From Pygmaiobacter massiliensis (GTDB lineage Bacteria > Bacillota > Clostridia > Oscillospirales > Ruminococcaceae): DNA of 64,000 bases. The position numbers and the translations under genes are program-made. Location: contig JALFTI010000006.1 of NCBI GenBank assembly GCA_022778585.1, positions 28,019 to 92,018 on the forward strand, read 5' to 3'. Shown here in pieces: positions 1 through 64,000 of the stretch; the stretch's first letter is position 1, and every line of letters starts with the position of its first letter. The notes under the pieces were generated by a model. That model did no database searches, was not told the DNA's origin, and worked only from the letters and a program-made list of their open reading frames with translations.

Positions 1-52
1 GGGCAGCGGTTACTGCCTGCTGCCTTTTGTGACAAAACGGGGGAAATACGCG

Positions 53-1066
53 GTGAAAGATTTTTTTAAAACCCTGCAGTTTAAAATTCTGGTGGGTGTG
101 CTGGTGGTGTTGGCAGGGGTTATGACCTATGCCGCGGCCAACGGCAGGCTGACAGCCGCCCCCCAGGAGCTTTTGGGCGCGGCAGCAGTGCCGTTCCAAA
201 AACTGGCGGCCGCAATCTCCAATGCTGGCACTCAACTGGCGGACCGCTATATTCATATTGATGAAATTTTAGAGGAGAACGAACAGCTTAAACAGGAGAA
301 CGAACAGCTGCGCGAGCAGATGGTGGATTATGACACCATAAAAGCGGAAAACGAGCAGCTGCGCGAAGCCTGGGGCATTAAGGAAGAAAACCCAAGTTAT
401 GAAATGATCAATGCCAATGTAATTGGCCGTGACGCGCTGGAAAAATACTATGCCTTCACCATTGATAAAGGTGAAAAGGATGGGGTCAGCGTAAAGGACT
501 GTGTGATCGGGACCAAAGGCATTGTGGGCCGGGTGGTGGAAACCGGACCCAACTGGGCCAAGGTTACCACTATTCTGGACCCGTCGGTTTCGGTGGGGGC
601 CATTATCAGCCGTACCAGAGACAGCGGCCTGGTTGGGGGCGATAACCTGTATGCATTGGACAAAAAATGCACCATGACCTTATTGTCCCGCGATACACTG
701 GCCAGCAAGGGAGATACGGTGGTCACCACCGGACTGGGAGGGGTATTCCCTAAAAATTTGATTATCGGTACGATAGAGGATATTCTTCCCGAAGCGAGCG
801 GGACCTCGATGTATGCGGTTATTGAGCCGATTGAAGATGTGGAAAGTATTCGCATGGTGATGGTGATCACCGATTTTGACGAGACCCAAACAGAGATACC
901 ATCGACGCCTGCATCGGATTCAGAACCTCAAACGGCGGATGAAAGTACATCGACCCCGGATGCGTCCCAAACCGATACGGCCCAGCAGTCCGGTACAGAT
1001 ACCGGGGCTGATACAGCGGCCGCGACCGACCCAAACCAGCAAAATGATACTGCAGACGGACAGTAG
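53..1066 (+). CDS. mreC: Rod shape-determining protein MreC
   Basis: MreC links the MreB filaments inside the cell to the elongation peptidoglycan synthases outside it. The protein has a short cytoplasmic N-terminus, one membrane segment at about residues 12-28, a coiled coil at about 70-105 built of repeated ENEQL heptads, then the beta-rich MreC core (INANVIGRD, GTKGIVGRVVE, TTGLGGVFPKNL). The last 55 residues or so form a Ser/Thr/Asp/Gln-rich tail with no clear fold. I chose the GTG at 53 because a GGGGGA-type ribosome site lies just upstream. A GTG at 29 would add 8 residues but has no ribosome site. mreD follows after 34 bases, so this is the mreC-mreD-mrdA operon. mreB would be expected just left of the window. 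Confidence 0.93.
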   Translation: MKDFFKTLQFKILVGVLVVLAGVMTYAAANGRLTAAPQELLGAAAVPFQKLAAAISNAGTQLADRYIHIDEILEENEQLKQENEQLREQMVDYDTIKAENEQLREAWGIKEENPSYEMINANVIGRDALEKYYAFTIDKGEKDGVSVKDCVIGTKGIVGRVVETGPNWAKVTTILDPSVSVGAIISRTRDSGLVGGDNLYALDKKCTMTLLSRDTLASKGDTVVTTGLGGVFPKNLIIGTIEDILPEASGTSMYAVIEPIEDVESIRMVMVITDFDETQTEIPSTPASDSEPQTADESTSTPDASQTDTAQQSGTDTGADTAAATDPNQQNDTADGQ

Positions 1067-1100
1067 ATATAAAAAGTAAACTTGCCGGAAAGGAGCAGAT

Positions 1101-1622
1101 ATGGACCCAAGAAAACGCACAGCACAGGCTGCCTGCAAACATTTGTGCTATCTGGCTTTGGTATTTTTATTCTATCTGCTGCAAACCTGGCCGGGCCTTT
1201 TAACAGTGGCGTCGGTTAAACCAGCCTGGCTGGTGCCGCTGGCGGTATGTATCGCTGCAAGGGAAGGGGAATTTGTGGGTGCATTGTACGGAGCGTTTGC
1301 CGGCCTTTTGTGGGAGGTTTCGGCAGGGCGAACCTCCGGTGCGCTCGCTATTCCGCTTTTGTTTTTGTGCTTTTTTGTAGGCATTGCGGTTACCCTTTAC
1401 CTGCAGGGAAATTTACTCAATTTGTCCCTTCTCACCTTGGCAGCGGCCTTTCTCGTTACCGGAATTGACCATGTGTTTACCTACTGGTTGCAGGGACGGT
1501 TGGGCAGCGGGGGAATTTATCTACGGTATACTCTGCCCACGGTTTTTTATACGGCCTTGGTAACGGCAGTGGCCTGGTATCTAGTGCGGGCAGTATGGCG
1601 TAAGTTTTTAGTGGAAGAGTAA
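1101..1622 (+). CDS. mreD: Rod shape-determining protein MreD
   Basis: Small polytopic membrane protein (173 aa) of the elongasome. It is almost entirely hydrophobic, with five or six predicted transmembrane segments and a basic C-terminus, as expected for MreD, which is poorly conserved in sequence. The assignment rests on size, topology and position between mreC and the PBP2 gene, more than on sequence motifs. A ribosome site (AAGGAG) lies about 7 bases before the ATG. Confidence 0.85.
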   Translation: MDPRKRTAQAACKHLCYLALVFLFYLLQTWPGLLTVASVKPAWLVPLAVCIAAREGEFVGALYGAFAGLLWEVSAGRTSGALAIPLLFLCFFVGIAVTLYLQGNLLNLSLLTLAAAFLVTGIDHVFTYWLQGRLGSGGIYLRYTLPTVFYTALVTAVAWYLVRAVWRKFLVEE

Positions 1623-1653
1623 GCCGGTTGCCTCCGGCGGGAAGGACGGTGCC

Positions 1654-3690
1654 ATGGAAAAGAAACTGAACAAGCGTGCGGTAATTATGCTGTGCGGTCT
1701 TGCCGCTGTGTTTTTGGTATTTGTCTTAAAGCTATTTCAGCTGCAGGTAGTGGAAGGTCAGGAAAATCTGGACAAGGCCACCTCCACGACCTCGGTTACT
1801 TTGCCGGTCACTGCGGCCCGCGGCGAGATTGTGGACCGCTATGGCCGCACGATTGCCGGCAACCGGCAGGCGTATGGGGTGAGGCTGATCTACGCGCTTT
1901 TGCCCCAGGAAAACCTAAACCAAACACTGTTGGCGCTGGTAAAGATTTTTGAGGAAAACGGCGAGGAATGGAATGACGATGCTCCGCTGACCGATACTGC
2001 TCCCTACGAGTTTGAAGAAGACCGGGAGAGCGCTGTGGAGCGGATGAAGGAAACCCTGGGTCTGGCCGAATATGCGACCGCCCAAAATGTGTACGACCGC
2101 ATGGTGGAACGGTATGAGCTGGAAGAAATTCCCGAAGAATACCGCCGCGCGCTGGCCGGAATTCGATACCAGATGGAATATGAAGAGTACGGCCTTGTAA
2201 CCCCCTTTACCATTGCCAGCGATGTGTCGATTGAAACGGTGTCTACCATAAAGGAAAATAACCTGGACCTGCCGGGGGTTGATGTGGTGGAAGAGGCGGT
2301 GCGCAGCTATCCCAATACCACCTTAATGCCCCACATTCTGGGCATGATTGGCAAAATTGACGCCACGGAGTGGAAGAATCTGAAAAACCAGGGGTATCAA
2401 ATGAATGACCTGGTGGGCAAAAGCGGGATTGAAAAAGCGTATGAAAGTGTGCTGGCTGGTTCAGATGGACGGGTCACTTTGGAGCGCAATACCAGCGGCC
2501 AGACTCTTTCCACCACCACCATCACCGAAGCCGAACCAGGTCAAACTGTGGTGCTCACCATAGATAAAAATCTGCAGGAACAAACCCAGGCGATTTTGGA
2601 AAATCAGATAGAGGTCCTGAAAGGGGTCAATGAAGCCAACAATGATCCCGCACCGGGTGGCGGCGCGGTGGTGGTGCTTGATGTAAAGACCGGCGGTATA
2701 CTGGCGGCAGCGACCAGCCCCAACTATGATATTGGGCTGTACCAGACCAGTGCCGGTTACGCTGCCTATGCGCAGGATGAACAGCTGCCGCTTTTTAACC
2801 GGGCGCTTAACGGGCTTTACCGGCCAGGTTCTACCTTTAAATGTTCGGTGGCGGTGGCAGGCCTGGCAGAAGGGTATATTACGCCGGAAGACACTACCTA
2901 CTGCAGCCAGGTTTATACATTCTGGAGCGATTACCAGCCGAAATGTACCCATTACCATGGCACCGAAACGGTGGCAACTGCTCTGCGGGATTCGTGCAAT
3001 ATTTTCTTCTATGACCTGGGCCGGCGGATGGGTGTAGACCTGTTCAACAGTTATGCGTCGGCGTTGGGGCTTGGGCAGAAAACCGGCCTGGAAATCAGCG
3101 AGGCGAGCGGAAATCTTTCCACCGAAGCATATTTCAACGAGCACCATGCCGGGGAACAGTGGCAAAAGGGCAATGTGGTGCAGGCAGCCATTGGTCAGAT
3201 GGACACCCAGGTAACCCCAGTGCAGCTGGCTACCTATGCGGCATCCATTGCCAACAGAGGGGTACGGATGCGAACCCACCTGGTGGCGGGTATTCAGGAC
3301 ACCAATACCGGCGAGATGCTGAGCACAGTGGAGCCCAAGGTGGAAGCGGATCTGGAAATGGATGATGAAACCCGTGATATGGTGTTTGATGCCGTGGAGG
3401 AAGGTATGCTGATGGCCAGCCGAACCGGTACTGCCACAACCTTTTTGGGTAACTATGTATATAATGTAGCAAGCAAAACCGGTACGGCGCAGAATGCTTC
3501 GGGCTATTATGACGCTGTTATTGTGGCTTACGGCCCTACTGAGGACCCGGAGATTGCCATTGGCGCAGTGGTGGAAAACTGCGGCGACGGTTATCAGCTG
3601 GCCCGTATGGTGCGGGATATTTTTAATGCCTATTATGAAGATAAGAACGCCAATACCGATATTGCTGCGTATGGCGAGCTTTTGGAGTAA
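1654..3690 (+). CDS. mrdA: Penicillin-binding protein 2 (elongation transpeptidase)
   Basis: Class B penicillin-binding protein that cross-links peptidoglycan during side-wall growth. It has an N-terminal membrane anchor at about residues 8-28, a PBP dimerisation domain, and a C-terminal transpeptidase domain with all three catalytic motifs: S393-T-F-K396 (acyl-enzyme serine), S447-C-N449 and K608-T-G610. Length (678 aa) is normal for the family. It follows mreD by 31 bases in the same operon, and a stem-loop terminator follows the stop codon. rodA, which often accompanies mrdA, is not next to it here. Confidence 0.94.
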   Translation: MEKKLNKRAVIMLCGLAAVFLVFVLKLFQLQVVEGQENLDKATSTTSVTLPVTAARGEIVDRYGRTIAGNRQAYGVRLIYALLPQENLNQTLLALVKIFEENGEEWNDDAPLTDTAPYEFEEDRESAVERMKETLGLAEYATAQNVYDRMVERYELEEIPEEYRRALAGIRYQMEYEEYGLVTPFTIASDVSIETVSTIKENNLDLPGVDVVEEAVRSYPNTTLMPHILGMIGKIDATEWKNLKNQGYQMNDLVGKSGIEKAYESVLAGSDGRVTLERNTSGQTLSTTTITEAEPGQTVVLTIDKNLQEQTQAILENQIEVLKGVNEANNDPAPGGGAVVVLDVKTGGILAAATSPNYDIGLYQTSAGYAAYAQDEQLPLFNRALNGLYRPGSTFKCSVAVAGLAEGYITPEDTTYCSQVYTFWSDYQPKCTHYHGTETVATALRDSCNIFFYDLGRRMGVDLFNSYASALGLGQKTGLEISEASGNLSTEAYFNEHHAGEQWQKGNVVQAAIGQMDTQVTPVQLATYAASIANRGVRMRTHLVAGIQDTNTGEMLSTVEPKVEADLEMDDETRDMVFDAVEEGMLMASRTGTATTFLGNYVYNVASKTGTAQNASGYYDAVIVAYGPTEDPEIAIGAVVENCGDGYQLARMVRDIFNAYYEDKNANTDIAAYGELLE

Positions 3691-3715
3691 AAAGCAAAAA
3701 AATGCTGTGGCAAAA

Positions 3716-3743
3716 AGCAGGGGGCAAAGCTCCCTGCTTTTTT
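3716..3743 (+). terminator. Intrinsic terminator after mrdA
   Basis: The sequence AAAAAGCAGGG, a short loop and CTCCCTGCTTTTTT form a strong stem followed by a T run. It closes the mreCD-mrdA operon and separates it from minD. Confidence 0.8.
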
Positions 3744-3884
3744 GTGGCCAATACCCGGAAAAATGTAAATAGAAAGCAGTATTTATGTGGCAGGTTTTTT
3801 GGTTGTGCAGAAGGCAAAAGGGCACAAAGCCAGCAACCGAGCCAAAAATTCCCGTTTGTTTTTTTGCGCAAAGGGCGAAATTTG

Positions 3885-3913
3885 TTGTACTTGGCAGACA
3901 GCTGTGCTATAAT
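3885..3913 (+). promoter_or_regulatory. SigA-type promoter for minD
   Basis: TTGTAC at 3885-3890 and TATAAT at 3908-3913 are separated by 17 bases. The minD ATG is about 78 bases downstream of the -10 box. Confidence 0.65.
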
Positions 3914-3991
3914 AATTTTGCCTGTATGCAGAAAATGCTGCGCCGCATATGGGCGGCATAATGGACGCGGCAAAGAACGGAGAGAATTTTC

Positions 3992-4720
3992 ATGGGCGCA
4001 AGGATTATAATGGTGACCTCCGGCAAGGGGGGGACCGGGAAAAGCACGCTCTCCGTACTGATTGGCGCAGCCTTGGCGGCCCGGGGCAAGCGGGTGCTAT
4101 TGGTGGAGCTGGACTCAGGGCTGCGCAGTGTGGATGTCATTGCCGGCGTTTACGGCAAGACCGTATACGACATAGAGGATATTATGTCGGGGCGGTGCGA
4201 GCCGGACAAAGCGGTGATTGAAAGCCCAGTTTACCCCAATTTGTCGGTGGTGAGCGCGCCTTATTCGGGCGGGCAGATTGCTGCCCCTGCCTTAAAGGTG
4301 ATGTGTGAGCGGATGGGCGATGTGTTCGACTTCATTCTGCTGGACACCGCTGCCGGTTTGGGCGCGCCGTTTCAGGCTGCCAAACAGGTGGCCAGCGGTG
4401 GCATTATTGTTATTACACCGGACCTTGTCACCATGCGGGACGGCCGGCTGGTGGCCGATGAACTGGAATCGATCGGTTGGCTGCGGTTGGTCATCAACAA
4501 GGTGTTCTGGGGCCGCGGCAAAGTAAACCCCATTAAAAACCTCGATGAGTGTATTGACACAGTGGGGGTGCAGCTTTTGGGGGTGGTGCCCTTTTCGGGG
4601 CACATTGCGCTTGCGGCTGCTTGCGGCGAAGCGCTGGATTCGGAATGTATTTCCTTTCAGGTAATCCGGTCCATTGCGGGGCGCATTTGCGGTGAGGATG
4701 CTCCGCTTATTATTCGATAG
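3992..4720 (+). CDS. minD: MinD/ParA-family septum-site ATPase, orphan
   Basis: Deviant Walker A ATPase. The motif at residues 11-19 is GKGGTGKST, followed by the ELDSGLRSVDVI switch region close to MinD's ELD(T/A)GLRN and the Walker B-like FILLDTAAG. MinD positions the division site by recruiting MinC to the membrane. The protein is 242 aa and ends at CGEDAPLIIR, without the Lys/Phe-rich amphipathic tail (KKKGLFxKLF type) by which MinD normally binds membranes. minC and minE are not adjacent. It may therefore be a divergent MinD or another ParA-like positioning ATPase. It has its own promoter, and mgsA follows 67 bases downstream. Confidence 0.75.
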   Translation: MGARIIMVTSGKGGTGKSTLSVLIGAALAARGKRVLLVELDSGLRSVDVIAGVYGKTVYDIEDIMSGRCEPDKAVIESPVYPNLSVVSAPYSGGQIAAPALKVMCERMGDVFDFILLDTAAGLGAPFQAAKQVASGGIIVITPDLVTMRDGRLVADELESIGWLRLVINKVFWGRGKVNPIKNLDECIDTVGVQLLGVVPFSGHIALAAACGEALDSECISFQVIRSIAGRICGEDAPLIIR

Positions 4721-4787
4721 ACCTGCCCTGTAGGGGCATTTTCCAGAGAAATAGATAGAGAAACATGAACGAAAGGATGTGGCAGCC

Positions 4788-5192
4788 ATGAATATTGCAT
4801 TGATTGCACATGATTCCAAGAAAGAACTGATGGTGCAGTTCTGTATTGCATACTGCAGGGTTTTAAGCCAGCACAACCTGGTCGCAACCGGGACTACCGG
4901 CAAAATGGTGGCCGAAGCCACCGGCCTGCAGATTCATCGGTTCCTGTCGGGAACACATGGCGGCGACCAACAGATTGCAGCGCGGATTTCCTGCAACGAG
5001 ATTGACCTGCTTTTGTATTTCCGAGACCCCATCAGCGCAAAGCCCAACGAGCCCAATGAGTTGAATCTGCTGAGATTGTGTGATGTGCACAATATTCCTG
5101 TGGCCACAAACATTGCAACAGCAGAGGTTTTGATCCATGGCTTGGAGCGGGGCGACCTGGACTGGCGCAATATTGTCAACCCCAAGGGCTGA
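4788..5192 (+). CDS. mgsA: Methylglyoxal synthase
   Basis: Converts dihydroxyacetone phosphate to methylglyoxal and phosphate, a bypass that relieves sugar-phosphate build-up. Family signatures are present: the N-terminal [10 protein letters not shown], the phosphate-binding TTG, and [13 protein letters not shown], which carries the catalytic aspartate, followed by LLLYFRDP. The protein is 134 aa, typical for the family. The ATG at 4788 is preferred over an in-frame GTG at 4779 because the GAAAGGA ribosome site would touch the latter. In Clostridia this gene commonly sits at the end of the mre/min cluster, as here. Confidence 0.95.
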
Positions 5193-5212
5193 TTTACACA
5201 GATAAAACCGTT

Positions 5213-5242
5213 ACAGGCCCGCCTGCGGGGGGCCTGTATTTT
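5213..5242 (+). terminator. Probable terminator after mgsA
   Basis: ACAGGCCC and GGGCCTGT form a stem of about 8 base pairs around a short loop, followed by ATTTT. It lies between mgsA and hisS. Confidence 0.6.
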
Positions 5243-5279
5243 GGTGTAAGGGCTTTTTAAGCCCAAGGAAAGCGAGGAC

Positions 5280-6560
5280 ATGGAATCTATGGCAGAAAAG
5301 ATCACAGCGCAGAAGGGCACAAAGGATGTGCTGCCTGCCGAAAGCTACCGCTGGCAGTACATTGAACAGGCGCTGCGCAGCACGGTAGAATTGTTTGGCT
5401 ATAAGGAAATTCGCCTGCCCACCTTTGAGGCGACCGAGCTGTTTAGCCGGGGCGTGGGTGAAACCACCGATGTGGTGGGCAAGGAAATGTATACCTTTAA
5501 TGACAAAGGCAACCGCAGCATTACCCTGCGGCCGGAGGGTACCGCCAATACGGTGCGGGCCATTCTGGAACATGGCCTTTTGGCCGAAGCGTTGCCGGTG
5601 AAGGCGTATTATCTGCAAAGCTGCTTCCGGTATGAAAAGCCGCAGTCTGGCCGGCTGCGGGAATTTCACCAGCTGGGTATTGAAATGTTTGGTGCAGCCG
5701 GGCCGGATGCAGATGTGCAAACCATTGCAGTGGCAGCTGCCTGCCTGAAAAAGGTGGGAGTACACAGTGTTCGTCTGGAAATAAACTCCATTGGCTGCCC
5801 CAACTGCCGGCCGGCTTATCACCAAGCATTGAAGGCGTATTTTAATATGCATCTGGATCAGCTGTGCGATACCTGTAAAGACCGGTTGGACCGCAATCCG
5901 CTTCGTATTTTGGATTGCAAGTGCCCCAGTTGCGCCCAGGTGGCAAAGAACGCGCCGCTGATGCGGGACTTTTTGTGCCAGGACTGCCGTGACCATTTTG
6001 AACAGGTGAAGCAGGGGCTTACAAACCTGTCGATTGAATGGGTGGAAAACCCCACCATTGTGCGCGGGCTTGATTATTACTCTAAAACCGTTTTTGAATT
6101 TGTGCATACCGGCGCCGGGGCACAGGGTACTGTTTGTGGCGGCGGCCGGTACGATGGCCTGGTGGAACAGCTGGGCGGTAAGCCGACCCCCGGTATTGGG
6201 TTTGGCATGGGGCTGGAACGACTTTTAATGGTAATGGAAGCAGAACAAGCCCCCATTCCCGCCGACCGCGTACCGGATATTTACCTGTGTGATATGGGCG
6301 GTGAAAGCAAAATGCTTTGCCAGCGCATAGCAGCCGCTGTGCGCAGCGCAGGGCTGTGGGCGGAATGCGATGTGATGGGCCGCGGCTTAAAGCCCCAGAT
6401 GAAGTACGCCAATAAAATAGGCGCCAAATATACCGCGGTGATAGGCGAAAATGAAGTAAACGCCGGCGCGGGGAAAATTAAGCGAATGGAGGACGGCGCT
6501 GAAGAGCTGGTGGCCTATGACCAGCTGGCCGGTTGGCTTTGCCAGCGGCTCTGCAAGTGA
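5280..6560 (+). CDS. hisS: Histidyl-tRNA synthetase
   Basis: Class II aminoacyl-tRNA synthetase that charges tRNA-His. Visible signatures are the N-terminal KGTKDVLP motif, motif 2 (FRYEKPQSGRLREFHQ), the histidine-specific GLDYYSKTVFEF and GGGRYDGL loops, and motif 3 (GIGFGMGLERL). A C-terminal anticodon-binding domain follows (DIYLCDMGG onward). The length of 426 aa is standard. A second in-frame ATG at 5289 is less well placed relative to the GCGAGG ribosome site. aspS follows 29 bases downstream, a common hisS-aspS pairing. No T-box fits in the short upstream gap. Confidence 0.97.
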   Translation: MESMAEKITAQKGTKDVLPAESYRWQYIEQALRSTVELFGYKEIRLPTFEATELFSRGVGETTDVVGKEMYTFNDKGNRSITLRPEGTANTVRAILEHGLLAEALPVKAYYLQSCFRYEKPQSGRLREFHQLGIEMFGAAGPDADVQTIAVAAACLKKVGVHSVRLEINSIGCPNCRPAYHQALKAYFNMHLDQLCDTCKDRLDRNPLRILDCKCPSCAQVAKNAPLMRDFLCQDCRDHFEQVKQGLTNLSIEWVENPTIVRGLDYYSKTVFEFVHTGAGAQGTVCGGGRYDGLVEQLGGKPTPGIGFGMGLERLLMVMEAEQAPIPADRVPDIYLCDMGGESKMLCQRIAAAVRSAGLWAECDVMGRGLKPQMKYANKIGAKYTAVIGENEVNAGAGKIKRMEDGAEELVAYDQLAGWLCQRLCK

Positions 6561-6589
6561 CCGAAAGCCAAGCGAAGGGAGAAAACAGT

Positions 6590-8395
6590 ATGGAAAGTAT
6601 GGGCAATCTGCGCCGTACCGATTATTGCGGCGAGCTTTCTGCTGCGGATATTGGACGCCAGGTAGTGGTGGCAGGCTCCGTGGCAAAAAGCCGGGATCTG
6701 GGTGGTGTCATCTTTACTGACCTGCGGGACACCACGGGTATTTTGCAGCTTTCGTTTGATGATGCGACCGACCGGAATGTATTTGAAAAGGCTTCCGGCC
6801 TGCACAGTGAATATGTGCTGATCGCCAAGGGCGTTTTGCGCCGGCGTGAGAGCGTGAATAAAGCGATTCCCACCGGTGAAATTGAACTTGCAGTGGAAGA
6901 GCTGCGGGTACTGAGCGAAGCCGAGACCACACCTTTTGAAATTCGTGATGATGTGAAGGTGAAGGATGAGCTGCGGCTGAAATACCGCTATCTGGACCTG
7001 CGCCGGCCGGTTATGCATCAGCCCATTGTGCTGCGCAGCCGTATCTGCCAAATTATTCGCAACTATTTCTGCGACCACCATTTTTGTGAAATTGAAACCC
7101 CGACCCTGATTAAGTCCACCCCGGAAGGTGCACGGGACTATCTGGTACCCAGCCGGGTGCAGCCGGGGCGGTTCTATGCGCTGCCCCAGTCCCCGCAGCT
7201 GTATAAACAAATTTTAATGCTCTCCGGCTTTGACCGGTATTTCCAGATTGCCCGCTGCTATCGGGACGAAGACCTGCGTGCTGACCGCCAGCCGGAGTTC
7301 ACTCAGGTGGACGAGGAAATGAGCTTTGTGACGGCTGACGATGTGATGACCCTGAACGAGGGGTTGATGCAGAAGGTTTGGAAAGAGATGCTGGGGGTGG
7401 ATATTCCCACCCCATTCCGCCGGATGCGCTGGGACGATGCCATGGACACCTATGGCTCGGACAAGCCCGACACCCGCTTTGGCCTGGAAATTCAAAATGT
7501 GACCGGCCTTTTTGCAAATACAGAGTTTGTGCCGTTTAAAAATGCGATTGCTGCGGGCGGCACAATTCGGGCAATTAATGCCAAGGGGCTGGCTGGTCAG
7601 CTTACCCGTAAAACCATCGACAAATTGTCGGATGTGGCAAAGACTTATGGAGCAAAGGGACTGGCTTATACCCGCATTACCGAGGAAAGCGTTGCTTCCA
7701 GCTTTGAAAAGAACCTGACCGAAGAGGAAAAGAATGCGCTTCACACCGCGTTGAACGCCGAAGTAGGGGATGTGCTCTTGCTTGTGAGCGATGCAAAGCG
7801 GGTGACAGCCTGCACCGCATTGGGGCAGGTCCGGCTGGAAGTAGGCCGCCGCTGCGGTTTGATTGACCCCGACCGGTTTGACTTTTTGTGGGTGGTAGAT
7901 TTCCCGCTGTTTGAGTACAGCGAGGAAGAAGGCCGCTTTAAAGCGATGCACAACCCGTTTACTATGCCTACCCAGGACAGCCTGGATAAGATTGAAACCG
8001 ACCCGGCAGCCTGCTATGCCGACGCTTATGATATTGTGCTGAACGGTGTGGAGCTGGGCGGCGGCTCCCTGCGGGTAAACGACCCCGCATTGCAAAACCG
8101 CATGCTAAAGGCGCTGGGCTTTACCGAGGAAAAGGCGCGGGAGAGCTTTGGTTTCCTGATGGATGCTTACCGGTACGGTGCACCGCCTCATGGCGGCATG
8201 GCTTACGGGCTGGACCGCATGGTTATGCTGCTGCTTAAGCGGGATTCTATCCGGGATGTAATTGCCTTCCCCAAGGTACAAAATGCAAGCGAATTGATGA
8301 GCGGCTGCCCGGAAACCGTGGAAGAAAAGCAGCTGCGGGAGCTTTCCATTGCATTGGATGTGCCTGCACAGGAGATGGCAGAGAAGGGCGAGTGA
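6590..8395 (+). CDS. aspS: Aspartyl-tRNA synthetase (bacterial type)
   Basis: Class II synthetase, 601 aa, with the N-terminal OB-fold anticodon domain (VVVAGSVAKSRDLGG), the catalytic core (FRDEDLRADRQPEFTQVDEEMSF split over motif 2), the bacterial GAD insertion and motif 3 (GGMAYGLDRMVML). The ATG at 6590 follows a GGGAG ribosome site; upstream in-frame codons overlap hisS and lack one. Whether it also charges tRNA-Asn cannot be decided from the sequence alone. Confidence 0.97.
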   Translation: MESMGNLRRTDYCGELSAADIGRQVVVAGSVAKSRDLGGVIFTDLRDTTGILQLSFDDATDRNVFEKASGLHSEYVLIAKGVLRRRESVNKAIPTGEIELAVEELRVLSEAETTPFEIRDDVKVKDELRLKYRYLDLRRPVMHQPIVLRSRICQIIRNYFCDHHFCEIETPTLIKSTPEGARDYLVPSRVQPGRFYALPQSPQLYKQILMLSGFDRYFQIARCYRDEDLRADRQPEFTQVDEEMSFVTADDVMTLNEGLMQKVWKEMLGVDIPTPFRRMRWDDAMDTYGSDKPDTRFGLEIQNVTGLFANTEFVPFKNAIAAGGTIRAINAKGLAGQLTRKTIDKLSDVAKTYGAKGLAYTRITEESVASSFEKNLTEEEKNALHTALNAEVGDVLLLVSDAKRVTACTALGQVRLEVGRRCGLIDPDRFDFLWVVDFPLFEYSEEEGRFKAMHNPFTMPTQDSLDKIETDPAACYADAYDIVLNGVELGGGSLRVNDPALQNRMLKALGFTEEKARESFGFLMDAYRYGAPPHGGMAYGLDRMVMLLLKRDSIRDVIAFPKVQNASELMSGCPETVEEKQLRELSIALDVPAQEMAEKGE

Positions 8396-8453
8396 ACTGC
8401 CAGTAGCCAAACCGAAAAGTGTTTGGTGTGCGTTTATTTTTAGAAAAACAAAA

Positions 8454-8485
8454 GGGTATGGCCCAATGGCCATACCCTTTTGTTT
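8454..8485 (+). terminator. Strong bidirectional terminator after aspS
   Basis: GGGTATGGCC (8454-8463) and GGCCATACCC (8468-8477) form a perfect 10-bp stem around a CAAT loop. T runs on the plus side and A runs on the left let it work in both directions. Confidence 0.88.
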
Positions 8486-8956
8486 TAAAATTTTAGTAAA
8501 GCTGTAAGAGGCGTTTTGTCTGCAACACTTTGTTTTCAGGGCGGTGGCTTGCTTAGATGCGGACAGCAGATGCATAAACGATTGGGCAAAACAAATTTTT
8601 CGCAGGTGGCTTTGGTGTCACACCAATCAGCTTGTGGGTATTTTGCTGCCAAATAAAGTGCAAGGTCATAAAAAGAGAGCAGAATTTTTTCTGCTCTCTT
8701 TTTATTTATAAAAAATAAGAAATTACAGCAGTGCAGGGAAGATGTCTGCATTGCAGAAAAATGCAAAAAAGAATATTTAGTGCAATTTCTATTCCTTCTT
8801 TTAAGAACAGTTTATATACCGGGCAGCTTGGGGCAATTTAGTATGCCTTCGCTTTTATACCGGTGGAAAATGTAAACGGTAAAAATATAAAAGAAATGGC
8901 ACTTTGGGTAAAATACCAGCCGTGATTCTCTTTCCCTTTTGCTTTTGGGGCGCAGG
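8486..8956. other. Gene-free AT-rich spacer with a second terminator
   Basis: No convincing gene lies here; the short open frames lack ribosome sites and family resemblance. The one clear element is a palindrome at about 8670-8705, in which AAAAAGAGAGCAGAA pairs perfectly with TTCTGCTCTCTTTTT. It probably acts as a terminator, possibly for the minus-strand nitrilase transcript. Confidence 0.6.
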
Positions 8957-9877
8957 TCAGTCTCTCACTTCCAAATGCAACACATCCGGCCGTGCGTAGT
9001 GTCCGCAGGGGTCAAACTCCATTCGGCTGGCGGAAACCTTAGCCATATCCAGTTCGGCATATACAATCCCTTCCTGGTCCCAAAGCGGCTGGGTAACATA
9101 GTGGCCGTAAGGATCCACCACGCAGCTGCCTCCCCGGCATACAACCTGGTTTAGCGCCGCTATTTCCTGGGGGCAGTTTAGGTCTTTGGGGTAAATATCC
9201 TTGGTGAAATACATATTGCAGTTGATAAAATAGCACCGGCCTTCCAGCGCAATATGGCAGATGGTATTCTGCCATTCCGGGTTGTCGTTGGTATTGGGGG
9301 AAAGGTAAAGTGTAACCCCTTTTTGGTAAAGTGCCACCCGCGCTAAAGGCATATAGCTTTCCCAGCAGATCAAGCTGGCCATTGGTCCCCAAGGAGTATC
9401 TGCAATCGGAAAATAATCGCGGTTGGCATCTGCCCATACCACACGCTCCGCACCAGTGGGCTTCAGCTTGCGGTGTATCGATTCCAAAGCGCCGTCGGGA
9501 TTAAAAATTAAATTGGTATTGTATAGGGAAGCTGTAAGCCTATCTCGTTCCGACACGCCGATGCTGATATACACGCCCAGTTTTGCGGCGGCTTGAGCTA
9601 ACTGGGCAGTTTCAGGCCCGGGCACCAGAATGGAATTTTCATAATAGCGCACCCAATCTGCTCGCCCTTTTTCACTGCGGGCTCCAACCGTAAAACCAAA
9701 GGTCATTCCATAAGGATACCCCGGCACGAAAAGCTCGGGCAGAACAATCAGTTGGGCCCCCTGCCCGGCTGCGGTATCAATTAGTTTTAAGGCTTTGTCT
9801 ATACAGGCCGCTTTGTCAAACAGTACCGGCGCGGCCTGTATTACAGCAATTTTGCAAACAGATTTTAAATCTTTCAT
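8957..9877 (-). CDS. Nitrilase-family carbon-nitrogen hydrolase
   Basis: Member of the nitrilase superfamily, which hydrolyses nitriles or amides. The catalytic triad is visible as Glu48 (VLPELFVPGYP), Lys137 (HRKLKP) and Cys171 (LICWESYMPLAR). The CWExYMPL context and HRKLKPT.ER are typical of true nitrilases (branch 1) rather than amidases, so release of ammonia and a carboxylic acid from a nitrile is likely; the substrate is unknown. The 306-aa length is normal. It stands alone with its own promoter at 9919-9948 and a GGGGGG ribosome site. Confidence 0.85.
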   Translation of the reverse strand: MKDLKSVCKIAVIQAAPVLFDKAACIDKALKLIDTAAGQGAQLIVLPELFVPGYPYGMTFGFTVGARSEKGRADWVRYYENSILVPGPETAQLAQAAAKLGVYISIGVSERDRLTASLYNTNLIFNPDGALESIHRKLKPTGAERVVWADANRDYFPIADTPWGPMASLICWESYMPLARVALYQKGVTLYLSPNTNDNPEWQNTICHIALEGRCYFINCNMYFTKDIYPKDLNCPQEIAALNQVVCRGGSCVVDPYGHYVTQPLWDQEGIVYAELDMAKVSASRMEFDPCGHYARPDVLHLEVRD

Positions 9878-9918
9878 AAACCAAAACCCCCCGTGTTGTA
9901 CAAAAACACATTTTCTTC

Positions 9919-9948
9919 CTTATAACATTTCACACCGGGCAGTGTCAA
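9919..9948 (-). promoter_or_regulatory. Promoter for the nitrilase gene
   Basis: Read on the minus strand, TTGACA (9948-9943) and TATAAG (9924-9919) are separated by 18 bases. The nitrilase ATG is 42 bases downstream of the -10 box. Confidence 0.75.
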
Positions 9949-10506
9949 GCAATGCGCAGATACGGAGGGAGGGTGCCGCAAAAGTTAAGGCGATATTTTC
10001 CTATCCTACCTTTGGCCAAGAAAAGTATTTTAGCCAATGAAAGAAGCTTGTATTTAAATATGTCCGATGGGCGCTTTGTTTTTGCCGATCTGCTGGAGCA
10101 TATAAAAAACTGGAAACAGTTTTCGATTGACTGCGCGCTGGCTGTAGGTGCATACTGGTATTGCTTTGGAAAGCATTTGGTGAAAAGTACCAGGCTTTGC
10201 GGGTGAAAGTACTGTGTTCATAACCGAAACAAAATTTGGTAAAGTGCTTTTTAAATAAAAATAAAGGCGAGGTTTAGGCAAAATTACAATATATGTGAAA
10301 GTTTAGCCTTGTGTGAACAGGCTGAAAAAACACGAAAATTTGGGCCTGTTTCTGTACAAAATGTGAGAAAAAAGTTTTACTGTGCAAAAAAAATATTTTT
10401 CTCCATGGTGTTTTTTACAAATTCAATAACAATTTTCTGGAGATTCTTTACAAAATTCATATTATAACTATATATAACAAGGTATTACTTTATAAACGGC
10501 CCATAA
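9949..10506. other. AT-rich intergenic region without a recognisable gene
   Basis: About 560 bases, increasingly AT-rich toward the right. A 48-codon open frame starting with the ATG near 10061 has neither a ribosome site nor any resemblance I recognise, and I do not call it. Confidence 0.5.
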
Positions 10507-10535
10507 TTGACTTTCCAGAAAGATTCTGTTATAGT
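10507..10535 (+). promoter_or_regulatory. Promoter of the peptidase/peptide-transport operon
   Basis: TTGACT at 10507-10512 and TATAGT at 10530-10535 are separated by 17 bases. It leaves a 5' untranslated region of about 160 bases before the M20 peptidase gene. Confidence 0.75.
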
Positions 10536-10700
10536 AAAGCCACATGGTGAACATGAACGAAAAAGTGTCGTTCCTTCTTCGGAAATTGGGCATTTAGTAA
10601 TGATTCATGGATAAATGATGATTTTTAAGTAAAATTTGAGTGTTGCCTTATAAGAAAAAAGAAAAAATGACATTTTCGTGAAAAAAGGAAGTTGTCAGCT

Positions 10701-11840
10701 ATGTTTGAACTGAAAGATTATCTGGACCGGCTGGAAGCGTTGGTCAATACCGAAAGTGGTTCGCTGAATGCGGCGGGCATTACCCGCGTGGCGGACCAGT
10801 TGGCTGGCTGGTATAAAGAGCTTGGCGGCTGGCAGGTTACCTATCACCATCTGGATGACCGCACCGGCCCGCTTTTGGAGATTACCAACAAACCCGGCGC
10901 GGAGCGGTATGATGTGACCTTTGTGGGACATATGGACACGGTTTTTCCCGACGGAACAGTGGCTAAGCGTCCGTTTACGAAGGATGAAGAAAATTGCTAT
11001 GGCCCCGGCGTGGGGGATATGAAAGACGGCGATGTAGCTATGTACGAGATCGCCAAGAACCTTTCAAAGGACACATTGGACAAACTGGCTATTTGTATGG
11101 CCTATAACCCGGATGAAGAGATTGGCAGTATGTACTCCCGGGAAGAGCTGGACCGCATTGCAGCCAAGAGCGATTACATATTTGTGATGGAATCGGCCGG
11201 CGGCCGCGGTGAAAAGCATTGCTTTGCACGCAAAGGCATGGTGGCCTATGATCTGGAGTTTACCGGTAAAGCCGGCCATGCGGGCTTTATGTTTGAACTG
11301 GATGTAGCCAGCGCGGTGGAGGAGATGGGCCACTGGATTTTGGACCTGTGTGCCTTGGCAAGCCGTGAGGATAACACCACCGTGAATGTGGGGGTGGCAC
11401 AAGGCGGTACCGCTGTAAATGTAGTGCCGGAACATGCCGTTTTGCGCATGGAGTCGCGCTTTGTAAAATATTCCGAGCGTGACCGGGTGGAAAAGGCCAT
11501 CCAGGCAATGCTCAATACACCCTGCAAGGTGGAAGGGGTTACGGTAAAGGCCATTGCTCACCGGCAGTCTCCGCCTTGGGTACGGACCGAAAAAGCTCAG
11601 GCCTACTATGACCACATTTACAAACTGGCAGAACAGGCCGGGCTGCCGTTTACCGACAAAGACCGGGGCGGCCTTTCGGATGCAAACCATATGTCCCAGT
11701 TTGGCGCCATTTGTTTGGATGGTATGGGACCCCATGGTGCGTTGGATCACAGCGACAAGGAATACAGCGTGATCGAATCTGCTGAATATTGCGTAAAGCT
11801 GTGTAGTTTGTTGCTGGATGATCTGGCAAAAAATAAATAA
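10701..11840 (+). CDS. M20 family metallopeptidase (carboxypeptidase G2-like)
   Basis: Zinc-dependent aminoacylase/carboxypeptidase of the M20 family, 379 aa. Metal and catalytic residues are visible: His77 and Asp79 in VGHMDTVFPDG, Asp106 in GPGVGDMKDG, Glu139-Glu140 in NPDEEIGS, Glu164 in VMESA, and a C-terminal His in ALDHSDKE. The spacing matches the glutamate carboxypeptidase (CPG2/DapE-like) branch. The ATG at 10701 lies 10 bases after GGAA; an in-frame TTG at 10692 abuts the ribosome site. It lies immediately upstream of a peptide ABC importer, so it probably trims imported peptides or N-acyl amino acids in the cytoplasm. Confidence 0.85.
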   Translation: MFELKDYLDRLEALVNTESGSLNAAGITRVADQLAGWYKELGGWQVTYHHLDDRTGPLLEITNKPGAERYDVTFVGHMDTVFPDGTVAKRPFTKDEENCYGPGVGDMKDGDVAMYEIAKNLSKDTLDKLAICMAYNPDEEIGSMYSREELDRIAAKSDYIFVMESAGGRGEKHCFARKGMVAYDLEFTGKAGHAGFMFELDVASAVEEMGHWILDLCALASREDNTTVNVGVAQGGTAVNVVPEHAVLRMESRFVKYSERDRVEKAIQAMLNTPCKVEGVTVKAIAHRQSPPWVRTEKAQAYYDHIYKLAEQAGLPFTDKDRGGLSDANHMSQFGAICLDGMGPHGALDHSDKEYSVIESAEYCVKLCSLLLDDLAKNK

Positions 11841-11915
11841 AACAGTTGGATTTTTATGCGGTCCGCAGCGGGGCTGCATGGGAATAAAAGCAAAATGAAA
11901 AAGGAGGAAAAACAA

Positions 11916-13487
11916 ATGAAAACCAAATTTCGCGTTGTCAGCCTGGTTATGGCACTGGCAATGGCCGTAGGCGTACTGGCGGGCTGCTCTGGCTCTTCCA
12001 GCTCCAGCGGTAGCACTGCTGCTTCCGGCAGCACCACTACTTCTGGTGCAAGCACTGCGGGTAAGACCGACCTGGTCATTGTTATGCCGGAGGATCTGGA
12101 GACCTTTGACCCGGTCAACTCTTCCGCTCGGTGTACCATGGCCATTACCCGTATGCTGTACACCACCCTGTATGTGCCCGATGCCGAGGGTCAGCCCCAG
12201 CCTCTGCTTGCTGAGAGCATGGATGTTATCTCCGACACCGAACTGCACTTTAACCTGGTAAAGGGCGCTAAGTTCTCCGATGGCTCCGAGATCACTGCGG
12301 ACGATGTGGTCGCCAGCCTGAACCGCGCACTGGCCAGCCCCAACTTCAGCACTTTGATGGGCGCTATCGAGAGCTTTGAAAAGGTGGATGACTACACCGT
12401 GAAAGCTGTTACCAGCGGTCCGGCTCCGTCCATCCAGCTGGCTCTGTCCCACAACGGTACCTCCATTCTGCCGGCCGAGTACATCGAAGAAGCTGAGGCT
12501 TCCGGCGACTGGAGCAATCCGATCTGCTCCGGCCCCTATGTGCTGGATCACCGTACCATCGGCCAGGAAGTTAAGGTCGTCAAGAACGAAGACTACTTCT
12601 GCACCGAGCGCGCTGCTCAGAACACCTCTATCACCTTCAAGTATGTGCCGGAAGCTTCCAGCCGTACCATCATGGTAGAGACCGGCGAGGCCGATGCCAA
12701 CTATATGTTTGCCGCTGCCGATAAGGACACCGTTGCCGGCAACAGCGATCTGACCTTGCACACCAACACTGGTACCGTGGTCAGCTACTTCGGCTTCGAT
12801 ACCACCATGGCTCCGTTTGACGATGTCCGCGTTCGTCAGGCCATGTGCTATGCCTTTGACCGCGAGGCCATCATCGACATGGTCTGCGAAGGCTTGGGCA
12901 AGCCCTCCTATACCATTATGCCTCCCTCTACCCTGGGCTATGTAGAGAACGCTGGCGGCTACAGCTATGACCCCGAGAAGGCCAAAGAGCTGTTGGCTGA
13001 GGCTGGCTATGCGGATGGCTTCACCACCGATCTGCTGGTCTTCAACGATGCCGGCGCCGCTGCTGCTCCGGTTCTGCAGAACTACCTGGCCGCTGTGGGC
13101 ATTACTGCCAATATTCAGCGTTATGAGTCTAGCGTCCGTATGGATATGCTGGCCAACCACGAGGTTCCCACCTTCTTCGGCAGCTGGGGCGCTATGTCCG
13201 ACGCCGACCTGGTGCTGCCCCGTCTGTTCACCGAAGCGGCCATCGGCGGCATGAACTTCTCGTTCTGGTATGACGAGGAATGCACTGCTCTGCTGGAGGA
13301 TGCCCGTAACACCTATGACACTGAGGAGCGTGTCTCCCTGTACAACGAGGCTGTTACTATGATTGACCAGGACGCCGCTTGGGCTCCGCTGTATATCGCC
13401 GATGTGTTCGCACTGACCCGTGCTGATCTGCAGGGTGTTGTGCTGGACGGCGAAGGCCTGATCGACTTCTGGGCTCTGCACTACTAA
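11916..13487 (+). CDS. Peptide ABC transporter substrate-binding lipoprotein
   Basis: Family 5 extracellular solute-binding protein (DppA/OppA type), 523 aa. It has a lipoprotein signal peptide with lipobox LAGC (Cys24) and a Ser/Gly/Thr-rich linker of about 30 residues, then the mature domain beginning DLVIVMPEDLETFDPVN and containing KFSDGSEITADDV, the family signature region. The ATG at 11916 follows a perfect AGGAGG. Codon use (GCT, GGT, TCC, CTG) looks more biased than in the neighbours, suggesting high expression. An inter-gene hairpin downstream would favour more of this protein than of the permeases. Confidence 0.93.
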   Translation: MKTKFRVVSLVMALAMAVGVLAGCSGSSSSSGSTAASGSTTTSGASTAGKTDLVIVMPEDLETFDPVNSSARCTMAITRMLYTTLYVPDAEGQPQPLLAESMDVISDTELHFNLVKGAKFSDGSEITADDVVASLNRALASPNFSTLMGAIESFEKVDDYTVKAVTSGPAPSIQLALSHNGTSILPAEYIEEAEASGDWSNPICSGPYVLDHRTIGQEVKVVKNEDYFCTERAAQNTSITFKYVPEASSRTIMVETGEADANYMFAAADKDTVAGNSDLTLHTNTGTVVSYFGFDTTMAPFDDVRVRQAMCYAFDREAIIDMVCEGLGKPSYTIMPPSTLGYVENAGGYSYDPEKAKELLAEAGYADGFTTDLLVFNDAGAAAAPVLQNYLAAVGITANIQRYESSVRMDMLANHEVPTFFGSWGAMSDADLVLPRLFTEAAIGGMNFSFWYDEECTALLEDARNTYDTEERVSLYNEAVTMIDQDAAWAPLYIADVFALTRADLQGVVLDGEGLIDFWALHY

Positions 13488-13533
13488 GAAAAATCACGCG
13501 GGAGTCCCTGTCGTGAAACATGTTTGAGGATGC

Positions 13534-13575
13534 GCCCGTCCTGTCCTGCACTTGGCAGCCCAGGGCGGGCCTTTC
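13534..13575 (+). terminator. Intercistronic hairpin / partial terminator
   Basis: GCCCGTCCTG (13534-13543) pairs with CAGGGCGGGC (13561-13570) as a 10-bp stem with one G-T pair, followed by CTTTCTC. Located between the binding-protein gene and the first permease gene, it probably lets only part of the transcription continue. Confidence 0.65.
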
Positions 13576-13620
13576 TCAAATTACAGTCCCGACATATTCC
13601 CTCTTTTGGGAGGAGAACAG

Positions 13621-14556
13621 ATGTATAAATATGTCATTAAACGCCTTTTGGCGTTGATTCCTGTCATCCTGGGCGTCATCTTTATCATCTACCTGATTTT
13701 GTACCTGACCCCCGGCGATGCTGTCACTACCATTTTGGGTGTGAACTACACAGAGGAAGCCGCCGAACGAGTCCGTGAAGAATTGGGGCTGAATCAGCCT
13801 TTCTTGGTGCAATTTGGCACCTATGTGCTAAATCTGTGCCGGTTGGATTTCGGAAATTCGTATATTACGGGTCTGCCGGTAATTGAACAGATTGCTGCTC
13901 GGTTCCCCGCAACCTTTATTCTGGTTTTTGTCTCGATGGCGTTGTGCACCATCCTGTCGCTGCCGGTAGGCGTTCAGTCCGCTGTAAAGCCTAACTCCTT
14001 TTTCTCGAACTTTACCTCTGCCCTCAGCATGATCGGTATTGCGCTGCCCACCTTCTGGCTGGGTCTTATGCTGATTTTGTGGTTCTCGGTGGGTCTGGGC
14101 TGGCTGCCTTCCACTGGTTCGCTGAGTGTAAAAGGTCTTATCCTGCCTTCCATTACCCTGTGTGCTTCTTTTATGGCTGGTACCATGCGTACCACCCGTT
14201 CTTCCATGCTGGAAGCGCTGAACCAGGATTATATCCGCACCGCCAAAGCCAAGGGTGTTGCGCACAAAGATGTAATCAATAAGCATGCTTTGAAGAATGC
14301 TTTGCTGCCGGTTATTACGGTTATCGGTATGAATGTAGGTTCTCAGCTGGGCGGTTCGGTTTTGACCGAGACGGTATTTGCTTTCCCGGGCTTGGGTCGG
14401 TTGCTGATGGACGGCATTAACACTCGTGACACGCCCACCGTTTTGGGTGCGCTGGTGGTCATGGCGCTTTGCATTGGTCTGTGCAACCTGCTTGTCGACA
14501 TCATCTTTGCGTTTGTCGACCCGCGCATCAAATCCCAGTACAGCAAGGGGAGGTAA
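13621..14556 (+). CDS. dppB: Peptide ABC transporter permease (DppB type)
   Basis: Inner-membrane permease, 311 aa, of the DppB/OppB family. It starts with the typical YVIKRLLALIPVILGVIFI membrane helix and carries the TPGD motif, then about five further membrane segments and the permease EAA loop (RTAKAKGVAHKDVINKHAL), which contacts the ATPases. The ATG at 13621 has an ideal GGAGG site; upstream in-frame codons fall in the preceding hairpin. Six bases separate it from dppC. Confidence 0.93.
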   Translation: MYKYVIKRLLALIPVILGVIFIIYLILYLTPGDAVTTILGVNYTEEAAERVREELGLNQPFLVQFGTYVLNLCRLDFGNSYITGLPVIEQIAARFPATFILVFVSMALCTILSLPVGVQSAVKPNSFFSNFTSALSMIGIALPTFWLGLMLILWFSVGLGWLPSTGSLSVKGLILPSITLCASFMAGTMRTTRSSMLEALNQDYIRTAKAKGVAHKDVINKHALKNALLPVITVIGMNVGSQLGGSVLTETVFAFPGLGRLLMDGINTRDTPTVLGALVVMALCIGLCNLLVDIIFAFVDPRIKSQYSKGR

Positions 14557-14562
14557 CGAAGG

Positions 14563-15465
14563 ATGGAAGAGACCAAAAAAATTATAACCCGGAAAGAGAT
14601 CCTCAAACAGTTTAAGAAAAAGACCCAGTTCCAGGAAATCTTGACCCGGTTTTTGCGCAACAGACTGGCTATTGTAGGCATTGTTATGTTTGCAATTATT
14701 CTTCTGATTGCCATTTTTGCGCCGCTGTTGGCCGACTACCAAACCGAAGCGTTGGGTATGAACCCCAGCGAGCGTTTGCAGGGGCCCAGCATGGCCCACT
14801 GGTTTGGTACCGATGAAATGGGCCGTGATGTGTTTGCCCGTGTGGTGCATGGGGCCAGAACCTCGCTGTCTATCGGCTTTATTGCCACGCTATTTTCGCT
14901 GTTAATTGGCGGTGCGCTGGGCGCTATTGCCGGTTATGTGGGCGGCTGGCTGGACGAAGTGATCATGCGTGTCATGGATGTTATGCTGTGCTTGCCGGAA
15001 ATGCTTTTGGCCATTGCCATTGTGGCGGCATTTGGTACCAGTACTACCAACATGGTTATCGCTATTGGTATTAGCCGTGTGCCGCGTTTTGCGCGTATTG
15101 TGCGCTCTTCGGTGCTTACAGTACGCGGTATGGAGTATGTGGAAGCTGCCCGCGCTATTGGCGCAAACAGCTTTACCATTGTAACCCGCCATGTGCTTAT
15201 GAACTGCTTAGCTCCGATCATTGTGCAGATTTCGCTGATCTTCGCCAGCGCTATTCTGGCCATTTCTTCGCTGAGCTTCCTGGGTCTGGGCATTCAGCCC
15301 CCCGCTCCGGAATGGGGCAATATGCTGGCGACCGGCCGGCAGTACATGCGCGGCAACTCGCACTTGGTGCTCGCTCCGGGCCTTGCCATCTTCTTCTCGA
15401 TCTTTTCGCTGAACCTGTTGGGCGACGGTCTGCGCGATGCGCTTGACCCGAGACTGAAACAATGA
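14563..15465 (+). CDS. dppC: Peptide ABC transporter permease (DppC type)
   Basis: Second permease, 300 aa. It has a cytoplasmic N-terminal segment, a membrane helix ([20 protein letters not shown]), the family motif [16 protein letters not shown], further membrane helices and the EAA loop ([19 protein letters not shown]). It ends with the usual [14 protein letters not shown]. It partners DppB to form the translocation pore. dppD starts 10 bases downstream. Confidence 0.93.
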
Positions 15466-15475
15466 GGAGGGCAAC

Positions 15476-16471
15476 ATGGCTGACGAAATCCTGAAAATTA
15501 AAGATCTGGTTATTCAGTATGTGAGCGATGGCGAAGTGACCGAAGCGGTCAACGGCATCGATCTGGAACTGAAAGAGGGCCAGACCCTTGGCCTGGTCGG
15601 TGAGACCGGCGCAGGCAAAACTACTACGGCCCTTTCGGTCTTGAATCTGGTTCCAAAGCCCCAGGGCCGTGTCGTTTCCGGCGAGGTTTTTCTGGATGGC
15701 GAAAATGTGCTGGAAAAGTCTGAACGGGAGATGGAAGCGATCCGCGGCAATAAGGTGTCGATGATCTTCCAGGACCCGATGAGCTCTTTGAACCCGGTTA
15801 TGACGGTGGGCGAGCAGATTGCCGAAGTAGTCCGCATTCACGACAATGTGGATGAAAAGACGGCTATGGCCCGTGCACGGGAAATGCTGGAAACGGTGGG
15901 CATTCCCGGCGAGCGCGCCGGCGAGTATCCGCACCAGTTTTCCGGCGGCATGAAGCAGCGTGTGCTGATTGCGATTGCCTTGGCCTGCTCGCCGAAGCTG
16001 CTTTTGGCCGACGAGCCCACCACCGCATTGGATGTGACCATTCAGGCACAGGTTTTGGAATTGATGCGCGGGCTGAAGAAAAAATTCAATATGGCTATGG
16101 TCATGATCACCCACGACTTTGGTATTGTGGCCGAGGTGTGTGACGAGGTTTCGGTTATGTATGCCGGCCGCATTGTGGAACATGGCAATCTGCAGGATAT
16201 TTTCGACAACAAGCGCCATCCCTATACCGAGGGTTTGTTTAACTCGCTGCCGGATATTAACAACCGCAAATCCTCTTTGAAGCCCATCAAGGGCCTGATG
16301 CCGGATCCCACCAACCTGCCTTCCGGCTGCCCGTTCCATCCCCGCTGCGATTATGTGTGCGAGAAATGCTCGAAAGAGATGCCGCCCAAGACCTGGATCA
16401 ATGACACCCATTATGTGCGCTGCTGGCTGTACGAAAATACGACCGAAAGCCGCCTGACAGAAGGGGAATAA
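15476..16471 (+). CDS. dppD: Peptide ABC transporter ATP-binding protein (DppD type)
   Basis: ATPase subunit, 331 aa. It has Walker [10 protein letters not shown] (residues 42-50), Q-loop [13 protein letters not shown], signature FSGGMKQR, Walker [13 protein letters not shown] and the H-loop MITHDFG. The C-terminal oligopeptide/dipeptide-transporter domain contains the cysteine cluster [15 protein letters not shown], thought in related proteins to hold an iron-sulfur cluster. It works as a heterodimer with the next gene's product. Confidence 0.94.
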
Positions 16472-16484
16472 GGAGGGACGAGCT

Positions 16485-17519
16485 TTGGCAGATGTATTGC
16501 TTGAAGTCAAAAACTTAAAAAAATATTTTAAAACACCCAGAGGTCTGCTTCACGCAGTGGACGATGTGAGCTTTACGCTGGAGCGCGGTAAAACCCTGGG
16601 CGTAGTGGGCGAGTCCGGCTGCGGCAAGTCCACCACTGGCCGTACGATTCTGCGGCTGGAAGAACCTACCTCCGGTGAGATTTGGTTCGAGGGTGAGAAT
16701 ATTACCCATGCGGATAAACACAAAATGCGCAAGCTGCGTCAGGACATGCAGCTGATTTTCCAGGACCCGTTCTCTTCGTTGGACCCCCGCCAGACCATCA
16801 GCGAGGCCATTGAAGAACCGCTGAAGCTTTCGGGTACCATTAAAAACCACGATGAGCGGTTTATGCGGGTGCTGGAGTTGATGAAAACGGTAGGCTTGGC
16901 CGAGCGTTTGGTGAACACCTATCCGCACGAGCTGGACGGCGGCCGCCGTCAGCGTATTGGCATTGCCCGTGCGTTGGCTATGAACCCCAAGTTCATTGTT
17001 TGCGACGAACCGGTTTCCGCACTGGATGTGTCGATTCAGGCGCAGATTTTGAACCTGATGAAAGAGGTTCAGAAAGAGATGAACCTGACCTACATGTTCA
17101 TCACCCACGACCTGTCGGTTGTTAACCATTTTTCGGATGACATTGCCGTTATGTATCTGGGCCGGCTGATCGAGAAGGCACCTTCTGAAAAGCTGTTTGA
17201 AAAGCCGATGCATCCGTATACGCAGGCGCTTTTGTCGGCAATTCCTATTCCCTCGCTGCATAACCGCAAAGAGCGGATTATCATTAAGGGCGAAATTACT
17301 TCGCCCATTGACCCGAAGCCGGTATGCCGGTTTGCAAACCGCTGCCCGTACACCGAAAAAATTTGCACCGAAAAAGAGCCGCCCCTGGTGGAGCTGGAGC
17401 CGGGCCACTTTGTGGCCTGCCATATGTGCCAGGGCAACTGCTCGAAGCCTGCGCCCACTATGGAAGAGGCCGAGGCGCATGCAGCGGCAGAGGCACACGC
17501 AGGTGCTGCTGAGGCGTAA
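16485..17519 (+). CDS. dppF: Peptide ABC transporter ATP-binding protein (DppF type)
   Basis: Second ATPase subunit, 344 aa, starting at TTG with a good AAGGAGG 8 bases upstream. Walker A is GESGCGKST and Walker B is [12 protein letters not shown]. The ABC signature reads LDGGRRQR instead of the usual LSGGQ-QR, so the signature serine is replaced by Asp. I believe this variant recurs in clostridial DppF proteins. The C-terminal part has the CRFANRCPY cysteine motif, then an Ala/Glu/His-rich tail. Confidence 0.92.
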
Positions 17520-17560
17520 AATGGCAGAATAAAGCAATTAATTTATTCAGCAATGAAAAG

Positions 17561-17594
17561 AACCCGACAGGTGGATTTCCTGTCGGGTTTTTTT
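17561..17594 (+). terminator. Terminator of the peptide-transport operon
   Basis: AACCCGACAGG (17561-17571) pairs perfectly with CCTGTCGGGTT (17579-17589), followed by seven T. Confidence 0.92.
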
Positions 17595-17880
17595 ATTTTA
17601 AGATTTATTTACTAGCGTTGCCAACATTTTTGGTGAAAAAGAAAAGGCTGACGGCTATTTTGCTTATCAAATTTTGCAGGCTTTTCTATTAGATTGATGC
17701 CGGTAAACAAAATTGTAAAAACAGCATACAAGCGACTCGCTATTAAAGCAAAAGATAGTAGAGTAAGCGAAAGTCCCGCAGAATTGGCCGAAAAAACGGC
17801 ACAATGCGGGACTTCTATTTGCTAAAAATTAAAAAATGGAAAGGGCTTTTTGCCAATTTTGCAAAAAAGGAATACAGACT
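17595..17880. other. Intergenic region with a nested palindrome
   Basis: No gene is visible between the dpp terminator and the 3' end of tyrA. It contains an outer inverted repeat AAGTCCCGCA (17771-17780) / TGCGGGACTT (17805-17814) enclosing an inner GCCG/CGGC hairpin at 17787-17800. There is no clear T run, so it may be an RNA 3'-end processing stem for the aromatic operon rather than a classical terminator. Confidence 0.5.
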
Positions 17881-18732
17881 TTAGCGGTCAAATAAAGCAC
17901 GGCGAGCGGTAGAACGGCGGAACAGCTCCTTCATGCCGTCAAAATCCTCCTGGTCAATCATCTGGCGTAGTTTTCCAAGCTGTGCCTGGAAAGCATCCAG
18001 CTGGGCCAGTAAGGGGGCCTTGTTCATAACAAACAATTCGCTCCACATATTCTCGTTAATCCGGGCAATGCGGGTTAAATCCCGGAAAGAATCGCCGGTA
18101 TAATTCTGCAAGTTTTCGTCTTCGTTGCAGGTCATTAAGGAAACGGCGATCAAATGGGTTAACTGTGAAACAAAGCCAATAATCTCGTCATGCTGGGCGA
18201 TGGTAAGCCGCGTAACCTTAGAAAAACCCAAAAGTGCCCCCAGCTCAATGGCCGTTTGAATGCCTTCTTCGGTGTTATGGTCGGTAGGAACAACAATAAA
18301 GTTTGCCGCACCAAAAATGGCATCTGTGCTGTTACGCACACCATACACTTCCCGGCCAGCCATTGGGTGACAGCCTACCAGTTCCAGGTCCGGGCGCAAA
18401 AAGTTTTGAATCACATCCAATACGCCGCCTTTTACGCCGGAAACATCGGTCAGCAAGGTTCCGGGAGCAAACAAATGCTGGTACTGGCGTACCCATTCAA
18501 TTTCTACCTTCGGGTAAAGGCCCAAAATGACCAGCTGTGCCTGGCCGATCATTTCGGGGTCTGGGCGGGTAGAACCGGCTTTAATAAAGCCTTCGTGCAG
18601 TGCATAGCCAATGCTGTCGGGATTTTGGTCAATGGCCTCCACATGGCACCCGGCTTTGTGCAGTGCCCGGGCGTAGCTGCCGCCAATGAGTCCCAACCCT
18701 ACAATTAAAATGTGAGTATTTTTATGGATCAT
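17881..18732 (-). CDS. tyrA: Prephenate dehydrogenase
   Basis: Oxidatively decarboxylates prephenate to 4-hydroxyphenylpyruvate, the tyrosine branch. It is 283 aa with the NAD-binding GLGLIGGSYARAL at residues 12-24, the catalytic-region motif VGCHPMAGRE and the helical C-terminal dimerisation domain. No ACT domain follows. The ATG at 18732 overlaps the aroA stop in ATGA, so translation is coupled. It is the last gene of the aro operon, placing tyrosine synthesis under the same attenuator as the common pathway. Confidence 0.94.
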   Translation of the reverse strand: MIHKNTHILIVGLGLIGGSYARALHKAGCHVEAIDQNPDSIGYALHEGFIKAGSTRPDPEMIGQAQLVILGLYPKVEIEWVRQYQHLFAPGTLLTDVSGVKGGVLDVIQNFLRPDLELVGCHPMAGREVYGVRNSTDAIFGAANFIVVPTDHNTEEGIQTAIELGALLGFSKVTRLTIAQHDEIIGFVSQLTHLIAVSLMTCNEDENLQNYTGDSFRDLTRIARINENMWSELFVMNKAPLLAQLDAFQAQLGKLRQMIDQEDFDGMKELFRRSTARRALFDR

Positions 18733-20000
18733 TCCAATACCTCCACCCGAATGCCGGCTTTTGATAAATCCTGCCAAAAGTCTGGGTAGCTTTTCGCCAC
18801 AGCTTCGGCGCCTTCTATCACGGTGGGCACTTCCAGTGCGGCAGCGGCTACCGCCAGTGCCATGGCAATGCGGTGGTCATTATGGGAGAATACGGTGTAC
18901 TCTTTGACCGACCGAAGAGTCCGGGCGCAGGAAAGCTCAATTTCATTTTCCGAAGCTTTGGCAGCAAAGCCCAGCTTTGCAAGCTCTTGGCACATGGCGT
19001 CGACCCGGTCGCTTTCTTTATACCGCAGCCGGGCGGTGTTCAAAAGGCGCAGACCGTTTTGGGTAAAACAGCCCATCACCATGGCAACAGGGCCCAGGTC
19101 CGGGCAGTCTGCCAGGTCCAACTCGCCGCCGGTCAAAGTGCCGGCAGCTACCGTTATTTTGTCGGGCAAAGGTTTTACTTGCGCGCCCAAACGGGAAAGA
19201 AATTTGAAAAACACGGCATCGCCCTGACAACTGTCCGGGCGAAGACCCATGCACTGCATACGCCCGCACAGCGCACCCAAAAGCGCAAAAAAGGCAGCGC
19301 CGCTGTAATCACCCTCTATTTCCAAAACAGTTGGCCGGTAGTGTTGGCCGCCCGGAATAAAAAGAGTGTTTTCCGAGGAAAATTCGGCTTTTACGCCAAA
19401 CTGCCGCAGCACCGACACGGTCATGGAAAGATAACTGCGGGATTCAAAAGGAGGCAGAATTTCGAGCGTACTGTCCTGCCCGCACAGCGGCAGCGCAAAT
19501 GCAAGACCTGAAAAAAACTGGCTGGAAATGCTGCCTGCAAGCCGGTAGTGACCGGCTTTAAGCGGACCCGCTGCCCGAATGCAGTCGGCAGATTGTTCGA
19601 ATAAAAGACCATTTTGGGCGAAAAGTTCAGCGTATACCGACTGAGGCCGCGCCAAAAGCCGGCCGTTACCGGTAAAGCGGTGCTCCGCTGTGCCCAGTGA
19701 AAAAATAGGGATCAAAAAGCGCAGGGTGGAACCGGATTCCTGGCAAAACACCTCGCCGGGCGCCGCCAGCCGAGGGTCGCAGCCGGTTACCCGAACAGTG
19801 TCGCCCAATATTGTGACCTGTGCGCCCAATGTCTGCAAGACATTTACAGTGGCGGCAATGTCCTGGCTGGTGCCAACCCCTTTTATTACGCTTTCACCAC
19901 CGGCCAAGGCTGCGGCAATAAGGGCCCGGTGGGCCATGCTTTTGGAAGCAGGCGCCGTTACGCAGCCGTCCACCCGGCCGGGCCATACCCGCACCCGCAT
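18729..20000 (-). CDS. aroA: 3-phosphoshikimate 1-carboxyvinyltransferase (EPSP synthase)
   Basis: Transfers enolpyruvate from PEP to shikimate-3-phosphate. Length is 423 aa. Motifs include PASKSMAHRALIAAALA near the N-terminus, the substrate-binding QESGSTLRFLIP, and ALRYKESDRVDAM-like LRYKESDRVDAM and FSHNDHRIAMALAVAA near the C-terminus. Its ATG overlaps the aroF stop codon by one base (TAATG), and its stop overlaps tyrA. Confidence 0.96.
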   Translation of the reverse strand: MRVRVWPGRVDGCVTAPASKSMAHRALIAAALAGGESVIKGVGTSQDIAATVNVLQTLGAQVTILGDTVRVTGCDPRLAAPGEVFCQESGSTLRFLIPIFSLGTAEHRFTGNGRLLARPQSVYAELFAQNGLLFEQSADCIRAAGPLKAGHYRLAGSISSQFFSGLAFALPLCGQDSTLEILPPFESRSYLSMTVSVLRQFGVKAEFSSENTLFIPGGQHYRPTVLEIEGDYSGAAFFALLGALCGRMQCMGLRPDSCQGDAVFFKFLSRLGAQVKPLPDKITVAAGTLTGGELDLADCPDLGPVAMVMGCFTQNGLRLLNTARLRYKESDRVDAMCQELAKLGFAAKASENEIELSCARTLRSVKEYTVFSHNDHRIAMALAVAAAALEVPTVIEGAEAVAKSYPDFWQDLSKAGIRVEVLE

Positions 20001-21016
20001 TACAGGCTCCGGCCCACCACCTTGGCGATGGCGCGGCCCTTTTCCATTAAGCTGGCAAACTGTTCGGGGTACAGGCTTTGGGCACCGTCCGAAGCGGCAT
20101 GGGGCGGGTCGGTGTGAACCTCAATGATCAGCCCGTCGGCACCGGCCGCAATGGCTGCAAGCGACATGGCTTCTACCAGCTTGCGGTCGCCGGTAGCGTG
20201 GGAAGGATCAATTACAATGGGCAGATGGCTGCGCTGCTTAATGATAGGCACCACCGACAGGTCCAAGGTATTGCGGGTATATTTTTCAAAGGTGCGAATG
20301 CCTCTTTCGCACAGAATAACCTTTTCGTTGCCGCCCGCCATAATATATTCGGCGCTCATAAGCCATTCTTCAATGGTATTGGCAAGACCACGCTTGAGCA
20401 AAATGGGTTTATCAATACGGCCCAGCTCCTTGAGCAGCTGAAAGTTCTGCATGTTGCGGGCACCTACCTGAATCAGATCCACATGCTCCACAAATTCGTC
20501 AATTTTATCAGCGCTCATCAATTCTGTAACGATTGGCATATGGTACCGCTCGCGCACTTCGGCCATGTACTGAATACCTTCCAGTCCAAGCCCCTGGAAG
20601 GAGTAGGGGCTAGTGCGGGGCTTATAGGCGCCGCCCCGGAACAAAACCGCACCGGCCTTTTTTACTTCGCAAGCGATCTGATCGGTCAGTTCCCGGTTTT
20701 CAATAGCACAGGGACCGGCCATAACGGCGATGGGCTGCCCTGCACCAATTTTAACGCCGCCCACATCCACTACGGTATCTTCCGGGTGAAATACGCGGTT
20801 GGCCAGCTTATAAGGGGCGCTCACCCGCTGCACATTATCCACAAAGGGCAAACCTTCAATTTTGCGGGCGTCCAGCGAGGTGGTGTTGCCCACCAGACCA
20901 AATACATTGTAGTCGGTACCTTGAATTTCGGTGGCAGAGATGCCCTGGCTTTCCAGCTCGCGCAGCAGGCGGTCGATCTCCTGGCGCGGAGCATTTTTCT
21001 TCATCGTGATAATCAT
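20000..21016 (-). CDS. aroF: DAHP synthase (type I-beta, with N-terminal regulatory domain), first copy
   Basis: Condenses PEP and erythrose-4-phosphate to DAHP, the entry step of aromatic synthesis. At 338 aa it has an N-terminal ferredoxin-like regulatory domain (about residues 1-70) of the kind that binds Tyr or Phe in Thermotoga-type enzymes, then the barrel with AGPCAIENRE, RGGAYKPRTSPYSFQG, QVGARNMQNF, LLKRG and IDPSHATGDR. A second copy is encoded at 28995-30008. It lies between aroQ and aroA in the operon. Confidence 0.95.
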   Translation of the reverse strand: MIITMKKNAPRQEIDRLLRELESQGISATEIQGTDYNVFGLVGNTTSLDARKIEGLPFVDNVQRVSAPYKLANRVFHPEDTVVDVGGVKIGAGQPIAVMAGPCAIENRELTDQIACEVKKAGAVLFRGGAYKPRTSPYSFQGLGLEGIQYMAEVRERYHMPIVTELMSADKIDEFVEHVDLIQVGARNMQNFQLLKELGRIDKPILLKRGLANTIEEWLMSAEYIMAGGNEKVILCERGIRTFEKYTRNTLDLSVVPIIKQRSHLPIVIDPSHATGDRKLVEAMSLAAIAAGADGLIIEVHTDPPHAASDGAQSLYPEQFASLMEKGRAIAKVVGRSL

Positions 21017-21067
21017 GGGTCTTTTCCTCTTTTCTTGTGTGATTTTCGGCGCAACGCTGCGCTTATT

Positions 21068-21529
21068 TTACAATGTTTTTTCCTCCGGCAAGTTGTTTGA
21101 AAGCAGATGGGCTTTCAAAAGCCGAATGGCATGGGCGTAGCCGGAAAGCCCCTCGCCCGATATGGTAGCAATACAAGCGGCACGGATATAACTGATCTGA
21201 CGAAAATCCTCACGGCTTGCCACATCCGATATGTGAACTTCTACTGTGGGCAGAGATACCGCTTTCACCGCATCCAGCAGTGCCACACTGGTGTGGGTAT
21301 AGGCGGCGGGGTTTATTACAATGCCGTCGCAATCGCCCAAAGCCTGCTGAATCTGATCCACCAGGTCGCCTTCGTGGTTGGATTGAAAACAGCGAAACGC
21401 AATGTTTTCCTGCCGGCAGGTATCGGCAACCAGCTTTTCCAGGTCCTGGTAGGTTTCACGGCCGTACACATCCGGTTCCCGAATACCCAAAAGGTTTAGG
21501 TTGGGGCCATTCAAGATTAAAAATTTCAT
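21068..21529 (-). CDS. aroQ: 3-dehydroquinate dehydratase, type II
   Basis: Dehydrates 3-dehydroquinate to 3-dehydroshikimate. At 153 aa it has the type II signature ILNGPNLNLLGIREPDVYG with the catalytic Arg17 and Tyr22, and the NPAAYTHTSVAL and VEVHISDV motifs. The ATG at 21529 overlaps the aroE/K stop (ATGA). A start three codons earlier lacks a separate ribosome site. Confidence 0.96.
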   Translation of the reverse strand: MKFLILNGPNLNLLGIREPDVYGRETYQDLEKLVADTCRQENIAFRCFQSNHEGDLVDQIQQALGDCDGIVINPAAYTHTSVALLDAVKAVSLPTVEVHISDVASREDFRQISYIRAACIATISGEGLSGYAHAIRLLKAHLLSNNLPEEKTL

Positions 21530-22764
21530 AAAGCACACTCCCCGATCCGGTCTGCTGCCTGCTGCAGGCTGCCGGCGTTTTCAATACGGTAATCGGCACA
21601 GGCGCAGTAAATGGGGTAGCGCTCTTCATAGCGTTTGCGGCTGGCAGCCCGGTCTGCTGCCAGCGGGCGGCCGTGCCCCACCTCCAAAAGCTCCAGTGGA
21701 CGGTCCAAAAAGAACAGCCTGCCGTTTTGGCGAAGGTTTTCCAAATTTTTCTGGCGCAGCACCGCACCGCCCCCAGTGGCAATCACCAGGCCGTTCTTTG
21801 CGCCGAAGCGAGCACAAATCTGCTCTTCCATCTGCCGGAAAACCTCTTCGCCCTGTGTTTGGAAAATTTGTGCGATCGGGCAGCCTGCCTCCTTCACGAT
21901 CTCTTCATCCAGATCCACAAAGGTGCGGCCGGTAGTTTGGGCTAAAAGTTTGCCCACGGTGGACTTTCCGCTGCCGGGCATGCCGATCAGCACAAGGTTG
22001 GTTTTTTGAAAAAGAAGATCCGCATAAACTTGGTCAATTTTTTGGGGGTCAAGAGGATGGTCCAAAAATTTTTCGCAGGCGTAAACCGCCTGAGCTACCA
22101 GCATATAAAGCCCGCCTTCGGCAATATGGCCGGCAGCCTGTGTGCGCAAAACCAGGCGGCTGCGCAGCGGGTTGTAAATGGCGTCCAGCGCTGCTTCCAG
22201 TTTGGGAAAACAGCCGGGATCAATGGGACAATCCTGGGCGTTGGGGTACATACCGCAGGGGGTGGCGTTTACAATAATTTGAATGTCGGACCGCTCGCTG
22301 GCCTGCTGGTAGGTGAGCGCACTGCCTTTGCCGGTTCGGCTGGCCACCAAAACTTCCCGCGCGCCTAGATGAGCCAGCACCGCGCGGGCGGTTTTGCTGG
22401 TACCGCCGGTACCCAACACCAGGCAGACCTTGCCGGCGGGGTTTGTCCCGCTGTGGGAAAACAGCGCTTTCATGCCGTCAAAGTCGGTGTTGTAACCGCA
22501 AAGCCGTCCGTTTTTGTTTACAATAGTGTTCACCGCCCCAATGGCTTGGGCCTGCGGGTCGATCTCGTCCAAAAAGGGGATGACTGCTTCCTTATAGGGA
22601 ATGGTGACATTCAGCGCCTGGAAAGCTTTCTGTTCGAGAAAGCCGGCCAATTGGTCAGGGGCAAGTTCAATCAGGTCGTAAGTATAATCGGCGAGCTGCT
22701 CGTGAATCTGCTTGGAAAAGCTGTGGGAGAGGTGTTCGCCCAAAAGTCCGTACCGTTGTATCAT
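21526..22764 (-). CDS. aroE-aroK: Bifunctional shikimate dehydrogenase / shikimate kinase fusion
   Basis: Two consecutive pathway enzymes in one 412-aa chain. The N-terminal part (about 1-250) is shikimate dehydrogenase: LSHSFSKQIH for shikimate binding, NVTIPYK with the catalytic Lys58, NTDFDG and the NADP-binding LGTGGTSKT. The C-terminal part (about 255-412) is shikimate kinase: Walker A GMPGSGKST (261-269), FVDLDEEI and ATGGGAVLR. The ATG at 22764 is preceded by AGGAG; an in-frame ATG 9 codons upstream lies before that site. The fusion would channel dehydroshikimate to shikimate-3-phosphate. Confidence 0.93.
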   Translation of the reverse strand: MIQRYGLLGEHLSHSFSKQIHEQLADYTYDLIELAPDQLAGFLEQKAFQALNVTIPYKEAVIPFLDEIDPQAQAIGAVNTIVNKNGRLCGYNTDFDGMKALFSHSGTNPAGKVCLVLGTGGTSKTARAVLAHLGAREVLVASRTGKGSALTYQQASERSDIQIIVNATPCGMYPNAQDCPIDPGCFPKLEAALDAIYNPLRSRLVLRTQAAGHIAEGGLYMLVAQAVYACEKFLDHPLDPQKIDQVYADLLFQKTNLVLIGMPGSGKSTVGKLLAQTTGRTFVDLDEEIVKEAGCPIAQIFQTQGEEVFRQMEEQICARFGAKNGLVIATGGGAVLRQKNLENLRQNGRLFFLDRPLELLEVGHGRPLAADRAASRKRYEERYPIYCACADYRIENAGSLQQAADRIGECAL

Positions 22765-22794
22765 ATTTTTTATACTCCTTTGTGGGGGCAAACC

Positions 22795-23910
22795 TTAGGT
22801 GTTATGCCCCAGCTGCCAGTCGGTTCCATACCGCAGGCTGCACAAATCCACAAGGCCAATGGCAACCACACTGTCCATAACAACCCGTGCCCGGTGTACA
22901 ATAGCCGGGTCGTGCCGGCCCTCTATGGTAATGGTGGCAGGGGTTTTTTCTGCCAGGTTTACGGTTTGCTGCGGTTTATAAATGGAAGGGGTGGGTTTCA
23001 CAGCGCTGCGCACCACCAAAGGCATTCCATTGGTAATACCGCCGTTAACGCCGCCGTTATGGTTGGTGGCGGTATAAACCTTGCCGTCGGCATCCAAACA
23101 AAAAGGATCATTGGCGGTGCTGCCATGCATATTTGCCAATGCGAAGCCGGATCCAAATTCGACCCCCTTCACGGCGGGAACCGAAAATAAAAGTTTGGCC
23201 AAAACGCCTTCCACTGTGTCAAACCAGGGTTCCCCAAGTCCGGCCGGAAGGCCGGTCACCACCGTTTCCACCACACCGCCTACCGAGTCGGCGTCCTGGC
23301 GGGCTGCTTCGGCTGCTTTCTGCATCTGTTCGGCTGCCTGGGGAGAAACCGTGGCGAAAACCGATTGGTTGAGCTGCTTGAGGGTAGCGGTCAGGGCGGG
23401 CTCGGCCATGGGCAGCGGGGCGTCGGGAATGCCGGCGCAGGAGGCAATATGGCTTGCCACCGTAATATTATGGTTTTGCAAAATTTGCACCGCCACGGCA
23501 CCGGCTGCCACAAGCGCTGCGGTAATGCGGCCGGAAAAATGTCCGCCCCCCCGCGCATCCTGAAACCCGTGGTATTTGCACTGGGCGGTGTAGTCGGCGT
23601 GGGATGGACGCGGCCGGTTTTTAAGCGAATCGTAATCGGCGCTGTGCTGTTGGGTGTTGGGAATTAAAATGGTAAGCGGGGAACCGGTGGTATACCCCTG
23701 CGAAAGGCCGCTCACAATGGAAAATTCATCCTGTTCCTGGCGGGCAGTGGAAATTTTGCCGGCGGGCCGGCGCAGGGTCAGCTGGTGGCGAATTAGGTTT
23801 AGGTCCAACGCAATACCGGGCGCTACGCCGTCCAGCACTGCGCCGATCATCTCCCCGTGGGATTCGCCAAATAAAGTAACGGCAAAGCTTTCGCCGATGG
23901 TGTTTTTCAT
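22795..23910 (-). CDS. aroC: Chorismate synthase
   Basis: Converts EPSP to chorismate using reduced FMN. Length is 371 aa. Diagnostic motifs are the N-terminal FGESHGEMIGAVLDG (with the conserved His), RPSHADYT, the RGGGHFSGRITA region and GGVNGGITNGMPLV. The C-terminus, with GRHDPAIVHRARVVMD, is complete. Located between aroB and the aroE/K fusion. Confidence 0.96.
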   Translation of the reverse strand: MKNTIGESFAVTLFGESHGEMIGAVLDGVAPGIALDLNLIRHQLTLRRPAGKISTARQEQDEFSIVSGLSQGYTTGSPLTILIPNTQQHSADYDSLKNRPRPSHADYTAQCKYHGFQDARGGGHFSGRITAALVAAGAVAVQILQNHNITVASHIASCAGIPDAPLPMAEPALTATLKQLNQSVFATVSPQAAEQMQKAAEAARQDADSVGGVVETVVTGLPAGLGEPWFDTVEGVLAKLLFSVPAVKGVEFGSGFALANMHGSTANDPFCLDADGKVYTATNHNGGVNGGITNGMPLVVRSAVKPTPSIYKPQQTVNLAEKTPATITIEGRHDPAIVHRARVVMDSVVAIGLVDLCSLRYGTDWQLGHNT

Positions 23911-23960
23911 ATTGCTCTCCTTAAAAACCGGTCTTGGCCGGAGTTTTGCTGCAAAAAAGG

Positions 23961-24962
23961 TTACAATAGCTGGCGCAGCGAAGCGGTGGGTACTTGTTCC
24001 AGCCGCGCCTGGCCGGGCAGGTCCACCTTTACTACGGTGGTGGTGGTTCCGCTGCCTTTTTTGTCATGGCAAATGGCCTGGTAGGCCGCCTCGCGGTCAA
24101 AGGAGGCGCTGGTGGGAAGACCGTATTTTTCCAATGTGGCCTTTACCCGTGCACGCAGTTCGGGGGTTTGGCACATGGGCAGCATGCCAATACCTACGCA
24201 TTCCCCGTGTAAAAGCTCTCCAAGCCCCACTGCGCTTTCAATGCCATGACCCAATGTGTGACCAAAGTTTAAGGTTTTGCGCAGGCCAGATTCCTTTTCA
24301 TCCTTTTCCACCACATATTTTTTTACCACCAGGCTGCGCCAGATTACTTCGTCCAGCTTTTCCAGTGCATTTTCCTGTTCAAAAATATGAAACAGCACCT
24401 CGTCGCCAATCAAGCCGGTTTTCAGCGCCTCGGCTAAACCGTTCACCAGTTGGCGGTGGTTTTGGGTCGAAAGAGTGTCCGGGTCAATCAGCACCCGTTT
24501 GGGCTGGTAAAAAGCCCCCACAATGTTTTTCACCCCATTAAAATCGATGGCGACCTTGCCGCCAATGGAAGAATCTACCTGGGAAAGAGTGGTGGTGGGA
24601 ATGTTGTAAAAATCCACTCCGCGCATATAGCTGCTGGCCACAAATCCGGCAAGGTCTCCCACCACACCGCCACCTACTGCCACCACGCAATCGGCGCGGG
24701 TAAAGCCGGCGGCAAGCATCTGTCCAAGCAGGTCTGCATATACCGAAAGGCATTTGCTCTGTTCGCCTTCCGGCACACAGGCAATGGTAGGCGCCTTGCA
24801 CTGGGCGGCCAGCCGCTGTGCATACTGGGCGGGCACGCCGCTGTCGGTTACAACAAATACCCGGCGTTCCAGGTTCAGGTGTTCTTTGGCCTTATCCAAA
24901 AGGCCGTGTCCCAAAAGAATGTCGTAACTGTCGGCGCCCAGATCCATATGCAAAATTTTCAT
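23961..24962 (-). CDS. aroB: 3-dehydroquinate synthase
   Basis: Cyclises DAHP to 3-dehydroquinate with NAD and a divalent metal. Length is 333 aa. Motifs include VVAVGGGVVGDLAGFVA, PTTTLSQVDSSIGGKVAI and the metal-binding LNFGHTLGHGIE. It is the first structural gene after the Phe/Tyr attenuator and has a strong AGGGAGG ribosome site. Confidence 0.96.
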   Translation of the reverse strand: MKILHMDLGADSYDILLGHGLLDKAKEHLNLERRVFVVTDSGVPAQYAQRLAAQCKAPTIACVPEGEQSKCLSVYADLLGQMLAAGFTRADCVVAVGGGVVGDLAGFVASSYMRGVDFYNIPTTTLSQVDSSIGGKVAIDFNGVKNIVGAFYQPKRVLIDPDTLSTQNHRQLVNGLAEALKTGLIGDEVLFHIFEQENALEKLDEVIWRSLVVKKYVVEKDEKESGLRKTLNFGHTLGHGIESAVGLGELLHGECVGIGMLPMCQTPELRARVKATLEKYGLPTSASFDREAAYQAICHDKKGSGTTTTVVKVDLPGQARLEQVPTASLRQLL

Positions 24963-24986
24963 CCGTTCACCCTCCCTTTCTCAAAT

Positions 24987-25023
24987 AAAAAACCGGCGGT
25001 CTGCTGTGCGCAGTCCGCCGGTT
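24987..25023 (-). terminator. Attenuator terminator of the aro operon
   Basis: On the minus strand AACCGGCGG-A-CTGC pairs with GCAG-A-CCGCCGGTT followed by T6. The right arm includes GCACAGCAGA (complement of 25000-25009). This is perfectly complementary to codons 24-27 of the leader peptide (25066-25075), so the terminator can be replaced by an antiterminator. Confidence 0.9.
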
Positions 25024-25052
25024 CTGATCCTCTTTGATTATTCCCCGAAAGA

Positions 25053-25145
25053 TCAGCCCTCATTGGCACAGCAGAAATAAGCCTTGGTAAAGTAAAAACC
25101 AAAGCGAAAGGAAAAATATTCTGCTGCGAGATTGAGCCGATCCAT
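25053..25145 (-). CDS. Phe/Tyr-rich leader peptide of the aro operon attenuator
   Basis: A 30-codon open frame with a GGGAG ribosome site 5 bases before its ATG. Nine residues are aromatic: Tyr10, Phe11, Phe13, Phe15, Phe17, Tyr18, Phe19, Tyr23 and Phe24. It sits between a consensus promoter and a strong terminator, directly upstream of aroB. Codons 24-27 overlap the antiterminator segment, so a ribosome stalled at the Phe/Tyr run would free that segment and allow read-through, the classical pheA/trp-type arrangement. It is regulatory rather than a functional protein. Confidence 0.85.
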   Translation of the reverse strand: MDRLNLAAEYFSFRFGFYFTKAYFCCANEG

Positions 25146-25200
25146 AAAAACTCCCAAACCACACCGCATTGCGGCAAATGTAACAGAATGTTATAGGTCG

Positions 25201-25229
25201 ATTATATGCAAACTTTTTAGGAAAGTCAA
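25201..25229 (-). promoter_or_regulatory. Consensus promoter of the aro operon
   Basis: On the minus strand TTGACT (25229-25224) and TATAAT (25206-25201) are separated by exactly 17 bases. It lies between the pheA stop codon and the leader peptide. Confidence 0.88.
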
Positions 25230-25261
25230 GCCTTCCAAGCGGTTTTTGGCACACCAAAGTT

Positions 25262-26338
25262 TCATTCCACTCTGGTATAACAGCCCAGTGTACGCAAACT
25301 GCCGCAAACGGTACCAAGCTTTTGCAGCATGGTTTGGGCGGCAGGGTCTGCCAGGTTGCCGTCCAGTTCGGCATAAAAATAATATTCCCAGGGTAAATTT
25401 TTCATGGCACGGCTGCGCAGGCAGTGCATGTTAAAACCATGCTCGCTGATAATATCGACCGCCCGGGCAAGACAGCCTGTGTCGTTGGTTACCGTAAAGA
25501 ACAGCCCGAACCGGTCGCCCGAAAGCCGCTCCTGCCGTGTAATGATGGCAAAGCGGGTGGTATTCACACTGCTGGAGTTGATCTGCCGTTCCAGCACCGT
25601 AAGCCCGTAAAGTTCCGCCGTCTCTTCAGAAGCGATAGCGGCCTTGGAAGGATCTCCCGATTCGCTTACATAGGCTGCGGCTGCGGCCGTGTTGGGGTAG
25701 GGAACAAGCTGCCAGGGGCGCCCACGCAAAAAGTCAGAAGATTGATCCAGCGCCTGCTGGTGGGAATATACCTGGCGAATCTGTTCCATTTTGGTGCCGG
25801 GAAGCACCAAAAGATTTTGCTGAACAGCCAGGTTATACCAGCCGCTCACATAGCAATCCGGATGGGTAAACAACAGGTCCATAACCTCGCCCACCTCGCC
25901 GGTGGTGCTGTTTTCAAAGGGCAGTACCCCAGCTTGAACTTCGCCGGATTCCACTGCTTCGATCACCTTTGCAAAGGTGGGAAAGGCAACGAGACCACTT
26001 TCCGGAAAAAGCCGCCTGGCAGTTATATGGGAAAACGCGCCCCGCATGCCCTGAAAGGCGACCTTTTCGCCAAATAAAAGCCGGGTTTGGTAGCGGCGGC
26101 TGGCTGCCATAACGGCCCGCATAAACGCGGCATAGTCTTCCTTCAGCGAAGCATCCTGCAAAAAGGCAGAATTTCGCTCAATCACCAAAGCTTCCCGCGC
26201 AGGGTCAAAAATGGGTTTGCCGGTCTGCTTTTTATATTCGGCCACCTGGCCCACTGCTGCCATGCGCTCTTCAAAAAGGGCAGCCATCTGGCGGTCTACC
26301 CGGTCAATATCAGCCCGGGCCTGTTGTAAAAGATCCAT
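25262..26338 (-). CDS. pheA: Bifunctional chorismate mutase / prephenate dehydratase
   Basis: Makes phenylpyruvate from chorismate in two steps. The 358-aa chain has an N-terminal AroQ-type chorismate mutase helix bundle (about 1-85), a prephenate dehydratase domain beginning VAFQGMRGAFSH with the family motif SSSVNTTRFAII, and a C-terminal ACT domain (FGLFFTVTNDTGCLARAVDII) that normally mediates Phe feedback inhibition. The ATG at 26338 has AAAGGAG just upstream. It lies in line with the dCMP deaminase and upstream of the aro promoter, so it is probably transcribed from the promoter at 26906-26934. Confidence 0.94.
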   Translation of the reverse strand: MDLLQQARADIDRVDRQMAALFEERMAAVGQVAEYKKQTGKPIFDPAREALVIERNSAFLQDASLKEDYAAFMRAVMAASRRYQTRLLFGEKVAFQGMRGAFSHITARRLFPESGLVAFPTFAKVIEAVESGEVQAGVLPFENSTTGEVGEVMDLLFTHPDCYVSGWYNLAVQQNLLVLPGTKMEQIRQVYSHQQALDQSSDFLRGRPWQLVPYPNTAAAAAYVSESGDPSKAAIASEETAELYGLTVLERQINSSSVNTTRFAIITRQERLSGDRFGLFFTVTNDTGCLARAVDIISEHGFNMHCLRSRAMKNLPWEYYFYAELDGNLADPAAQTMLQKLGTVCGSLRTLGCYTRVE

Positions 26339-26371
26339 AGCCTCTCCTTTGTTTGTGGACATATACTGGGG

Positions 26372-26863
26372 TCAATATCCCATTTTGCCGGTCAGGCTGT
26401 CATCCGTTTCCACCCATTCGGCAGCCACATTTACGGTGCGGTAGTGGTCGTCGTCGGCCCGGACAATTACGGTGGTAATTCCTGCATTAATAACCATGCG
26501 CTTGCACATGCCGCAGCACATAGCGTCGGGAATATAGGCGCCAGTTTTGGCATCCCGCCCGCACAAATACAAGGTGGCTCCCAGCATTTCTTCCCGGCTG
26601 GCGCTTATAATGGCGTTTGCCTCCGCGTGAACGCTGCGGCATAACTCGTACCGCTCACCGCGGGGAACATTCAATTGCTCCCGAATGCAGACCCCCAGGT
26701 CTGAACAGTTTTTGCGCCCGCGCGGAGCACCCACATACCCGGTGGAGATGATCTGGTCATTCTTGACGATAATAGCCCCGTAGTTGCGCCGCAGGCAGGT
26801 GCCCCGGCGGGATACGGCGTCTGCAATATCAAGATAATAGTTTGTTTTGTCGCGTCGGTTCAT
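26372..26863 (-). CDS. comEB: Deoxycytidylate deaminase (ComEB family)
   Basis: Zinc-dependent deaminase, 163 aa, converting dCMP to dUMP. The zinc site is visible as HAEANAI (His and catalytic Glu) and CCGMCKRMVINAG, with further metal-type cysteines near CSDLGVC. The ATG at 26863 follows GAGGTG; the open frame continues upstream without a start site I would support. pheA follows after 33 bases. Confidence 0.9.
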   Translation of the reverse strand: MNRRDKTNYYLDIADAVSRRGTCLRRNYGAIIVKNDQIISTGYVGAPRGRKNCSDLGVCIREQLNVPRGERYELCRSVHAEANAIISASREEMLGATLYLCGRDAKTGAYIPDAMCCGMCKRMVINAGITTVIVRADDDHYRTVNVAAEWVETDDSLTGKMGY

Positions 26864-26905
26864 ACAGCACCTCAAAGTCCCATTTTGTCTGGACATTTTC
26901 TTTTT

Positions 26906-26934
26906 ATCATAGCCTTTTTTTAAGCACATTTCAA
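26906..26934 (-). promoter_or_regulatory. Promoter for dCMP deaminase-pheA
   Basis: On the minus strand TTGAAA (26934-26929) and TATGAT (26911-26906) are separated by 17 bases, ending about 43 bases before the ATG. Confidence 0.72.
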
Positions 26935-27471
26935 CAAATATCCGCGCAATATGGTATAATAGCCGCGTAATGGTTATCATCCTTTTCTTTCCATACCGGT
27001 TTTTTGCCCCTTGTGGGGCAGCCGAAAACCATACCGGCGCTACCTGCATGGTATAAGGGCCGCATAGCGGCTGGTACTTAGGGTTATACCGCATTTTTGC
27101 CCTCGCGCGCAGGTGAATGGTATGGCAGCTGAATGATTTTTGCGCCATAACATAATATGCCTGCTGTACAGAGATTGGCGCCAAATGGCCTATCCATAAA
27201 AACGCCAATGCATCTGTGTGGACTGCACAAAGATAGTTTTTGTTTTCAATATGGCAGCAAACCTCAACCCTTATTTTGTTTATGCACAATTTGGTATAAA
27301 AAACGGTTTACCAGAAAAACACAAACATACACAGCCAAGTTTTGTAAGCACAAATAAAAGCGGCAAGGTAGCTTTTGGGAAAACCCCTAAAGATTGTTTG
27401 CCAGTTTTTTCGCATTTCAAAACAGAAAATCAGTCTGCCAGGCTGGGCGGACTTTTAGCAAAGGAGGAACT
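26935..27471. other. Divergent intergenic region between dCMP deaminase and rsmA
   Basis: About 540 bases without a supported gene. It contains two copies of CCATACCGG (near 26991 and 27028) flanking a GCCCC/GGGGC hairpin. I see no confident promoter for rsmA. Confidence 0.45.
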
Positions 27472-28320
27472 ATGCCCGAACTTACCGACCTTTCCTATAT
27501 CCGTTCGCTGTGTGAGCGGCACGGCTTTGCTCTTTCCAAAGGGTTTGGGCAAAATTTTATTGTAAACCCTTCTGTCTGCCCGCGCATGATACAGGCGGCT
27601 GGTATTGGACCGGAATACGGTGTGTTGGAGATTGGCCCCGGTATTGGAGTACTGACCCAGCAGGCCGCCCGCGCGGCTGCCCGGGTGGTGGCGGTGGAGG
27701 TGGACAGCCGGCTGCCCGCATTGCTTGCCGAAAGTTTGGCCGATTGCCTGAATGTAAAAATTGTGCTGGAAGATGTTTTGAAATGCGACCTGAAGGGTTT
27801 AATTGAGAAAGAATTTTCCGGCCGGAAGGTGGCAGTGGTGGCAAACCTGCCCTACTATATTACTAGCCCTATCTTAATGAAGCTGCTGGAAGAGCGGCTG
27901 GATGTGGAATCGATTACCGTTATGGTGCAAAAAGAGGCGGCAGAGCGGATTACTGCCCCGCCGGGCAGCCGCCAGTCGGGGGCAATCAGCCTGGCAGTAC
28001 GGTATTTTGCTTCGCCTAAACTGTTGTTTACAGTGTCGCCGGGCAGTTTTACACCGCCCCCCAAGGTGACCAGTGCCGTTATTCAGCTTTTGCCGCATAA
28101 GGTTTTGCCGGTGGTGCCGGCCGATGAAAAGCGCATGTTTGCTATTATTAAAGCGGCGTTCGGCCAGCGGCGCAAAACGGCAGTAAATGCAATAAGTGCC
28201 GGGTTAGGCCTTCCCAAAGAGCAGGTGGCCGACGCAGTGGCAAGCCTGGGCAAAGGTGAAATGGTTCGGCCTGAAAAGCTGGAACTGGGCGATTTTGCAG
28301 CGCTTTCCGGCCTGCTTTGA
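27472..28320 (+). CDS. rsmA: 16S rRNA dimethyladenosine methyltransferase KsgA/RsmA
   Basis: Dimethylates two adjacent adenines near the 3' end of 16S rRNA. Length is 282 aa. S-adenosylmethionine-binding motif I is VLEIGPGIGVLT, preceded by KGFGQNFI, and the catalytic motif IV is NLPYYI. The ATG at 27472 has a perfect AAAGGAGG site; an upstream in-frame ATG has none. A terminator at 28374-28413 follows. Confidence 0.96.
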   Translation: MPELTDLSYIRSLCERHGFALSKGFGQNFIVNPSVCPRMIQAAGIGPEYGVLEIGPGIGVLTQQAARAAARVVAVEVDSRLPALLAESLADCLNVKIVLEDVLKCDLKGLIEKEFSGRKVAVVANLPYYITSPILMKLLEERLDVESITVMVQKEAAERITAPPGSRQSGAISLAVRYFASPKLLFTVSPGSFTPPPKVTSAVIQLLPHKVLPVVPADEKRMFAIIKAAFGQRRKTAVNAISAGLGLPKEQVADAVASLGKGEMVRPEKLELGDFAALSGLL

Positions 28321-28373
28321 ACCTGAAAGATGAAATAGGTGCCCCAATATCATATTTGCTGATGGATAAAAAG

Positions 28374-28413
28374 TCCGGCCGAGGTGGTTAGAGCTGCCTG
28401 GGCCGGATTTTTT
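28374..28413 (+). terminator. Terminator after rsmA
   Basis: TCCGGCC (28374-28380) pairs with GGCCGGA (28401-28407), followed by T6. Confidence 0.8.
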
Positions 28414-28687
28414 GTTTGGCTAAAAGCGTCATAAGACGGCTAGAGCCGCAAAACAGCAAATAAGCGGCCCTCGACCGCTAAAAGGACCTTTTGCAAAAAG
28501 AGTAAAAGGCGGCAAAGCACGGCTATCCATGTAAGTTGGCGGGGGGAATAATGATATTGTATGGATAATTATAGTATGATAGGGTGCTGTGCAAAGGTGA
28601 GGTGACCGGTTTAGGAAAGGAAAAGCAAGACTAAAAACTATTGAATGGAACCTTTGTAGCTTTTAAAGGTTTTTGCAAAAAAGCCCC

Positions 28688-28716
28688 TTGACATTTTTGG
28701 TACGCAGGGGTATACT
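28688..28716 (+). promoter_or_regulatory. Consensus promoter of the second DAHP synthase
   Basis: TTGACA (28688-28693) and TATACT (28711-28716) are separated by 17 bases. Transcription would start shortly before the Tyr-rich leader peptide. Confidence 0.85.
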
Positions 28717-28778
28717 ATGCGCAGATTGATGCTTTATTGCATAGAAGCATCGAAGCAGCAGAGTAAAAGGAGTACAAC

Positions 28779-28874
28779 ATGGCACACCTGCACACCACAG
28801 CGGTATACGCATATTATTACAGCTTCGGTTACCAGTTTACCGGGGCTTTTTTGGCTGTGCAACGCTGTGTGTGA
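28779..28874 (+). CDS. Tyr-rich leader peptide upstream of DAHP synthase
   Basis: A 31-codon open frame with AAAGGAG seven bases before the ATG. It contains Tyr10, Tyr12, Tyr13, Tyr14 and Tyr18, plus Phe16, Phe20 and Phe24. It is followed by a GCTTA/TAAGC hairpin (28877-28893) and a strong terminator. The cluster of Tyr codons suggests ribosome-mediated attenuation in response to charged tRNA-Tyr. I did not find as clean an antiterminator pairing as in the aro operon leader. Confidence 0.78.
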   Translation: MAHLHTTAVYAYYYSFGYQFTGAFLAVQRCV

Positions 28875-28895
28875 CCGCTTAGTTTGGGTAAGCGC

Positions 28896-28929
28896 AACGC
28901 CCGCCTGCACCAGCAGGCGGGCGTTTTTT
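28896..28929 (+). terminator. Attenuator terminator before the second DAHP synthase
   Basis: AACGCCCGCCTGC (28896-28908) pairs perfectly with GCAGGCGGGCGTT (28913-28925) around an ACCA loop, followed by a T run. Confidence 0.92.
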
Positions 28930-28994
28930 GTTGGCAGTGTAAACCGTTTTATAGGGCCAGCTGGCCTTTAGCAGTTTAAAAGGAGCGTTGCGGT

Positions 28995-30008
28995 ATGATT
29001 ATTGTTTTTAAGAAAAATGCCACCGAAGGACAAATTAAAACATTGGAAGGCGAGCTGCGAGCAATTGGGCTTGGTATTCACGAAAGTATAGGGGAACATT
29101 CGCGGCTGATCGGTTTAATTGGGGATGTTTCCCGGGTAGATATTGACCAACTGCAGGCAAACGATTTTATAGAAGAAATCAAGCGGATATCGGAGCCTTA
29201 CAAAAAGGCAAACCGCAAATTCCACCCGGAAGACACGGTGATAGAAGCGGCCGGCGTTCAAATTGGTGGCGGCAGCTTTACGGTAATGGCTGGCCCTTGC
29301 AGTGTAGAGAGCGAAGCACAGATTGTGCAGGTAGCGAAAGATGTAAAAGCTTCCGGGGCAGCCTTTTTGCGGGGCGGCGCGTTTAAGCCGCGCACCAGTC
29401 CTTACTCATTTCAGGGGCTGCGGGGAGAAGGCCTTCATCTGCTGCAGACGGCCCGCAGCGCTACCGGTTTGCCGATTGTGACCGAAATTATGAACACCGA
29501 GGATTTGCCCCTGTTTGAGGATGTGGATATCATACAGGTTGGGGCAAGAAATATGCAGAATTTTGAACTATTGAAGGCATTAGGCAAGCTGGGTAAACCT
29601 GTACTGCTCAAGCGCGGGCTTTCGGCCACTATTGAAGAATGGCTTATGAGCGCCGAATACATTATGGCCGGCGGCAATGAAAAGGTCATTCTCTGTGAAC
29701 GGGGAATTCGCACCTTTGAGACCAGCATGCGCAACACGCTGGATATTTCTGCAGTTCCCATGGTCAAAGCAAAAAGTCATCTGCCGGTTGTTGTGGACCC
29801 GTCTCATGCGGCGGGAATTGCCTGGATGGTTGAACCGCTGGCGATGGCAGCCATTGCAGCCGGCGCGGATGGGCTGATGATTGAGGTACATAACGACCCC
29901 AAGCATGCTCTTTCGGATGGTGCTCAGAGCTTGACCCCGGCCCGTTTTGATGAATTGATGACGAAAATACGGCCCACTGTTGAATTCTTTGGCAAAAAAA
30001 TAGGGTAA
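28995..30008 (+). CDS. aroF: DAHP synthase (type I-beta), second copy
   Basis: Paralogue of the enzyme at 20000-21016, 337 aa, with the same domain order: an N-terminal regulatory ferredoxin-like domain, then the barrel with AGPCSVESEAQ, RGGAFKPRTSPYSFQG, QVGARNMQNFELL, LLKRG and DPSHAAG. The two copies share long blocks in the barrel but differ in the regulatory domain, suggesting different inhibitors. This copy stands alone behind a Tyr-rich leader and terminator. Confidence 0.95.
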   Translation: MIIVFKKNATEGQIKTLEGELRAIGLGIHESIGEHSRLIGLIGDVSRVDIDQLQANDFIEEIKRISEPYKKANRKFHPEDTVIEAAGVQIGGGSFTVMAGPCSVESEAQIVQVAKDVKASGAAFLRGGAFKPRTSPYSFQGLRGEGLHLLQTARSATGLPIVTEIMNTEDLPLFEDVDIIQVGARNMQNFELLKALGKLGKPVLLKRGLSATIEEWLMSAEYIMAGGNEKVILCERGIRTFETSMRNTLDISAVPMVKAKSHLPVVVDPSHAAGIAWMVEPLAMAAIAAGADGLMIEVHNDPKHALSDGAQSLTPARFDELMTKIRPTVEFFGKKIG

Positions 30009-30021
30009 ACAAAATGGAATA

Positions 30022-30049
30022 AAAAAGCGCCCGGCATAGGGCGCTTTTT
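30022..30049 (+). terminator. Terminator after the second DAHP synthase
   Basis: AAAAAGCGCC and GGCGCTTTTT form a stem with a short loop; symmetric A and T runs allow it to serve the convergent minus-strand gene as well. Confidence 0.82.
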
Positions 30050-30128
30050 CATACACAAGCTATTAGCGGTAAAAAATTGCGGTATGGGAAAAAAGGCAAC
30101 GCTTTTAGTGTGTTTACCGCTTTGCTTT

Positions 30129-30992
30129 TTAGCCCAGCTCTCGCAGGTAGCGTACCATAGCAAGCCCGGCTTCGGCCCCTTCATGTACAGCCTTTGCTAC
30201 CTGCAAAAGTCCGCCGGTGCAGTCTCCTGCGGCATATAAGCCAGGAATAGCGGTGGCACCGGTTTGGTCGGTGACAATATTGCTGCCCGATATTTCGGCA
30301 CCAAGCTTTCGGGCAATTTCAGCGCTGCCGGCAACCCCCAGCGCCACAAATACGCCTGCGCAGGCAAGCGACGGGGTGGCATCGGCAAACTGTACACCGG
30401 TTACCTTTTCGCTTCCTTGAATAGCGGCAATAGGGGCGGTGCAGACCGAAAGCCCGTTGAAAAGTTCGGCAGGGGCCGGCTGACCATTGGTCAAAAGGGT
30501 GACCGAACTGGCAATGGGAGCCAGATGAGCGGCTTCATGCAGTGCGTACTCTCCCGCGCCAACTACAGCTACCGGCAGGTTGCGGTAGAAAAAAGCATCG
30601 CAGGTGGCGCAGTAAGAAACACCTTTGCCCTCCAGCTCTTTAATGCCGGCAATAGCGGGGGCGCGTCGGGCAGCGCCGGTAGCCAAAAGTAAGGCCGGGG
30701 CGGTGTAGCTGCCAGCCGTGGTGTCCACCGTGAAAGAGCCATCCCAACTTACCCCAACGGCTTCGGTCTGGACAAAAGTTACCCCCAGCCGCCGTGCGTT
30801 TTCCATGCCTTGCTCTGCCAATTGAACACCGCTGATGGGGCCAGAAGGACCGTAGTAGTTTTCAATGGCTTCCGCCCGCGCCAGAGCGCCGGTATCCTTA
30901 TAAAGAACGGTGACCTTTTTGCCGGCCCGCACCGCGTACAGTGCAGCCGATACCCCCGCCGGGCCTGCACCGATAATTAAAATGTCCTGCAT
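30129..30992 (-). CDS. trxB: Thioredoxin reductase-like flavoprotein with non-standard NAD(P)H site
   Basis: Low-molecular-weight thioredoxin reductase fold, 287 aa. The FAD-binding GAGPAGVSAALYA is near the N-terminus, the redox-active pair is C128-A-T-C131, and GLYAAGDCTGG lies at the C-terminal FAD site. The second nucleotide-binding motif reads VVGAGEYALHEA instead of GGGDSAVEEA, and the HRRxxxR motif that holds NADPH phosphate is missing (LLTNGQPAP instead). It may therefore take electrons from something other than NADPH, as described for ferredoxin-dependent clostridial enzymes. The ATG at 30992 has a GGAGG site. It lies downstream of a small Cys-rich membrane protein. Confidence 0.82.
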   Translation of the reverse strand: MQDILIIGAGPAGVSAALYAVRAGKKVTVLYKDTGALARAEAIENYYGPSGPISGVQLAEQGMENARRLGVTFVQTEAVGVSWDGSFTVDTTAGSYTAPALLLATGAARRAPAIAGIKELEGKGVSYCATCDAFFYRNLPVAVVGAGEYALHEAAHLAPIASSVTLLTNGQPAPAELFNGLSVCTAPIAAIQGSEKVTGVQFADATPSLACAGVFVALGVAGSAEIARKLGAEISGSNIVTDQTGATAIPGLYAAGDCTGGLLQVAKAVHEGAEAGLAMVRYLRELG

Positions 30993-31070
30993 ACAAACCT
31001 CCATGCTGAATAATATTGAAAAATAATACAATTTGTATTGTTGCGTGAGAAATATAAGGGCAGGTGCTTC

Positions 31071-31232
31071 TTACCGGGATGTTTTTGAACGGCTGCAGTT
31101 TGAGGAGCAGCTGCCTTGGTGCATGCAACCGGCACAGCTGCCCCGACAACCCCCCCGGCGATGGATGGCGCGTATGGCTGCCGCAATCGCAACACCGAGC
31201 AAGGTCAGAAGAAACCAATCCGCACCGTTCAT
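31071..31232 (-). CDS. Small Cys-rich single-pass membrane protein (FeoB-associated type)
   Basis: A 53-codon gene with a GAGGGG ribosome site and a consensus promoter upstream. It has one hydrophobic N-terminal helix (DWFLLTLLGVAIAAAIRAI), a basic stretch, then a cysteine-rich tail: CRGSCAGC, then CSSNC. This matches the layout of the small FeoB-associated Cys-rich membrane proteins of Firmicutes. No feoB is nearby; the gene precedes the thioredoxin reductase-like gene, so metal or thiol redox work is possible. Confidence 0.68.
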   Translation of the reverse strand: MNGADWFLLTLLGVAIAAAIRAIHRRGGCRGSCAGCMHQGSCSSNCSRSKTSR

Positions 31233-31287
31233 GTTTTACCCCTCACAGTTCTATTTAGTGTTTTGCATAACGCATGAAACTTTTTTA

Positions 31288-31316
31288 AAGATACCGGGTT
31301 TTTAAAAGGTTGTCAA
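31288..31316 (-). promoter_or_regulatory. Promoter for the Cys-rich protein and trxB
   Basis: On the minus strand TTGACA (31316-31311) and TATCTT (31293-31288) are separated by 17 bases. Confidence 0.75.
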
Positions 31317-31653
31317 TAAAAAGCGGTCGTAAGCTTGGCAAGGATAAAAGAAAAACTGAAAAATTTTTATTCCGAAAGGTGTACATTTTTCTAAAAATAA
31401 AATAGACTTGTTTTAAAGTGGCAATTGGTGATAGTATGCCAAAGTTCTGTAATGTTTTGCAAGGAAAAATGTTTTAATATATCCCTGTTCTGCCAGATAA
31501 AGGTGCAGAGGCTTTGGCAGGCAGATTGAGAAGATAAATGGAATGGGAGAAAAGTGCTTAAGAAAAGTCGCTTTTGGTGAATCATCGATTTATACAAAAC
31601 AAAAATATATTATAAATAATAACAAATTGTATAAATTGGTCGTGCAAATCCGG
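31317..31653. other. AT-rich intergenic region
   Basis: About 340 bases between two divergent promoters. I see no gene or structured RNA in it. Confidence 0.5.
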
Positions 31654-31682
31654 TTGCTTTTTTATGAAAGTTTCGCTATAAT
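31654..31682 (+). promoter_or_regulatory. Promoter of tRNA-Arg
   Basis: TTGCTT (31654-31659) and TATAAT (31677-31682) are separated by 17 bases and lie 39 bases before the tRNA. Confidence 0.6.
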
Positions 31683-31721
31683 AATATACTGCGTATGAAA
31701 AATATGAAATTACAGACATAA

Positions 31722-31798
31722 GTCTTCGTAGCTCAGCAGGATAGAGCGTTCGCCTCCTAAGCGAAAGGCCGGCGGTTCGAATCCGCCCGAGGACACCA
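31722..31798 (+). tRNA. tRNA-Arg (anticodon CCU)
   Basis: Complete 77-base cloverleaf. The acceptor stem is GTCTTCG/CGAGGAC with one G-T pair, the D arm has GCTC/GAGC, the anticodon stem-loop TTCGC-CTCCTAA-GCGAA gives anticodon CCU (reads AGG), and the T arm is GGCGG-TTCGAAT-CCGCC. CCA is encoded. A strong terminator follows. Confidence 0.96.
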
Positions 31799-31800
31799 AA

Positions 31801-31843
31801 AAAGACAGCCAGTGTATTTTCGCTATGCACTGGCTGTCTTTTT
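31801..31843 (+). terminator. Terminator after tRNA-Arg
   Basis: AAAGACAGCCAGTG (31801-31814) pairs with CACTGGCTGTCTTT around a 13-base loop and ends in T5. Confidence 0.9.
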
Positions 31844-32152
31844 GCTGTGTATGCGATTTGGCAGTTTCCTTACGGTACGGATATTATCGATATGCTTTTT
31901 GTTGGTCGGTCAAGACCAGTTTGAGGAAAAAAGGCCTTGCGTCCAAAACAGCAGACTTTGCAGGAAAAAAACAGCTGTTTTGGGTGGCATGGAAAGCACC
32001 AAACAGAATTTTGTGCCCGTTTGCGCAGCTGTGACAGACAGCACAGAATTTCATGATGCCCCAGTAAAGCTGAAAGGAAAAATACAAAATATAATTGAAA
32101 TTTTGGATGACAAAATCATTTGGTAAAACGAAGGTAGCTTTTTAAACAGTAT
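31844..32152. other. Intergenic region after tRNA-Arg
   Basis: About 310 bases. An open frame of about 100 codons starts inside the tRNA terminator and has no ribosome site or recognisable domain, so I do not annotate it. Confidence 0.45.
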
Positions 32153-32182
32153 TTGACACAGGCTGCTTTGCCGGTGTAAGAT
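32153..32182 (+). promoter_or_regulatory. Promoter of the aminotransferase leader
   Basis: TTGACA (32153-32158) and TAAGAT (32177-32182) are separated by 18 bases. Confidence 0.65.
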
Positions 32183-32189
32183 AACATTA

Positions 32190-32333
32190 TTGTTTTGCGG
32201 CCCGCCAACTGGCCATAAAAAGGAAACACGCCAACGAAAGAACTTTTACTCTTTTGATCAACAGGTGTGGGAATGCAAAAGTCTTCCTGCAGCATACTGC
32301 GCCGCAAAGCATTTGCTTTGCGGCGTACTTTTT
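32190..32333 (+). promoter_or_regulatory. Leader RNA with mutually exclusive antiterminator and terminator
   Basis: CGCCGCAAAGC (32300-32310) pairs perfectly with GCTTTGCGGCG (32315-32325), followed by TACTTTTTT: an intrinsic terminator about 55 bases before the aminotransferase gene. TTTGCGGC at 32194-32201, near the transcript start, is perfectly complementary to GCCGCAAA at 32301-32308, so a competing antiterminator can form. About 100 bases lie between these segments. I do not recognise a known riboswitch or a T-box sequence in them. Confidence 0.6.
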
Positions 32334-32389
32334 TCGGCGCAGGTTTAAAAAGGCGGGCAAAAAAAGAAAGAGGGGTGCCAAAAACATGA
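32273..32389 (+). CDS. Possible small upstream open frame coupled to the aminotransferase
   Basis: A 38-codon frame with AGGTGTGGGA before its ATG. Its stop overlaps the aminotransferase start as ATGA. It reads through the terminator hairpin, so its translation could disrupt that hairpin. The product is Arg/Lys-rich with no recognisable domain. It may be a regulatory frame or chance. Confidence 0.3.
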   Translation: MQKSSCSILRRKAFALRRTFFGAGLKRRAKKERGVPKT

Positions 32390-33537
32390 GAAATATTGTT
32401 GCAGAGCGTTTTGCAGGCGGCGAGGATAATGCAATGAACGCAGCGGCGGCAAGCGCTGCAGATTTTGAGGATATGATCAACCTTTCCATAGGGGATACAG
32501 ACTTTACTACGGATGAAAGAATTATTCGGGCGGCTATGGCGGACGCGCTGGCCGGACATACTCATTATACGGCATCCAAAGGGGACCCGGAGCTGATTGA
32601 GGAGGTTTGCCGCTATTATCAGCAGGAATATGGCCTTTGTGTAAAAAAGGAAGAGGTTTTTGTTACCACCTCCAGCTGCTTTGGCATGGAACTGGCCTTG
32701 ATGGCCGTTCTCAACCCGGGAGATGAGGTGATTGTGTTTTCCCCTTATTTTACCCCGTATAAAGAGCAGATCGAATTAGCCGGCGGCGTAACGGTAGAGG
32801 TGGAATGCCGGGAGGAGGACGGCTTTGCCATCAGCCGGCAGGCGCTTGAGGCGGCGGTAAGCCCACGCACCCGCGCTATGATTTTAAATAACCCCTGCAA
32901 TCCTACCGGCGCGGCCTATGGGCCGGATTGCCTTGCCATGATTGCCGAAGTGGCCCAAAAAAATGACCTTTTGGTACTGGCAGATGAGATCTACACCGAC
33001 TATATGTACCAAATTCCGTTTGTGCCGCTGCGCAGCCTGCCAGGTATGGCCGAGCGGACCATTACCCTGAACAGTTTTTCCAAAAACTATATCATGACAG
33101 GTTGGCGCATTGGGTATATTATTGCCCAGCCGGCCCTGGTGGAGGTATTGGACCGCATTAATGGCAATATGGTCTATTCGGCCCCCTCTATTTCTCAGCG
33201 TGCGGCTATTCATGCACTGCGGCTGCGTGGTGAGATTGGCGGCCAGTATACCAGTTCCTATGCCCAGCGGGTGGCCTATGCGGCGGACCGGATTAATGCT
33301 ATGGAGAAACTTTCGGTATTAAAGCCGCAGGGAACCTTTTACCTGTTCCCCAACATTACCGCCACCGGCCTTTCCAGTGCGCAATTTTGTGCCAAACTGC
33401 GCACAGAGGCCCATGTGGTGATGGTGCCGGGCAGTGCTTTTGGCAAAGCAGGAGAAGGCTATGTGCGCATCGCCTGTACCGTAAGCCAGGAAAAACTAAA
33501 AGAAGCCTTTGACCGTATTGAAAAGCTGCAGTTTTAA
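32386..33537 (+). CDS. Pyridoxal-phosphate aminotransferase, class I/II
   Basis: Fold-type I aminotransferase, 383 aa. PLP-binding features are the N-terminal HYTASKGDPEL, NNPCNPTG, LADEIYTDY, and SFSKNYIMTGWRIGY with the Schiff-base Lys233; YVRIACTVS carries the carboxylate-binding Arg. The family includes aspartate, aromatic and MalY-like enzymes, and the sequence alone does not fix the substrate. Given the aromatic and methionine genes on either side, an aromatic or aspartate-type role is plausible but not shown. The ATG at 32386 has GAGGGG upstream. Confidence 0.85.
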   Translation: MRNIVAERFAGGEDNAMNAAAASAADFEDMINLSIGDTDFTTDERIIRAAMADALAGHTHYTASKGDPELIEEVCRYYQQEYGLCVKKEEVFVTTSSCFGMELALMAVLNPGDEVIVFSPYFTPYKEQIELAGGVTVEVECREEDGFAISRQALEAAVSPRTRAMILNNPCNPTGAAYGPDCLAMIAEVAQKNDLLVLADEIYTDYMYQIPFVPLRSLPGMAERTITLNSFSKNYIMTGWRIGYIIAQPALVEVLDRINGNMVYSAPSISQRAAIHALRLRGEIGGQYTSSYAQRVAYAADRINAMEKLSVLKPQGTFYLFPNITATGLSSAQFCAKLRTEAHVVMVPGSAFGKAGEGYVRIACTVSQEKLKEAFDRIEKLQF

Positions 33538-33668
33538 AAATGGCAGCCTGAAGGGCTGATTTTTCTTGCAGTGTGATGTATAGATACGCTTTCGCTGTTA
33601 CCCCTTTTGTTTTAAAAACCTTGATAATGGCGTACAGCGGTGTGTTTGTGGTAAAAAGTAAAATGCTA

Positions 33669-33714
33669 AAAAAGCGTTCTGGCTCAGGTTAATCTGCGCC
33701 AGAACGCTTTTCTT
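33669..33714. terminator. Bidirectional terminator between aminotransferase and metA
   Basis: AAAAAGCGTTCTGGC pairs with GCCAGAACGCTTTT around a 14-base loop. A and T runs flank both sides, suiting the convergent genes. Confidence 0.88.
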
Positions 33715-33827
33715 TTGGCATGGGGGAAAATAACCGCACAAAGCGGCTGCCCCCCAATAGAGATAAATGGATGCGATCCGAGTTTCTAAATTCTGTGTAC
33801 AAGGCAACTGCCAAGGTCAGGCAAAGT

Positions 33828-34787
33828 TTAATTTTTTTCCATATGGGCCTGGGGCAGATTCTTTGTTTCAACGGCCAGAGTTTTCAGGTCGTAGGGAGTA
33901 TCCTGATAGACATAATAGTTAAGCCAGTTTGAGAACAAAAGGTTTGCGTGGCTGCGCCAACGGAACAGAATGGGGCCATTGGGGTCATCGCCGCGGTAGT
34001 AGTTTGCGGGCACTGCGGTGCCAAGGCCTTTCGCTTTGTCCCGCAAATATTCGTTCTGCAGGGTTTCTTTGTCGTATTCCAGGTGCCCGCAGACAAATAC
34101 CTGCCGGCCGGAGTCGGTGCTTAGCAAAAACAGTCCGGCCTCGTCGCTTTCGGCAAGCGTCCGCAGGGCACTGCACCGGTCCACATCCTCCCGGCGTATT
34201 TCGGTGTAGCGGGAGTGCGGGGCATAGAACAGTTCGTCAAACCCACGTACCAGCGGGTTTTGCGGGCGGGTGAGATGGTGTTCAAAAATGCCAAACAGCT
34301 TTTGAGAAAGCGGGTATTTGGGAATTCCGTAATGGTAGTAAAGTGCTGCCTGTGCTCCCCAGCAGATGTGCAGGGTACTGTACACATGGGTTTTGCTGTA
34401 TTCCATCAGCTGGCAGATTTCCGGCCAGTAGTCCACCTGCTCGTACTCCATCTGCTCCACCGGCGCGCCGGTGATAATCATGCCATCGAACCGCCGGTCA
34501 CAAATCTGGTCAAAGGTCTGGTAAAATGCCGCCAGATGCTCTTCCGGCACATGGCTGCTTTCATGGGTGCCCATGTGCAGCAAGGTCAGCTGTACCTGCA
34601 GGGGCGTGTTTGCCAGCATGCGGGCCAGCTGGGTTTCGGTGGCAATTTTGGTGGGCATTAGGTTCACAATCAGAATCTGCAGCGGGCGGATATCCTGTGT
34701 ACAGGCTCTGCCCTCATACATCACAAAAATATTTTCCTGGTTAAGCGCTTCGGCAGCAGGCAGGTTTTGGGGAATAATGATGGGCAT
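33828..34787 (-). CDS. metA: Homoserine O-acetyltransferase (MetA family)
   Basis: Acylates homoserine at the start of methionine synthesis. Length is 319 aa. The catalytic triad is Cys142 (HICWGAQA), His235 and Glu237 (CGHLEYD). Residue 111, in ITGAPVEQ, is Glu; in this family Glu111 goes with acetyl-CoA and Gly with succinyl-CoA use, so I call it an acetyltransferase despite the MetA name. It follows metY by 14 bases, and the product is the substrate of MetY. Confidence 0.92.
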   Translation of the reverse strand: MPIIIPQNLPAAEALNQENIFVMYEGRACTQDIRPLQILIVNLMPTKIATETQLARMLANTPLQVQLTLLHMGTHESSHVPEEHLAAFYQTFDQICDRRFDGMIITGAPVEQMEYEQVDYWPEICQLMEYSKTHVYSTLHICWGAQAALYYHYGIPKYPLSQKLFGIFEHHLTRPQNPLVRGFDELFYAPHSRYTEIRREDVDRCSALRTLAESDEAGLFLLSTDSGRQVFVCGHLEYDKETLQNEYLRDKAKGLGTAVPANYYRGDDPNGPILFRWRSHANLLFSNWLNYYVYQDTPYDLKTLAVETKNLPQAHMEKN

Positions 34788-34801
34788 ATTTACAGGCTCC
34801 T

Positions 34802-36094
34802 TTACCCTTCGCAGGCTGCGGCCAGTGCTTGGTCGAAGTCAGCGATAATGTCCTTGATATTTTCAATGCCCACCGATACACGGATCAATTCCGGCTGGAT
34901 GCCGGCAGCAATCTGGTCCGCTTCGGAAAGCTGGCGGTGGGTAGTGGAAGACGGGTGCAGTACGCTGGTGCGGATATCACCCACATGTACGACCAAACTG
35001 GTAAGCTTCAAATGTTCAATGAACCGTGCGCCGGCTGCAAGACCTCCCTTTACCCCAAAGGTGAGCACGCCGGACTGGCCGTTTGGCAGATATTTTTGCG
35101 CCAGTTCAAAATACGGGCTGGAGGAAAGACCAGGGTAGTTTACCCAGGCAACATAGGGGCTTTGCTCCAAGTGAGAGGCAAGCGCCAGGGCATTTTCACT
35201 GTGGCGCTCCATGCGCAGGTGCAAAGTATCCAGCCCCAGATGGGTCAGGTAAGCGTTCATGGGGGCCATGGTGCAGCCAAAGTCCCGCAGCAGGTGGCTG
35301 CGCAGCTTGGCGGCAAAGGCGGCTGCGCCGAACTTTTCGGTATAAATCAGGCCGTGGTAGCTCTCGTTGGGTTCGGTCAGACCCTTAAATTTGCCCGAAG
35401 CCTTCCAGTCAAAATTGCCGCCGTCAATTACCATGCCGCCCACGCTGGTGGCGTGGCCGTCGGAATATTTTGTAGTGGAGTGGATGACAATGTTGGCGCC
35501 ATACTCCAGCGGGCGGCACAGGGCGGGGGTAGCCAGGGTGTTGTCCACCACCAGCGGCACCCCTAGTTTTTTTGCGGCCGCAGACCATTTTTCAAAGTCC
35601 AGTACCGACAAAGCGGGGTTGCCCAGTGTTTCGGCGAACAATACTTTGGTGTTGGGCTTTGCCGCAGCCAAAAGTTCATCTAAACTCACATCCGGGTTGA
35701 TGAGGGTGCAGTCGATCCCCATACCGGCAAAGGAAACGGTGAGCAGATTGTTAGAGCCGCCGTAAATGTTGGTGGAAGCCAGAATATGGTCTCCCTTTTC
35801 GCACAGGTTCAGCATGCACATTAAAGTGGCGGCCTGGCCGCTGGCGGCGCTTACTGCGGCGACGCCGCCTTCCAAAAGCGCCATTTTTTCTTCCAGTACG
35901 GCCAAGGTGGGGTTACCCAGCCGGGTATACATAAACTCGGGGCTTTCCAGGTCAAACAGGGCGGCTACATCCGCATTATTGTAGTAACGGTAGGTAGTGC
36001 TTTGCACCAGGGGCGCTTCCTGCGGCTGGCCAGATGCAGCCCGGTAGCCGCCATGTACGCAGTTTGTTTCGAACGAGTAGTGATTGGTTTGCAT
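34802..36094 (-). CDS. metY: O-acetylhomoserine sulfhydrylase
   Basis: Cys/Met metabolism PLP enzyme, 430 aa, forming homocysteine from O-acetylhomoserine and sulfide. Features are YTRLGNPT, SGQAA, the PLP lysine Lys209 in HSTTKYSDGH and SVGIENI near the C-terminus. The open frame runs on into the leader, but the ATG at 36094 has AGGAAG at the right distance and fits family N-termini. The operon metY-metA is preceded by a methionine T-box. Confidence 0.94.
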   Translation of the reverse strand: MQTNHYSFETNCVHGGYRAASGQPQEAPLVQSTTYRYYNNADVAALFDLESPEFMYTRLGNPTLAVLEEKMALLEGGVAAVSAASGQAATLMCMLNLCEKGDHILASTNIYGGSNNLLTVSFAGMGIDCTLINPDVSLDELLAAAKPNTKVLFAETLGNPALSVLDFEKWSAAAKKLGVPLVVDNTLATPALCRPLEYGANIVIHSTTKYSDGHATSVGGMVIDGGNFDWKASGKFKGLTEPNESYHGLIYTEKFGAAAFAAKLRSHLLRDFGCTMAPMNAYLTHLGLDTLHLRMERHSENALALASHLEQSPYVAWVNYPGLSSSPYFELAQKYLPNGQSGVLTFGVKGGLAAGARFIEHLKLTSLVVHVGDIRTSVLHPSSTTHRQLSEADQIAAGIQPELIRVSVGIENIKDIIADFDQALAAACEG

Positions 36095-36145
36095 AAAACT
36101 CTTCCTTTCCTGCCCGGCGGGCGTTGTGCTGTGCCAAAAAAGAAA

Positions 36146-36432
36146 ACAAAAAGCCCCCGTCCTTTCAAGGACGAGAGCAACGGCTTCGTGGTACCACCTT
36201 GTGTTCGCTGCCCCTTCACAGAAACAGCCTTTCCAAGTACGCGGGCAAAAGCCCGGTATACTCTGCCGCAATAACGGGCGGCGCCCGCCGCAGCCTGTGC
36301 GGAAAAACCGCAGTCGGTGCGAAGCTCCAAGACCATCTTCTGCTGCGCCGTGCTTGTTTCTTCCCACCTGCCGAAACTCTCTGGACTGCCGTGCGCAGCA
36401 TACTCTTCTTTTCACAGCATTTTGTTATTTGC
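36146..36432 (-). ncRNA. T-box leader, methionine-specific, upstream of metY-metA
   Basis: On the minus strand the T-box sequence AAGGTGGTACCACGAAGC is complementary to about 36183-36200. It is followed by a 12-bp terminator (CGTCCTTGAAAGGACG core, 36158-36173) and a T run. Stem I contains CCAGAGAG. In the specifier region, GAAG-ATG-GTCTTGGAG, the codon is ATG (complement of 36334-36336), so uncharged tRNA-Met would stabilise the antiterminator. This matches the methionine genes it controls. Confidence 0.9.
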
Positions 36433-36436
36433 AACC

Positions 36437-36466
36437 ATTTTAGAACAAAAAGGCGGGGGCTGTCAA
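36437..36466 (-). promoter_or_regulatory. Promoter of the metY T-box transcript
   Basis: On the minus strand TTGACA (36466-36461) and TAAAAT (36442-36437) are separated by 18 bases. Confidence 0.75.
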
Positions 36467-36490
36467 GGCCGGGCCGGCAGGGGATTTCAC

Positions 36491-36520
36491 TTGACAGAAG
36501 CCGGCTTATCATTATATAAC
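36491..36520 (+). promoter_or_regulatory. Promoter of the GntR gene
   Basis: TTGACA at 36491-36496 is followed at 18 bases by TATAAC (36515-36520). It is divergent from the metY promoter. Confidence 0.65.
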
Positions 36521-36596
36521 ATATACATATATTATTTGCAAAAATTTGCGAAAACTTGAAAAAACAAAGCGGCCGGAAGGCCAAATTTGAAACAAA

Positions 36597-36615
36597 AGTT
36601 TGGTGTGGCCAAACT
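36597..36615. promoter_or_regulatory. Inverted repeat upstream of gntR, candidate operator
   Basis: AGTTTGG (36597-36603) and CCAAACT (36609-36615) form a perfect 7-bp inverted repeat about 24 bases before the gntR ATG, a position suited to autoregulation. Confidence 0.4.
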
Positions 36616-36638
36616 GTTTTTTGGAAAGGAGCGCCGCC

Positions 36639-37325
36639 ATGAAAAATCTTCAAACCTGTTCTTTGCAGCAGCAGGTATATGAAAAAATGAAAGAACAGAT
36701 TATGGACGGAGAAATTCCGCTGGGATACCGGCTGGTGGAGAATGAACTGGCCCACCGATATAATGTGAGCCGTACCCCTGTGCGCAAGGCGATTGCTCAG
36801 TTGGCGGCGGATGGCCTGGTGGAGAGCATTCCCGGCGAGGGCCAAGTTGTGCGTTGCCCCACCTTGAGCGATATTGAAGAGATTACAGCTATTATGGTGA
36901 CCCTTTCGGATCTTTTGGTGAAACACACCATGAAAAAGCTGACCGAACAAAAGCTGACCCAAATGTACGCCATTGCAGACGAGATTGACCAGCTTTTGGC
37001 CGAAAACCGCCTGGATGAAGCCACCGCCCGCTGTGATGCTGTGCACGATGCCATTTGGGAAGCCGCGGGCATGCCCTACCTGGTAACGGTAATGGATGCA
37101 CTGCCCAAATTTTGGCGCTACAAATGTATTGGCGAAAATATTTCACAAGCCGATCACATTGCCTCTATTCTGGAACACCGCACTCTGATTGACCTGGTGC
37201 GCGATAAGGACGCGAAGGGCTACCACGACCTGTTCCAAAAGCATATGGAGGATATTAGCCGCAATTGCCAGTATGCCTACGGGAGATTATTAAAAAACAG
37301 CAAAACGGAAATTTTTAAAATTTAA
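36639..37325 (+). CDS. GntR family transcriptional regulator (FadR/FCD type)
   Basis: DNA-binding regulator, 228 aa. The N-terminal winged helix-turn-helix has the GntR signature (LAHRYNVSRTPVRKAIAQL, then GLVESIPGEG). The helical C-terminal part, with HDAIWEAAG and a late His (HMEDISR), resembles the FCD ligand-binding domain that usually senses organic acids. It precedes the SDR and glycyl-radical genes in the same direction and is the likely regulator of that cluster. The ATG at 36639 has AAAGGAG; an upstream in-frame ATG does not. Confidence 0.88.
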   Translation: MKNLQTCSLQQQVYEKMKEQIMDGEIPLGYRLVENELAHRYNVSRTPVRKAIAQLAADGLVESIPGEGQVVRCPTLSDIEEITAIMVTLSDLLVKHTMKKLTEQKLTQMYAIADEIDQLLAENRLDEATARCDAVHDAIWEAAGMPYLVTVMDALPKFWRYKCIGENISQADHIASILEHRTLIDLVRDKDAKGYHDLFQKHMEDISRNCQYAYGRLLKNSKTEIFKI

Positions 37326-37327
37326 AA

Positions 37328-37366
37328 CAAAAAAGTGCAGGGGTTTAAGCCTCTGCACTTTTTTTA
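37328..37366 (+). terminator. Terminator after gntR
   Basis: AAAAGTGCAG and CTGCACTTTT form a stem followed by T7, separating gntR from the SDR promoter. Confidence 0.85.
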
Positions 37367-37378
37367 CGAAAAAATTCC

Positions 37379-37416
37379 TTGACATCCTGAAAACCGGTGG
37401 TATGATTATTCCATAC
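37379..37416 (+). promoter_or_regulatory. Promoter of the SDR/glycyl-radical cluster with overlapping inverted repeat
   Basis: TTGACA (37379-37384) and TATGAT (37401-37406) are separated by 16 bases. GTATG (37400-37404) and CATAC (37412-37416) form an inverted repeat over the -10 box, a candidate site for the GntR protein. Confidence 0.6.
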
Positions 37417-37459
37417 TTCGTAATAATGGAGAGGGTAAAGCCCATGAAAGGAGCAGGGA

Positions 37460-38263
37460 ATGGACTTTGAGCAGATGAAGACCGAAAATTTATTTTCGGT
37501 AAAGGAAAAGGTTGTGCTGATTACCGGGGCCGGCGGCCTTGGTGAAGTATTTGCCGAAGGGTTTGCGGCCGGCGGTGCTAAGGTTGTGCTGGCAAGCCGC
37601 ACCAAAGCAAAGGCAGACGCTGTTTGTGAAAAGTTGACTTTGCATGGCGTTAAGGCCGAAAGCTATGAGCTGGATGTGGCAAAAAAAGATCAGGACTATG
37701 CCGTCTGCGAAAAGGTCGCTGCCGATTATGGGCACCTGGATGTGCTGGTACATACCGCTGCGCTGTGCAAGCTGCATCCGGTTATGGAAGATTGTGAGGA
37801 TATTTTCCGGGAAAATATGGATGTCAACCTGATGGGCAGCTTGTTTTTAAACCAGGCTGCCGGGCGCATTATGGCGCAGCAGGGCGGCGGAAGTATCATT
37901 AACATCAATACCCACAGTGCCTTTTCGGTCAATTCAAAGGACGGCTTTTCCTATGGCGTGTCAAAAGCGGCCCTTATGCAGCTGACAAAATGGTTTGCGG
38001 TAGAATTGGCCGAAAAAAATGTTACGGTAAATGGTATTGCCCCTATCTGGATTGATACCCCCATGATGGCCCGTCGGCCGAAGGACTACCTGAAAAAGGC
38101 CATTGAACAGGTGCCCATGGGCCGCATGAGCCAGGCAGAGGACTATTTGGGGCTGGCACTGTTTTTGGCAAGCCCGGCCAGCCGTTTTATCACCGGGCAA
38201 ACCTTCCTGGTGGACGGCGGGTGGGGAGTGTCCCGCCGGTTTAACTATGACCCCGAAGCCTAA
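37460..38263 (+). CDS. Short-chain dehydrogenase/reductase
   Basis: NAD(P)-dependent oxidoreductase of the classical SDR family, 267 aa. The cofactor motif is TGAGGLG (residues 22-28) and the catalytic set is Ser153, Tyr165 and Lys169 (SYGVSK). The C-terminal GQTFLVDGGWG is typical of sugar-acid and polyol dehydrogenases such as gluconate 5-dehydrogenase. Position 5' of a glycyl-radical enzyme suggests it acts on that enzyme's substrate or product. The ribosome site is AAAGGAG. Confidence 0.85.
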   Translation: MDFEQMKTENLFSVKEKVVLITGAGGLGEVFAEGFAAGGAKVVLASRTKAKADAVCEKLTLHGVKAESYELDVAKKDQDYAVCEKVAADYGHLDVLVHTAALCKLHPVMEDCEDIFRENMDVNLMGSLFLNQAAGRIMAQQGGGSIININTHSAFSVNSKDGFSYGVSKAALMQLTKWFAVELAEKNVTVNGIAPIWIDTPMMARRPKDYLKKAIEQVPMGRMSQAEDYLGLALFLASPASRFITGQTFLVDGGWGVSRRFNYDPEA

Positions 38264-38363
38264 TGGCAGCGGCAGTTGTTTAAGGCTTTTGCAGTAATTT
38301 TGCGCACAAACCGCCCGCATTGCGGGCAAAAAATAAACAAGGTGAGAAGGAGAGAATGTAGCC

Positions 38364-40727
38364 ATGATGACCGAACGCGTAGCAATGATGAAGAAACGGC
38401 TTTTGGGCACAAAACCCAGCATTTCGGCAGAGCGTATGCTTTTAGCGACCGAAGCCTACCAAAAGTATGCCGGCGAAGCGGTGCCTATCTTCCGGGCAAA
38501 GGTGTTTGCCTATGTGCTGGAACATATGAGCGTGGTAATTGGCGATGGCGAGTTGATTGTAGGCAGCCAGAATAAGCGGTTTCGGTGCGCATCTCTCTTT
38601 CCGGAATACACCGGCCAGTGGCTGACTCAGCAGATTGATGATCTGCCCAACCGACCCAACGACCCGCTGGATGTGCCCAAGGAGGACCGGGACGCCATTT
38701 TGGAATGCCTGAAATGGTGGAAGGGCAAAAGCCTGGAAGAACAGGCGGAAGAGTTTTTGCCTGAAGATGTGCAAAAGGGCCGCCGGGCCGGTATTATTTC
38801 GGTAGGCAGCCGTACCCTTTCCACTGGGCACACTACGCCCGATTATAAAAAGCTGTTTGCCAAGGGCTTTTCCGGCATGATTGCCGAGTGTGAAGAGCAT
38901 ATTGCCGAGGTGGGCGGTGGTACTCCCGAACTGCAGGAGAAGGTGGACTTTTGGACCGCTTCCATCATTTCCTGCAAGGCGGTCATCCGGTTTGCCGAGC
39001 GCTATGCGCAGCTGGCCGAGCAGATGGCCCAAACCGAGCAGGATGAAAAGCGCAAGCGGGAGCTTTTGACCATTGCCAAAAACTGCCGCAATGTGCCGGC
39101 CAATACTCCCAAAACCTTCCATGAAGCATTGCAGTTTGCCTGGTTTGTGCAGCTTTTGTTCCATGTGGAGTCGAACTCTTCCGCAAACAGCTTTGGCCGT
39201 TTTGACCAGTACATGTATCCCTATTATGAGCAGGATGTAAAGGCCGGCATCCTCACCGATGAATATGCCATTGAGTTGATTGAGTGTCTGTACATCAAGG
39301 CCACCGAACTGCTGGCCGCTCGCCCCAACGATTACAGCAAGGACTTTGCCGGCTATCCGCTGTGGCAGATTTTGCTGATTGGCGGCGTGGATGAGCGGGG
39401 CCGCGATGCCACCAATAAGGTCTCGTACCTGGTGCTGGATGCAGCGTCTGAGGTGAAATTGGCCCAGCCGGCCATTGCGCTGCGCATTCATGACGGCACC
39501 CCCGAACCGCTGTTCCGCAAGGCCTGCAAAATGGTGCAGGAAGGGCAGGCAAACCCTGCCTTCTTCAACGACAAATGCGCCATCCCAGCCGTTTTGGCAA
39601 AGGGCGGCACACTGGAAGAGGCGCGGGATTGGGTTATCATTGGCTGCATTGAGCCCCACCAGGGCGGCGGCGGTACCGACGCTTCTCCTTCGGCCGGTTA
39701 TTTGAATATGCCCAAATGCCTGGAGCTTGTTCTGCACAATGGTGTGGACCCCCGTACCGGCGAGCAGCTTGGCCCCAAAACCGGCGACCCCACCGAATTT
39801 ACCAGTACCGAAGAACTAATGGCAGCCTTAAAGGTGCAGATGCACCATTTCTGGGACCTGATCCAGAAGGGCTTCAACCGGGTGATCCCTTATCATTCCA
39901 CCCGTCTGCCGGCCATTTTTGCGTCGGATGTAATTGAAGGCTGCATTCGCAAAGGTGTCAGCGTTCAGCATGGCGGGGCAGAGCATACCTATTCCGGCAT
40001 TTTCCCGGTCGGCCCCGGTACCCTGGCCGACAGTGTGGCGGCCATTGACCAGCTGGTCTTTAAGGAGAAAGCAGTTACTATGGCCGAGCTGATCGATGCG
40101 CTGGATAAAAACTTTGAAGGTCAGGAACCGCTGCGCCAGCGGCTTTTGAACCGGGCACCCAAATTCGGCAACGATGACGCGCGGGTGGATGATATCGAAT
40201 ACGAAATTCTGCACGACAGCGCACTGTATACCCAGAAGATGGTAGATGCCCGCGGCGGCCGCTACTGCTTCTGCAACCAGGCGCAGACGGTTAGCGTAAC
40301 CCACGGCACTGTGGTGGGCGCCACCCCGGACGGCCGCCTGGCAGGCGCACCCCTTTCGGACAATTCTGGCCCGGCAATGGGACGGGATGTGAACGGGCCT
40401 ACTGCTACGGTAAACTCGGTGGGCAAAGCCTGTGACCAGTTGAATGCGTGGGACGGCACCCTGTTTAACCTGCGCTTTGACCCCCGCGGCGTAGCCGGTG
40501 AAAAAGGGTTGGATATCATTGAAGGGGTTATTAAGGAGTATTTTGCCAACGACGGGCTGCATATCCAGATTAATGTGGTGGACGACAAGACCCTGCGTGC
40601 CGCCCAGAAGGACCCGGAAAACTACCGTAACATTGTGGTGCGGGTAGCGGGTTATATGGCTTATTTTACCGAGCTGGACAAAAAGGTGCAGGACAGCATT
40701 ATTGCCCGTACTGCCCACCTGGCATAA
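38364..40727 (+). CDS. Glycyl-radical enzyme of the dehydratase/lyase type, unknown substrate
   Basis: Oxygen-sensitive radical enzyme, 787 aa. The thiyl-radical cysteine is Cys428 in IIGCIEPHQGG, with the paired base Glu430 (CxE motif). The glycyl radical site is Gly763 in VRVAGYMAYF near the C-terminus. The CxE pattern is that of diol/hydroxyproline dehydratases and C-N or C-S lyases; pyruvate formate-lyase instead has two adjacent cysteines. The neighbours (SDR, GntR, no proC, no microcompartment, no sulfite genes) do not match the known clusters for glycerol, choline, hydroxyproline or isethionate. The substrate is unknown to me. Confidence 0.88.
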   Translation: MMTERVAMMKKRLLGTKPSISAERMLLATEAYQKYAGEAVPIFRAKVFAYVLEHMSVVIGDGELIVGSQNKRFRCASLFPEYTGQWLTQQIDDLPNRPNDPLDVPKEDRDAILECLKWWKGKSLEEQAEEFLPEDVQKGRRAGIISVGSRTLSTGHTTPDYKKLFAKGFSGMIAECEEHIAEVGGGTPELQEKVDFWTASIISCKAVIRFAERYAQLAEQMAQTEQDEKRKRELLTIAKNCRNVPANTPKTFHEALQFAWFVQLLFHVESNSSANSFGRFDQYMYPYYEQDVKAGILTDEYAIELIECLYIKATELLAARPNDYSKDFAGYPLWQILLIGGVDERGRDATNKVSYLVLDAASEVKLAQPAIALRIHDGTPEPLFRKACKMVQEGQANPAFFNDKCAIPAVLAKGGTLEEARDWVIIGCIEPHQGGGGTDASPSAGYLNMPKCLELVLHNGVDPRTGEQLGPKTGDPTEFTSTEELMAALKVQMHHFWDLIQKGFNRVIPYHSTRLPAIFASDVIEGCIRKGVSVQHGGAEHTYSGIFPVGPGTLADSVAAIDQLVFKEKAVTMAELIDALDKNFEGQEPLRQRLLNRAPKFGNDDARVDDIEYEILHDSALYTQKMVDARGGRYCFCNQAQTVSVTHGTVVGATPDGRLAGAPLSDNSGPAMGRDVNGPTATVNSVGKACDQLNAWDGTLFNLRFDPRGVAGEKGLDIIEGVIKEYFANDGLHIQINVVDDKTLRAAQKDPENYRNIVVRVAGYMAYFTELDKKVQDSIIARTAHLA

Positions 40728-40777
40728 TCGTTTTAAAAGCCACAGGCTGTAAAACAGCCGCATGAACACCCCCTAAT

Positions 40778-40818
40778 TGCCGCGGCGGCGCCCCGGTGCG
40801 CCTGGCCGCGGCAGTTTT
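40778..40818 (+). terminator. Hairpin terminator between the glycyl-radical enzyme and its activase
   Basis: TGCCGCGGC (40778-40786) pairs with GCCGCGGCA (40805-40813), with more pairing inside, followed by GTTTTTG. It probably lowers activase expression relative to the enzyme. Confidence 0.75.
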
Positions 40819-40839
40819 TGTAAAAGGAGAATTGCAAGT

Positions 40840-41766
40840 ATGGACGACACGATCAAGGGTCTGGTGGGCGGTATTCAAAAATTTTCCACCGAAGATGGTC
40901 CGGGCATTCGCACCACCGTCTTTCTGAAAGGCTGTCCGCTCAACTGCAAATGGTGCCACAACCCAGAGCTAATAGGGTTTTCTCGTCAGCTGATGCGCAG
41001 CGAAAAAAAGTGTGTGGGGGATGGGGCATGCCTTGCAGTGTGTACCCGCCACGCCATTAAGCCTCGCCCGGAAGGTGGGCTTTGGGTGGACCGGCAGCTG
41101 TGCGATGACTGCCTGGCCTGCACCGAAGTGTGTTATGCCGAGGCGATGAACCCGGTGGGCAAGTATATGACGGTGGAAGAGGTTATGGCTCAGGCCCGGC
41201 AGGACAAAGGCTACTACGACAAAACCGGCGGAGGGGTTACCATTTCGGGCGGAGAGCTGCTAAGCCAGCACCGGTTTGCGGCGGCCCTGCAGGATGCATG
41301 CCTGGCCGAAGGAATAGAGGTTGTGCTGGACTCCAGCGGGTATGGTCCGTTTGAACCGTTTTTGGAGATGGCCAAAAAATGCCAGTATATTCTGTTTGAC
41401 ATGAAGCGGTTTGATGAGCCGGGACATATTGAGCTGACCGGTGTTTCAAACCAGCTTATTTTGGAAAACCTGGCAAAGCTTGCGGCCGACCCTTCGGTAA
41501 ACCCGAAAATTTGGATGCGCATGCCGCTGATTGCCGGCGTGAATGATATGCCCGAGGTAATTGATGCCACCTGTGAATTTTACCAGCGCCACCAGCTGAA
41601 AAAGGTGACATTGCTGCCCTACCACGAACTTGGCGTGCAAAAAAGCCGCAATCTGGGCTGTGACCAAACCACCTTTGCGCCGCCCAGTACCGAGCGACTG
41701 CACGAAATTCGGGACCAGTTTGCGGCTATTGGCATGCAGGTGGAAATTTTAGGCGAAGCGGAGTGA
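40840..41766 (+). CDS. Glycyl-radical enzyme activase (radical SAM)
   Basis: Generates the glycyl radical on the preceding enzyme, 308 aa. The radical SAM cluster is Cys32, Cys36 and Cys39 (GCPLNCKWCHNPE). A two-cluster ferredoxin insert follows: C58-x2-D61-x2-C64-x3-C68 and C88-x2-C91-x2-C94-x3-C98. In the first cluster the second ligand is Asp instead of Cys, a pattern known from Pyrococcus ferredoxin. Then come the GGGVTISGGE and DMKRFD motifs of the family. The ATG at 40840 has AAAAGGAG; the longer open frame begins inside the preceding hairpin. Confidence 0.92.
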   Translation: MDDTIKGLVGGIQKFSTEDGPGIRTTVFLKGCPLNCKWCHNPELIGFSRQLMRSEKKCVGDGACLAVCTRHAIKPRPEGGLWVDRQLCDDCLACTEVCYAEAMNPVGKYMTVEEVMAQARQDKGYYDKTGGGVTISGGELLSQHRFAAALQDACLAEGIEVVLDSSGYGPFEPFLEMAKKCQYILFDMKRFDEPGHIELTGVSNQLILENLAKLAADPSVNPKIWMRMPLIAGVNDMPEVIDATCEFYQRHQLKKVTLLPYHELGVQKSRNLGCDQTTFAPPSTERLHEIRDQFAAIGMQVEILGEAE

Positions 41767-41852
41767 GCTTTTGCTGTTTTGCAAAAGTAGGTTTTAAATA
41801 AAAGGCCAAGTGGTGAATACATTGCTGCAGGGCCAAATATAAAATGAACCAC

Positions 41853-41890
41853 AAAAAAGCAGGCGGAACAATAGTTCCGCCTGCTTTTTT
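41853..41890. terminator. Bidirectional terminator after the activase
   Basis: AAAAAAGCAGGCGGAAC (41853-41869) pairs perfectly over 17 bases with the arm at 41874-41890. It serves the activase and the convergent MATE gene. Confidence 0.93.
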
Positions 41891-42000
41891 GCACAGTGAT
41901 TGTTAAAAACAGGGAAGGTGGCACAACCTTGTGGTGTTTGTAAAGCCTTACCCTACAGTTTGTCTAACAGGTAAAAAAGCGAGATGCCTAGTACACTTTA

Positions 42001-43365
42001 TCAGGCAGACTGCCGCGAAGTGGTTTTAACCGAGTGCTTTTCCTGTGCGGCCTTTTTGCTCCAGAACCGACGCAGGAACGAAATGGAAAGCACTAAACAG
42101 ATTGCCTCAGACAGCGCAGGGGCAAACCAAATGCTGTCTCCGCCGAATGTGAGGGCCAGTATGAACAGGCACCCGGCCTGTAAAATTAAACCGCGCCCAG
42201 CCGACAAAATGATGGAAGCCTGGGGCCATTCCACTGCGGTCAAAAATCCGCTGATCAGGATGTTTGAACCCAAAAACGCATAACATAAAAGGTAACGGCG
42301 CAGCGCAAAAACCGAGTAGTTGGTCAGTGCGGCATTATCGGCACCCAAAAAGATGGTTGCAATGGGGCTGGCAAACAGGTAAAGCCCCGCAAGGCACAGC
42401 ACGGTGAAACCGGCAATGGTGCAAAAACCATACCGCAAAAGGGTACGGCAGCCCGCCAGGTTGCGCCGGCCCAGCTGGTAGCTTACCAGCGGCTGAGCAC
42501 CCTGGGCGACCCCCACCATCAGGTTTACTACCAGCGTGTTCACATAGGCAATGATGGTATAGCTGACAAGTCCGTCCTGACCGATCTGCTGCAGAATGGT
42601 GCGGTTAAAAAGGAAAATCATAACACCGTTGAACAGTTCGGTCATGCCGTCGGGAATGCCCAGCGGAATAAGACGGCGGTAGATCGACCAGTCCATCTTA
42701 AACCGCACCAGACGGAAGGTGGAATGTCCCCGCAAAAAGTGGCTGAAATAGATAACGCAGGTAACCAGCTGGGAGATGCCGGTGGCGACTGCGGCGCCGA
42801 AAGTACCCCAGCCCAACACAAAAATAGCAACCCAGTCCAGCACGCAGTTGGTCAAACAACCGGTGACAACCGAAATGATGGCCAGCCGTGGGTATCCGTC
42901 GGTTTTTACCAAAACTTCCAAACTGTTGGAAAGAATAAAGCAAACCGAAAACGGAGCAAGGCCCATCAGGTAATGCCGGGTGTAATCCAGAGTAACGCCC
43001 TGCGCGCCTAAAATGCGCGCAAAGGGTGTTAAAAACAAAAACGCCAGTACGCTGATTACAAGGCCGGTGCAGAGCAATAAAGCGACATTTTGCGAAAAAA
43101 GGCTGCTGGCCTTTTCCCCTTTGCCCTGGCCCAGGTAAATGGCGATAATAGTGGAAGAACCCACCGCAAAAATAACACCAATGGCGAACAGCAGATTCAT
43201 GAACGGCAGAGCCAGGTTCACTGCGCTCAGCGCGTATTCCCCAACACCATGGGAAATGAACAGTCCATCCACAATGGAATATAGGCAGAATACCAAAAGC
43301 GAAGAGATGGTAGCGGATACGAACCGCACAAAATTGTGTAAAAGAGAGTGTTTTTCCAGTTGCAT
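42001..43365 (-). CDS. MATE family efflux transporter
   Basis: Polytopic exporter, 454 aa with about 12 membrane segments, of the multidrug and toxin extrusion family (drug or metabolite efflux coupled to Na+ or H+). Typical features are the N-terminal LYSIVDGLFISHGVG, and the second-half LFNGVMIFLFN and AQGAQPLVSYQLG motifs. The substrate is unknown. A 260-base leader with predicted structure precedes it, suggesting ligand-responsive expression. The ribosome site is AAAGGA. Confidence 0.88.
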   Translation of the reverse strand: MQLEKHSLLHNFVRFVSATISSLLVFCLYSIVDGLFISHGVGEYALSAVNLALPFMNLLFAIGVIFAVGSSTIIAIYLGQGKGEKASSLFSQNVALLLCTGLVISVLAFLFLTPFARILGAQGVTLDYTRHYLMGLAPFSVCFILSNSLEVLVKTDGYPRLAIISVVTGCLTNCVLDWVAIFVLGWGTFGAAVATGISQLVTCVIYFSHFLRGHSTFRLVRFKMDWSIYRRLIPLGIPDGMTELFNGVMIFLFNRTILQQIGQDGLVSYTIIAYVNTLVVNLMVGVAQGAQPLVSYQLGRRNLAGCRTLLRYGFCTIAGFTVLCLAGLYLFASPIATIFLGADNAALTNYSVFALRRYLLCYAFLGSNILISGFLTAVEWPQASIILSAGRGLILQAGCLFILALTFGGDSIWFAPALSEAICLVLSISFLRRFWSKKAAQEKHSVKTTSRQSA

Positions 43366-43397
43366 AAAAAAATCCTTTCAGCGGTGAGACCGCCAAT

Positions 43398-43650
43398 TGC
43401 CGCACACGACCCACCGCGCCCCGGAACAAGCGGTGCGGTGTGTGAGTATTAAGAAGGGTGTAAACTTACTCCCAACCCAAAGGCCAGGAAGGCGGCGGCC
43501 CGAAGGGCCGCTGTTACGGCGCAGAACATACACCAGACCGGGGGACCAGAGTGCTGTTTGCGCTATGCTTTTTGTAAGTTTAACGACCTCCTTTTAGGCA
43601 AATGACTGCCTCATCCGCGGAAAGGACCACAGATGATTTGTATATAGTAT
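43398..43650 (-). promoter_or_regulatory. Long structured leader of the MATE gene
   Basis: The promoter is TTGACG/TATACT (complement of 43674-43669 and 43651-43646, 17-base spacer). The leader holds a 9-bp long-range pairing of TAAACTTAC (43461-43469) with GTAAGTTTA (43574-43582), and a CACCGC/GCGGTG hairpin extended by CACAC/GTGTG at about 43400-43445. It also carries a free AAAAGGAGG site after a 6-codon frame, and a 26-codon hydrophobic Ala/Leu/Phe-rich frame inside the long-range stem. I do not recognise a known riboswitch class. Confidence 0.5.
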
Positions 43651-43801
43651 ACCGTATGGAATGTTTTTCGTCAAGCGGGGGGGAAACTTCTCCTTTTCCT
43701 TTTGGACGGGCGAGAGTCAACCCTGTCGATTCTGCTATACATTGAGCAGGGCGGAAGACTATGATAAAATAAATGAAAAAATTATTAAAGGGGGGAACAG
43801 T

Positions 43802-44203
43802 ATGAAAAAAATAGTACTTATGATACTGTCGATATGTGTTTTGTTTGGTTTTGCGGGCTGCACAAGCAATACAGATAAAATGGAAGTGCTGGAATGGACA
43901 CCATCAGAAATTTATACCGATGAAGAAATTCATTCTGCAATAGATGTTGTATGTTCAGACTTTCGTCACTGGAAAGGATGCAAACTTGATACCATTACCT
44001 ATGCAGGTGACGATGTGTCAATAGCACATATAGACTGGGCCACGCGATATCATTTTGACCAGGCACTGGTGTTGGTTTCCTCTTTTAGTACAAACAATAA
44101 TCCGGAAGAGCCGCTTGAAAAAAACGAAACTTACGACAATTATAAATGGATTTTAATACGCAAAGATGGCGGAGAATGGTCTCATGTTGATAACGGGTTC
44201 TAA
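43802..44203 (+). CDS. Small lipoprotein of unknown function
   Basis: A 133-aa protein with a lipoprotein signal peptide and lipobox FAGC (Cys20). The mature part (DEEIHSAIDVVCSDFRHWKGC, then a DTITYAGDD strand) resembles small clostridial lipoproteins with a DUF4829-like domain. The gene is richer in A and T than its neighbours and stands alone, suggesting more recent arrival. The ribosome site is AAAGGGGGG. Confidence 0.7.
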   Translation: MKKIVLMILSICVLFGFAGCTSNTDKMEVLEWTPSEIYTDEEIHSAIDVVCSDFRHWKGCKLDTITYAGDDVSIAHIDWATRYHFDQALVLVSSFSTNNNPEEPLEKNETYDNYKWILIRKDGGEWSHVDNGF

Positions 44204-44437
44204 TGGTATAAATAGAGATGTTGTTGTAAAGAATGCTGTTTTTATGCTAAAACTTTCTATTTTGCCGGGCTGTTTGCATATAGGGGACCTCCTCGGTGTC
44301 GTTTTGACAAAGGGAGGTTATTTGTAATATAAAGCAGCCCCAGATAATGGAAAACTAAACTTTTGTGCAACGCGCCGCGAAAACAGCCACAAAAAACACT
44401 GTTTAGCGGCAAAAGGCATACAAATAGAAAGCATTTT
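44204..44437. other. Intergenic region before the flippase gene
   Basis: No supported gene. A GAGGAGG site on the minus strand is followed only by a 10-codon frame. Confidence 0.4.
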
Positions 44438-44466
44438 TTGCCATTTTGCGCCAAATGTGGTATACT
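44438..44466 (+). promoter_or_regulatory. Promoter of the flippase gene
   Basis: TTGCCA (44438-44443) and TATACT (44461-44466) are separated by 17 bases. Confidence 0.7.
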
Positions 44467-44517
44467 ATACAAACTGTTTTTTGCGCACACTGGCTGCGCT
44501 GGCAGGGAGGTTTTGGC

Positions 44518-45936
44518 TTGGACAAATACAAACGCCTGCTTTCCAATACGGTACTTTTTGCCATCAGTTCCTTTTCCAGTAAGGTACTGGTTTTTGTACT
44601 GATGCCCTTTTTTACCCGGGTGCTGGACCTGGGTGAATTTGGCGACGCCAACCTGATTACCAAGTATGCCCAGTTGCTTATCCCTTTGGTTTCGGTAGGA
44701 ATTGCCAATGCGGTTATTCGCTTTGGGTTGGATAAAAGCTATGACAAAGCGGCTGTTTTTACCAGTGGCCTTACCGCAATTGGAATTGGTACGGTGCTGC
44801 TTTTTGCCCTTTGGCCGGTTTTGTACCCGCTTTTGGACCTGCAAAACCATACTTGGTTATTATATGCTTATGTGCTGATGAGTGTGCTGCGCAACCTGTG
44901 CAGTCAGTTTGTGCGTTCCAAACAATATACTCGGCTTTATGCAGTGGATGGCCTGCTGGATACGGTGCTGTACCTGTTTTTTGTGGTACTGTTTATGGGG
45001 GTATTCCATTGGGGCATTACCGGCTATGTACTGGCAACTGCTGCGGCCGATGCGGGCAGCGCGGTGTTTTTGTTTTTAATGGCCGACCTTGGCCGGTATG
45101 TAAAATTTTCCCGGTTTGACCCTAAGGTTTTCAAAAAAATGGTGCGGTATGCTGTACCGCTCATTCCGGCCAGCATGTTTTGGTGGATTACCAATACTTC
45201 TGACCATGTGTTTGTGACCTATATGCTGGGGGATGAGATGAACGGCCTGTACGAGACTGCCTATCGAATCCCCAATATCATCAACCTGTTTGCAACCTTG
45301 TTTACCGAAGCCTGGCAGCTGTCGGCTGTTACCGACGGCGACCGGCGTTCCCCTGGCAGGGCGCGTTTTTTCAGCAAGGTGTTTTTAAGCTATCAGGCCC
45401 TTTTATATATCTGCGGGGCGGGGCTTATCTACCTGGCCAAGGTAGAGGTCATCTGCCTGACCGCCAGTGTAGACTCGCCTTACTATCCGGCCTGGCAGTA
45501 TGTTCCCATTTTGGTCATTGCCACCATTTTTTCCTGCTTTGTTAGCTTTTTAGGCAGTGTGTATATGGTGGAAATGCGTTCGGGGCAAAACCTGTTTACC
45601 ATGATGGCTGGCGCCATACTGAATTTGATTTTAAACTGGTTTTTAATTCCTTCCTATGGGCCCAACGGCGCAGCTTTTGCAACCTTTGTCAGCTATCTGC
45701 TGGTGTTTTTACTGCGGGCGGTCAATACCCACCAGTATATCCCTATCCGTCTGCACCTGGGGCGTATGACGGTTAGCGTAGGGCTTTTGGGGCTGGAAGC
45801 CTGGCTGATGATGCAAGAGGTAAAATACTGGGTGGTCTGGTGCGCGCTGGTAGGCGGCATAGTAGTGCTGCTGAACGCGGTGCCACTGCTGCAGAGCGTT
45901 TTTAGAATTATAAAAAGGCGCAAAGGCGGGCGCTGA
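44518..45936 (+). CDS. Polysaccharide/lipid-linked oligosaccharide flippase (Wzx-like)
   Basis: Membrane transporter of the MOP superfamily, 472 aa with about 12-14 membrane helices, starting LDKYKRLLSNTVLFAISSF. It moves undecaprenyl-linked glycans across the membrane. I chose the TTG at 44518 because GGGAGG lies 7 bases upstream; the in-frame ATG at 44446 overlaps the promoter. No glycosyltransferase genes adjoin it, so the glycan is unknown. Confidence 0.85.
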   Translation: MDKYKRLLSNTVLFAISSFSSKVLVFVLMPFFTRVLDLGEFGDANLITKYAQLLIPLVSVGIANAVIRFGLDKSYDKAAVFTSGLTAIGIGTVLLFALWPVLYPLLDLQNHTWLLYAYVLMSVLRNLCSQFVRSKQYTRLYAVDGLLDTVLYLFFVVLFMGVFHWGITGYVLATAAADAGSAVFLFLMADLGRYVKFSRFDPKVFKKMVRYAVPLIPASMFWWITNTSDHVFVTYMLGDEMNGLYETAYRIPNIINLFATLFTEAWQLSAVTDGDRRSPGRARFFSKVFLSYQALLYICGAGLIYLAKVEVICLTASVDSPYYPAWQYVPILVIATIFSCFVSFLGSVYMVEMRSGQNLFTMMAGAILNLILNWFLIPSYGPNGAAFATFVSYLLVFLLRAVNTHQYIPIRLHLGRMTVSVGLLGLEAWLMMQEVKYWVVWCALVGGIVVLLNAVPLLQSVFRIIKRRKGGR

Positions 45937-46012
45937 AAAGTGTTGGCCAAAAGCCAGCGCCTGGTGTGGCAGCTGTTTTCAAAATGACAATCGGGCAGTT
46001 TGCTTTTAAGCC

Positions 46013-46050
46013 AAAAGCGGAGCTTTCTTTTAGAAAGCTCCGCTTTTTTA
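46013..46050. terminator. Bidirectional terminator
   Basis: AAAGCGGAGCTTTC (46014-46027) pairs perfectly with GAAAGCTCCGCTTT (46033-46046). It lies between the convergent flippase and chromate transporter genes. Confidence 0.9.
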
Positions 46051-46071
46051 AAACCTGAAAAGATTATTTAT

Positions 46072-46647
46072 TTATAAAACTCCCAAAAGAGCATAGGCGG
46101 CAGTGCCTACCACACCGGAACCGAAGATGACGGCAATGGCACTGGGGTGGCGTTTGCGCAGCAGATAAAGGGCACCCAAAAAGACTAGCACTTCCACCCA
46201 GTGAATGTCGGCAAGGGCAGACTGAGCCAGGCCGCTGGGGGCAATGGCTAAAAGCAGAATGGAAAGCCCGGCCGAAGCAATTAGCGCAACAACGGCTGGC
46301 CGTAAAGCACTGAGAACAGTCTGCACACCGCTGAAGCTGCGATATTTGTAGTAAAAGTGGGCCAGTGCCAGGCAGATGCAGAAGGAGGGAAGAATGCAGC
46401 CCAGCGTGCACAGCAGCACACCGGGAATGCCGGCCAGCCGCATGCCCACAAAGGTGGCAGAGTTGATGGAGATGGGCCCGGGGGTCATCTCGGCAATGGT
46501 AATCAGGTCGGTAAATTCGGGTAGGGTCATCAGCCCATGAATATCCACAATCTGGTTTTGAATAAGCGGAATGGCGGCGTAACCGCCCCCCACGCTGAAC
46601 AGGCCAACCTGGATAAAAGCGAAGAAAAGCTGTAACAGAATACGCAT
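46072..46647 (-). CDS. chrA: Chromate transporter, second half-size subunit
   Basis: Short-chain CHR protein, 191 aa with about six membrane helices. It carries the family motifs FSVGGGYAAIPL and MTPGPISINSATFVG. The two short CHR proteins encoded here together correspond to one full-length ChrA and probably act as a pair. It starts three bases after the upstream partner. Exported anion is presumed chromate or sulfate by family only. Confidence 0.88.
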   Translation of the reverse strand: MRILLQLFFAFIQVGLFSVGGGYAAIPLIQNQIVDIHGLMTLPEFTDLITIAEMTPGPISINSATFVGMRLAGIPGVLLCTLGCILPSFCICLALAHFYYKYRSFSGVQTVLSALRPAVVALIASAGLSILLLAIAPSGLAQSALADIHWVEVLVFLGALYLLRKRHPSAIAVIFGSGVVGTAAYALLGVL

Positions 46648-46650
46648 GGG

Positions 46651-47238
46651 TTAGGACAGCTCCTTTCTGGTTTTGCATTTCTGCTCATAGGCAAGGTCTA
46701 TAAGACCAACAACCAGGCAGCACAGAATGACCACCATGGCGTCCAGACCCAAAATAACCTTGCCCACAAAAGCGGCGGCCATGAGAAGAATATACAAAGC
46801 GCGCCGGGTTTGCACCACCTTCTGGGCCAGGTTGATTACGACATCACAAATGACAGCGGCCACGCCCGCCCGCATAACCTGCAGGGCAGTTGCAATAATG
46901 CGGTTGGTACGGAACTGGGTATAAAAAACCGAAATGACCGAGATGATAATCATGGGAGGCAGCGCGGTACCCAAAATGGCCACCAGCGACCCAACAATTC
47001 CACACATGCGGTAGCCTAAAATAACCGAAGCGTTAATGGGGATGGGCCCGGGGGAGGACTGCGCAATGGCGGTAATGTCCAGCATTTCGTCCTCTTCCAA
47101 CCAGCCAAGCTCTTCCACAAATTTCTTTTTCATCAGCGATACAATGACAAACCCGCCGCCGAAGGTGAAAGCGCTGAGCAAAAATGTAGCCACAAATAGC
47201 TGCCACAGCGTTTTTAATTTGTTCTGTTCGGTTTTCAT
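46651..47238 (-). CDS. chrA: Chromate transporter, first half-size subunit
   Basis: Short-chain CHR protein, 195 aa. The motifs FTFGGGFVIVSLM and QSSPGPIPINASVILGYR match the N-terminal half of ChrA. It is the first gene of the pair and is transcribed away from the LysR regulator, with an AT-rich shared control region between them. Confidence 0.88.
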   Translation of the reverse strand: MKTEQNKLKTLWQLFVATFLLSAFTFGGGFVIVSLMKKKFVEELGWLEEDEMLDITAIAQSSPGPIPINASVILGYRMCGIVGSLVAILGTALPPMIIISVISVFYTQFRTNRIIATALQVMRAGVAAVICDVVINLAQKVVQTRRALYILLMAAAFVGKVILGLDAMVVILCCLVVGLIDLAYEQKCKTRKELS

Positions 47239-47296
47239 GATGACTCCCCTTTCGTTCTCCCTTTCTTGGGCAGCCTTATCATATCACGAAATTTAC

Positions 47297-47315
47297 ATAA
47301 ATAAAAATTATTTAT
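47297..47315. promoter_or_regulatory. Palindrome in the LysR/chromate intergenic region
   Basis: ATAAATAA (47297-47304), AAA, then TTATTTAT (47308-47315) is a perfect palindrome centred between the divergent genes. It is a candidate LysR-type operator. Confidence 0.5.
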
Positions 47316-47364
47316 ATTTATTTATCAATAAATATATGTTATTATAAATGCAGGAGGGAGCAAA

Positions 47365-48306
47365 ATGCTGGATTTTCGGGTGGATACCTTTTTGGAAGTT
47401 TGCAGGCAGATGAACTATACAAAAGCGGCGCAGGTGTTGGCACTAACCCAGCCGGCGGTGTCACAGCATATCCGCTGGCTGGAAGAGCAGTACCAGGTAC
47501 AGCTTTTTACCTATGCCAACAAGCGCCTGGCCCTCACCCCGGAAGGGGAACAGCTGCGCAATATGGCTTTAACCATGAAGCAGGATACACAGACTTTAAA
47601 GAACGGCTTTCACCAGCCCGGGCCGCTGGCTCACAAATTGGTTATGGGGGTAACCCCAACAGTGGGCATGTACCTTGTGCCCAAGCAATTGGCCCGCTAC
47701 CACGCGCGGTGGCCCCAATCTCCCATAACGGTTAAGGTGGCGAATACCCGAACCCTTTGTGCTGCACTGGACGAAGGCGAACTGGACTTTGCCATTGTGG
47801 AAGGGTATTATGACCGCACCCGGTATGAAGCGTTGCCTTATCTGACCGATCCATATCTGGCGGTTTGTGCCAGCGGGTATACTTTTGCTAAGCAGCCTAA
47901 AAAGCTTTCGGACCTGTTGGGGCAAACCCTGATTGTGCGGGAGATTGGTTCCGGCAACCGGGAGATTATTCGCCGCGCGTTAAGCCGGGAAAACCTGGCG
48001 GTGGAAGATTTTCACAGCCTGATTGAAGTAAATGATATGAATGTACTAAAAGAGCTATTGCTTTTGGGGTGTGGGGTAGGTTTTTTGTACCAGGCAGCGG
48101 CCCGGCCGGAGCTTTTGCAAAAAAAGCTCCGGGTCATTGCGCTGGAAGATTTTAAGGAAAGTTATAATATTACCTTTTTGTGGCGCAAAGGCAGCCAGTT
48201 CGCGGAACGCTACCGTGCGCTTTACCCCAAATTTTTGCCGCAGCAGATACAGGCAGAGCGCCTTTTGGCAAATAGCGCCCAAAGCGCAGAAGAGTTGGAA
48301 AAGTAA
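47365..48306 (+). CDS. LysR family transcriptional regulator
   Basis: Regulator of 313 aa. The N-terminal winged helix-turn-helix (MNYTKAAQVLALTQPAVSQHI) is typical of LysR. The periplasmic-binding-like effector domain follows (VMGVTPTVGMYLVP, VANTRTLCAALDEGELDFAIVEG in two stretches). Divergent orientation to the chrA pair suggests it controls them. The ribosome site is GGAGGGAG. Confidence 0.9.
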   Translation: MLDFRVDTFLEVCRQMNYTKAAQVLALTQPAVSQHIRWLEEQYQVQLFTYANKRLALTPEGEQLRNMALTMKQDTQTLKNGFHQPGPLAHKLVMGVTPTVGMYLVPKQLARYHARWPQSPITVKVANTRTLCAALDEGELDFAIVEGYYDRTRYEALPYLTDPYLAVCASGYTFAKQPKKLSDLLGQTLIVREIGSGNREIIRRALSRENLAVEDFHSLIEVNDMNVLKELLLLGCGVGFLYQAAARPELLQKKLRVIALEDFKESYNITFLWRKGSQFAERYRALYPKFLPQQIQAERLLANSAQSAEELEK

Positions 48307-48349
48307 AACGAAAAGCCGCCCTAAAAGGACGGCTTTTCGTTTCGTTTTA
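48307..48349. terminator. Bidirectional terminator between lysR and secA
   Basis: AACGAAAAGCCG-CCT pairs with AGG-CGGCTTTTCGTT around AAA. T and A runs flank it. Confidence 0.88.
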
Positions 48350-48400
48350 CATGAAAAAGGGCTGCGGCACTTACAGCCGCTTTAGGCACAAATACCCTGG

Positions 48401-51148
<2,748 letters not shown>

Positions 51149-51284
51149 GTTGTTACCGCCAATCATTAAAGTTATGGCCGCAAAGGCGGCCCCAAAAACA
51201 ACGAAAGCGGCAGGCCGCAACACAAAAAATTTACGGCGCCGCACACATGTACAGCCGGCGGTGCCGGACACATACACAACATTT

Positions 51285-51313
51285 ATCATACTACACCATC
51301 CGGGGCCTGTCAA
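51285..51313 (-). promoter_or_regulatory. Promoter of secA
   Basis: On the minus strand TTGACA (51313-51308) and TATGAT (51290-51285) are separated by 17 bases. Confidence 0.82.
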
Positions 51314-51334
51314 ACGGCGAAACAAGGCGCAAAG

Positions 51335-51375
51335 CCAAAAAAATACCGCCCCGTTCCAAACGAAACGGGGCGGTA
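51335..51375 (-). terminator. Terminator of the phosphorelay cluster
   Basis: On the minus strand CCGCCCCGTT and AACGGGGCGG form a 10-bp stem followed by TA and T7, just before the secA promoter. Confidence 0.88.
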
Positions 51376-51429
51376 AGAAAAATACGGTCGAACAGGGAAG
51401 AAAGGGTGAAAAAATAGAAAATGCGCTTT

Positions 51430-53985
51430 TCAATGCAATTTGCCTTCGGCCCCTGTCAGCTGGCTTAGGGTGTGGCACAAAAGCTTAAAATCAATTGGTT
51501 TGGAAACATGCGCGTTCATGCCTGCCGCTGTGGTGGCGGCAATATCCTCTGCAAAGGCATTGGCGGTTACGGCAATAATGGGCACGGTTTTGGCGTCGGG
51601 TCTGGCAAGTGCCCGGATAGCGCGGGCCGCCTCGCATCCGTCCATTTCCGGCATCTGCATATCCATTAAAATAGCATCAATCTCGTATGGGGCCGAAGCG
51701 GAAAAATGCTCCACTGCTTCGCGGCCATTCCAGGCCTGTACCGTTTCAATCCCCTCCATGGAAAGCACCTCGGTGGCAATCTCCATATTCAGCATATTGT
51801 CCTCGGCCACCAAAAGCTTCTTTCCCGCAAGGGCGCCAGGAGAGGGCTGCGGCTGGTCATGCTGCACAGGTTCTGAACCGGGTTCGGGGTCCAATATAAA
51901 AAACGGAATGGTAATGGTAAAAACCGAGCCTTCGCCGGGATGACTTTCCACCCGAATCTGGCCGCTCATTTCGGTGACCAGGTTTTTTACAAGGGGCATT
52001 CCCAAGCCGGTACCGGGGGTTTTGCGCTGTGAAAAACGGGTTTCGCGCGCATAAGGTTCAAATAGCTTGGGCAAAAAGTCTTCCGACATGCCAATGCCGC
52101 TGTCCTGTATTACAAACTGATACTGGGAACGCTCCATTCCATTTACCTGGTGCACACCCAGGAAAATGCGGTCTCCGGGTTCGGTAAACTTGAATGCGTT
52201 GGATAAAAGGTTATTTAAAATTTGGTCAATGCGGGCGGCATTACCCAATACATACCGGTCTTTCAGGTCGCATTCCACAACAAATTGTTTTTGTTCGGCT
52301 TCGGCCTGCAGCTGAAACGGGCTGGCGCAGTTCTGCACACAGCGGGCCAGGTCCAGCCGCTGGTTATCCAGCACAACCTTGCGCTGTTCCATGCGCGAAA
52401 TATCCAGAATATCGTTTACCAATCCCAACAGCTGACGGCTGGAATAGGCAATCTTCTCTAAGTAGCTTTGGCACTTTTCCGCCTGGTCCACATGTTCCAG
52501 CGCCAGGGCAGAAAGGTTTTGAATGGCGTTGAGCGGGGTGCGCATGTCGTGGGACATATTGCTGAAGAAGGTTTGCTTGGCCTTTTCGCTGCGCTTTGCG
52601 CTGGCCAGGGCTTCCTGCAGCAGTTTGCGCTCCTGGAATTGTTGGTGCTTTTCTGCGTCAATTTCACGGAAGATCAGCACCACCTCGTCCGAACGAAGCG
52701 TTTCGTCAAATAACACCCGAGCGCTGACCCAGCGGTATTCTTCACCGAACCGGCGCAGAAAATCTTCGCCAAATTCCTGCAGGCGCTTATCCGCCAGTTT
52801 GCGGATTTTTGCAGAAGAAAAACTGTCTGCAAATTCGCGAAAGGCCTCCGGTTCAATTACTTCGCCAATTACCCGCAAAAGCTCCGGGTAAGGCCCTTTG
52901 GGCGGCAGCCGCTGGGATACATACTCGGACCCTTTTGCCATTTCATAGGTGTCGGTTATAAAATTTACCCGGTAAACGGCATAATAGCGGTTGCTCAGTG
53001 CACGGGCAATATCATCCGAACGGCGCGCCTGTTCGCCGGCTGTCCAGCTGCGCCACGCCAGTGCCAGCAAAGCCAAAGCACAGGGCGCCACCAAAAGGGC
53101 AAACAGTGTGGAAAAACGGTTCAGCGGATGTAAAATGGTGTCGAACGGTGTGGTCAGGTAGACCATCCAGCCGGTATCGATTTTGCCAATTTCCACTGGG
53201 GCGGCATATACGCCGCGGGCCTGGCCATCCAGGTCCCGTATGGAAACATCGTAATCCGCCGGCGCCCCCTCCTGAATGCCTTTTACCAGCCGGTTCACAT
53301 ACTCTGCTAATTCATTGGAATCAATTTCAAGGTCGGTGGAAGCGCAGATCAAGCTGCCATTTTCATCGCACAGGTATACCGAAGAGCCGTCCGGAGCCTG
53401 AACCCGGTCAATAAACCGGGCCAAATTTTCCGGGAAAATATCAAAGGCCAGAACCGTATCATTGGAAGGACATTTTTGAGCAATGGTAACAATGGTCCGG
53501 CCGGTAATGGCGTCCTGATAAGGGTCGGTAAAAATAACCTAACCTTCGGCGGCAATGGCCTGCTGGTACCAAGCGGTGGAAGCGTAATCGTAGCTGTTAT
53601 CACCCTCCCAGGGGTTTGCGGCAATAATCTGGCCGCCGAACACCATATAGGGGTCGATAATTCCTTGGCCAATGCTGCCTTCCAGCGCAGCATAATAGTC
53701 GGAAAACCACTCGTCCAGCATGGCGGCATCAGCACCGGTATTTATTTCCAGATCCACCCTTTGGCAGCCATAGGACAGCATCGTGCAGAACAGATCCAAT
53801 TCTCCCGCTACCCCTGTGCCAACCTGCAAAGCCAGCGCATTGCACTGGGACTGATAAGATTGCAGGATGGTCCGGCGCATGAACAGGTAGAAAAGAGAAA
53901 ATAAAAGGCCAATTACCAAAAAGCCGGCAAGATAGGCTCTGGTTCGAAACAGAAAGCGAAGCACGGGGGAGCTTTTTTTCTTCAT
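51430..53985 (-). pseudogene. Hybrid sensor histidine kinase with receiver domain, interrupted by TAG
   Basis: Would encode 851 aa: one N-terminal membrane helix, an extracytoplasmic Cache-type sensor, a second membrane helix, a PAS-like region, HisKA (FFSNMSHDMRTPLNA), an ATPase domain (DSGIGMSEDF, GTGLGMPLV) and a C-terminal receiver (VAEDNMLNMEIA, LMDMQMPEMDG). An in-frame TAG at 53541-53539 (codon 149) splits the sensor domain; the frame is otherwise open on both sides. The ATG at 53985 overlaps the HPt stop (ATGA). TAG is an ordinary stop elsewhere in the window, so this copy is probably inactive. Confidence 0.8.
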
Positions 53986-54340
53986 ACAAAGCACTCCCTG
54001 ATTGCGTTTGTCACGGTTTGCATACTTTTTTCAATCTGGGGCAGCAGACTGGCTGCCTGGTCAAACTGACCTGCGTGCAGCAGTGCAACCTGCCGGGTAA
54101 ATAAATCACTCAATTCGGTAAAAGAAAGATTGCCGCACATGCCTTTCAGGGTGTGGGAAGCAGCCAGTGCCCGCTCGGCATCGGCCTGTGCAAAAGCCTC
54201 GGTAAGGGAAGAGTAGGTAGTGTCCTCCAAAAAGCGCTTCAAAAGCGTTCGAATAAGGCTTCGCTGCCCATCGGCCGCTCCAGCGCGTCCTCCACATGAA
54301 CCCCTGCCAGGGTAAGCGTATCGCGTTTATGCTGTTCCAA
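53982..54340 (-). pseudogene. Histidine phosphotransfer (HPt) protein, frameshifted
   Basis: HPt domain with the phospho-accepting His in ASHTLKGMCGNLSF. The N-terminal part (GVHVEDALERPMGSEALFERF) is in one frame and the rest (LKRFLEDTTYSSL) in another. They would join if the T4 run at about 54241-54244 had one more T. The expected start is a TTG at 54340 after AAAGGAGG. It would pass phosphate between the hybrid kinases and the response regulator next to it. Confidence 0.72.
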
Positions 54341-55465
54341 AATGGCATCCTCCTTTATTCATACAGTTTGCGCAGTTCGTCTTCCACCGCAAAAAGCATT
54401 CCAGCAGATGAGGATTGAACTGCCCGCAAGCCCCTGTGCGGATCATTTCCAGTACCCGTTCACGGGGAAAAGCATCTTTATAAACCCGTTTGCAGCTCAG
54501 CGCGTCGTATCCATCGGCCAAGGCCACTACCTGGGACCAGGGGGTAATCTCCTCGCCCTTCAACCCTTCGGGGTAACCGCCGCCATCCCACCGTTCGTGA
54601 TGGTGCAGGGCAATGTCGCGGGCGTACTGATAAGCCCCGTTTTCCCGCAGCTGGGGAATGCGGTCCAGCAGGCGGGCGCCCTGGGTGGTAGTGGTATGGG
54701 TTTTCATAATTTCAAATTCTTCGCTGGTTAACCGGCCGGGCTTATTTAAAATATGGTCAGGCACGGCAATCTTTTATGGTCAGGCACGGCAATCTTTCCA
54801 ACATCGTGCATAATGGCAGCCAGCGCAATCTGTTCAATCTGCATATCGGTCAGGCTGGCGCCGAAACTGGTGGTGGCCAGCAGATAACGGGTGATATCGT
54901 GAATGCGCCGTACATGCGCACCCGACTCTTCCCTGCGAAATTCAATGGCGGTGGAGAGCGATTCGATCATGCCCTGGTTCAGTTCAATAATTTTTTCTGC
55001 CTGGGCCAACAGGTCGGCCTGCTGGGCTTCCACCTTGCTTTTTAATTGCTGGCGGGCCTGGTATAACTCTACCACCGACTGTACCCGCCGCAGCACCATG
55101 TACGGAATGACCGGTTTGTTGATCACATCCATGACGCCCAGCTGGTAGGCTTCCTTCATAACGGCATTGCTGGCTTCGGCAGTGATGAGAAAAAACGGGA
55201 CCCTCTGCGGCAGCCCCAAACGGCTCAAAGCCCGCAGCAGTTCGATGCCATCCATCACCGGCACCATAACATCCAACAAAATGGCGCACAGCTCGTTTTG
55301 GTGCTTCAGAACGGTGCGCAGGCCTGCGGCCCCGTTTTCCGCCGTTAAAATTCGGTACTGCTGTGCAAAAATTCCCGCTAAAATTTCGCGGTTCATCTCG
55401 TCATCGTCCACAATCAGCAGTGTATCGGGCCCGGGCGAAAGCTCTAAATGATCCATCTGTTTCAC
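54327..55465 (-). pseudogene. Response regulator with HD-GYP domain, broken by a 23-bp tandem duplication
   Basis: N-terminal receiver (LLIVDDDEMNREIL, LLDVMVPVMDG), a linker coiled coil, then an HD-GYP cyclic-di-GMP phosphodiesterase (IMHDVGKIAVPDHILNKPG, HHHERWDGGGYPEGL). The sequence ATGGTCAGGCACGGCAATCT is present twice in tandem, unit 23 bases (54753-54775 and 54776-54797), inside the HD motif. The duplication shifts the frame and ends translation soon after. Removing one copy restores one continuous protein. Confidence 0.85.
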
Positions 55466-58020
55466 ACCCCTTTACTCTGAATCTGTGCTGGGTGGCTGTC
55501 AGCAGGCTTTTGGGCGAATGCGGCGGCCAAACCTTGGCGGATACGGACAAGATCTACCGGCTTTGCAATATGCCCATCCATACCGGCCTCCCGCGCAGCT
55601 ATCACATCGTCGGCAAAAGCGTTAGCGGTCATGGCTACAATCGGGATCGAAGCAGCCTGCGGGTGGTCCAGTGCCCGTATCGCCCGCGCTGCGCCGTAGC
55701 CATCCAGCACCGGCATCTGAATATCCAGCAAGACAGCATCAAAACTGCCCACAGGGCTTTGGGCAAAACGCTCCACCGCAAGCTGGCCGTTTTCTACTCC
55801 GGTTACCTGTGCACCGTCCAGCTGCAAAAGCTCGGTGGCAATTTCCATATTCAGCAAATTGTCTTCAGCCAAAAGAAGTTTCAGCCCCTGTAATGTAAAG
55901 GTATCGGTTTTCGGCTGGTCGGCAAAAGGAAAGCTTTGCACAAACTGGAAGGGCAGCACCACCGTAAAGGTAGAGCCTTTGCCCTGGGTGCTCTGCGCAT
56001 CAATACGGCCTCCCATAAGATCTACAATGTTGTGGGTAATTGCCATGCCCAGCCCCACCCCGACAACCTGGCTGGTCATGGTGGTGTCCTCCCGCTCAAA
56101 CGGCAGGAAAATGCGCTGCAAAAACTCTTGCGACATCCCAATTCCGGTATCGGATACCGTAAACCGGTACAGCCCAAAGCCCTCTCGTTCGCCGGCAAGT
56201 TCTTCCACTGCCAGGCGGGTGGTTCCGCCAGCAGGGGTATATTTGACGGCGTTTGAAACTAGATTGTTCAAAATTTGGTCCAAGCGCCTGGCATCGGTCA
56301 GAACACAGGGGTGTACCAAACAGGGCGGCTGTAGCACAAGGCTTTGCTGGTTGCTTGTGCCTGTACAGAAAATAAATCGACGGTATTTTTTAGCTGGAAA
56401 ATCAGGTCGGTTTCGGCCAGCTGCAGTTCCATTTTGCCCTGTTCAATTTTTGCGGTATCCAGCACTTCATTAATCAGGTGCAAAAGCTGCTGGGAAGAGG
56501 TGGCCACCTTGTCCAAGCACTGGCGCATTTTTCCGGATCATTTAGGCTGCGCCGGGCCATATCGGTAAAGCCAAGCACCGCGTTCATGGGGGTGCGCATG
56601 TCATGGCTCATGCGGGATAGAAAGTCGTTTTTAGCCAATGCAGCATTGCGGGCACTGGTCAAAGATTCCTGCAATGCGCGGTTATGTCCCAGTTGGGCGG
56701 TTTTTGCGGCATCGATCAGCCGGAAAGCTAATATGACCTGGCCGTTTTGGTCATGAGGCACAGCAAATGCCTCTGCGCTGACTCAGCGTTCGCCATCGGC
56801 AAAATCGCGCTGGTATTCCAGGTAACAGCGGTCCCGTTCACACCGGCAAAGCCGCGAAAGTTCACTGGCGGCAAATTCCTGCCGCAGCCGGTCGGCGGCA
56901 TCGGAGTGGTGGGCGGTGGCGGCCATACGGTCTACAAGCTGGGTATAAACTTTTAGATGCCGCCAGGGGGCGGCCTCCTTCAGGTCCAGCTTTACTATTT
57001 CACAGCTGTTTTGCGCAGGATTTGCCAGCACAACACAGTAATAGGTTTGCCCCAGCGCTTCAAAGCAGTTTAGGCTTTTTTGCCCATGCAGCGAACGGCG
57101 ATAGTTTTGCACGCTCAAAATCAGCACCACCACTAAAAAGATGGCGATTAACCCAATTTGAGTATAAAAAAGAAAGGTGGCGTCTTTGGTGATAACGGTC
57201 TGGGGAATGGTGACAATAAAGGTCCCGTCGTCGTCCACTGCGTAGTAGTCCTGGTAGGTATCTTTTTGCCCCTGGCGCTGAAAAACGCCCCTTTTTCCTT
57301 CAAATTCACCAATAAGCTTTAGGTAGTCCTGGCTGGTAAAGTCCTCCAGTTCGCATAAAATATGTTCCTGACCGATCTGCTGGTGAAGCACCATTTCACC
57401 GTGCCGGTCAATAACCGTTGCAGTACCCGGAAATACATCACTGCCTTCCTGCCAATCGATCTGGATATCTCCTACCCGAATATCCAATGCCAGCACGCTT
57501 TTTCCGTCGGGCAGCAGAATGGAAAGGGTAATCATTCGCACTTGGTCTTTCGCATCGGTGTATACATCCGACCGGGCAACCTGCCCCACCCCTGCTTCAA
57601 CTGCCTGGGTGTACCAGATGCGGGTATAAGGGTTATAATCTGCCGGCGGAACCCAACCGCTGCTGAACAAACTTTCCCCGCCAATCACACCGTACAGACC
57701 GCTTTCGTCGTAGATGAAGGTGCCTGATATTCGCTGGAAAAATTGGTCATCCACCGCTCAATTGCGTCGGAAGGGTAGTCCGAGCTCAGCATATCTTCTG
57801 CATAATTGGCCCCTTGCCTTAAAATGCCGGAATACTCATCCAAAAAATTATCAACCTGTATGCGCAGATAGTCGGTGGTCATAGAACCAAGCTGCCGGGC
57901 ACTGTCATAGGCAGAGCTGCCGGAAAGGTATACCCCCATGAAGGAAAAGCCCAACAGCACTGCTATTAAGATGAGGGTGCGCAGCAATATTCTGCGGGTA
58001 GAGGAATTCAGGTAGCTCAT
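55462..58020 (-). pseudogene. Hybrid sensor histidine kinase with receiver domain, multiply disrupted
   Basis: Same architecture as the kinase at 51430-53985: membrane helix, Cache-type sensor, membrane helix, PAS-like region, HisKA (FLSRMSHDMRTPMNA), ATPase (DTGIGMSQEF, GVGLGMAITHN) and receiver (LAEDNLLNMEIA, LLDIQMPVLDG). Frame changes occur near 57727, 56525 and 56340. An in-frame TGA lies at about 56782, where the homologous kinase has Trp (RWVSA). The N-terminal part and the receiver are still easily recognised, so decay is recent. Its stop overlaps the response regulator start. Confidence 0.85.
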
Positions 58021-58330
58021 GTCATTCGTTCCTTTTTGTACGCCTGTTTAGGCGGGTATAAATTTTTGATAATTATAAACCACAATACCATAAATTTGCG
58101 TTTTTGAACAACAAACGCCTGTTTATAGCCAAGCTTTTGCAGTCCTGGCAGTGCTTTTTAAAACATTGCAGACACAGCGGCATATAAATTTTATTTGCCG
58201 CTTTCTTGCTTTTTGTACAGTTGCGGCGCCTGGCTTGCAAACAGGCTGCGCTGTGTGCAAAAATATAGAGCGGTGACTAATAAAAATTGTATATTTGGTA
58301 AATTTTTAACAAATAATGGAACAAAAGTAC
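58021..58330. other. Intergenic region upstream of the NifU-like gene
   Basis: About 310 bases; AT-rich, no gene seen. Confidence 0.45.
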
Positions 58331-58359
58331 TTGCGCCGCCAATCTTCCTTTTTTATAAT
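58331..58359 (+). promoter_or_regulatory. Promoter of the NifU-like/GGGtGRT operon
   Basis: TTGCGC (58331-58336) and TATAAT (58354-58359) are separated by 17 bases. Confidence 0.65.
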
Positions 58360-58376
58360 AGGGAAAGGAAGGTCAC

Positions 58377-58404
58377 AGCCCCGCGGCATAAGGCGGGGCT
58401 TTTT
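58377..58404 (+). terminator. Terminator-like hairpin in the leader of the NifU-like gene
   Basis: AGCCCCGC (58377-58384) pairs with GCGGGGCT (58393-58400), followed by a T run, between the promoter and the ATG at 58433. It may attenuate transcription. Confidence 0.65.
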
Positions 58405-58432
58405 CCGGAAAAAAAAGATAAGGAGTGCTGGT

Positions 58433-59125
58433 ATGAACTATTCGCATGAAGTAGAACAGATGTGCCCGCTCAAAAAAGGGTGCGACCACGGTCCGGCCCC
58501 CATCCCTGAGGAGGGCAAGTGGGTTAAAGCGTATGAAATTCGGGACATTTCCGGCCTGACCCATGGTGTGGGCTGGTGCGCCCCGCAGCAGGGTACCTGC
58601 AAACTGACCCTGAATGTGAAGAATGGCGTAATTGAGGAGGCACTGGTGGAGACCATCGGCTGCTCCGGCATGACCCATTCGGCTGCTATGGCCGGCGAAA
58701 TTCTGCCCGGCAAAACCATTTTGGAGGCGCTGAACACCGACCTGGTGTGCGACGCCATCAATGTGGCCATGCGGGAGCTGTTTTTGCAGATTGTTTATGG
58801 CCGCAGCCAAACCGCATTTTCGGACGATGGTCTTCCCGTGGGCGCCAGCCTGGAAGACCTGGGCAAGGGCTTGCGCAGCATGACCGGCACCATTTTTTCC
58901 ACCAAGGCCAAAGGGGTACGCTATCTGGAGCTGACCGAAGGTTATATCCTCAGCCTGGGTCTGGACGCTGATAACGAGGTTATCGGCTACAAGTTCGTCC
59001 GGGTTGGCAAAATGCTGGAGGCAATCCGCCATGGTGCAGACCCGAAGGAAGCGTACGAAAAGAATATTGCCACCTATGGTCGGTATGACGAAGCGGTCAA
59101 ATATATCGACCCGCGTGAAGAATAA
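58433..59125 (+). CDS. NifU-like iron-sulfur scaffold family protein, partner of GGGtGRT protein
   Basis: Protein of 230 aa. It contains a NifU_N-like region with GWCAPQQGTC and ETIGCSGMTHSAAMAGEILPG split by a strand; its cysteines could hold a cluster or metal. A C-terminal extension has no recognised fold. It is found paired with GGGtGRT proteins in many Clostridia, as here (17 bases apart). The role is unknown; a scaffold for a metal cofactor is a reasonable guess. The ATG at 58433 follows AAGGAG. Confidence 0.78.
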   Translation: MNYSHEVEQMCPLKKGCDHGPAPIPEEGKWVKAYEIRDISGLTHGVGWCAPQQGTCKLTLNVKNGVIEEALVETIGCSGMTHSAAMAGEILPGKTILEALNTDLVCDAINVAMRELFLQIVYGRSQTAFSDDGLPVGASLEDLGKGLRSMTGTIFSTKAKGVRYLELTEGYILSLGLDADNEVIGYKFVRVGKMLEAIRHGADPKEAYEKNIATYGRYDEAVKYIDPREE

Positions 59126-59142
59126 GAAGGGAGGAACAGAAC

Positions 59143-60138
59143 ATGGCTACTTTTGAAAGTCAGGAACGCCGCATGCCCAAAATTAACGAGTGCCTTGCGG
59201 CAAATGGGCTCGAATCGCTGGACGCCTGCCGTGAAATGCTCCTTTCCAAGGGCATTGACTGCGAGGCCATTGTTAAGGGCGTACAGAACATTTGTTTTGA
59301 AAATGCCGTGTGGGCCTATACCCTGGGCACTGCCATTGCGGTAAAGCGCGGCCTGAAGGACGCCAGCGCCTGCGCCGCTGCCATTGGCGAAGGTCTGGAA
59401 GCCTTTACCATTCCCGGTTCCGTTGCGGAACAGCGCCATGTGGGGCTGGGCCACGGCAACCTGGGCGCTATGCTGCTGAACGACGAAAATACCTGCTTTG
59501 CCTTTTTGGCCGGCCACGAAAGCTTTGCCGCGGCGGAAGGTGCGTTGGGCATTGCCCGCACCGCCAACAAGGCGCGCAAAGTGCCTCTGCGGGTTATCCT
59601 GAATGGCCTGGGCAAGGACGCTGCTTATATCATCAGCCGTATCAACGGCTTCACCTATGTAGAGACCGATTATGACTTTGCCACCGGCGAACTGAAGGTT
59701 GTGCGGGAGAAGGCTTTCTCCACCGGCGAGCGCGCAGCGGTAAAGTGCTACGGCGCCAACGATGTGCTGGAAGGCGTGGCCATTATGAAGAAGGAAGGGG
59801 TCGAAATTTCGATCACCGGCAACTCCACAAACCCCACCCGGTTCCAGCACCTGGTTGCCGGCACCTATAAAAAGTGGGCACTGGAGAATGGCAAAAAATA
59901 CTTCTCGGTGGCTTCGGGCGGCGGTACCGGCCGTACCCTGCACCCGGACAATGTGGCAGCCGGCCCGGCCAGCTATGGCTTGACCGACTCGATGGGCCGT
60001 ATGCATGGCGATGCTCAGTTTGCTGGCTCTTCCAGTGTGCCTGCCCATGTGGAAATGATGGGCCTGATTGGCGCCGGCAATAACCCCATGGTGGGTATGA
60101 CGGTTGCCTGCGCGGTGGCTGCTTCCAAGGCGGAATAA
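59143..60138 (+). CDS. GGGtGRT protein of unknown function
   Basis: Member of a conserved uncharacterised family named for the motif GGGTGRT, here at residues 259-265 in SVASGGGTGRTLHPDN. Length is 331 aa. Other conserved stretches are GHGNLGAMLL and a Gly/Met-rich C-terminus (MMGLIGAGNNPMVGMTVA). There is no signal peptide; the protein is probably cytoplasmic. The fixed pairing with a NifU-like protein hints at a metal- or cluster-dependent enzyme. Confidence 0.85.
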   Translation: MATFESQERRMPKINECLAANGLESLDACREMLLSKGIDCEAIVKGVQNICFENAVWAYTLGTAIAVKRGLKDASACAAAIGEGLEAFTIPGSVAEQRHVGLGHGNLGAMLLNDENTCFAFLAGHESFAAAEGALGIARTANKARKVPLRVILNGLGKDAAYIISRINGFTYVETDYDFATGELKVVREKAFSTGERAAVKCYGANDVLEGVAIMKKEGVEISITGNSTNPTRFQHLVAGTYKKWALENGKKYFSVASGGGTGRTLHPDNVAAGPASYGLTDSMGRMHGDAQFAGSSSVPAHVEMMGLIGAGNNPMVGMTVACAVAASKAE

Positions 60139-60180
60139 CCATTGGCCTAGATAAAACCGCATTTTTTTATAGTAGCAATC

Positions 60181-60219
60181 AAAAGCCCGCAAGGCTATAT
60201 GCCTTGCGGGCTTTTTGTT
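60181..60219 (+). terminator. Terminator after the GGGtGRT gene
   Basis: AAAAGCCCGCAAGGC (60181-60195) pairs perfectly with GCCTTGCGGGCTTTT (60201-60215). Confidence 0.92.
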
Positions 60220-60501
60220 TTAGAGTGGTTTTTTGCATGCTGGCATAAAAAAGAATCCTACTTGATGTTCGCTTGTATAGCTGTTTTGGGGGATATAACC
60301 TTTTTTAATAGTATGAAGAGGGAGAATTTGTTATTTCTAACCATTTTGCAAATAGGTTAAAAACGCTTGATTCATACTGATTTACTTTGCGTACTTTAAC
60401 CCGATGCTTTGGTATGGCGCATCTAGTGGTGGGGCGTACTGGGGCAGGCAAGATACAATCGTTTTAAACGAATATAAAAATACCGTACGAAAGGATATAT
60501 C
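60220..60501. other. Intergenic region before the LRR gene
   Basis: No gene or clear promoter seen; moderately AT-rich. Confidence 0.4.
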
Positions 60502-62103
60502 ATGAGATCGCATCGTTTTACGCTGGCGCTAATTGCCTTGGCGCTTTCCATTAGCTTGGCCCTTCAGCCGCCGACATTTGCCGCGTCGTGCTTGGTGCAG
60601 TCGCTGGACAGTCAGGCTGAAGCCAGCGCGCTTACTCAGCAGTAGGAACAAGAACCTGTGCAGCCTGATAGTATACCGGAAAACGAAGAACCTGCACAGC
60701 AGCAGGATGATTCTGGTTTGGATGAAAGCGAAATGCCGGCGGACAGTTCTTCTTTTTCTGAACAGTTTGAAGAGCCAGCAGAGCAGGCAGAAGAACCAAA
60801 GCTGTTAGAAACTGAGCCACAGCAGGTATCACAGGTGGATTTTGTCGACAGCGAAACAGTACAAACACAAGAACAAAACAAGGCCGAAGAGCAGAATATA
60901 CAAGCCGGGGCGCAGCAGTTTTCGGAAGACAAAGTTGCCTTAGACGAAAGTAATTTTCCGGATGCCGGGTTTCGAGAATACCTTGCACAGTTTGATGTGG
61001 ATTCGGATGGAATGTTTTCCCAACAGGAACTGTTGGCGGTGACCGCTATTAGTTTAAGAGCAAAACAGATTTCCAATCTGAAGGGAATTGAGCATTTTAC
61101 CGCTCTAACCTATCTTAATGTAGAAATGAATCAGCTCACATCGCTGGATCTCTCGCTGAATACTCAGCTAGAGGTTTTAATTGCGGCCAATAACCTGCTT
61201 AGCCAGGTGGTTTTGCCGCAGGCTGGCTCCAACAGCATTCTGCGGAAGGTAGACCGGATTGGCAATCAGTTGACCGAGCTGAATCCAGACGGAATGAGCG
61301 GGTTGCGAATGCTGGCTGTGGATGACAACAAATTGACCACATTGGATCTGCGGGACTGTCCGCTCGATGAAGGGTATGGCTTTTCGGCAAACGATAATTA
61401 TATCACTTCTGTAACCTTGCCTGGCGGAGATTTGGCCTATGAATTTACTACCAATTTGGCAGAACAGCGCTTGCCGCAGGACAAAACGATTGGCTACCAG
61501 GTGGTGTGGTATACCGACCCGGACCACAGCAGCCCGCTTGAAACCAGTGCCGGCGGAATAATTTGCCAGGGCCAAACTTTGTATGCCGCTGTAGAACCAG
61601 TGCAGTATACTCTTGAATTTTTGCCGGGAAACCAGAATGTCACCGGTCAGACCGATTCGATGGATATGGTATACGACAAAGCCTTTAACCTGCCTGCCTG
61701 CGGTTTTATACCGACCGATGACGAATGGAAATTTGCGGGCTGGAACATTTCGGGCAAGCTTTACCAGCAGGTAGAATCGGTTAAAAACCTGACAAGTCAG
61801 CATGGTGCGCGCCTGACCGCGGTAGCGCAATGGAAAGCGAACGATTTTTTTGGCCAGGAATATACCGTGTGGCTGAAAAATGGCCAGCAGGACACGCAGC
61901 AGCTGACGGGAACCTATGGCGAAGCCCTGGTATTGAACGCTTCGTTTAACCGCGAACATTATCATCTGGCCGGTTGGTCTCTTACGCCCGATGATACTGT
62001 ATGGCGCAAAGCGGGTGTTGCAGTTGCACGCAGTTACCGCGATTATACCGTTACGGTGGACGAAAGCCTTCCAGATGGAGTAACCTGTGAACGCATGGGT
62101 TGA
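60502..62103 (+). pseudogene. Secreted leucine-rich-repeat protein split by an in-frame TAG
   Basis: Frame of 534 codons with a signal peptide (HRFTLALIALALSISLAL) and AAAGGA ribosome site. TAG at 60643-60645 (codon 48) interrupts it in the context Gln-Gln-stop-Glu, where CAG to TAG is a one-base change. After an acidic low-complexity linker come an EF-hand-like loop (FDVDSDGMFSQQEL), leucine-rich repeats (LNVEMNQLTSLDLSLN) and two InlB-type B-repeats (FAGWNISGKL, LAGWSLTPDD). No cell-wall anchor is seen. It is probably an inactivated surface or secreted adhesin-like protein. Confidence 0.75.
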
Positions 62104-62378
62104 CGGAAAATCAATACCTGTCGGGATCCCGAATTTAGCATTTTTACTTTTGCCGCCGTCAATGGGCACAGTATGGTTTTTGCTGTTGCAGTCTTGGTAA
62201 TACAGCGCGAAGAATCAGCACACAAAAAACAGAAAACTTTACACAAAAAGGTGGGTGAATTTGTATACAAATAAATTAAAAATACTATTTGTAATAATCG
62301 GTTGGCCGAACATTCCATCCGTTTTTTCAATTGATATCCAATATGAAAATGAAGAAAATACAATTTTAATATTTTCCT
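62104..62378. other. AT-rich segment preceding the repeat array
   Basis: No gene. This stretch is AT-rich and directly adjoins repeat R1, as a CRISPR leader would. I cannot show that it acts as one. Confidence 0.4.
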
Positions 62379-63277
62379 GTCGCCTTCTGTACATAGGGTG
62401 TGGGTAGAAATTGTACGCTCGTGATTTTTCCGGTCGTCACCGTCAAGTCGCCCTTTATGCCAAGAGTGTGGGTAGAAATAGAAAACAATATGGCTCAAGC
62501 CAGCAATTCGGTATTTGTTTCCCTTTGCAGAGAGGGTGCGGGTAGAGATCCCCTTGCTCTGGGCATGGAAATAATGAAAAATAGTCGCTTTTTAAATATG
62601 GCGCGGGTAGAAACAGGGTACGGTGATAGAGCACCGAAAATAGGCGCATTGCTCCTGTTTATCAGGGGCGGGTAGAAAGAATCTTTTGCGGGAAAAGGCA
62701 AAAAATGCATTTGCAGCTATTTGCTATGGGCAAAATGGGGCTAAAGGCGGTATAAAAATGGCGTTATAAAAAAACAGCCCTGTATGTAAAAAGGCAAAGG
62801 AAAGTCTATCGCAATAACATTACTAAAAATTTATGTCACCCATTCTGAAATGGGCGCGGGTAGAAACAACGGAATCGGCGGTTTTCCGTTGGCGGCCTTG
62901 CAGTATCTGTTAGCCGTAAAACTGCTCCTGTCAAGGGCAGTGCCATTTTGCGGCATGGCCTGCAAAAGTTGCCGGTTAAACGAAGTTTATATCCATAATA
63001 TGCCGCCCTTTGCGGGAAGGGTGTGGGTAGAAACCATGTAGCCGATGAAATGTTACACAGCGAACAGGCCCTTTTGAAGCCGAAAACAGTTTTGGATTTT
63101 GGCAAAAAAGCAAGCTGTGTGCTGGTCACGCCTGTGCTGACGCCCTTTTTTGGTAATTTTTAGCAGGAACACAAAAAGAGGTTTTCGGTATAAGGGGTGT
63201 GGGTAGAAATGCGCCCGGGTTTTCGAACCCGTAACCTTCCCCAAGGCTACCCTCCAGCTGGAGGGTGTGGACAAAAC
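62379..63277 (+). CRISPR. Degenerate CRISPR-like array, type I-C-like repeat form, no cas genes
   Basis: Nine copies of a 31-33 base repeat of form GTCGCC-stem-loop-stem-GYGYGGGTAGAAAY: R1 62379-62411, R2 62447-62479, R3 62517-62549, R4 62584-62614, R5 62647-62679, R6 62835-62867, R7 63002-63034, R8 63178-63210, R9 63246-63277. Gaps R1-R5 and R8-R9 are 35, 37, 34, 32 and 35 bases, typical of type I-C spacers. Gaps R5-R8 are 155, 134 and 143 bases and may hide decayed copies (for example near 62921-62945). The 3' tail is conserved. The stem sequences differ between copies, and several remain paired. R9 has a changed 3' end, as terminal repeats often do. Confidence 0.6.
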
Positions 63278-63413
63278 AGCAAACCGTTCATTTGCTTAGC
63301 GGCGAAACGGTTGCTTTGCCGGTGAAAAGGTGGGTAAACTGCGTTGCCGGTAGGACAAAAATGCGTGCCTTGTATACTGCTGTAAAAATAGCAGGCCAAG
63401 GTACCGTAAAAGA

Positions 63414-63456
63414 AAAAATCCCCCTGCGCAATAGAAAATGCGCAGGGGGATTTTTT
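63414..63456. terminator. Bidirectional terminator downstream of the recombinase
   Basis: AAAAATCCCCCTGCGCA (63414-63430) pairs perfectly over 17 bases with the arm at 63439-63455. Confidence 0.92.
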
Positions 63457-63461
63457 ATCTT

Positions 63462-64000
63462 TTACTGGAAAAGCGAACAGGTGTTACCTGTGCCGGTTTT
63501 ATTTCCGGGGATTCTTAATAGCAGCCTGTCATGTCCAAACATCTCTGCTGAAATGTCCCCGTTCACCACTCCCGCTTCGTCCAGCAGAAAGCCCCGGGGA
63601 AGATCGGGCGCGCTCCACACGCCCTTGAAAAGATTGCTTTCCAGAGAAACTCTTGGGTATTTCTTCTTCCCGTCCACCGTGCAGATCACCGTCTGCCGGG
63701 TGGGGGCAAGATCCAGCACCCACGCAAACCGGTCGCCGGGCAGCGGGGTAATCTGCCTGACAAAAGTCTCGATGAACCACTCGTTCACCTTGCCGTCCTC
63801 CAGCCGCACCGCCTCACAGAGGGATGCCTCGATGGCGTCCATATCCAGCCCTTGGCTGCTCTCGGCCTTGCTTTTCAGCGCAGCCCGTTCGTTTTTCGCC
63901 CGCTGCAGCTGCAGGGAGACCTCGCTGCTCTGGCTGAGGAACTGCTCCAGCGTGATCCGATCTGCGGCCCGCATGGCAATCAGCTTTTCCACCATGCCGT
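63462..64000 (-). CDS. Probable large serine recombinase, C-terminal part
   Basis: The frame is open to the window edge, so the gene starts outside. The visible 178 residues contain a coiled-coil-like segment (LEQFLSQSSEVSLQLQRAKN), then VNEWFIETFVRQI and beta-strand-rich sequence. This matches the region after the zinc-ribbon in transposon- or phage-type serine recombinases (FIExIxV-type motif). The catalytic domain is not in view. If right, it marks the edge of a mobile or formerly mobile element. Confidence 0.5.
   Translation of the reverse strand, partial: GMVEKLIAMRAADRITLEQFLSQSSEVSLQLQRAKNERAALKSKAESSQGLDMDAIEASLCEAVRLEDGKVNEWFIETFVRQITPLPGDRFAWVLDLAPTRQTVICTVDGKKKYPRVSLESNLFKGVWSAPDLPRGFLLDEAGVVNGDISAEMFGHDRLLLRIPGNKTGTGNTCSLFQ

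Follow-up and report, generated by a model that had tools for sequence, protein, structure and literature searches.

The window, the whole 64,000-nucleotide stretch of DNA analysed here, ends at a contig end, and close to that end lie nine repeat units at 62379-63277, eight of them tail-bearing, the ninth being R9. To their left are a surface-protein ORF and what is left of two cas genes. The features, with the basis for each call, are:

60658..62103, plus strand: LRR / Listeria-Bacteroides-repeat surface-protein ORF (Pfam PF09479, LRR_4)
61998..62103, plus strand: cas7c (Csd2) 3' end, sharing the reading frame of the LRR ORF (blastn/tblastn)
62104..62168, plus strand: 5' end of cas4, decayed, with one internal stop (tblastn/blastn)
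62169..62378, plus strand: AT-rich leader-like stretch before R1 (position; composition by eye)
62379..62411, plus strand: R1 (pitch/tail and covariance model)
62447..62479, plus strand: R2 (pitch/tail and covariance model)
62517..62549, plus strand: R3 (pitch/tail and covariance model)
62584..62614, plus strand: R4, loop two bases shorter
62648..62679, plus strand: R5, stem-to-handle distance two bases shorter, loop one base longer
62835..62867, plus strand: R6 (tail and covariance model)
63002..63034, plus strand: R7 (tail and covariance model)
63139..63210, plus strand: R8, 3' half and handle at 63192-63210, inferred 5' arm at 63139-63148, 43 bases of extra loop
63246..63277, plus strand: R9, handle decayed (GGACAAAAC), stem intact
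63413..63456, plus strand: terminator-like hairpin of 18 pairs beyond the array (2 such sites in the region vs. 2.5 expected)

Eight units have the tail GYGYGGGTAGAAAY in common, from which R3 and R5 depart slightly; in R9 the tail is worn and the stem is paired. With up to two mismatches allowed, the tail pattern matched the window 10 times, 8 of them within the array (shuffle mean 2.4; 0/100 shuffles reached 10). The exact pattern occurs six times in the 2.02 Mb assembly, every time in the array, and a reversed control gave 0. A covariance model trained on R1-R7 and R9 recovers those eight by construction and adds R8 at 15.4 bits, and in the long gaps it detected no extra decayed unit above noise (best plus-strand match 3.5 bits, E 5). 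These three lines of evidence confirm the nine units that a sequence-only reading had placed here. The pitch from unit to unit is 68, 70, 65, 65, 188, 167 and 176 bases, followed by 67 from the end of R8 (63210) to the end of R9 (63277). Measured for R8 from its inferred 5' arm, the gaps are 35, 37, 34, 33, 155, 134, 104 and 35 bases; five of the eight are thus 33-37 bases long, the type I-C-like spacing noticed earlier, and the other three 104-155. The two arms of R8 lie apart, with a matching arm, GACGCCCTTT, 43 bases upstream, and 63139-63148 is probably the missing 5' arm. Across all units 65/72 stem cells are paired, after manual setting of the register in R4, R5, R8 and R9, and folding is weak in R2 (-2.0 kcal/mol) and R4 (-2.8 kcal/mol).

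The units have the form of a type I-C repeat, that is, about 32-33 bases with a GTCGC start, a stem-loop and a GAAAY tail, with R3, R5 and R9 as exceptions both at the start and in the tail. Cas8c, the type I-C marker, was found in 49/198 genomes searched and is absent from the window's own genome and six sister genomes; the analysis took in the neighbourhoods of all 49. Among the first 20 Cas8c stretches an array was detectable by 20-mer search in 16, of which 14 end in GTGG[AG]T[AT]GAAAT (the TAGAAAT form in three: L045, L046 and L049) and the remaining two in GTGAGTTGAAAT. The closest in layout, L049, has the repeat GTCGCCCTCCCCGCGGAGGGCGTGGGTAGAAAT with a tail of exactly GTGGGTAGAAAT, is organised as the window units are, and retains all seven cas genes. 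When the named genomes were scanned for two such tails at CRISPR pitch, 16 stretches were returned, many of them uniform; varied repeats occur in L070, L071, L072, L079 and L081. The I-C arrays of relatives (L049, L045, L046, L073) thus share with the window a 33-base repeat, a GTCGCC, GTCACC or GTCGCT start, a hairpin, the tail GTGG[AG]TAGAAAT and, where listed, a pitch of 66-70, but unlike the window they have uniform repeats and adjoining cas genes. The suggested comparison with type I-C repeats gave matches to intact loci.

To look for remnants of the operon itself, 350 Cas protein pieces from the examined loci served as queries. The ends of cas7 match 61999-62097, best with the Cas7 of L073 (78% identity over 32 aa, E 2.7e-13), and the starts of cas4 match 62100-62168, best with the Cas4 of L081 (tblastn, E 2.3e-6); each of the top three Cas4 matches terminates at 62168. 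A cas7c end followed by a cas4 start is the order of the intact operon. The same junction is seen in L081, where the array comes after cas8c-cas7 and a cas4 stub, and window positions 61998-62167 match it by blastn (121/176 positions, E 2e-15). Beside the array these two remnants are all that remains of the cas operon, and the contig ends right of the array. Further candidate remnants around the LRR gene or right of the array were rejected: among the three best rows per gene none was better than E 9e-4, and these weak matches, which fall within the LRR ORF, within or close to the right-end ORF, or on the minus strand, were taken as chance.

The gene to the left had been described as a broken surface gene, in a window with no cas genes. 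It is an LRR surface ORF by Pfam, but its final 34 codons come from the cas7c end, since the cas7 ends align at 61999-62097; and while no intact cas gene is present, the ends of cas7c and cas4 are. Compared with L081, 20/31 differences in the cas7 remnant fall at third codon positions, and 16 codons differ synonymously vs. 8 nonsynonymously, as if the remnant had remained protein-coding through most of the period after the split from L081, be it in cas7 itself or, at a later stage, within the LRR protein. Among 120 listed relatives of the LRR protein (729 were found), a pattern check detected the cas7 tail in P0001 alone, which is 99% identical to the LRR protein and represents a cluster of 10 member sequences.

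The assembly, which comprises 28 contigs and is 97.9% complete, yielded no Cas1, Cas8c, Cas5 or Cas7 at E 0.001, and Cas7 is missing from all 7 genomes of the genus. One of these, G006, carries a I-C array (L137) despite having no Cas8c or Cas7 in its genome. At the same locus in sister genomes (L067, L068, L069, L064), DNA homology stops after the GGGtGRT gene, and in the 3-20 kb covered there the tail pattern does not occur. Searched against 61 genomes, the DNA of the whole array matched only itself, apart from one 28-base match in one relative. The GGGtGRT protein encoded left of the array shares 85% identity with its counterpart in G198 and 74-93% with those of genus members, identities by which the window genome and G198 appear to be close kin.

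Could the array instead be an undescribed, non-CRISPR class of structured RNAs, as had been offered as a second reading? Nine copies of a hairpin with a conserved tail would fit, and Rfam has no gathering-level match over the window except one tRNA elsewhere, and none at E<=1 over the array. However, three control I-C loci are likewise without an Rfam match, so that Rfam is uninformative as a test. The repeats have the sequence, length and pitch of a type I-C locus, the cas7-cas4 scar belongs to such a locus too, and L081 contradicts a separate class as well; we rejected it on the repeat anatomy and the scar and consider it hardly credible. A type V-A reading on the opposite strand was also discarded, as the stem has no partner there (judged by eye). 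The array is a type I-C CRISPR in origin, and this origin is settled by the I-C repeats of relatives, the cas7/cas4 scar, the loss of Cas1, Cas8c, Cas5 and Cas7 from the assembly, and the intermediate seen in L081. "Decayed CRISPR" was thus right as to origin.

The repeats are, however, far from identical. Mean pairwise identity of the stem part is 0.48 (ungapped, and lowered in part by register effects in R4 and R5), vs. the near-identical repeats of a I-C array. At other loci, where 52/68 had a measurable array, the lowest values are 0.59 (L071), 0.65 (L072, largely a register effect, because three of its four repeats differ little) and 0.73 (L081). Divergence is distributed unevenly within the units. 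R1-R5 are consecutive at CRISPR pitch and were located by it, which makes their tails a fair measure, as the tail was not the criterion for picking these units: the handle GGGTAGAAA has changed in 1/44 cells, vs. 21/90 in the arms (Fisher p 0.0011). The tails of R6-R8 are uninformative on conservation, because those units were recognised by them. This contrast bears on the main rival to any functional history, plain neutral decay, in which the operon was lost at one stroke, the repeats were thereafter unconstrained, and the remaining pairing is an ancestral remnant plus chance. The absence of Cas1, Cas8c, Cas5 and Cas7 from the assembly is what such decay would leave, and wear is visible at the array's far end (R8, R9, the long gaps), which is probably decaying now, but handles almost unchanged beside altered arms are not expected from it.

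Neutral decay would also tend to break stems, and the earlier reading had held that divergent stems stay paired beyond what random decay allows. The unit's own arms pair in 65/72 cells vs. 59.9 when arms are swapped between units (p 0.0034, in the hand-set register of R4, R5, R8 and R9), with p 0.001 for the inner four pairs; for six units (R1, R2, R3, R6, R7 and R9 in a shifted frame) the p value is 0.017, or 0.058 with Watson-Crick pairs alone. Register-free folding of own vs. swapped halves in eight units gave p 0.018-0.026. When eight units are aligned with MAFFT, 79.7% of cells are paired vs. 71.2% after shuffling (1/500 shuffles), five pairs show double change vs. 1.9 (1/500), doubly changed cells number 5 vs. 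2.2 (reached in 22/500), and the covariation score is 0.344 vs. 0.211 (reached in 3/500), with the tool's own warning that related sequences can exceed such shuffles; when the partner is slid by +2 columns, 71.9% of cells pair nonetheless. Counted by hand over all nine units, pairing is kept after change in 17/24 departures vs. 14/36 in other arrays (p 0.015). This excess, the arm swaps and the G-U bias described below argue against neutral decay. In its favour, pairing survives in just 5/10 departures, also hand-counted, among the five units whose register was left unadjusted (p 0.39 vs. 14/36). Covariation across the stems is therefore modest, at p about 0.003-0.03, and leans on the hand-registered R4, R5, R8 and R9; the claim of pairing beyond random decay stands to that extent, and the five unadjusted units alone do not show it. 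We regard neutral decay as unlikely, though a serious contender.

In the window stems G-U cells outnumber A-C cells 13:2 (p 0.0037), or 7 to 2 when counted by columns; four of the 13 share one column and may be one ancestral state. Since G-U would read as A-C on the opposite strand, the bias points to a plus-strand transcript, from the leader side. Departures in other arrays (including L071, L081 and L112) show a G-U to A-C ratio of 11 to 9. The bias also bears on a DNA-level explanation. Template switching acts in hairpin DNA whatever its use, and by re-perfecting arms such palindrome repair could make stems covary with no RNA function; the inner arms of R9 and R6 are indeed perfect. Repair of this kind predicts Watson-Crick arms and no strand bias, yet 13/65 paired cells are G-U and 2 cells A-C, and it leaves the conserved handles of R1-R5 unexplained unless hairpins mutate faster. 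We think it improbable. The best explanation of the pairing is that crRNA hairpins were once under selection, rather than that the units belong to another class of RNA.

Relatives with reduced adaptation genes show what may have preceded the present state. In Ca. Ruthenibacterium merdigallinarum (genome G198; loci L081/L138) cas3-5-8c-7 is kept, cas4 and cas1 are in fragments, no match to cas2 was found beside the array, and the array is present; a second Cas1-like ORF lies elsewhere in the genome, its letters resembling what we take to be the I-E kind. The L081 array includes the compensated variants GCGCCCC/GGGGCGC and GCACCCC/GGGGTGC. L081/L138, together with a second fragment of that genome, L071, shares with the window the cas7-cas4 junction, the tail GTGGGTAGAAAT, adaptation genes in fragments and varied repeats with some changes compensated, and differs in having cas3, cas5, cas8c and cas7 present and a higher stem-part identity. 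The L081 locus thus shows an intermediate state. On the minus strand of L071, at 329-886, a 185-aa ORF with a P-loop-like start (GVNGAGKSSLTGS) is flanked by two decayed I-C repeat clusters.

In front of the orphan I-C array L137 (G006, 9779-10490, minus strand) lies a cas2 fragment (E 8e-13), perhaps along with the final 11 aa of cas1 (E 0.13), and one repeat of the array is doubly compensated (GTCACTCCCC/GGGGAGTG). The array shares with the window the genus, the absence of Cas8c and Cas7 from the genome, and leftover cas sequence beside it, in this case an end fragment of cas2; unlike the window, it has the tail GTGGATTGAAAT and repeats that are still near-identical. In another genome, G111, L120:9905-15442 holds cas3 (a partial match), cas5, cas8c and cas7 with cas4-1-2 absent alongside; no Cas1 was found in that genome, and the L120 stretch has no array by the tail pattern.

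We then sorted the measurable arrays by the state of the adjoining cas1, dropping L053, L074, L076, L080 and L085 as duplicates or of other layout. Beside a full-length cas1 (38 arrays), 6/21 stem departures keep the pair, 8 of the 21 coming from L094. Where cas1 is absent or partial (L071, L075, L081, L110, L112 and L137, with L071 and L137 grouped by hand), 10/15 keep it (p 0.026), L075 and L110 contributing no departure; adding the window's departures to this group gives 27/39 (p 0.003). Four further arrays, whose stretches contain no cas gene, give 11/20, all from L077. Arrays beside a lost cas1 thus retain stem pairing after change more often than those beside an intact one, a small contrast from small numbers that are not independent, as L071 and L081 are one genome and L137 was found with a model of the window hairpins. 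The stronger idea that cas1 loss always diversifies repeats was rejected: L110 and L075, without cas1 by tblastn, are uniform, so cas1 loss alone does not show the effect.

The flanks and gaps add several observations. A scan of 62000-63500 gave one promoter-like match, at 62331-62359, vs. 2.2 in shuffles, and it carries no weight because the count is at or below chance. The ORF at 63462-63998 (minus strand) is truncated where the contig stops; neither Pfam (E 0.001) nor NCBIfam (E 0.01) gave a match for it, leaving its earlier label of recombinase unconfirmed. The proposed search of the spacers against phage and plasmid databases yielded no target: the whole array has no blastn match in phages or plasmids, and IMG/VR holds nothing for 20-21-base exact cores of the first 4/8 gaps. 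In the long gap after R5 (62680-62730), an in-frame reading by eye gives NLLREKAKNAFAAICYG, and the segment matches L009 over 25 bases (96%, E 3.4e-5; 28 bases at 93% in another alignment), at a site that presumably is the end of a tatD gene; the segment looks like a spacer or insert of chromosomal type. Between R8 and R9, positions 63211-63245 contain CGGGTTTTCGAACCCG, which forms a perfect hairpin resembling, by eye, a tRNA T-arm.

A much longer diversified array was noticed on a viral-classed contig. At ~2740-6215 of L086 (IMG/VR 3300024054_000362, 221 kb) the tail pattern (mostly GG[AG]TAGAAAC) marks 46 units with strongly diversified GATC-rich hairpins, and the array recurs in L087 (IMG/VR 3300044996_000468) from ~437. 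Register-free folding of its 37 distinct units gave p 0.019. For 23 distinct arm pairs, kept if at least 5/9 positions pair, own arms pair in 180/207 positions vs. 170.7 when swapped (84/20000), with 29 G-U vs. 11 A-C.

We favour, at somewhat better than an even chance, the following history for the window: an orphaned I-C array that likely went through a phase without spacer acquisition in which it was nevertheless kept as a source of crRNA, the effector being lost later. Spacer acquisition copies the first repeat, so an active array stays uniform. Had adaptation (cas4-1-2) been lost first, with cas3-5-8c-7 remaining as in L081, copying from the leader-proximal repeat would have ceased and each repeat would have drifted singly. 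Cas5c cleavage requires a hairpin, and the handle remains on the crRNA. Selection would then have held only what crRNA processing needs, the hairpin cut by Cas5c and the 3' handle. A fixed handle, a free loop and a stem that changes but stays paired are the prediction, and the array shows this pattern: compensatory stem pairs, variable loops and near-constant GGGTAGAAA tails. The effector genes would have gone later, when the LRR surface-protein gene became fused onto the cas7c end, leaving the present orphan. We infer the order of losses, the past crRNA function and the present inactivity; a functional phase is likely, not proven.

More generally, arrays that lose adaptation may enter a state of "frozen memory" in which repeats evolve separately under selection on hairpin and handle and become recombination-proof guides, with the window, L081/L071, L137 and perhaps L086 as its stages. 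We advance this tentatively, as a possibility that we hold to fall short of even. If its repeats did diverge by compensatory change, the array would record, in a natural setting, the demands of the crRNA machinery (a fixed handle, pairing alone in the stem, a free loop), evidence of interference outliving adaptation under selection, and a natural counterpart to engineered diversified-repeat arrays that resist spacer loss. The function of cas1-less arrays would also become testable by counting pair-keeping changes.

Several known systems invite comparison. In CreTA, according to the available text of PMC9458426, repeats are degenerate yet work and resist recombination; as in the window, repeats freed from spacer acquisition diverge, and divergence prevents recombination. 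CreTA's own features are one or two repeats, a toxin RNA and an active CRISPR locus alongside, whereas no Cascade was found in the window assembly. Phages or plasmids carry Racr, an RNA anti-CRISPR, as one or a few mimics of a repeat, frequently near acr genes; the window has nine units beside a cas scar on a bacterial contig and so is not of that kind. The portion of the Racr paper available to us (PMC10651486) states that crRNA is processed by Cas5 in type I-C and that a solitary repeat RNA inhibits this type. Such systems raise the possibility that the units are exapted guides or decoys for another system (CreA antitoxin RNAs, regulatory crRNAs, RNA anti-CRISPRs), and the degenerate but functional repeats of CreTA, the inhibitory repeat RNA and the handles intact here though no cas genes were found in the genome all speak for it. 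Nevertheless, the assembly has no linked active I-C Cascade of the kind that accompanies CreTA and regulatory ectopic repeats, and no I-C effector was found there for a guide to use. Nine units with an adjoining cas scar require no second origin, and we hold exaptation to be a slim prospect.

Orphan arrays and degenerate repeats are mentioned in the available parts of PMC12814883 and PMC4004331, and neither these, nor those of PMC9458426 and PMC1896005, contain a within-array compensatory analysis. Likewise, literature titles and abstracts, a coverage that leaves most subscription journals outside, gave no report of compensatory repeat divergence inside one array. The nearest precedent is Kunin 2007 (PMC1896005), which, in the text available, describes how repeats from different genomes differ by compensatory changes, with G-U pairs among them, repeats within an array being generally identical. 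The window shares with those repeats stem covariation with G-U pairs and a constant 3' end. The array is thus ordinary in origin and less ordinary in its evolution: the covariation of Kunin 2007 lies between arrays of different genomes, whereas that of the window lies among the units of one array.
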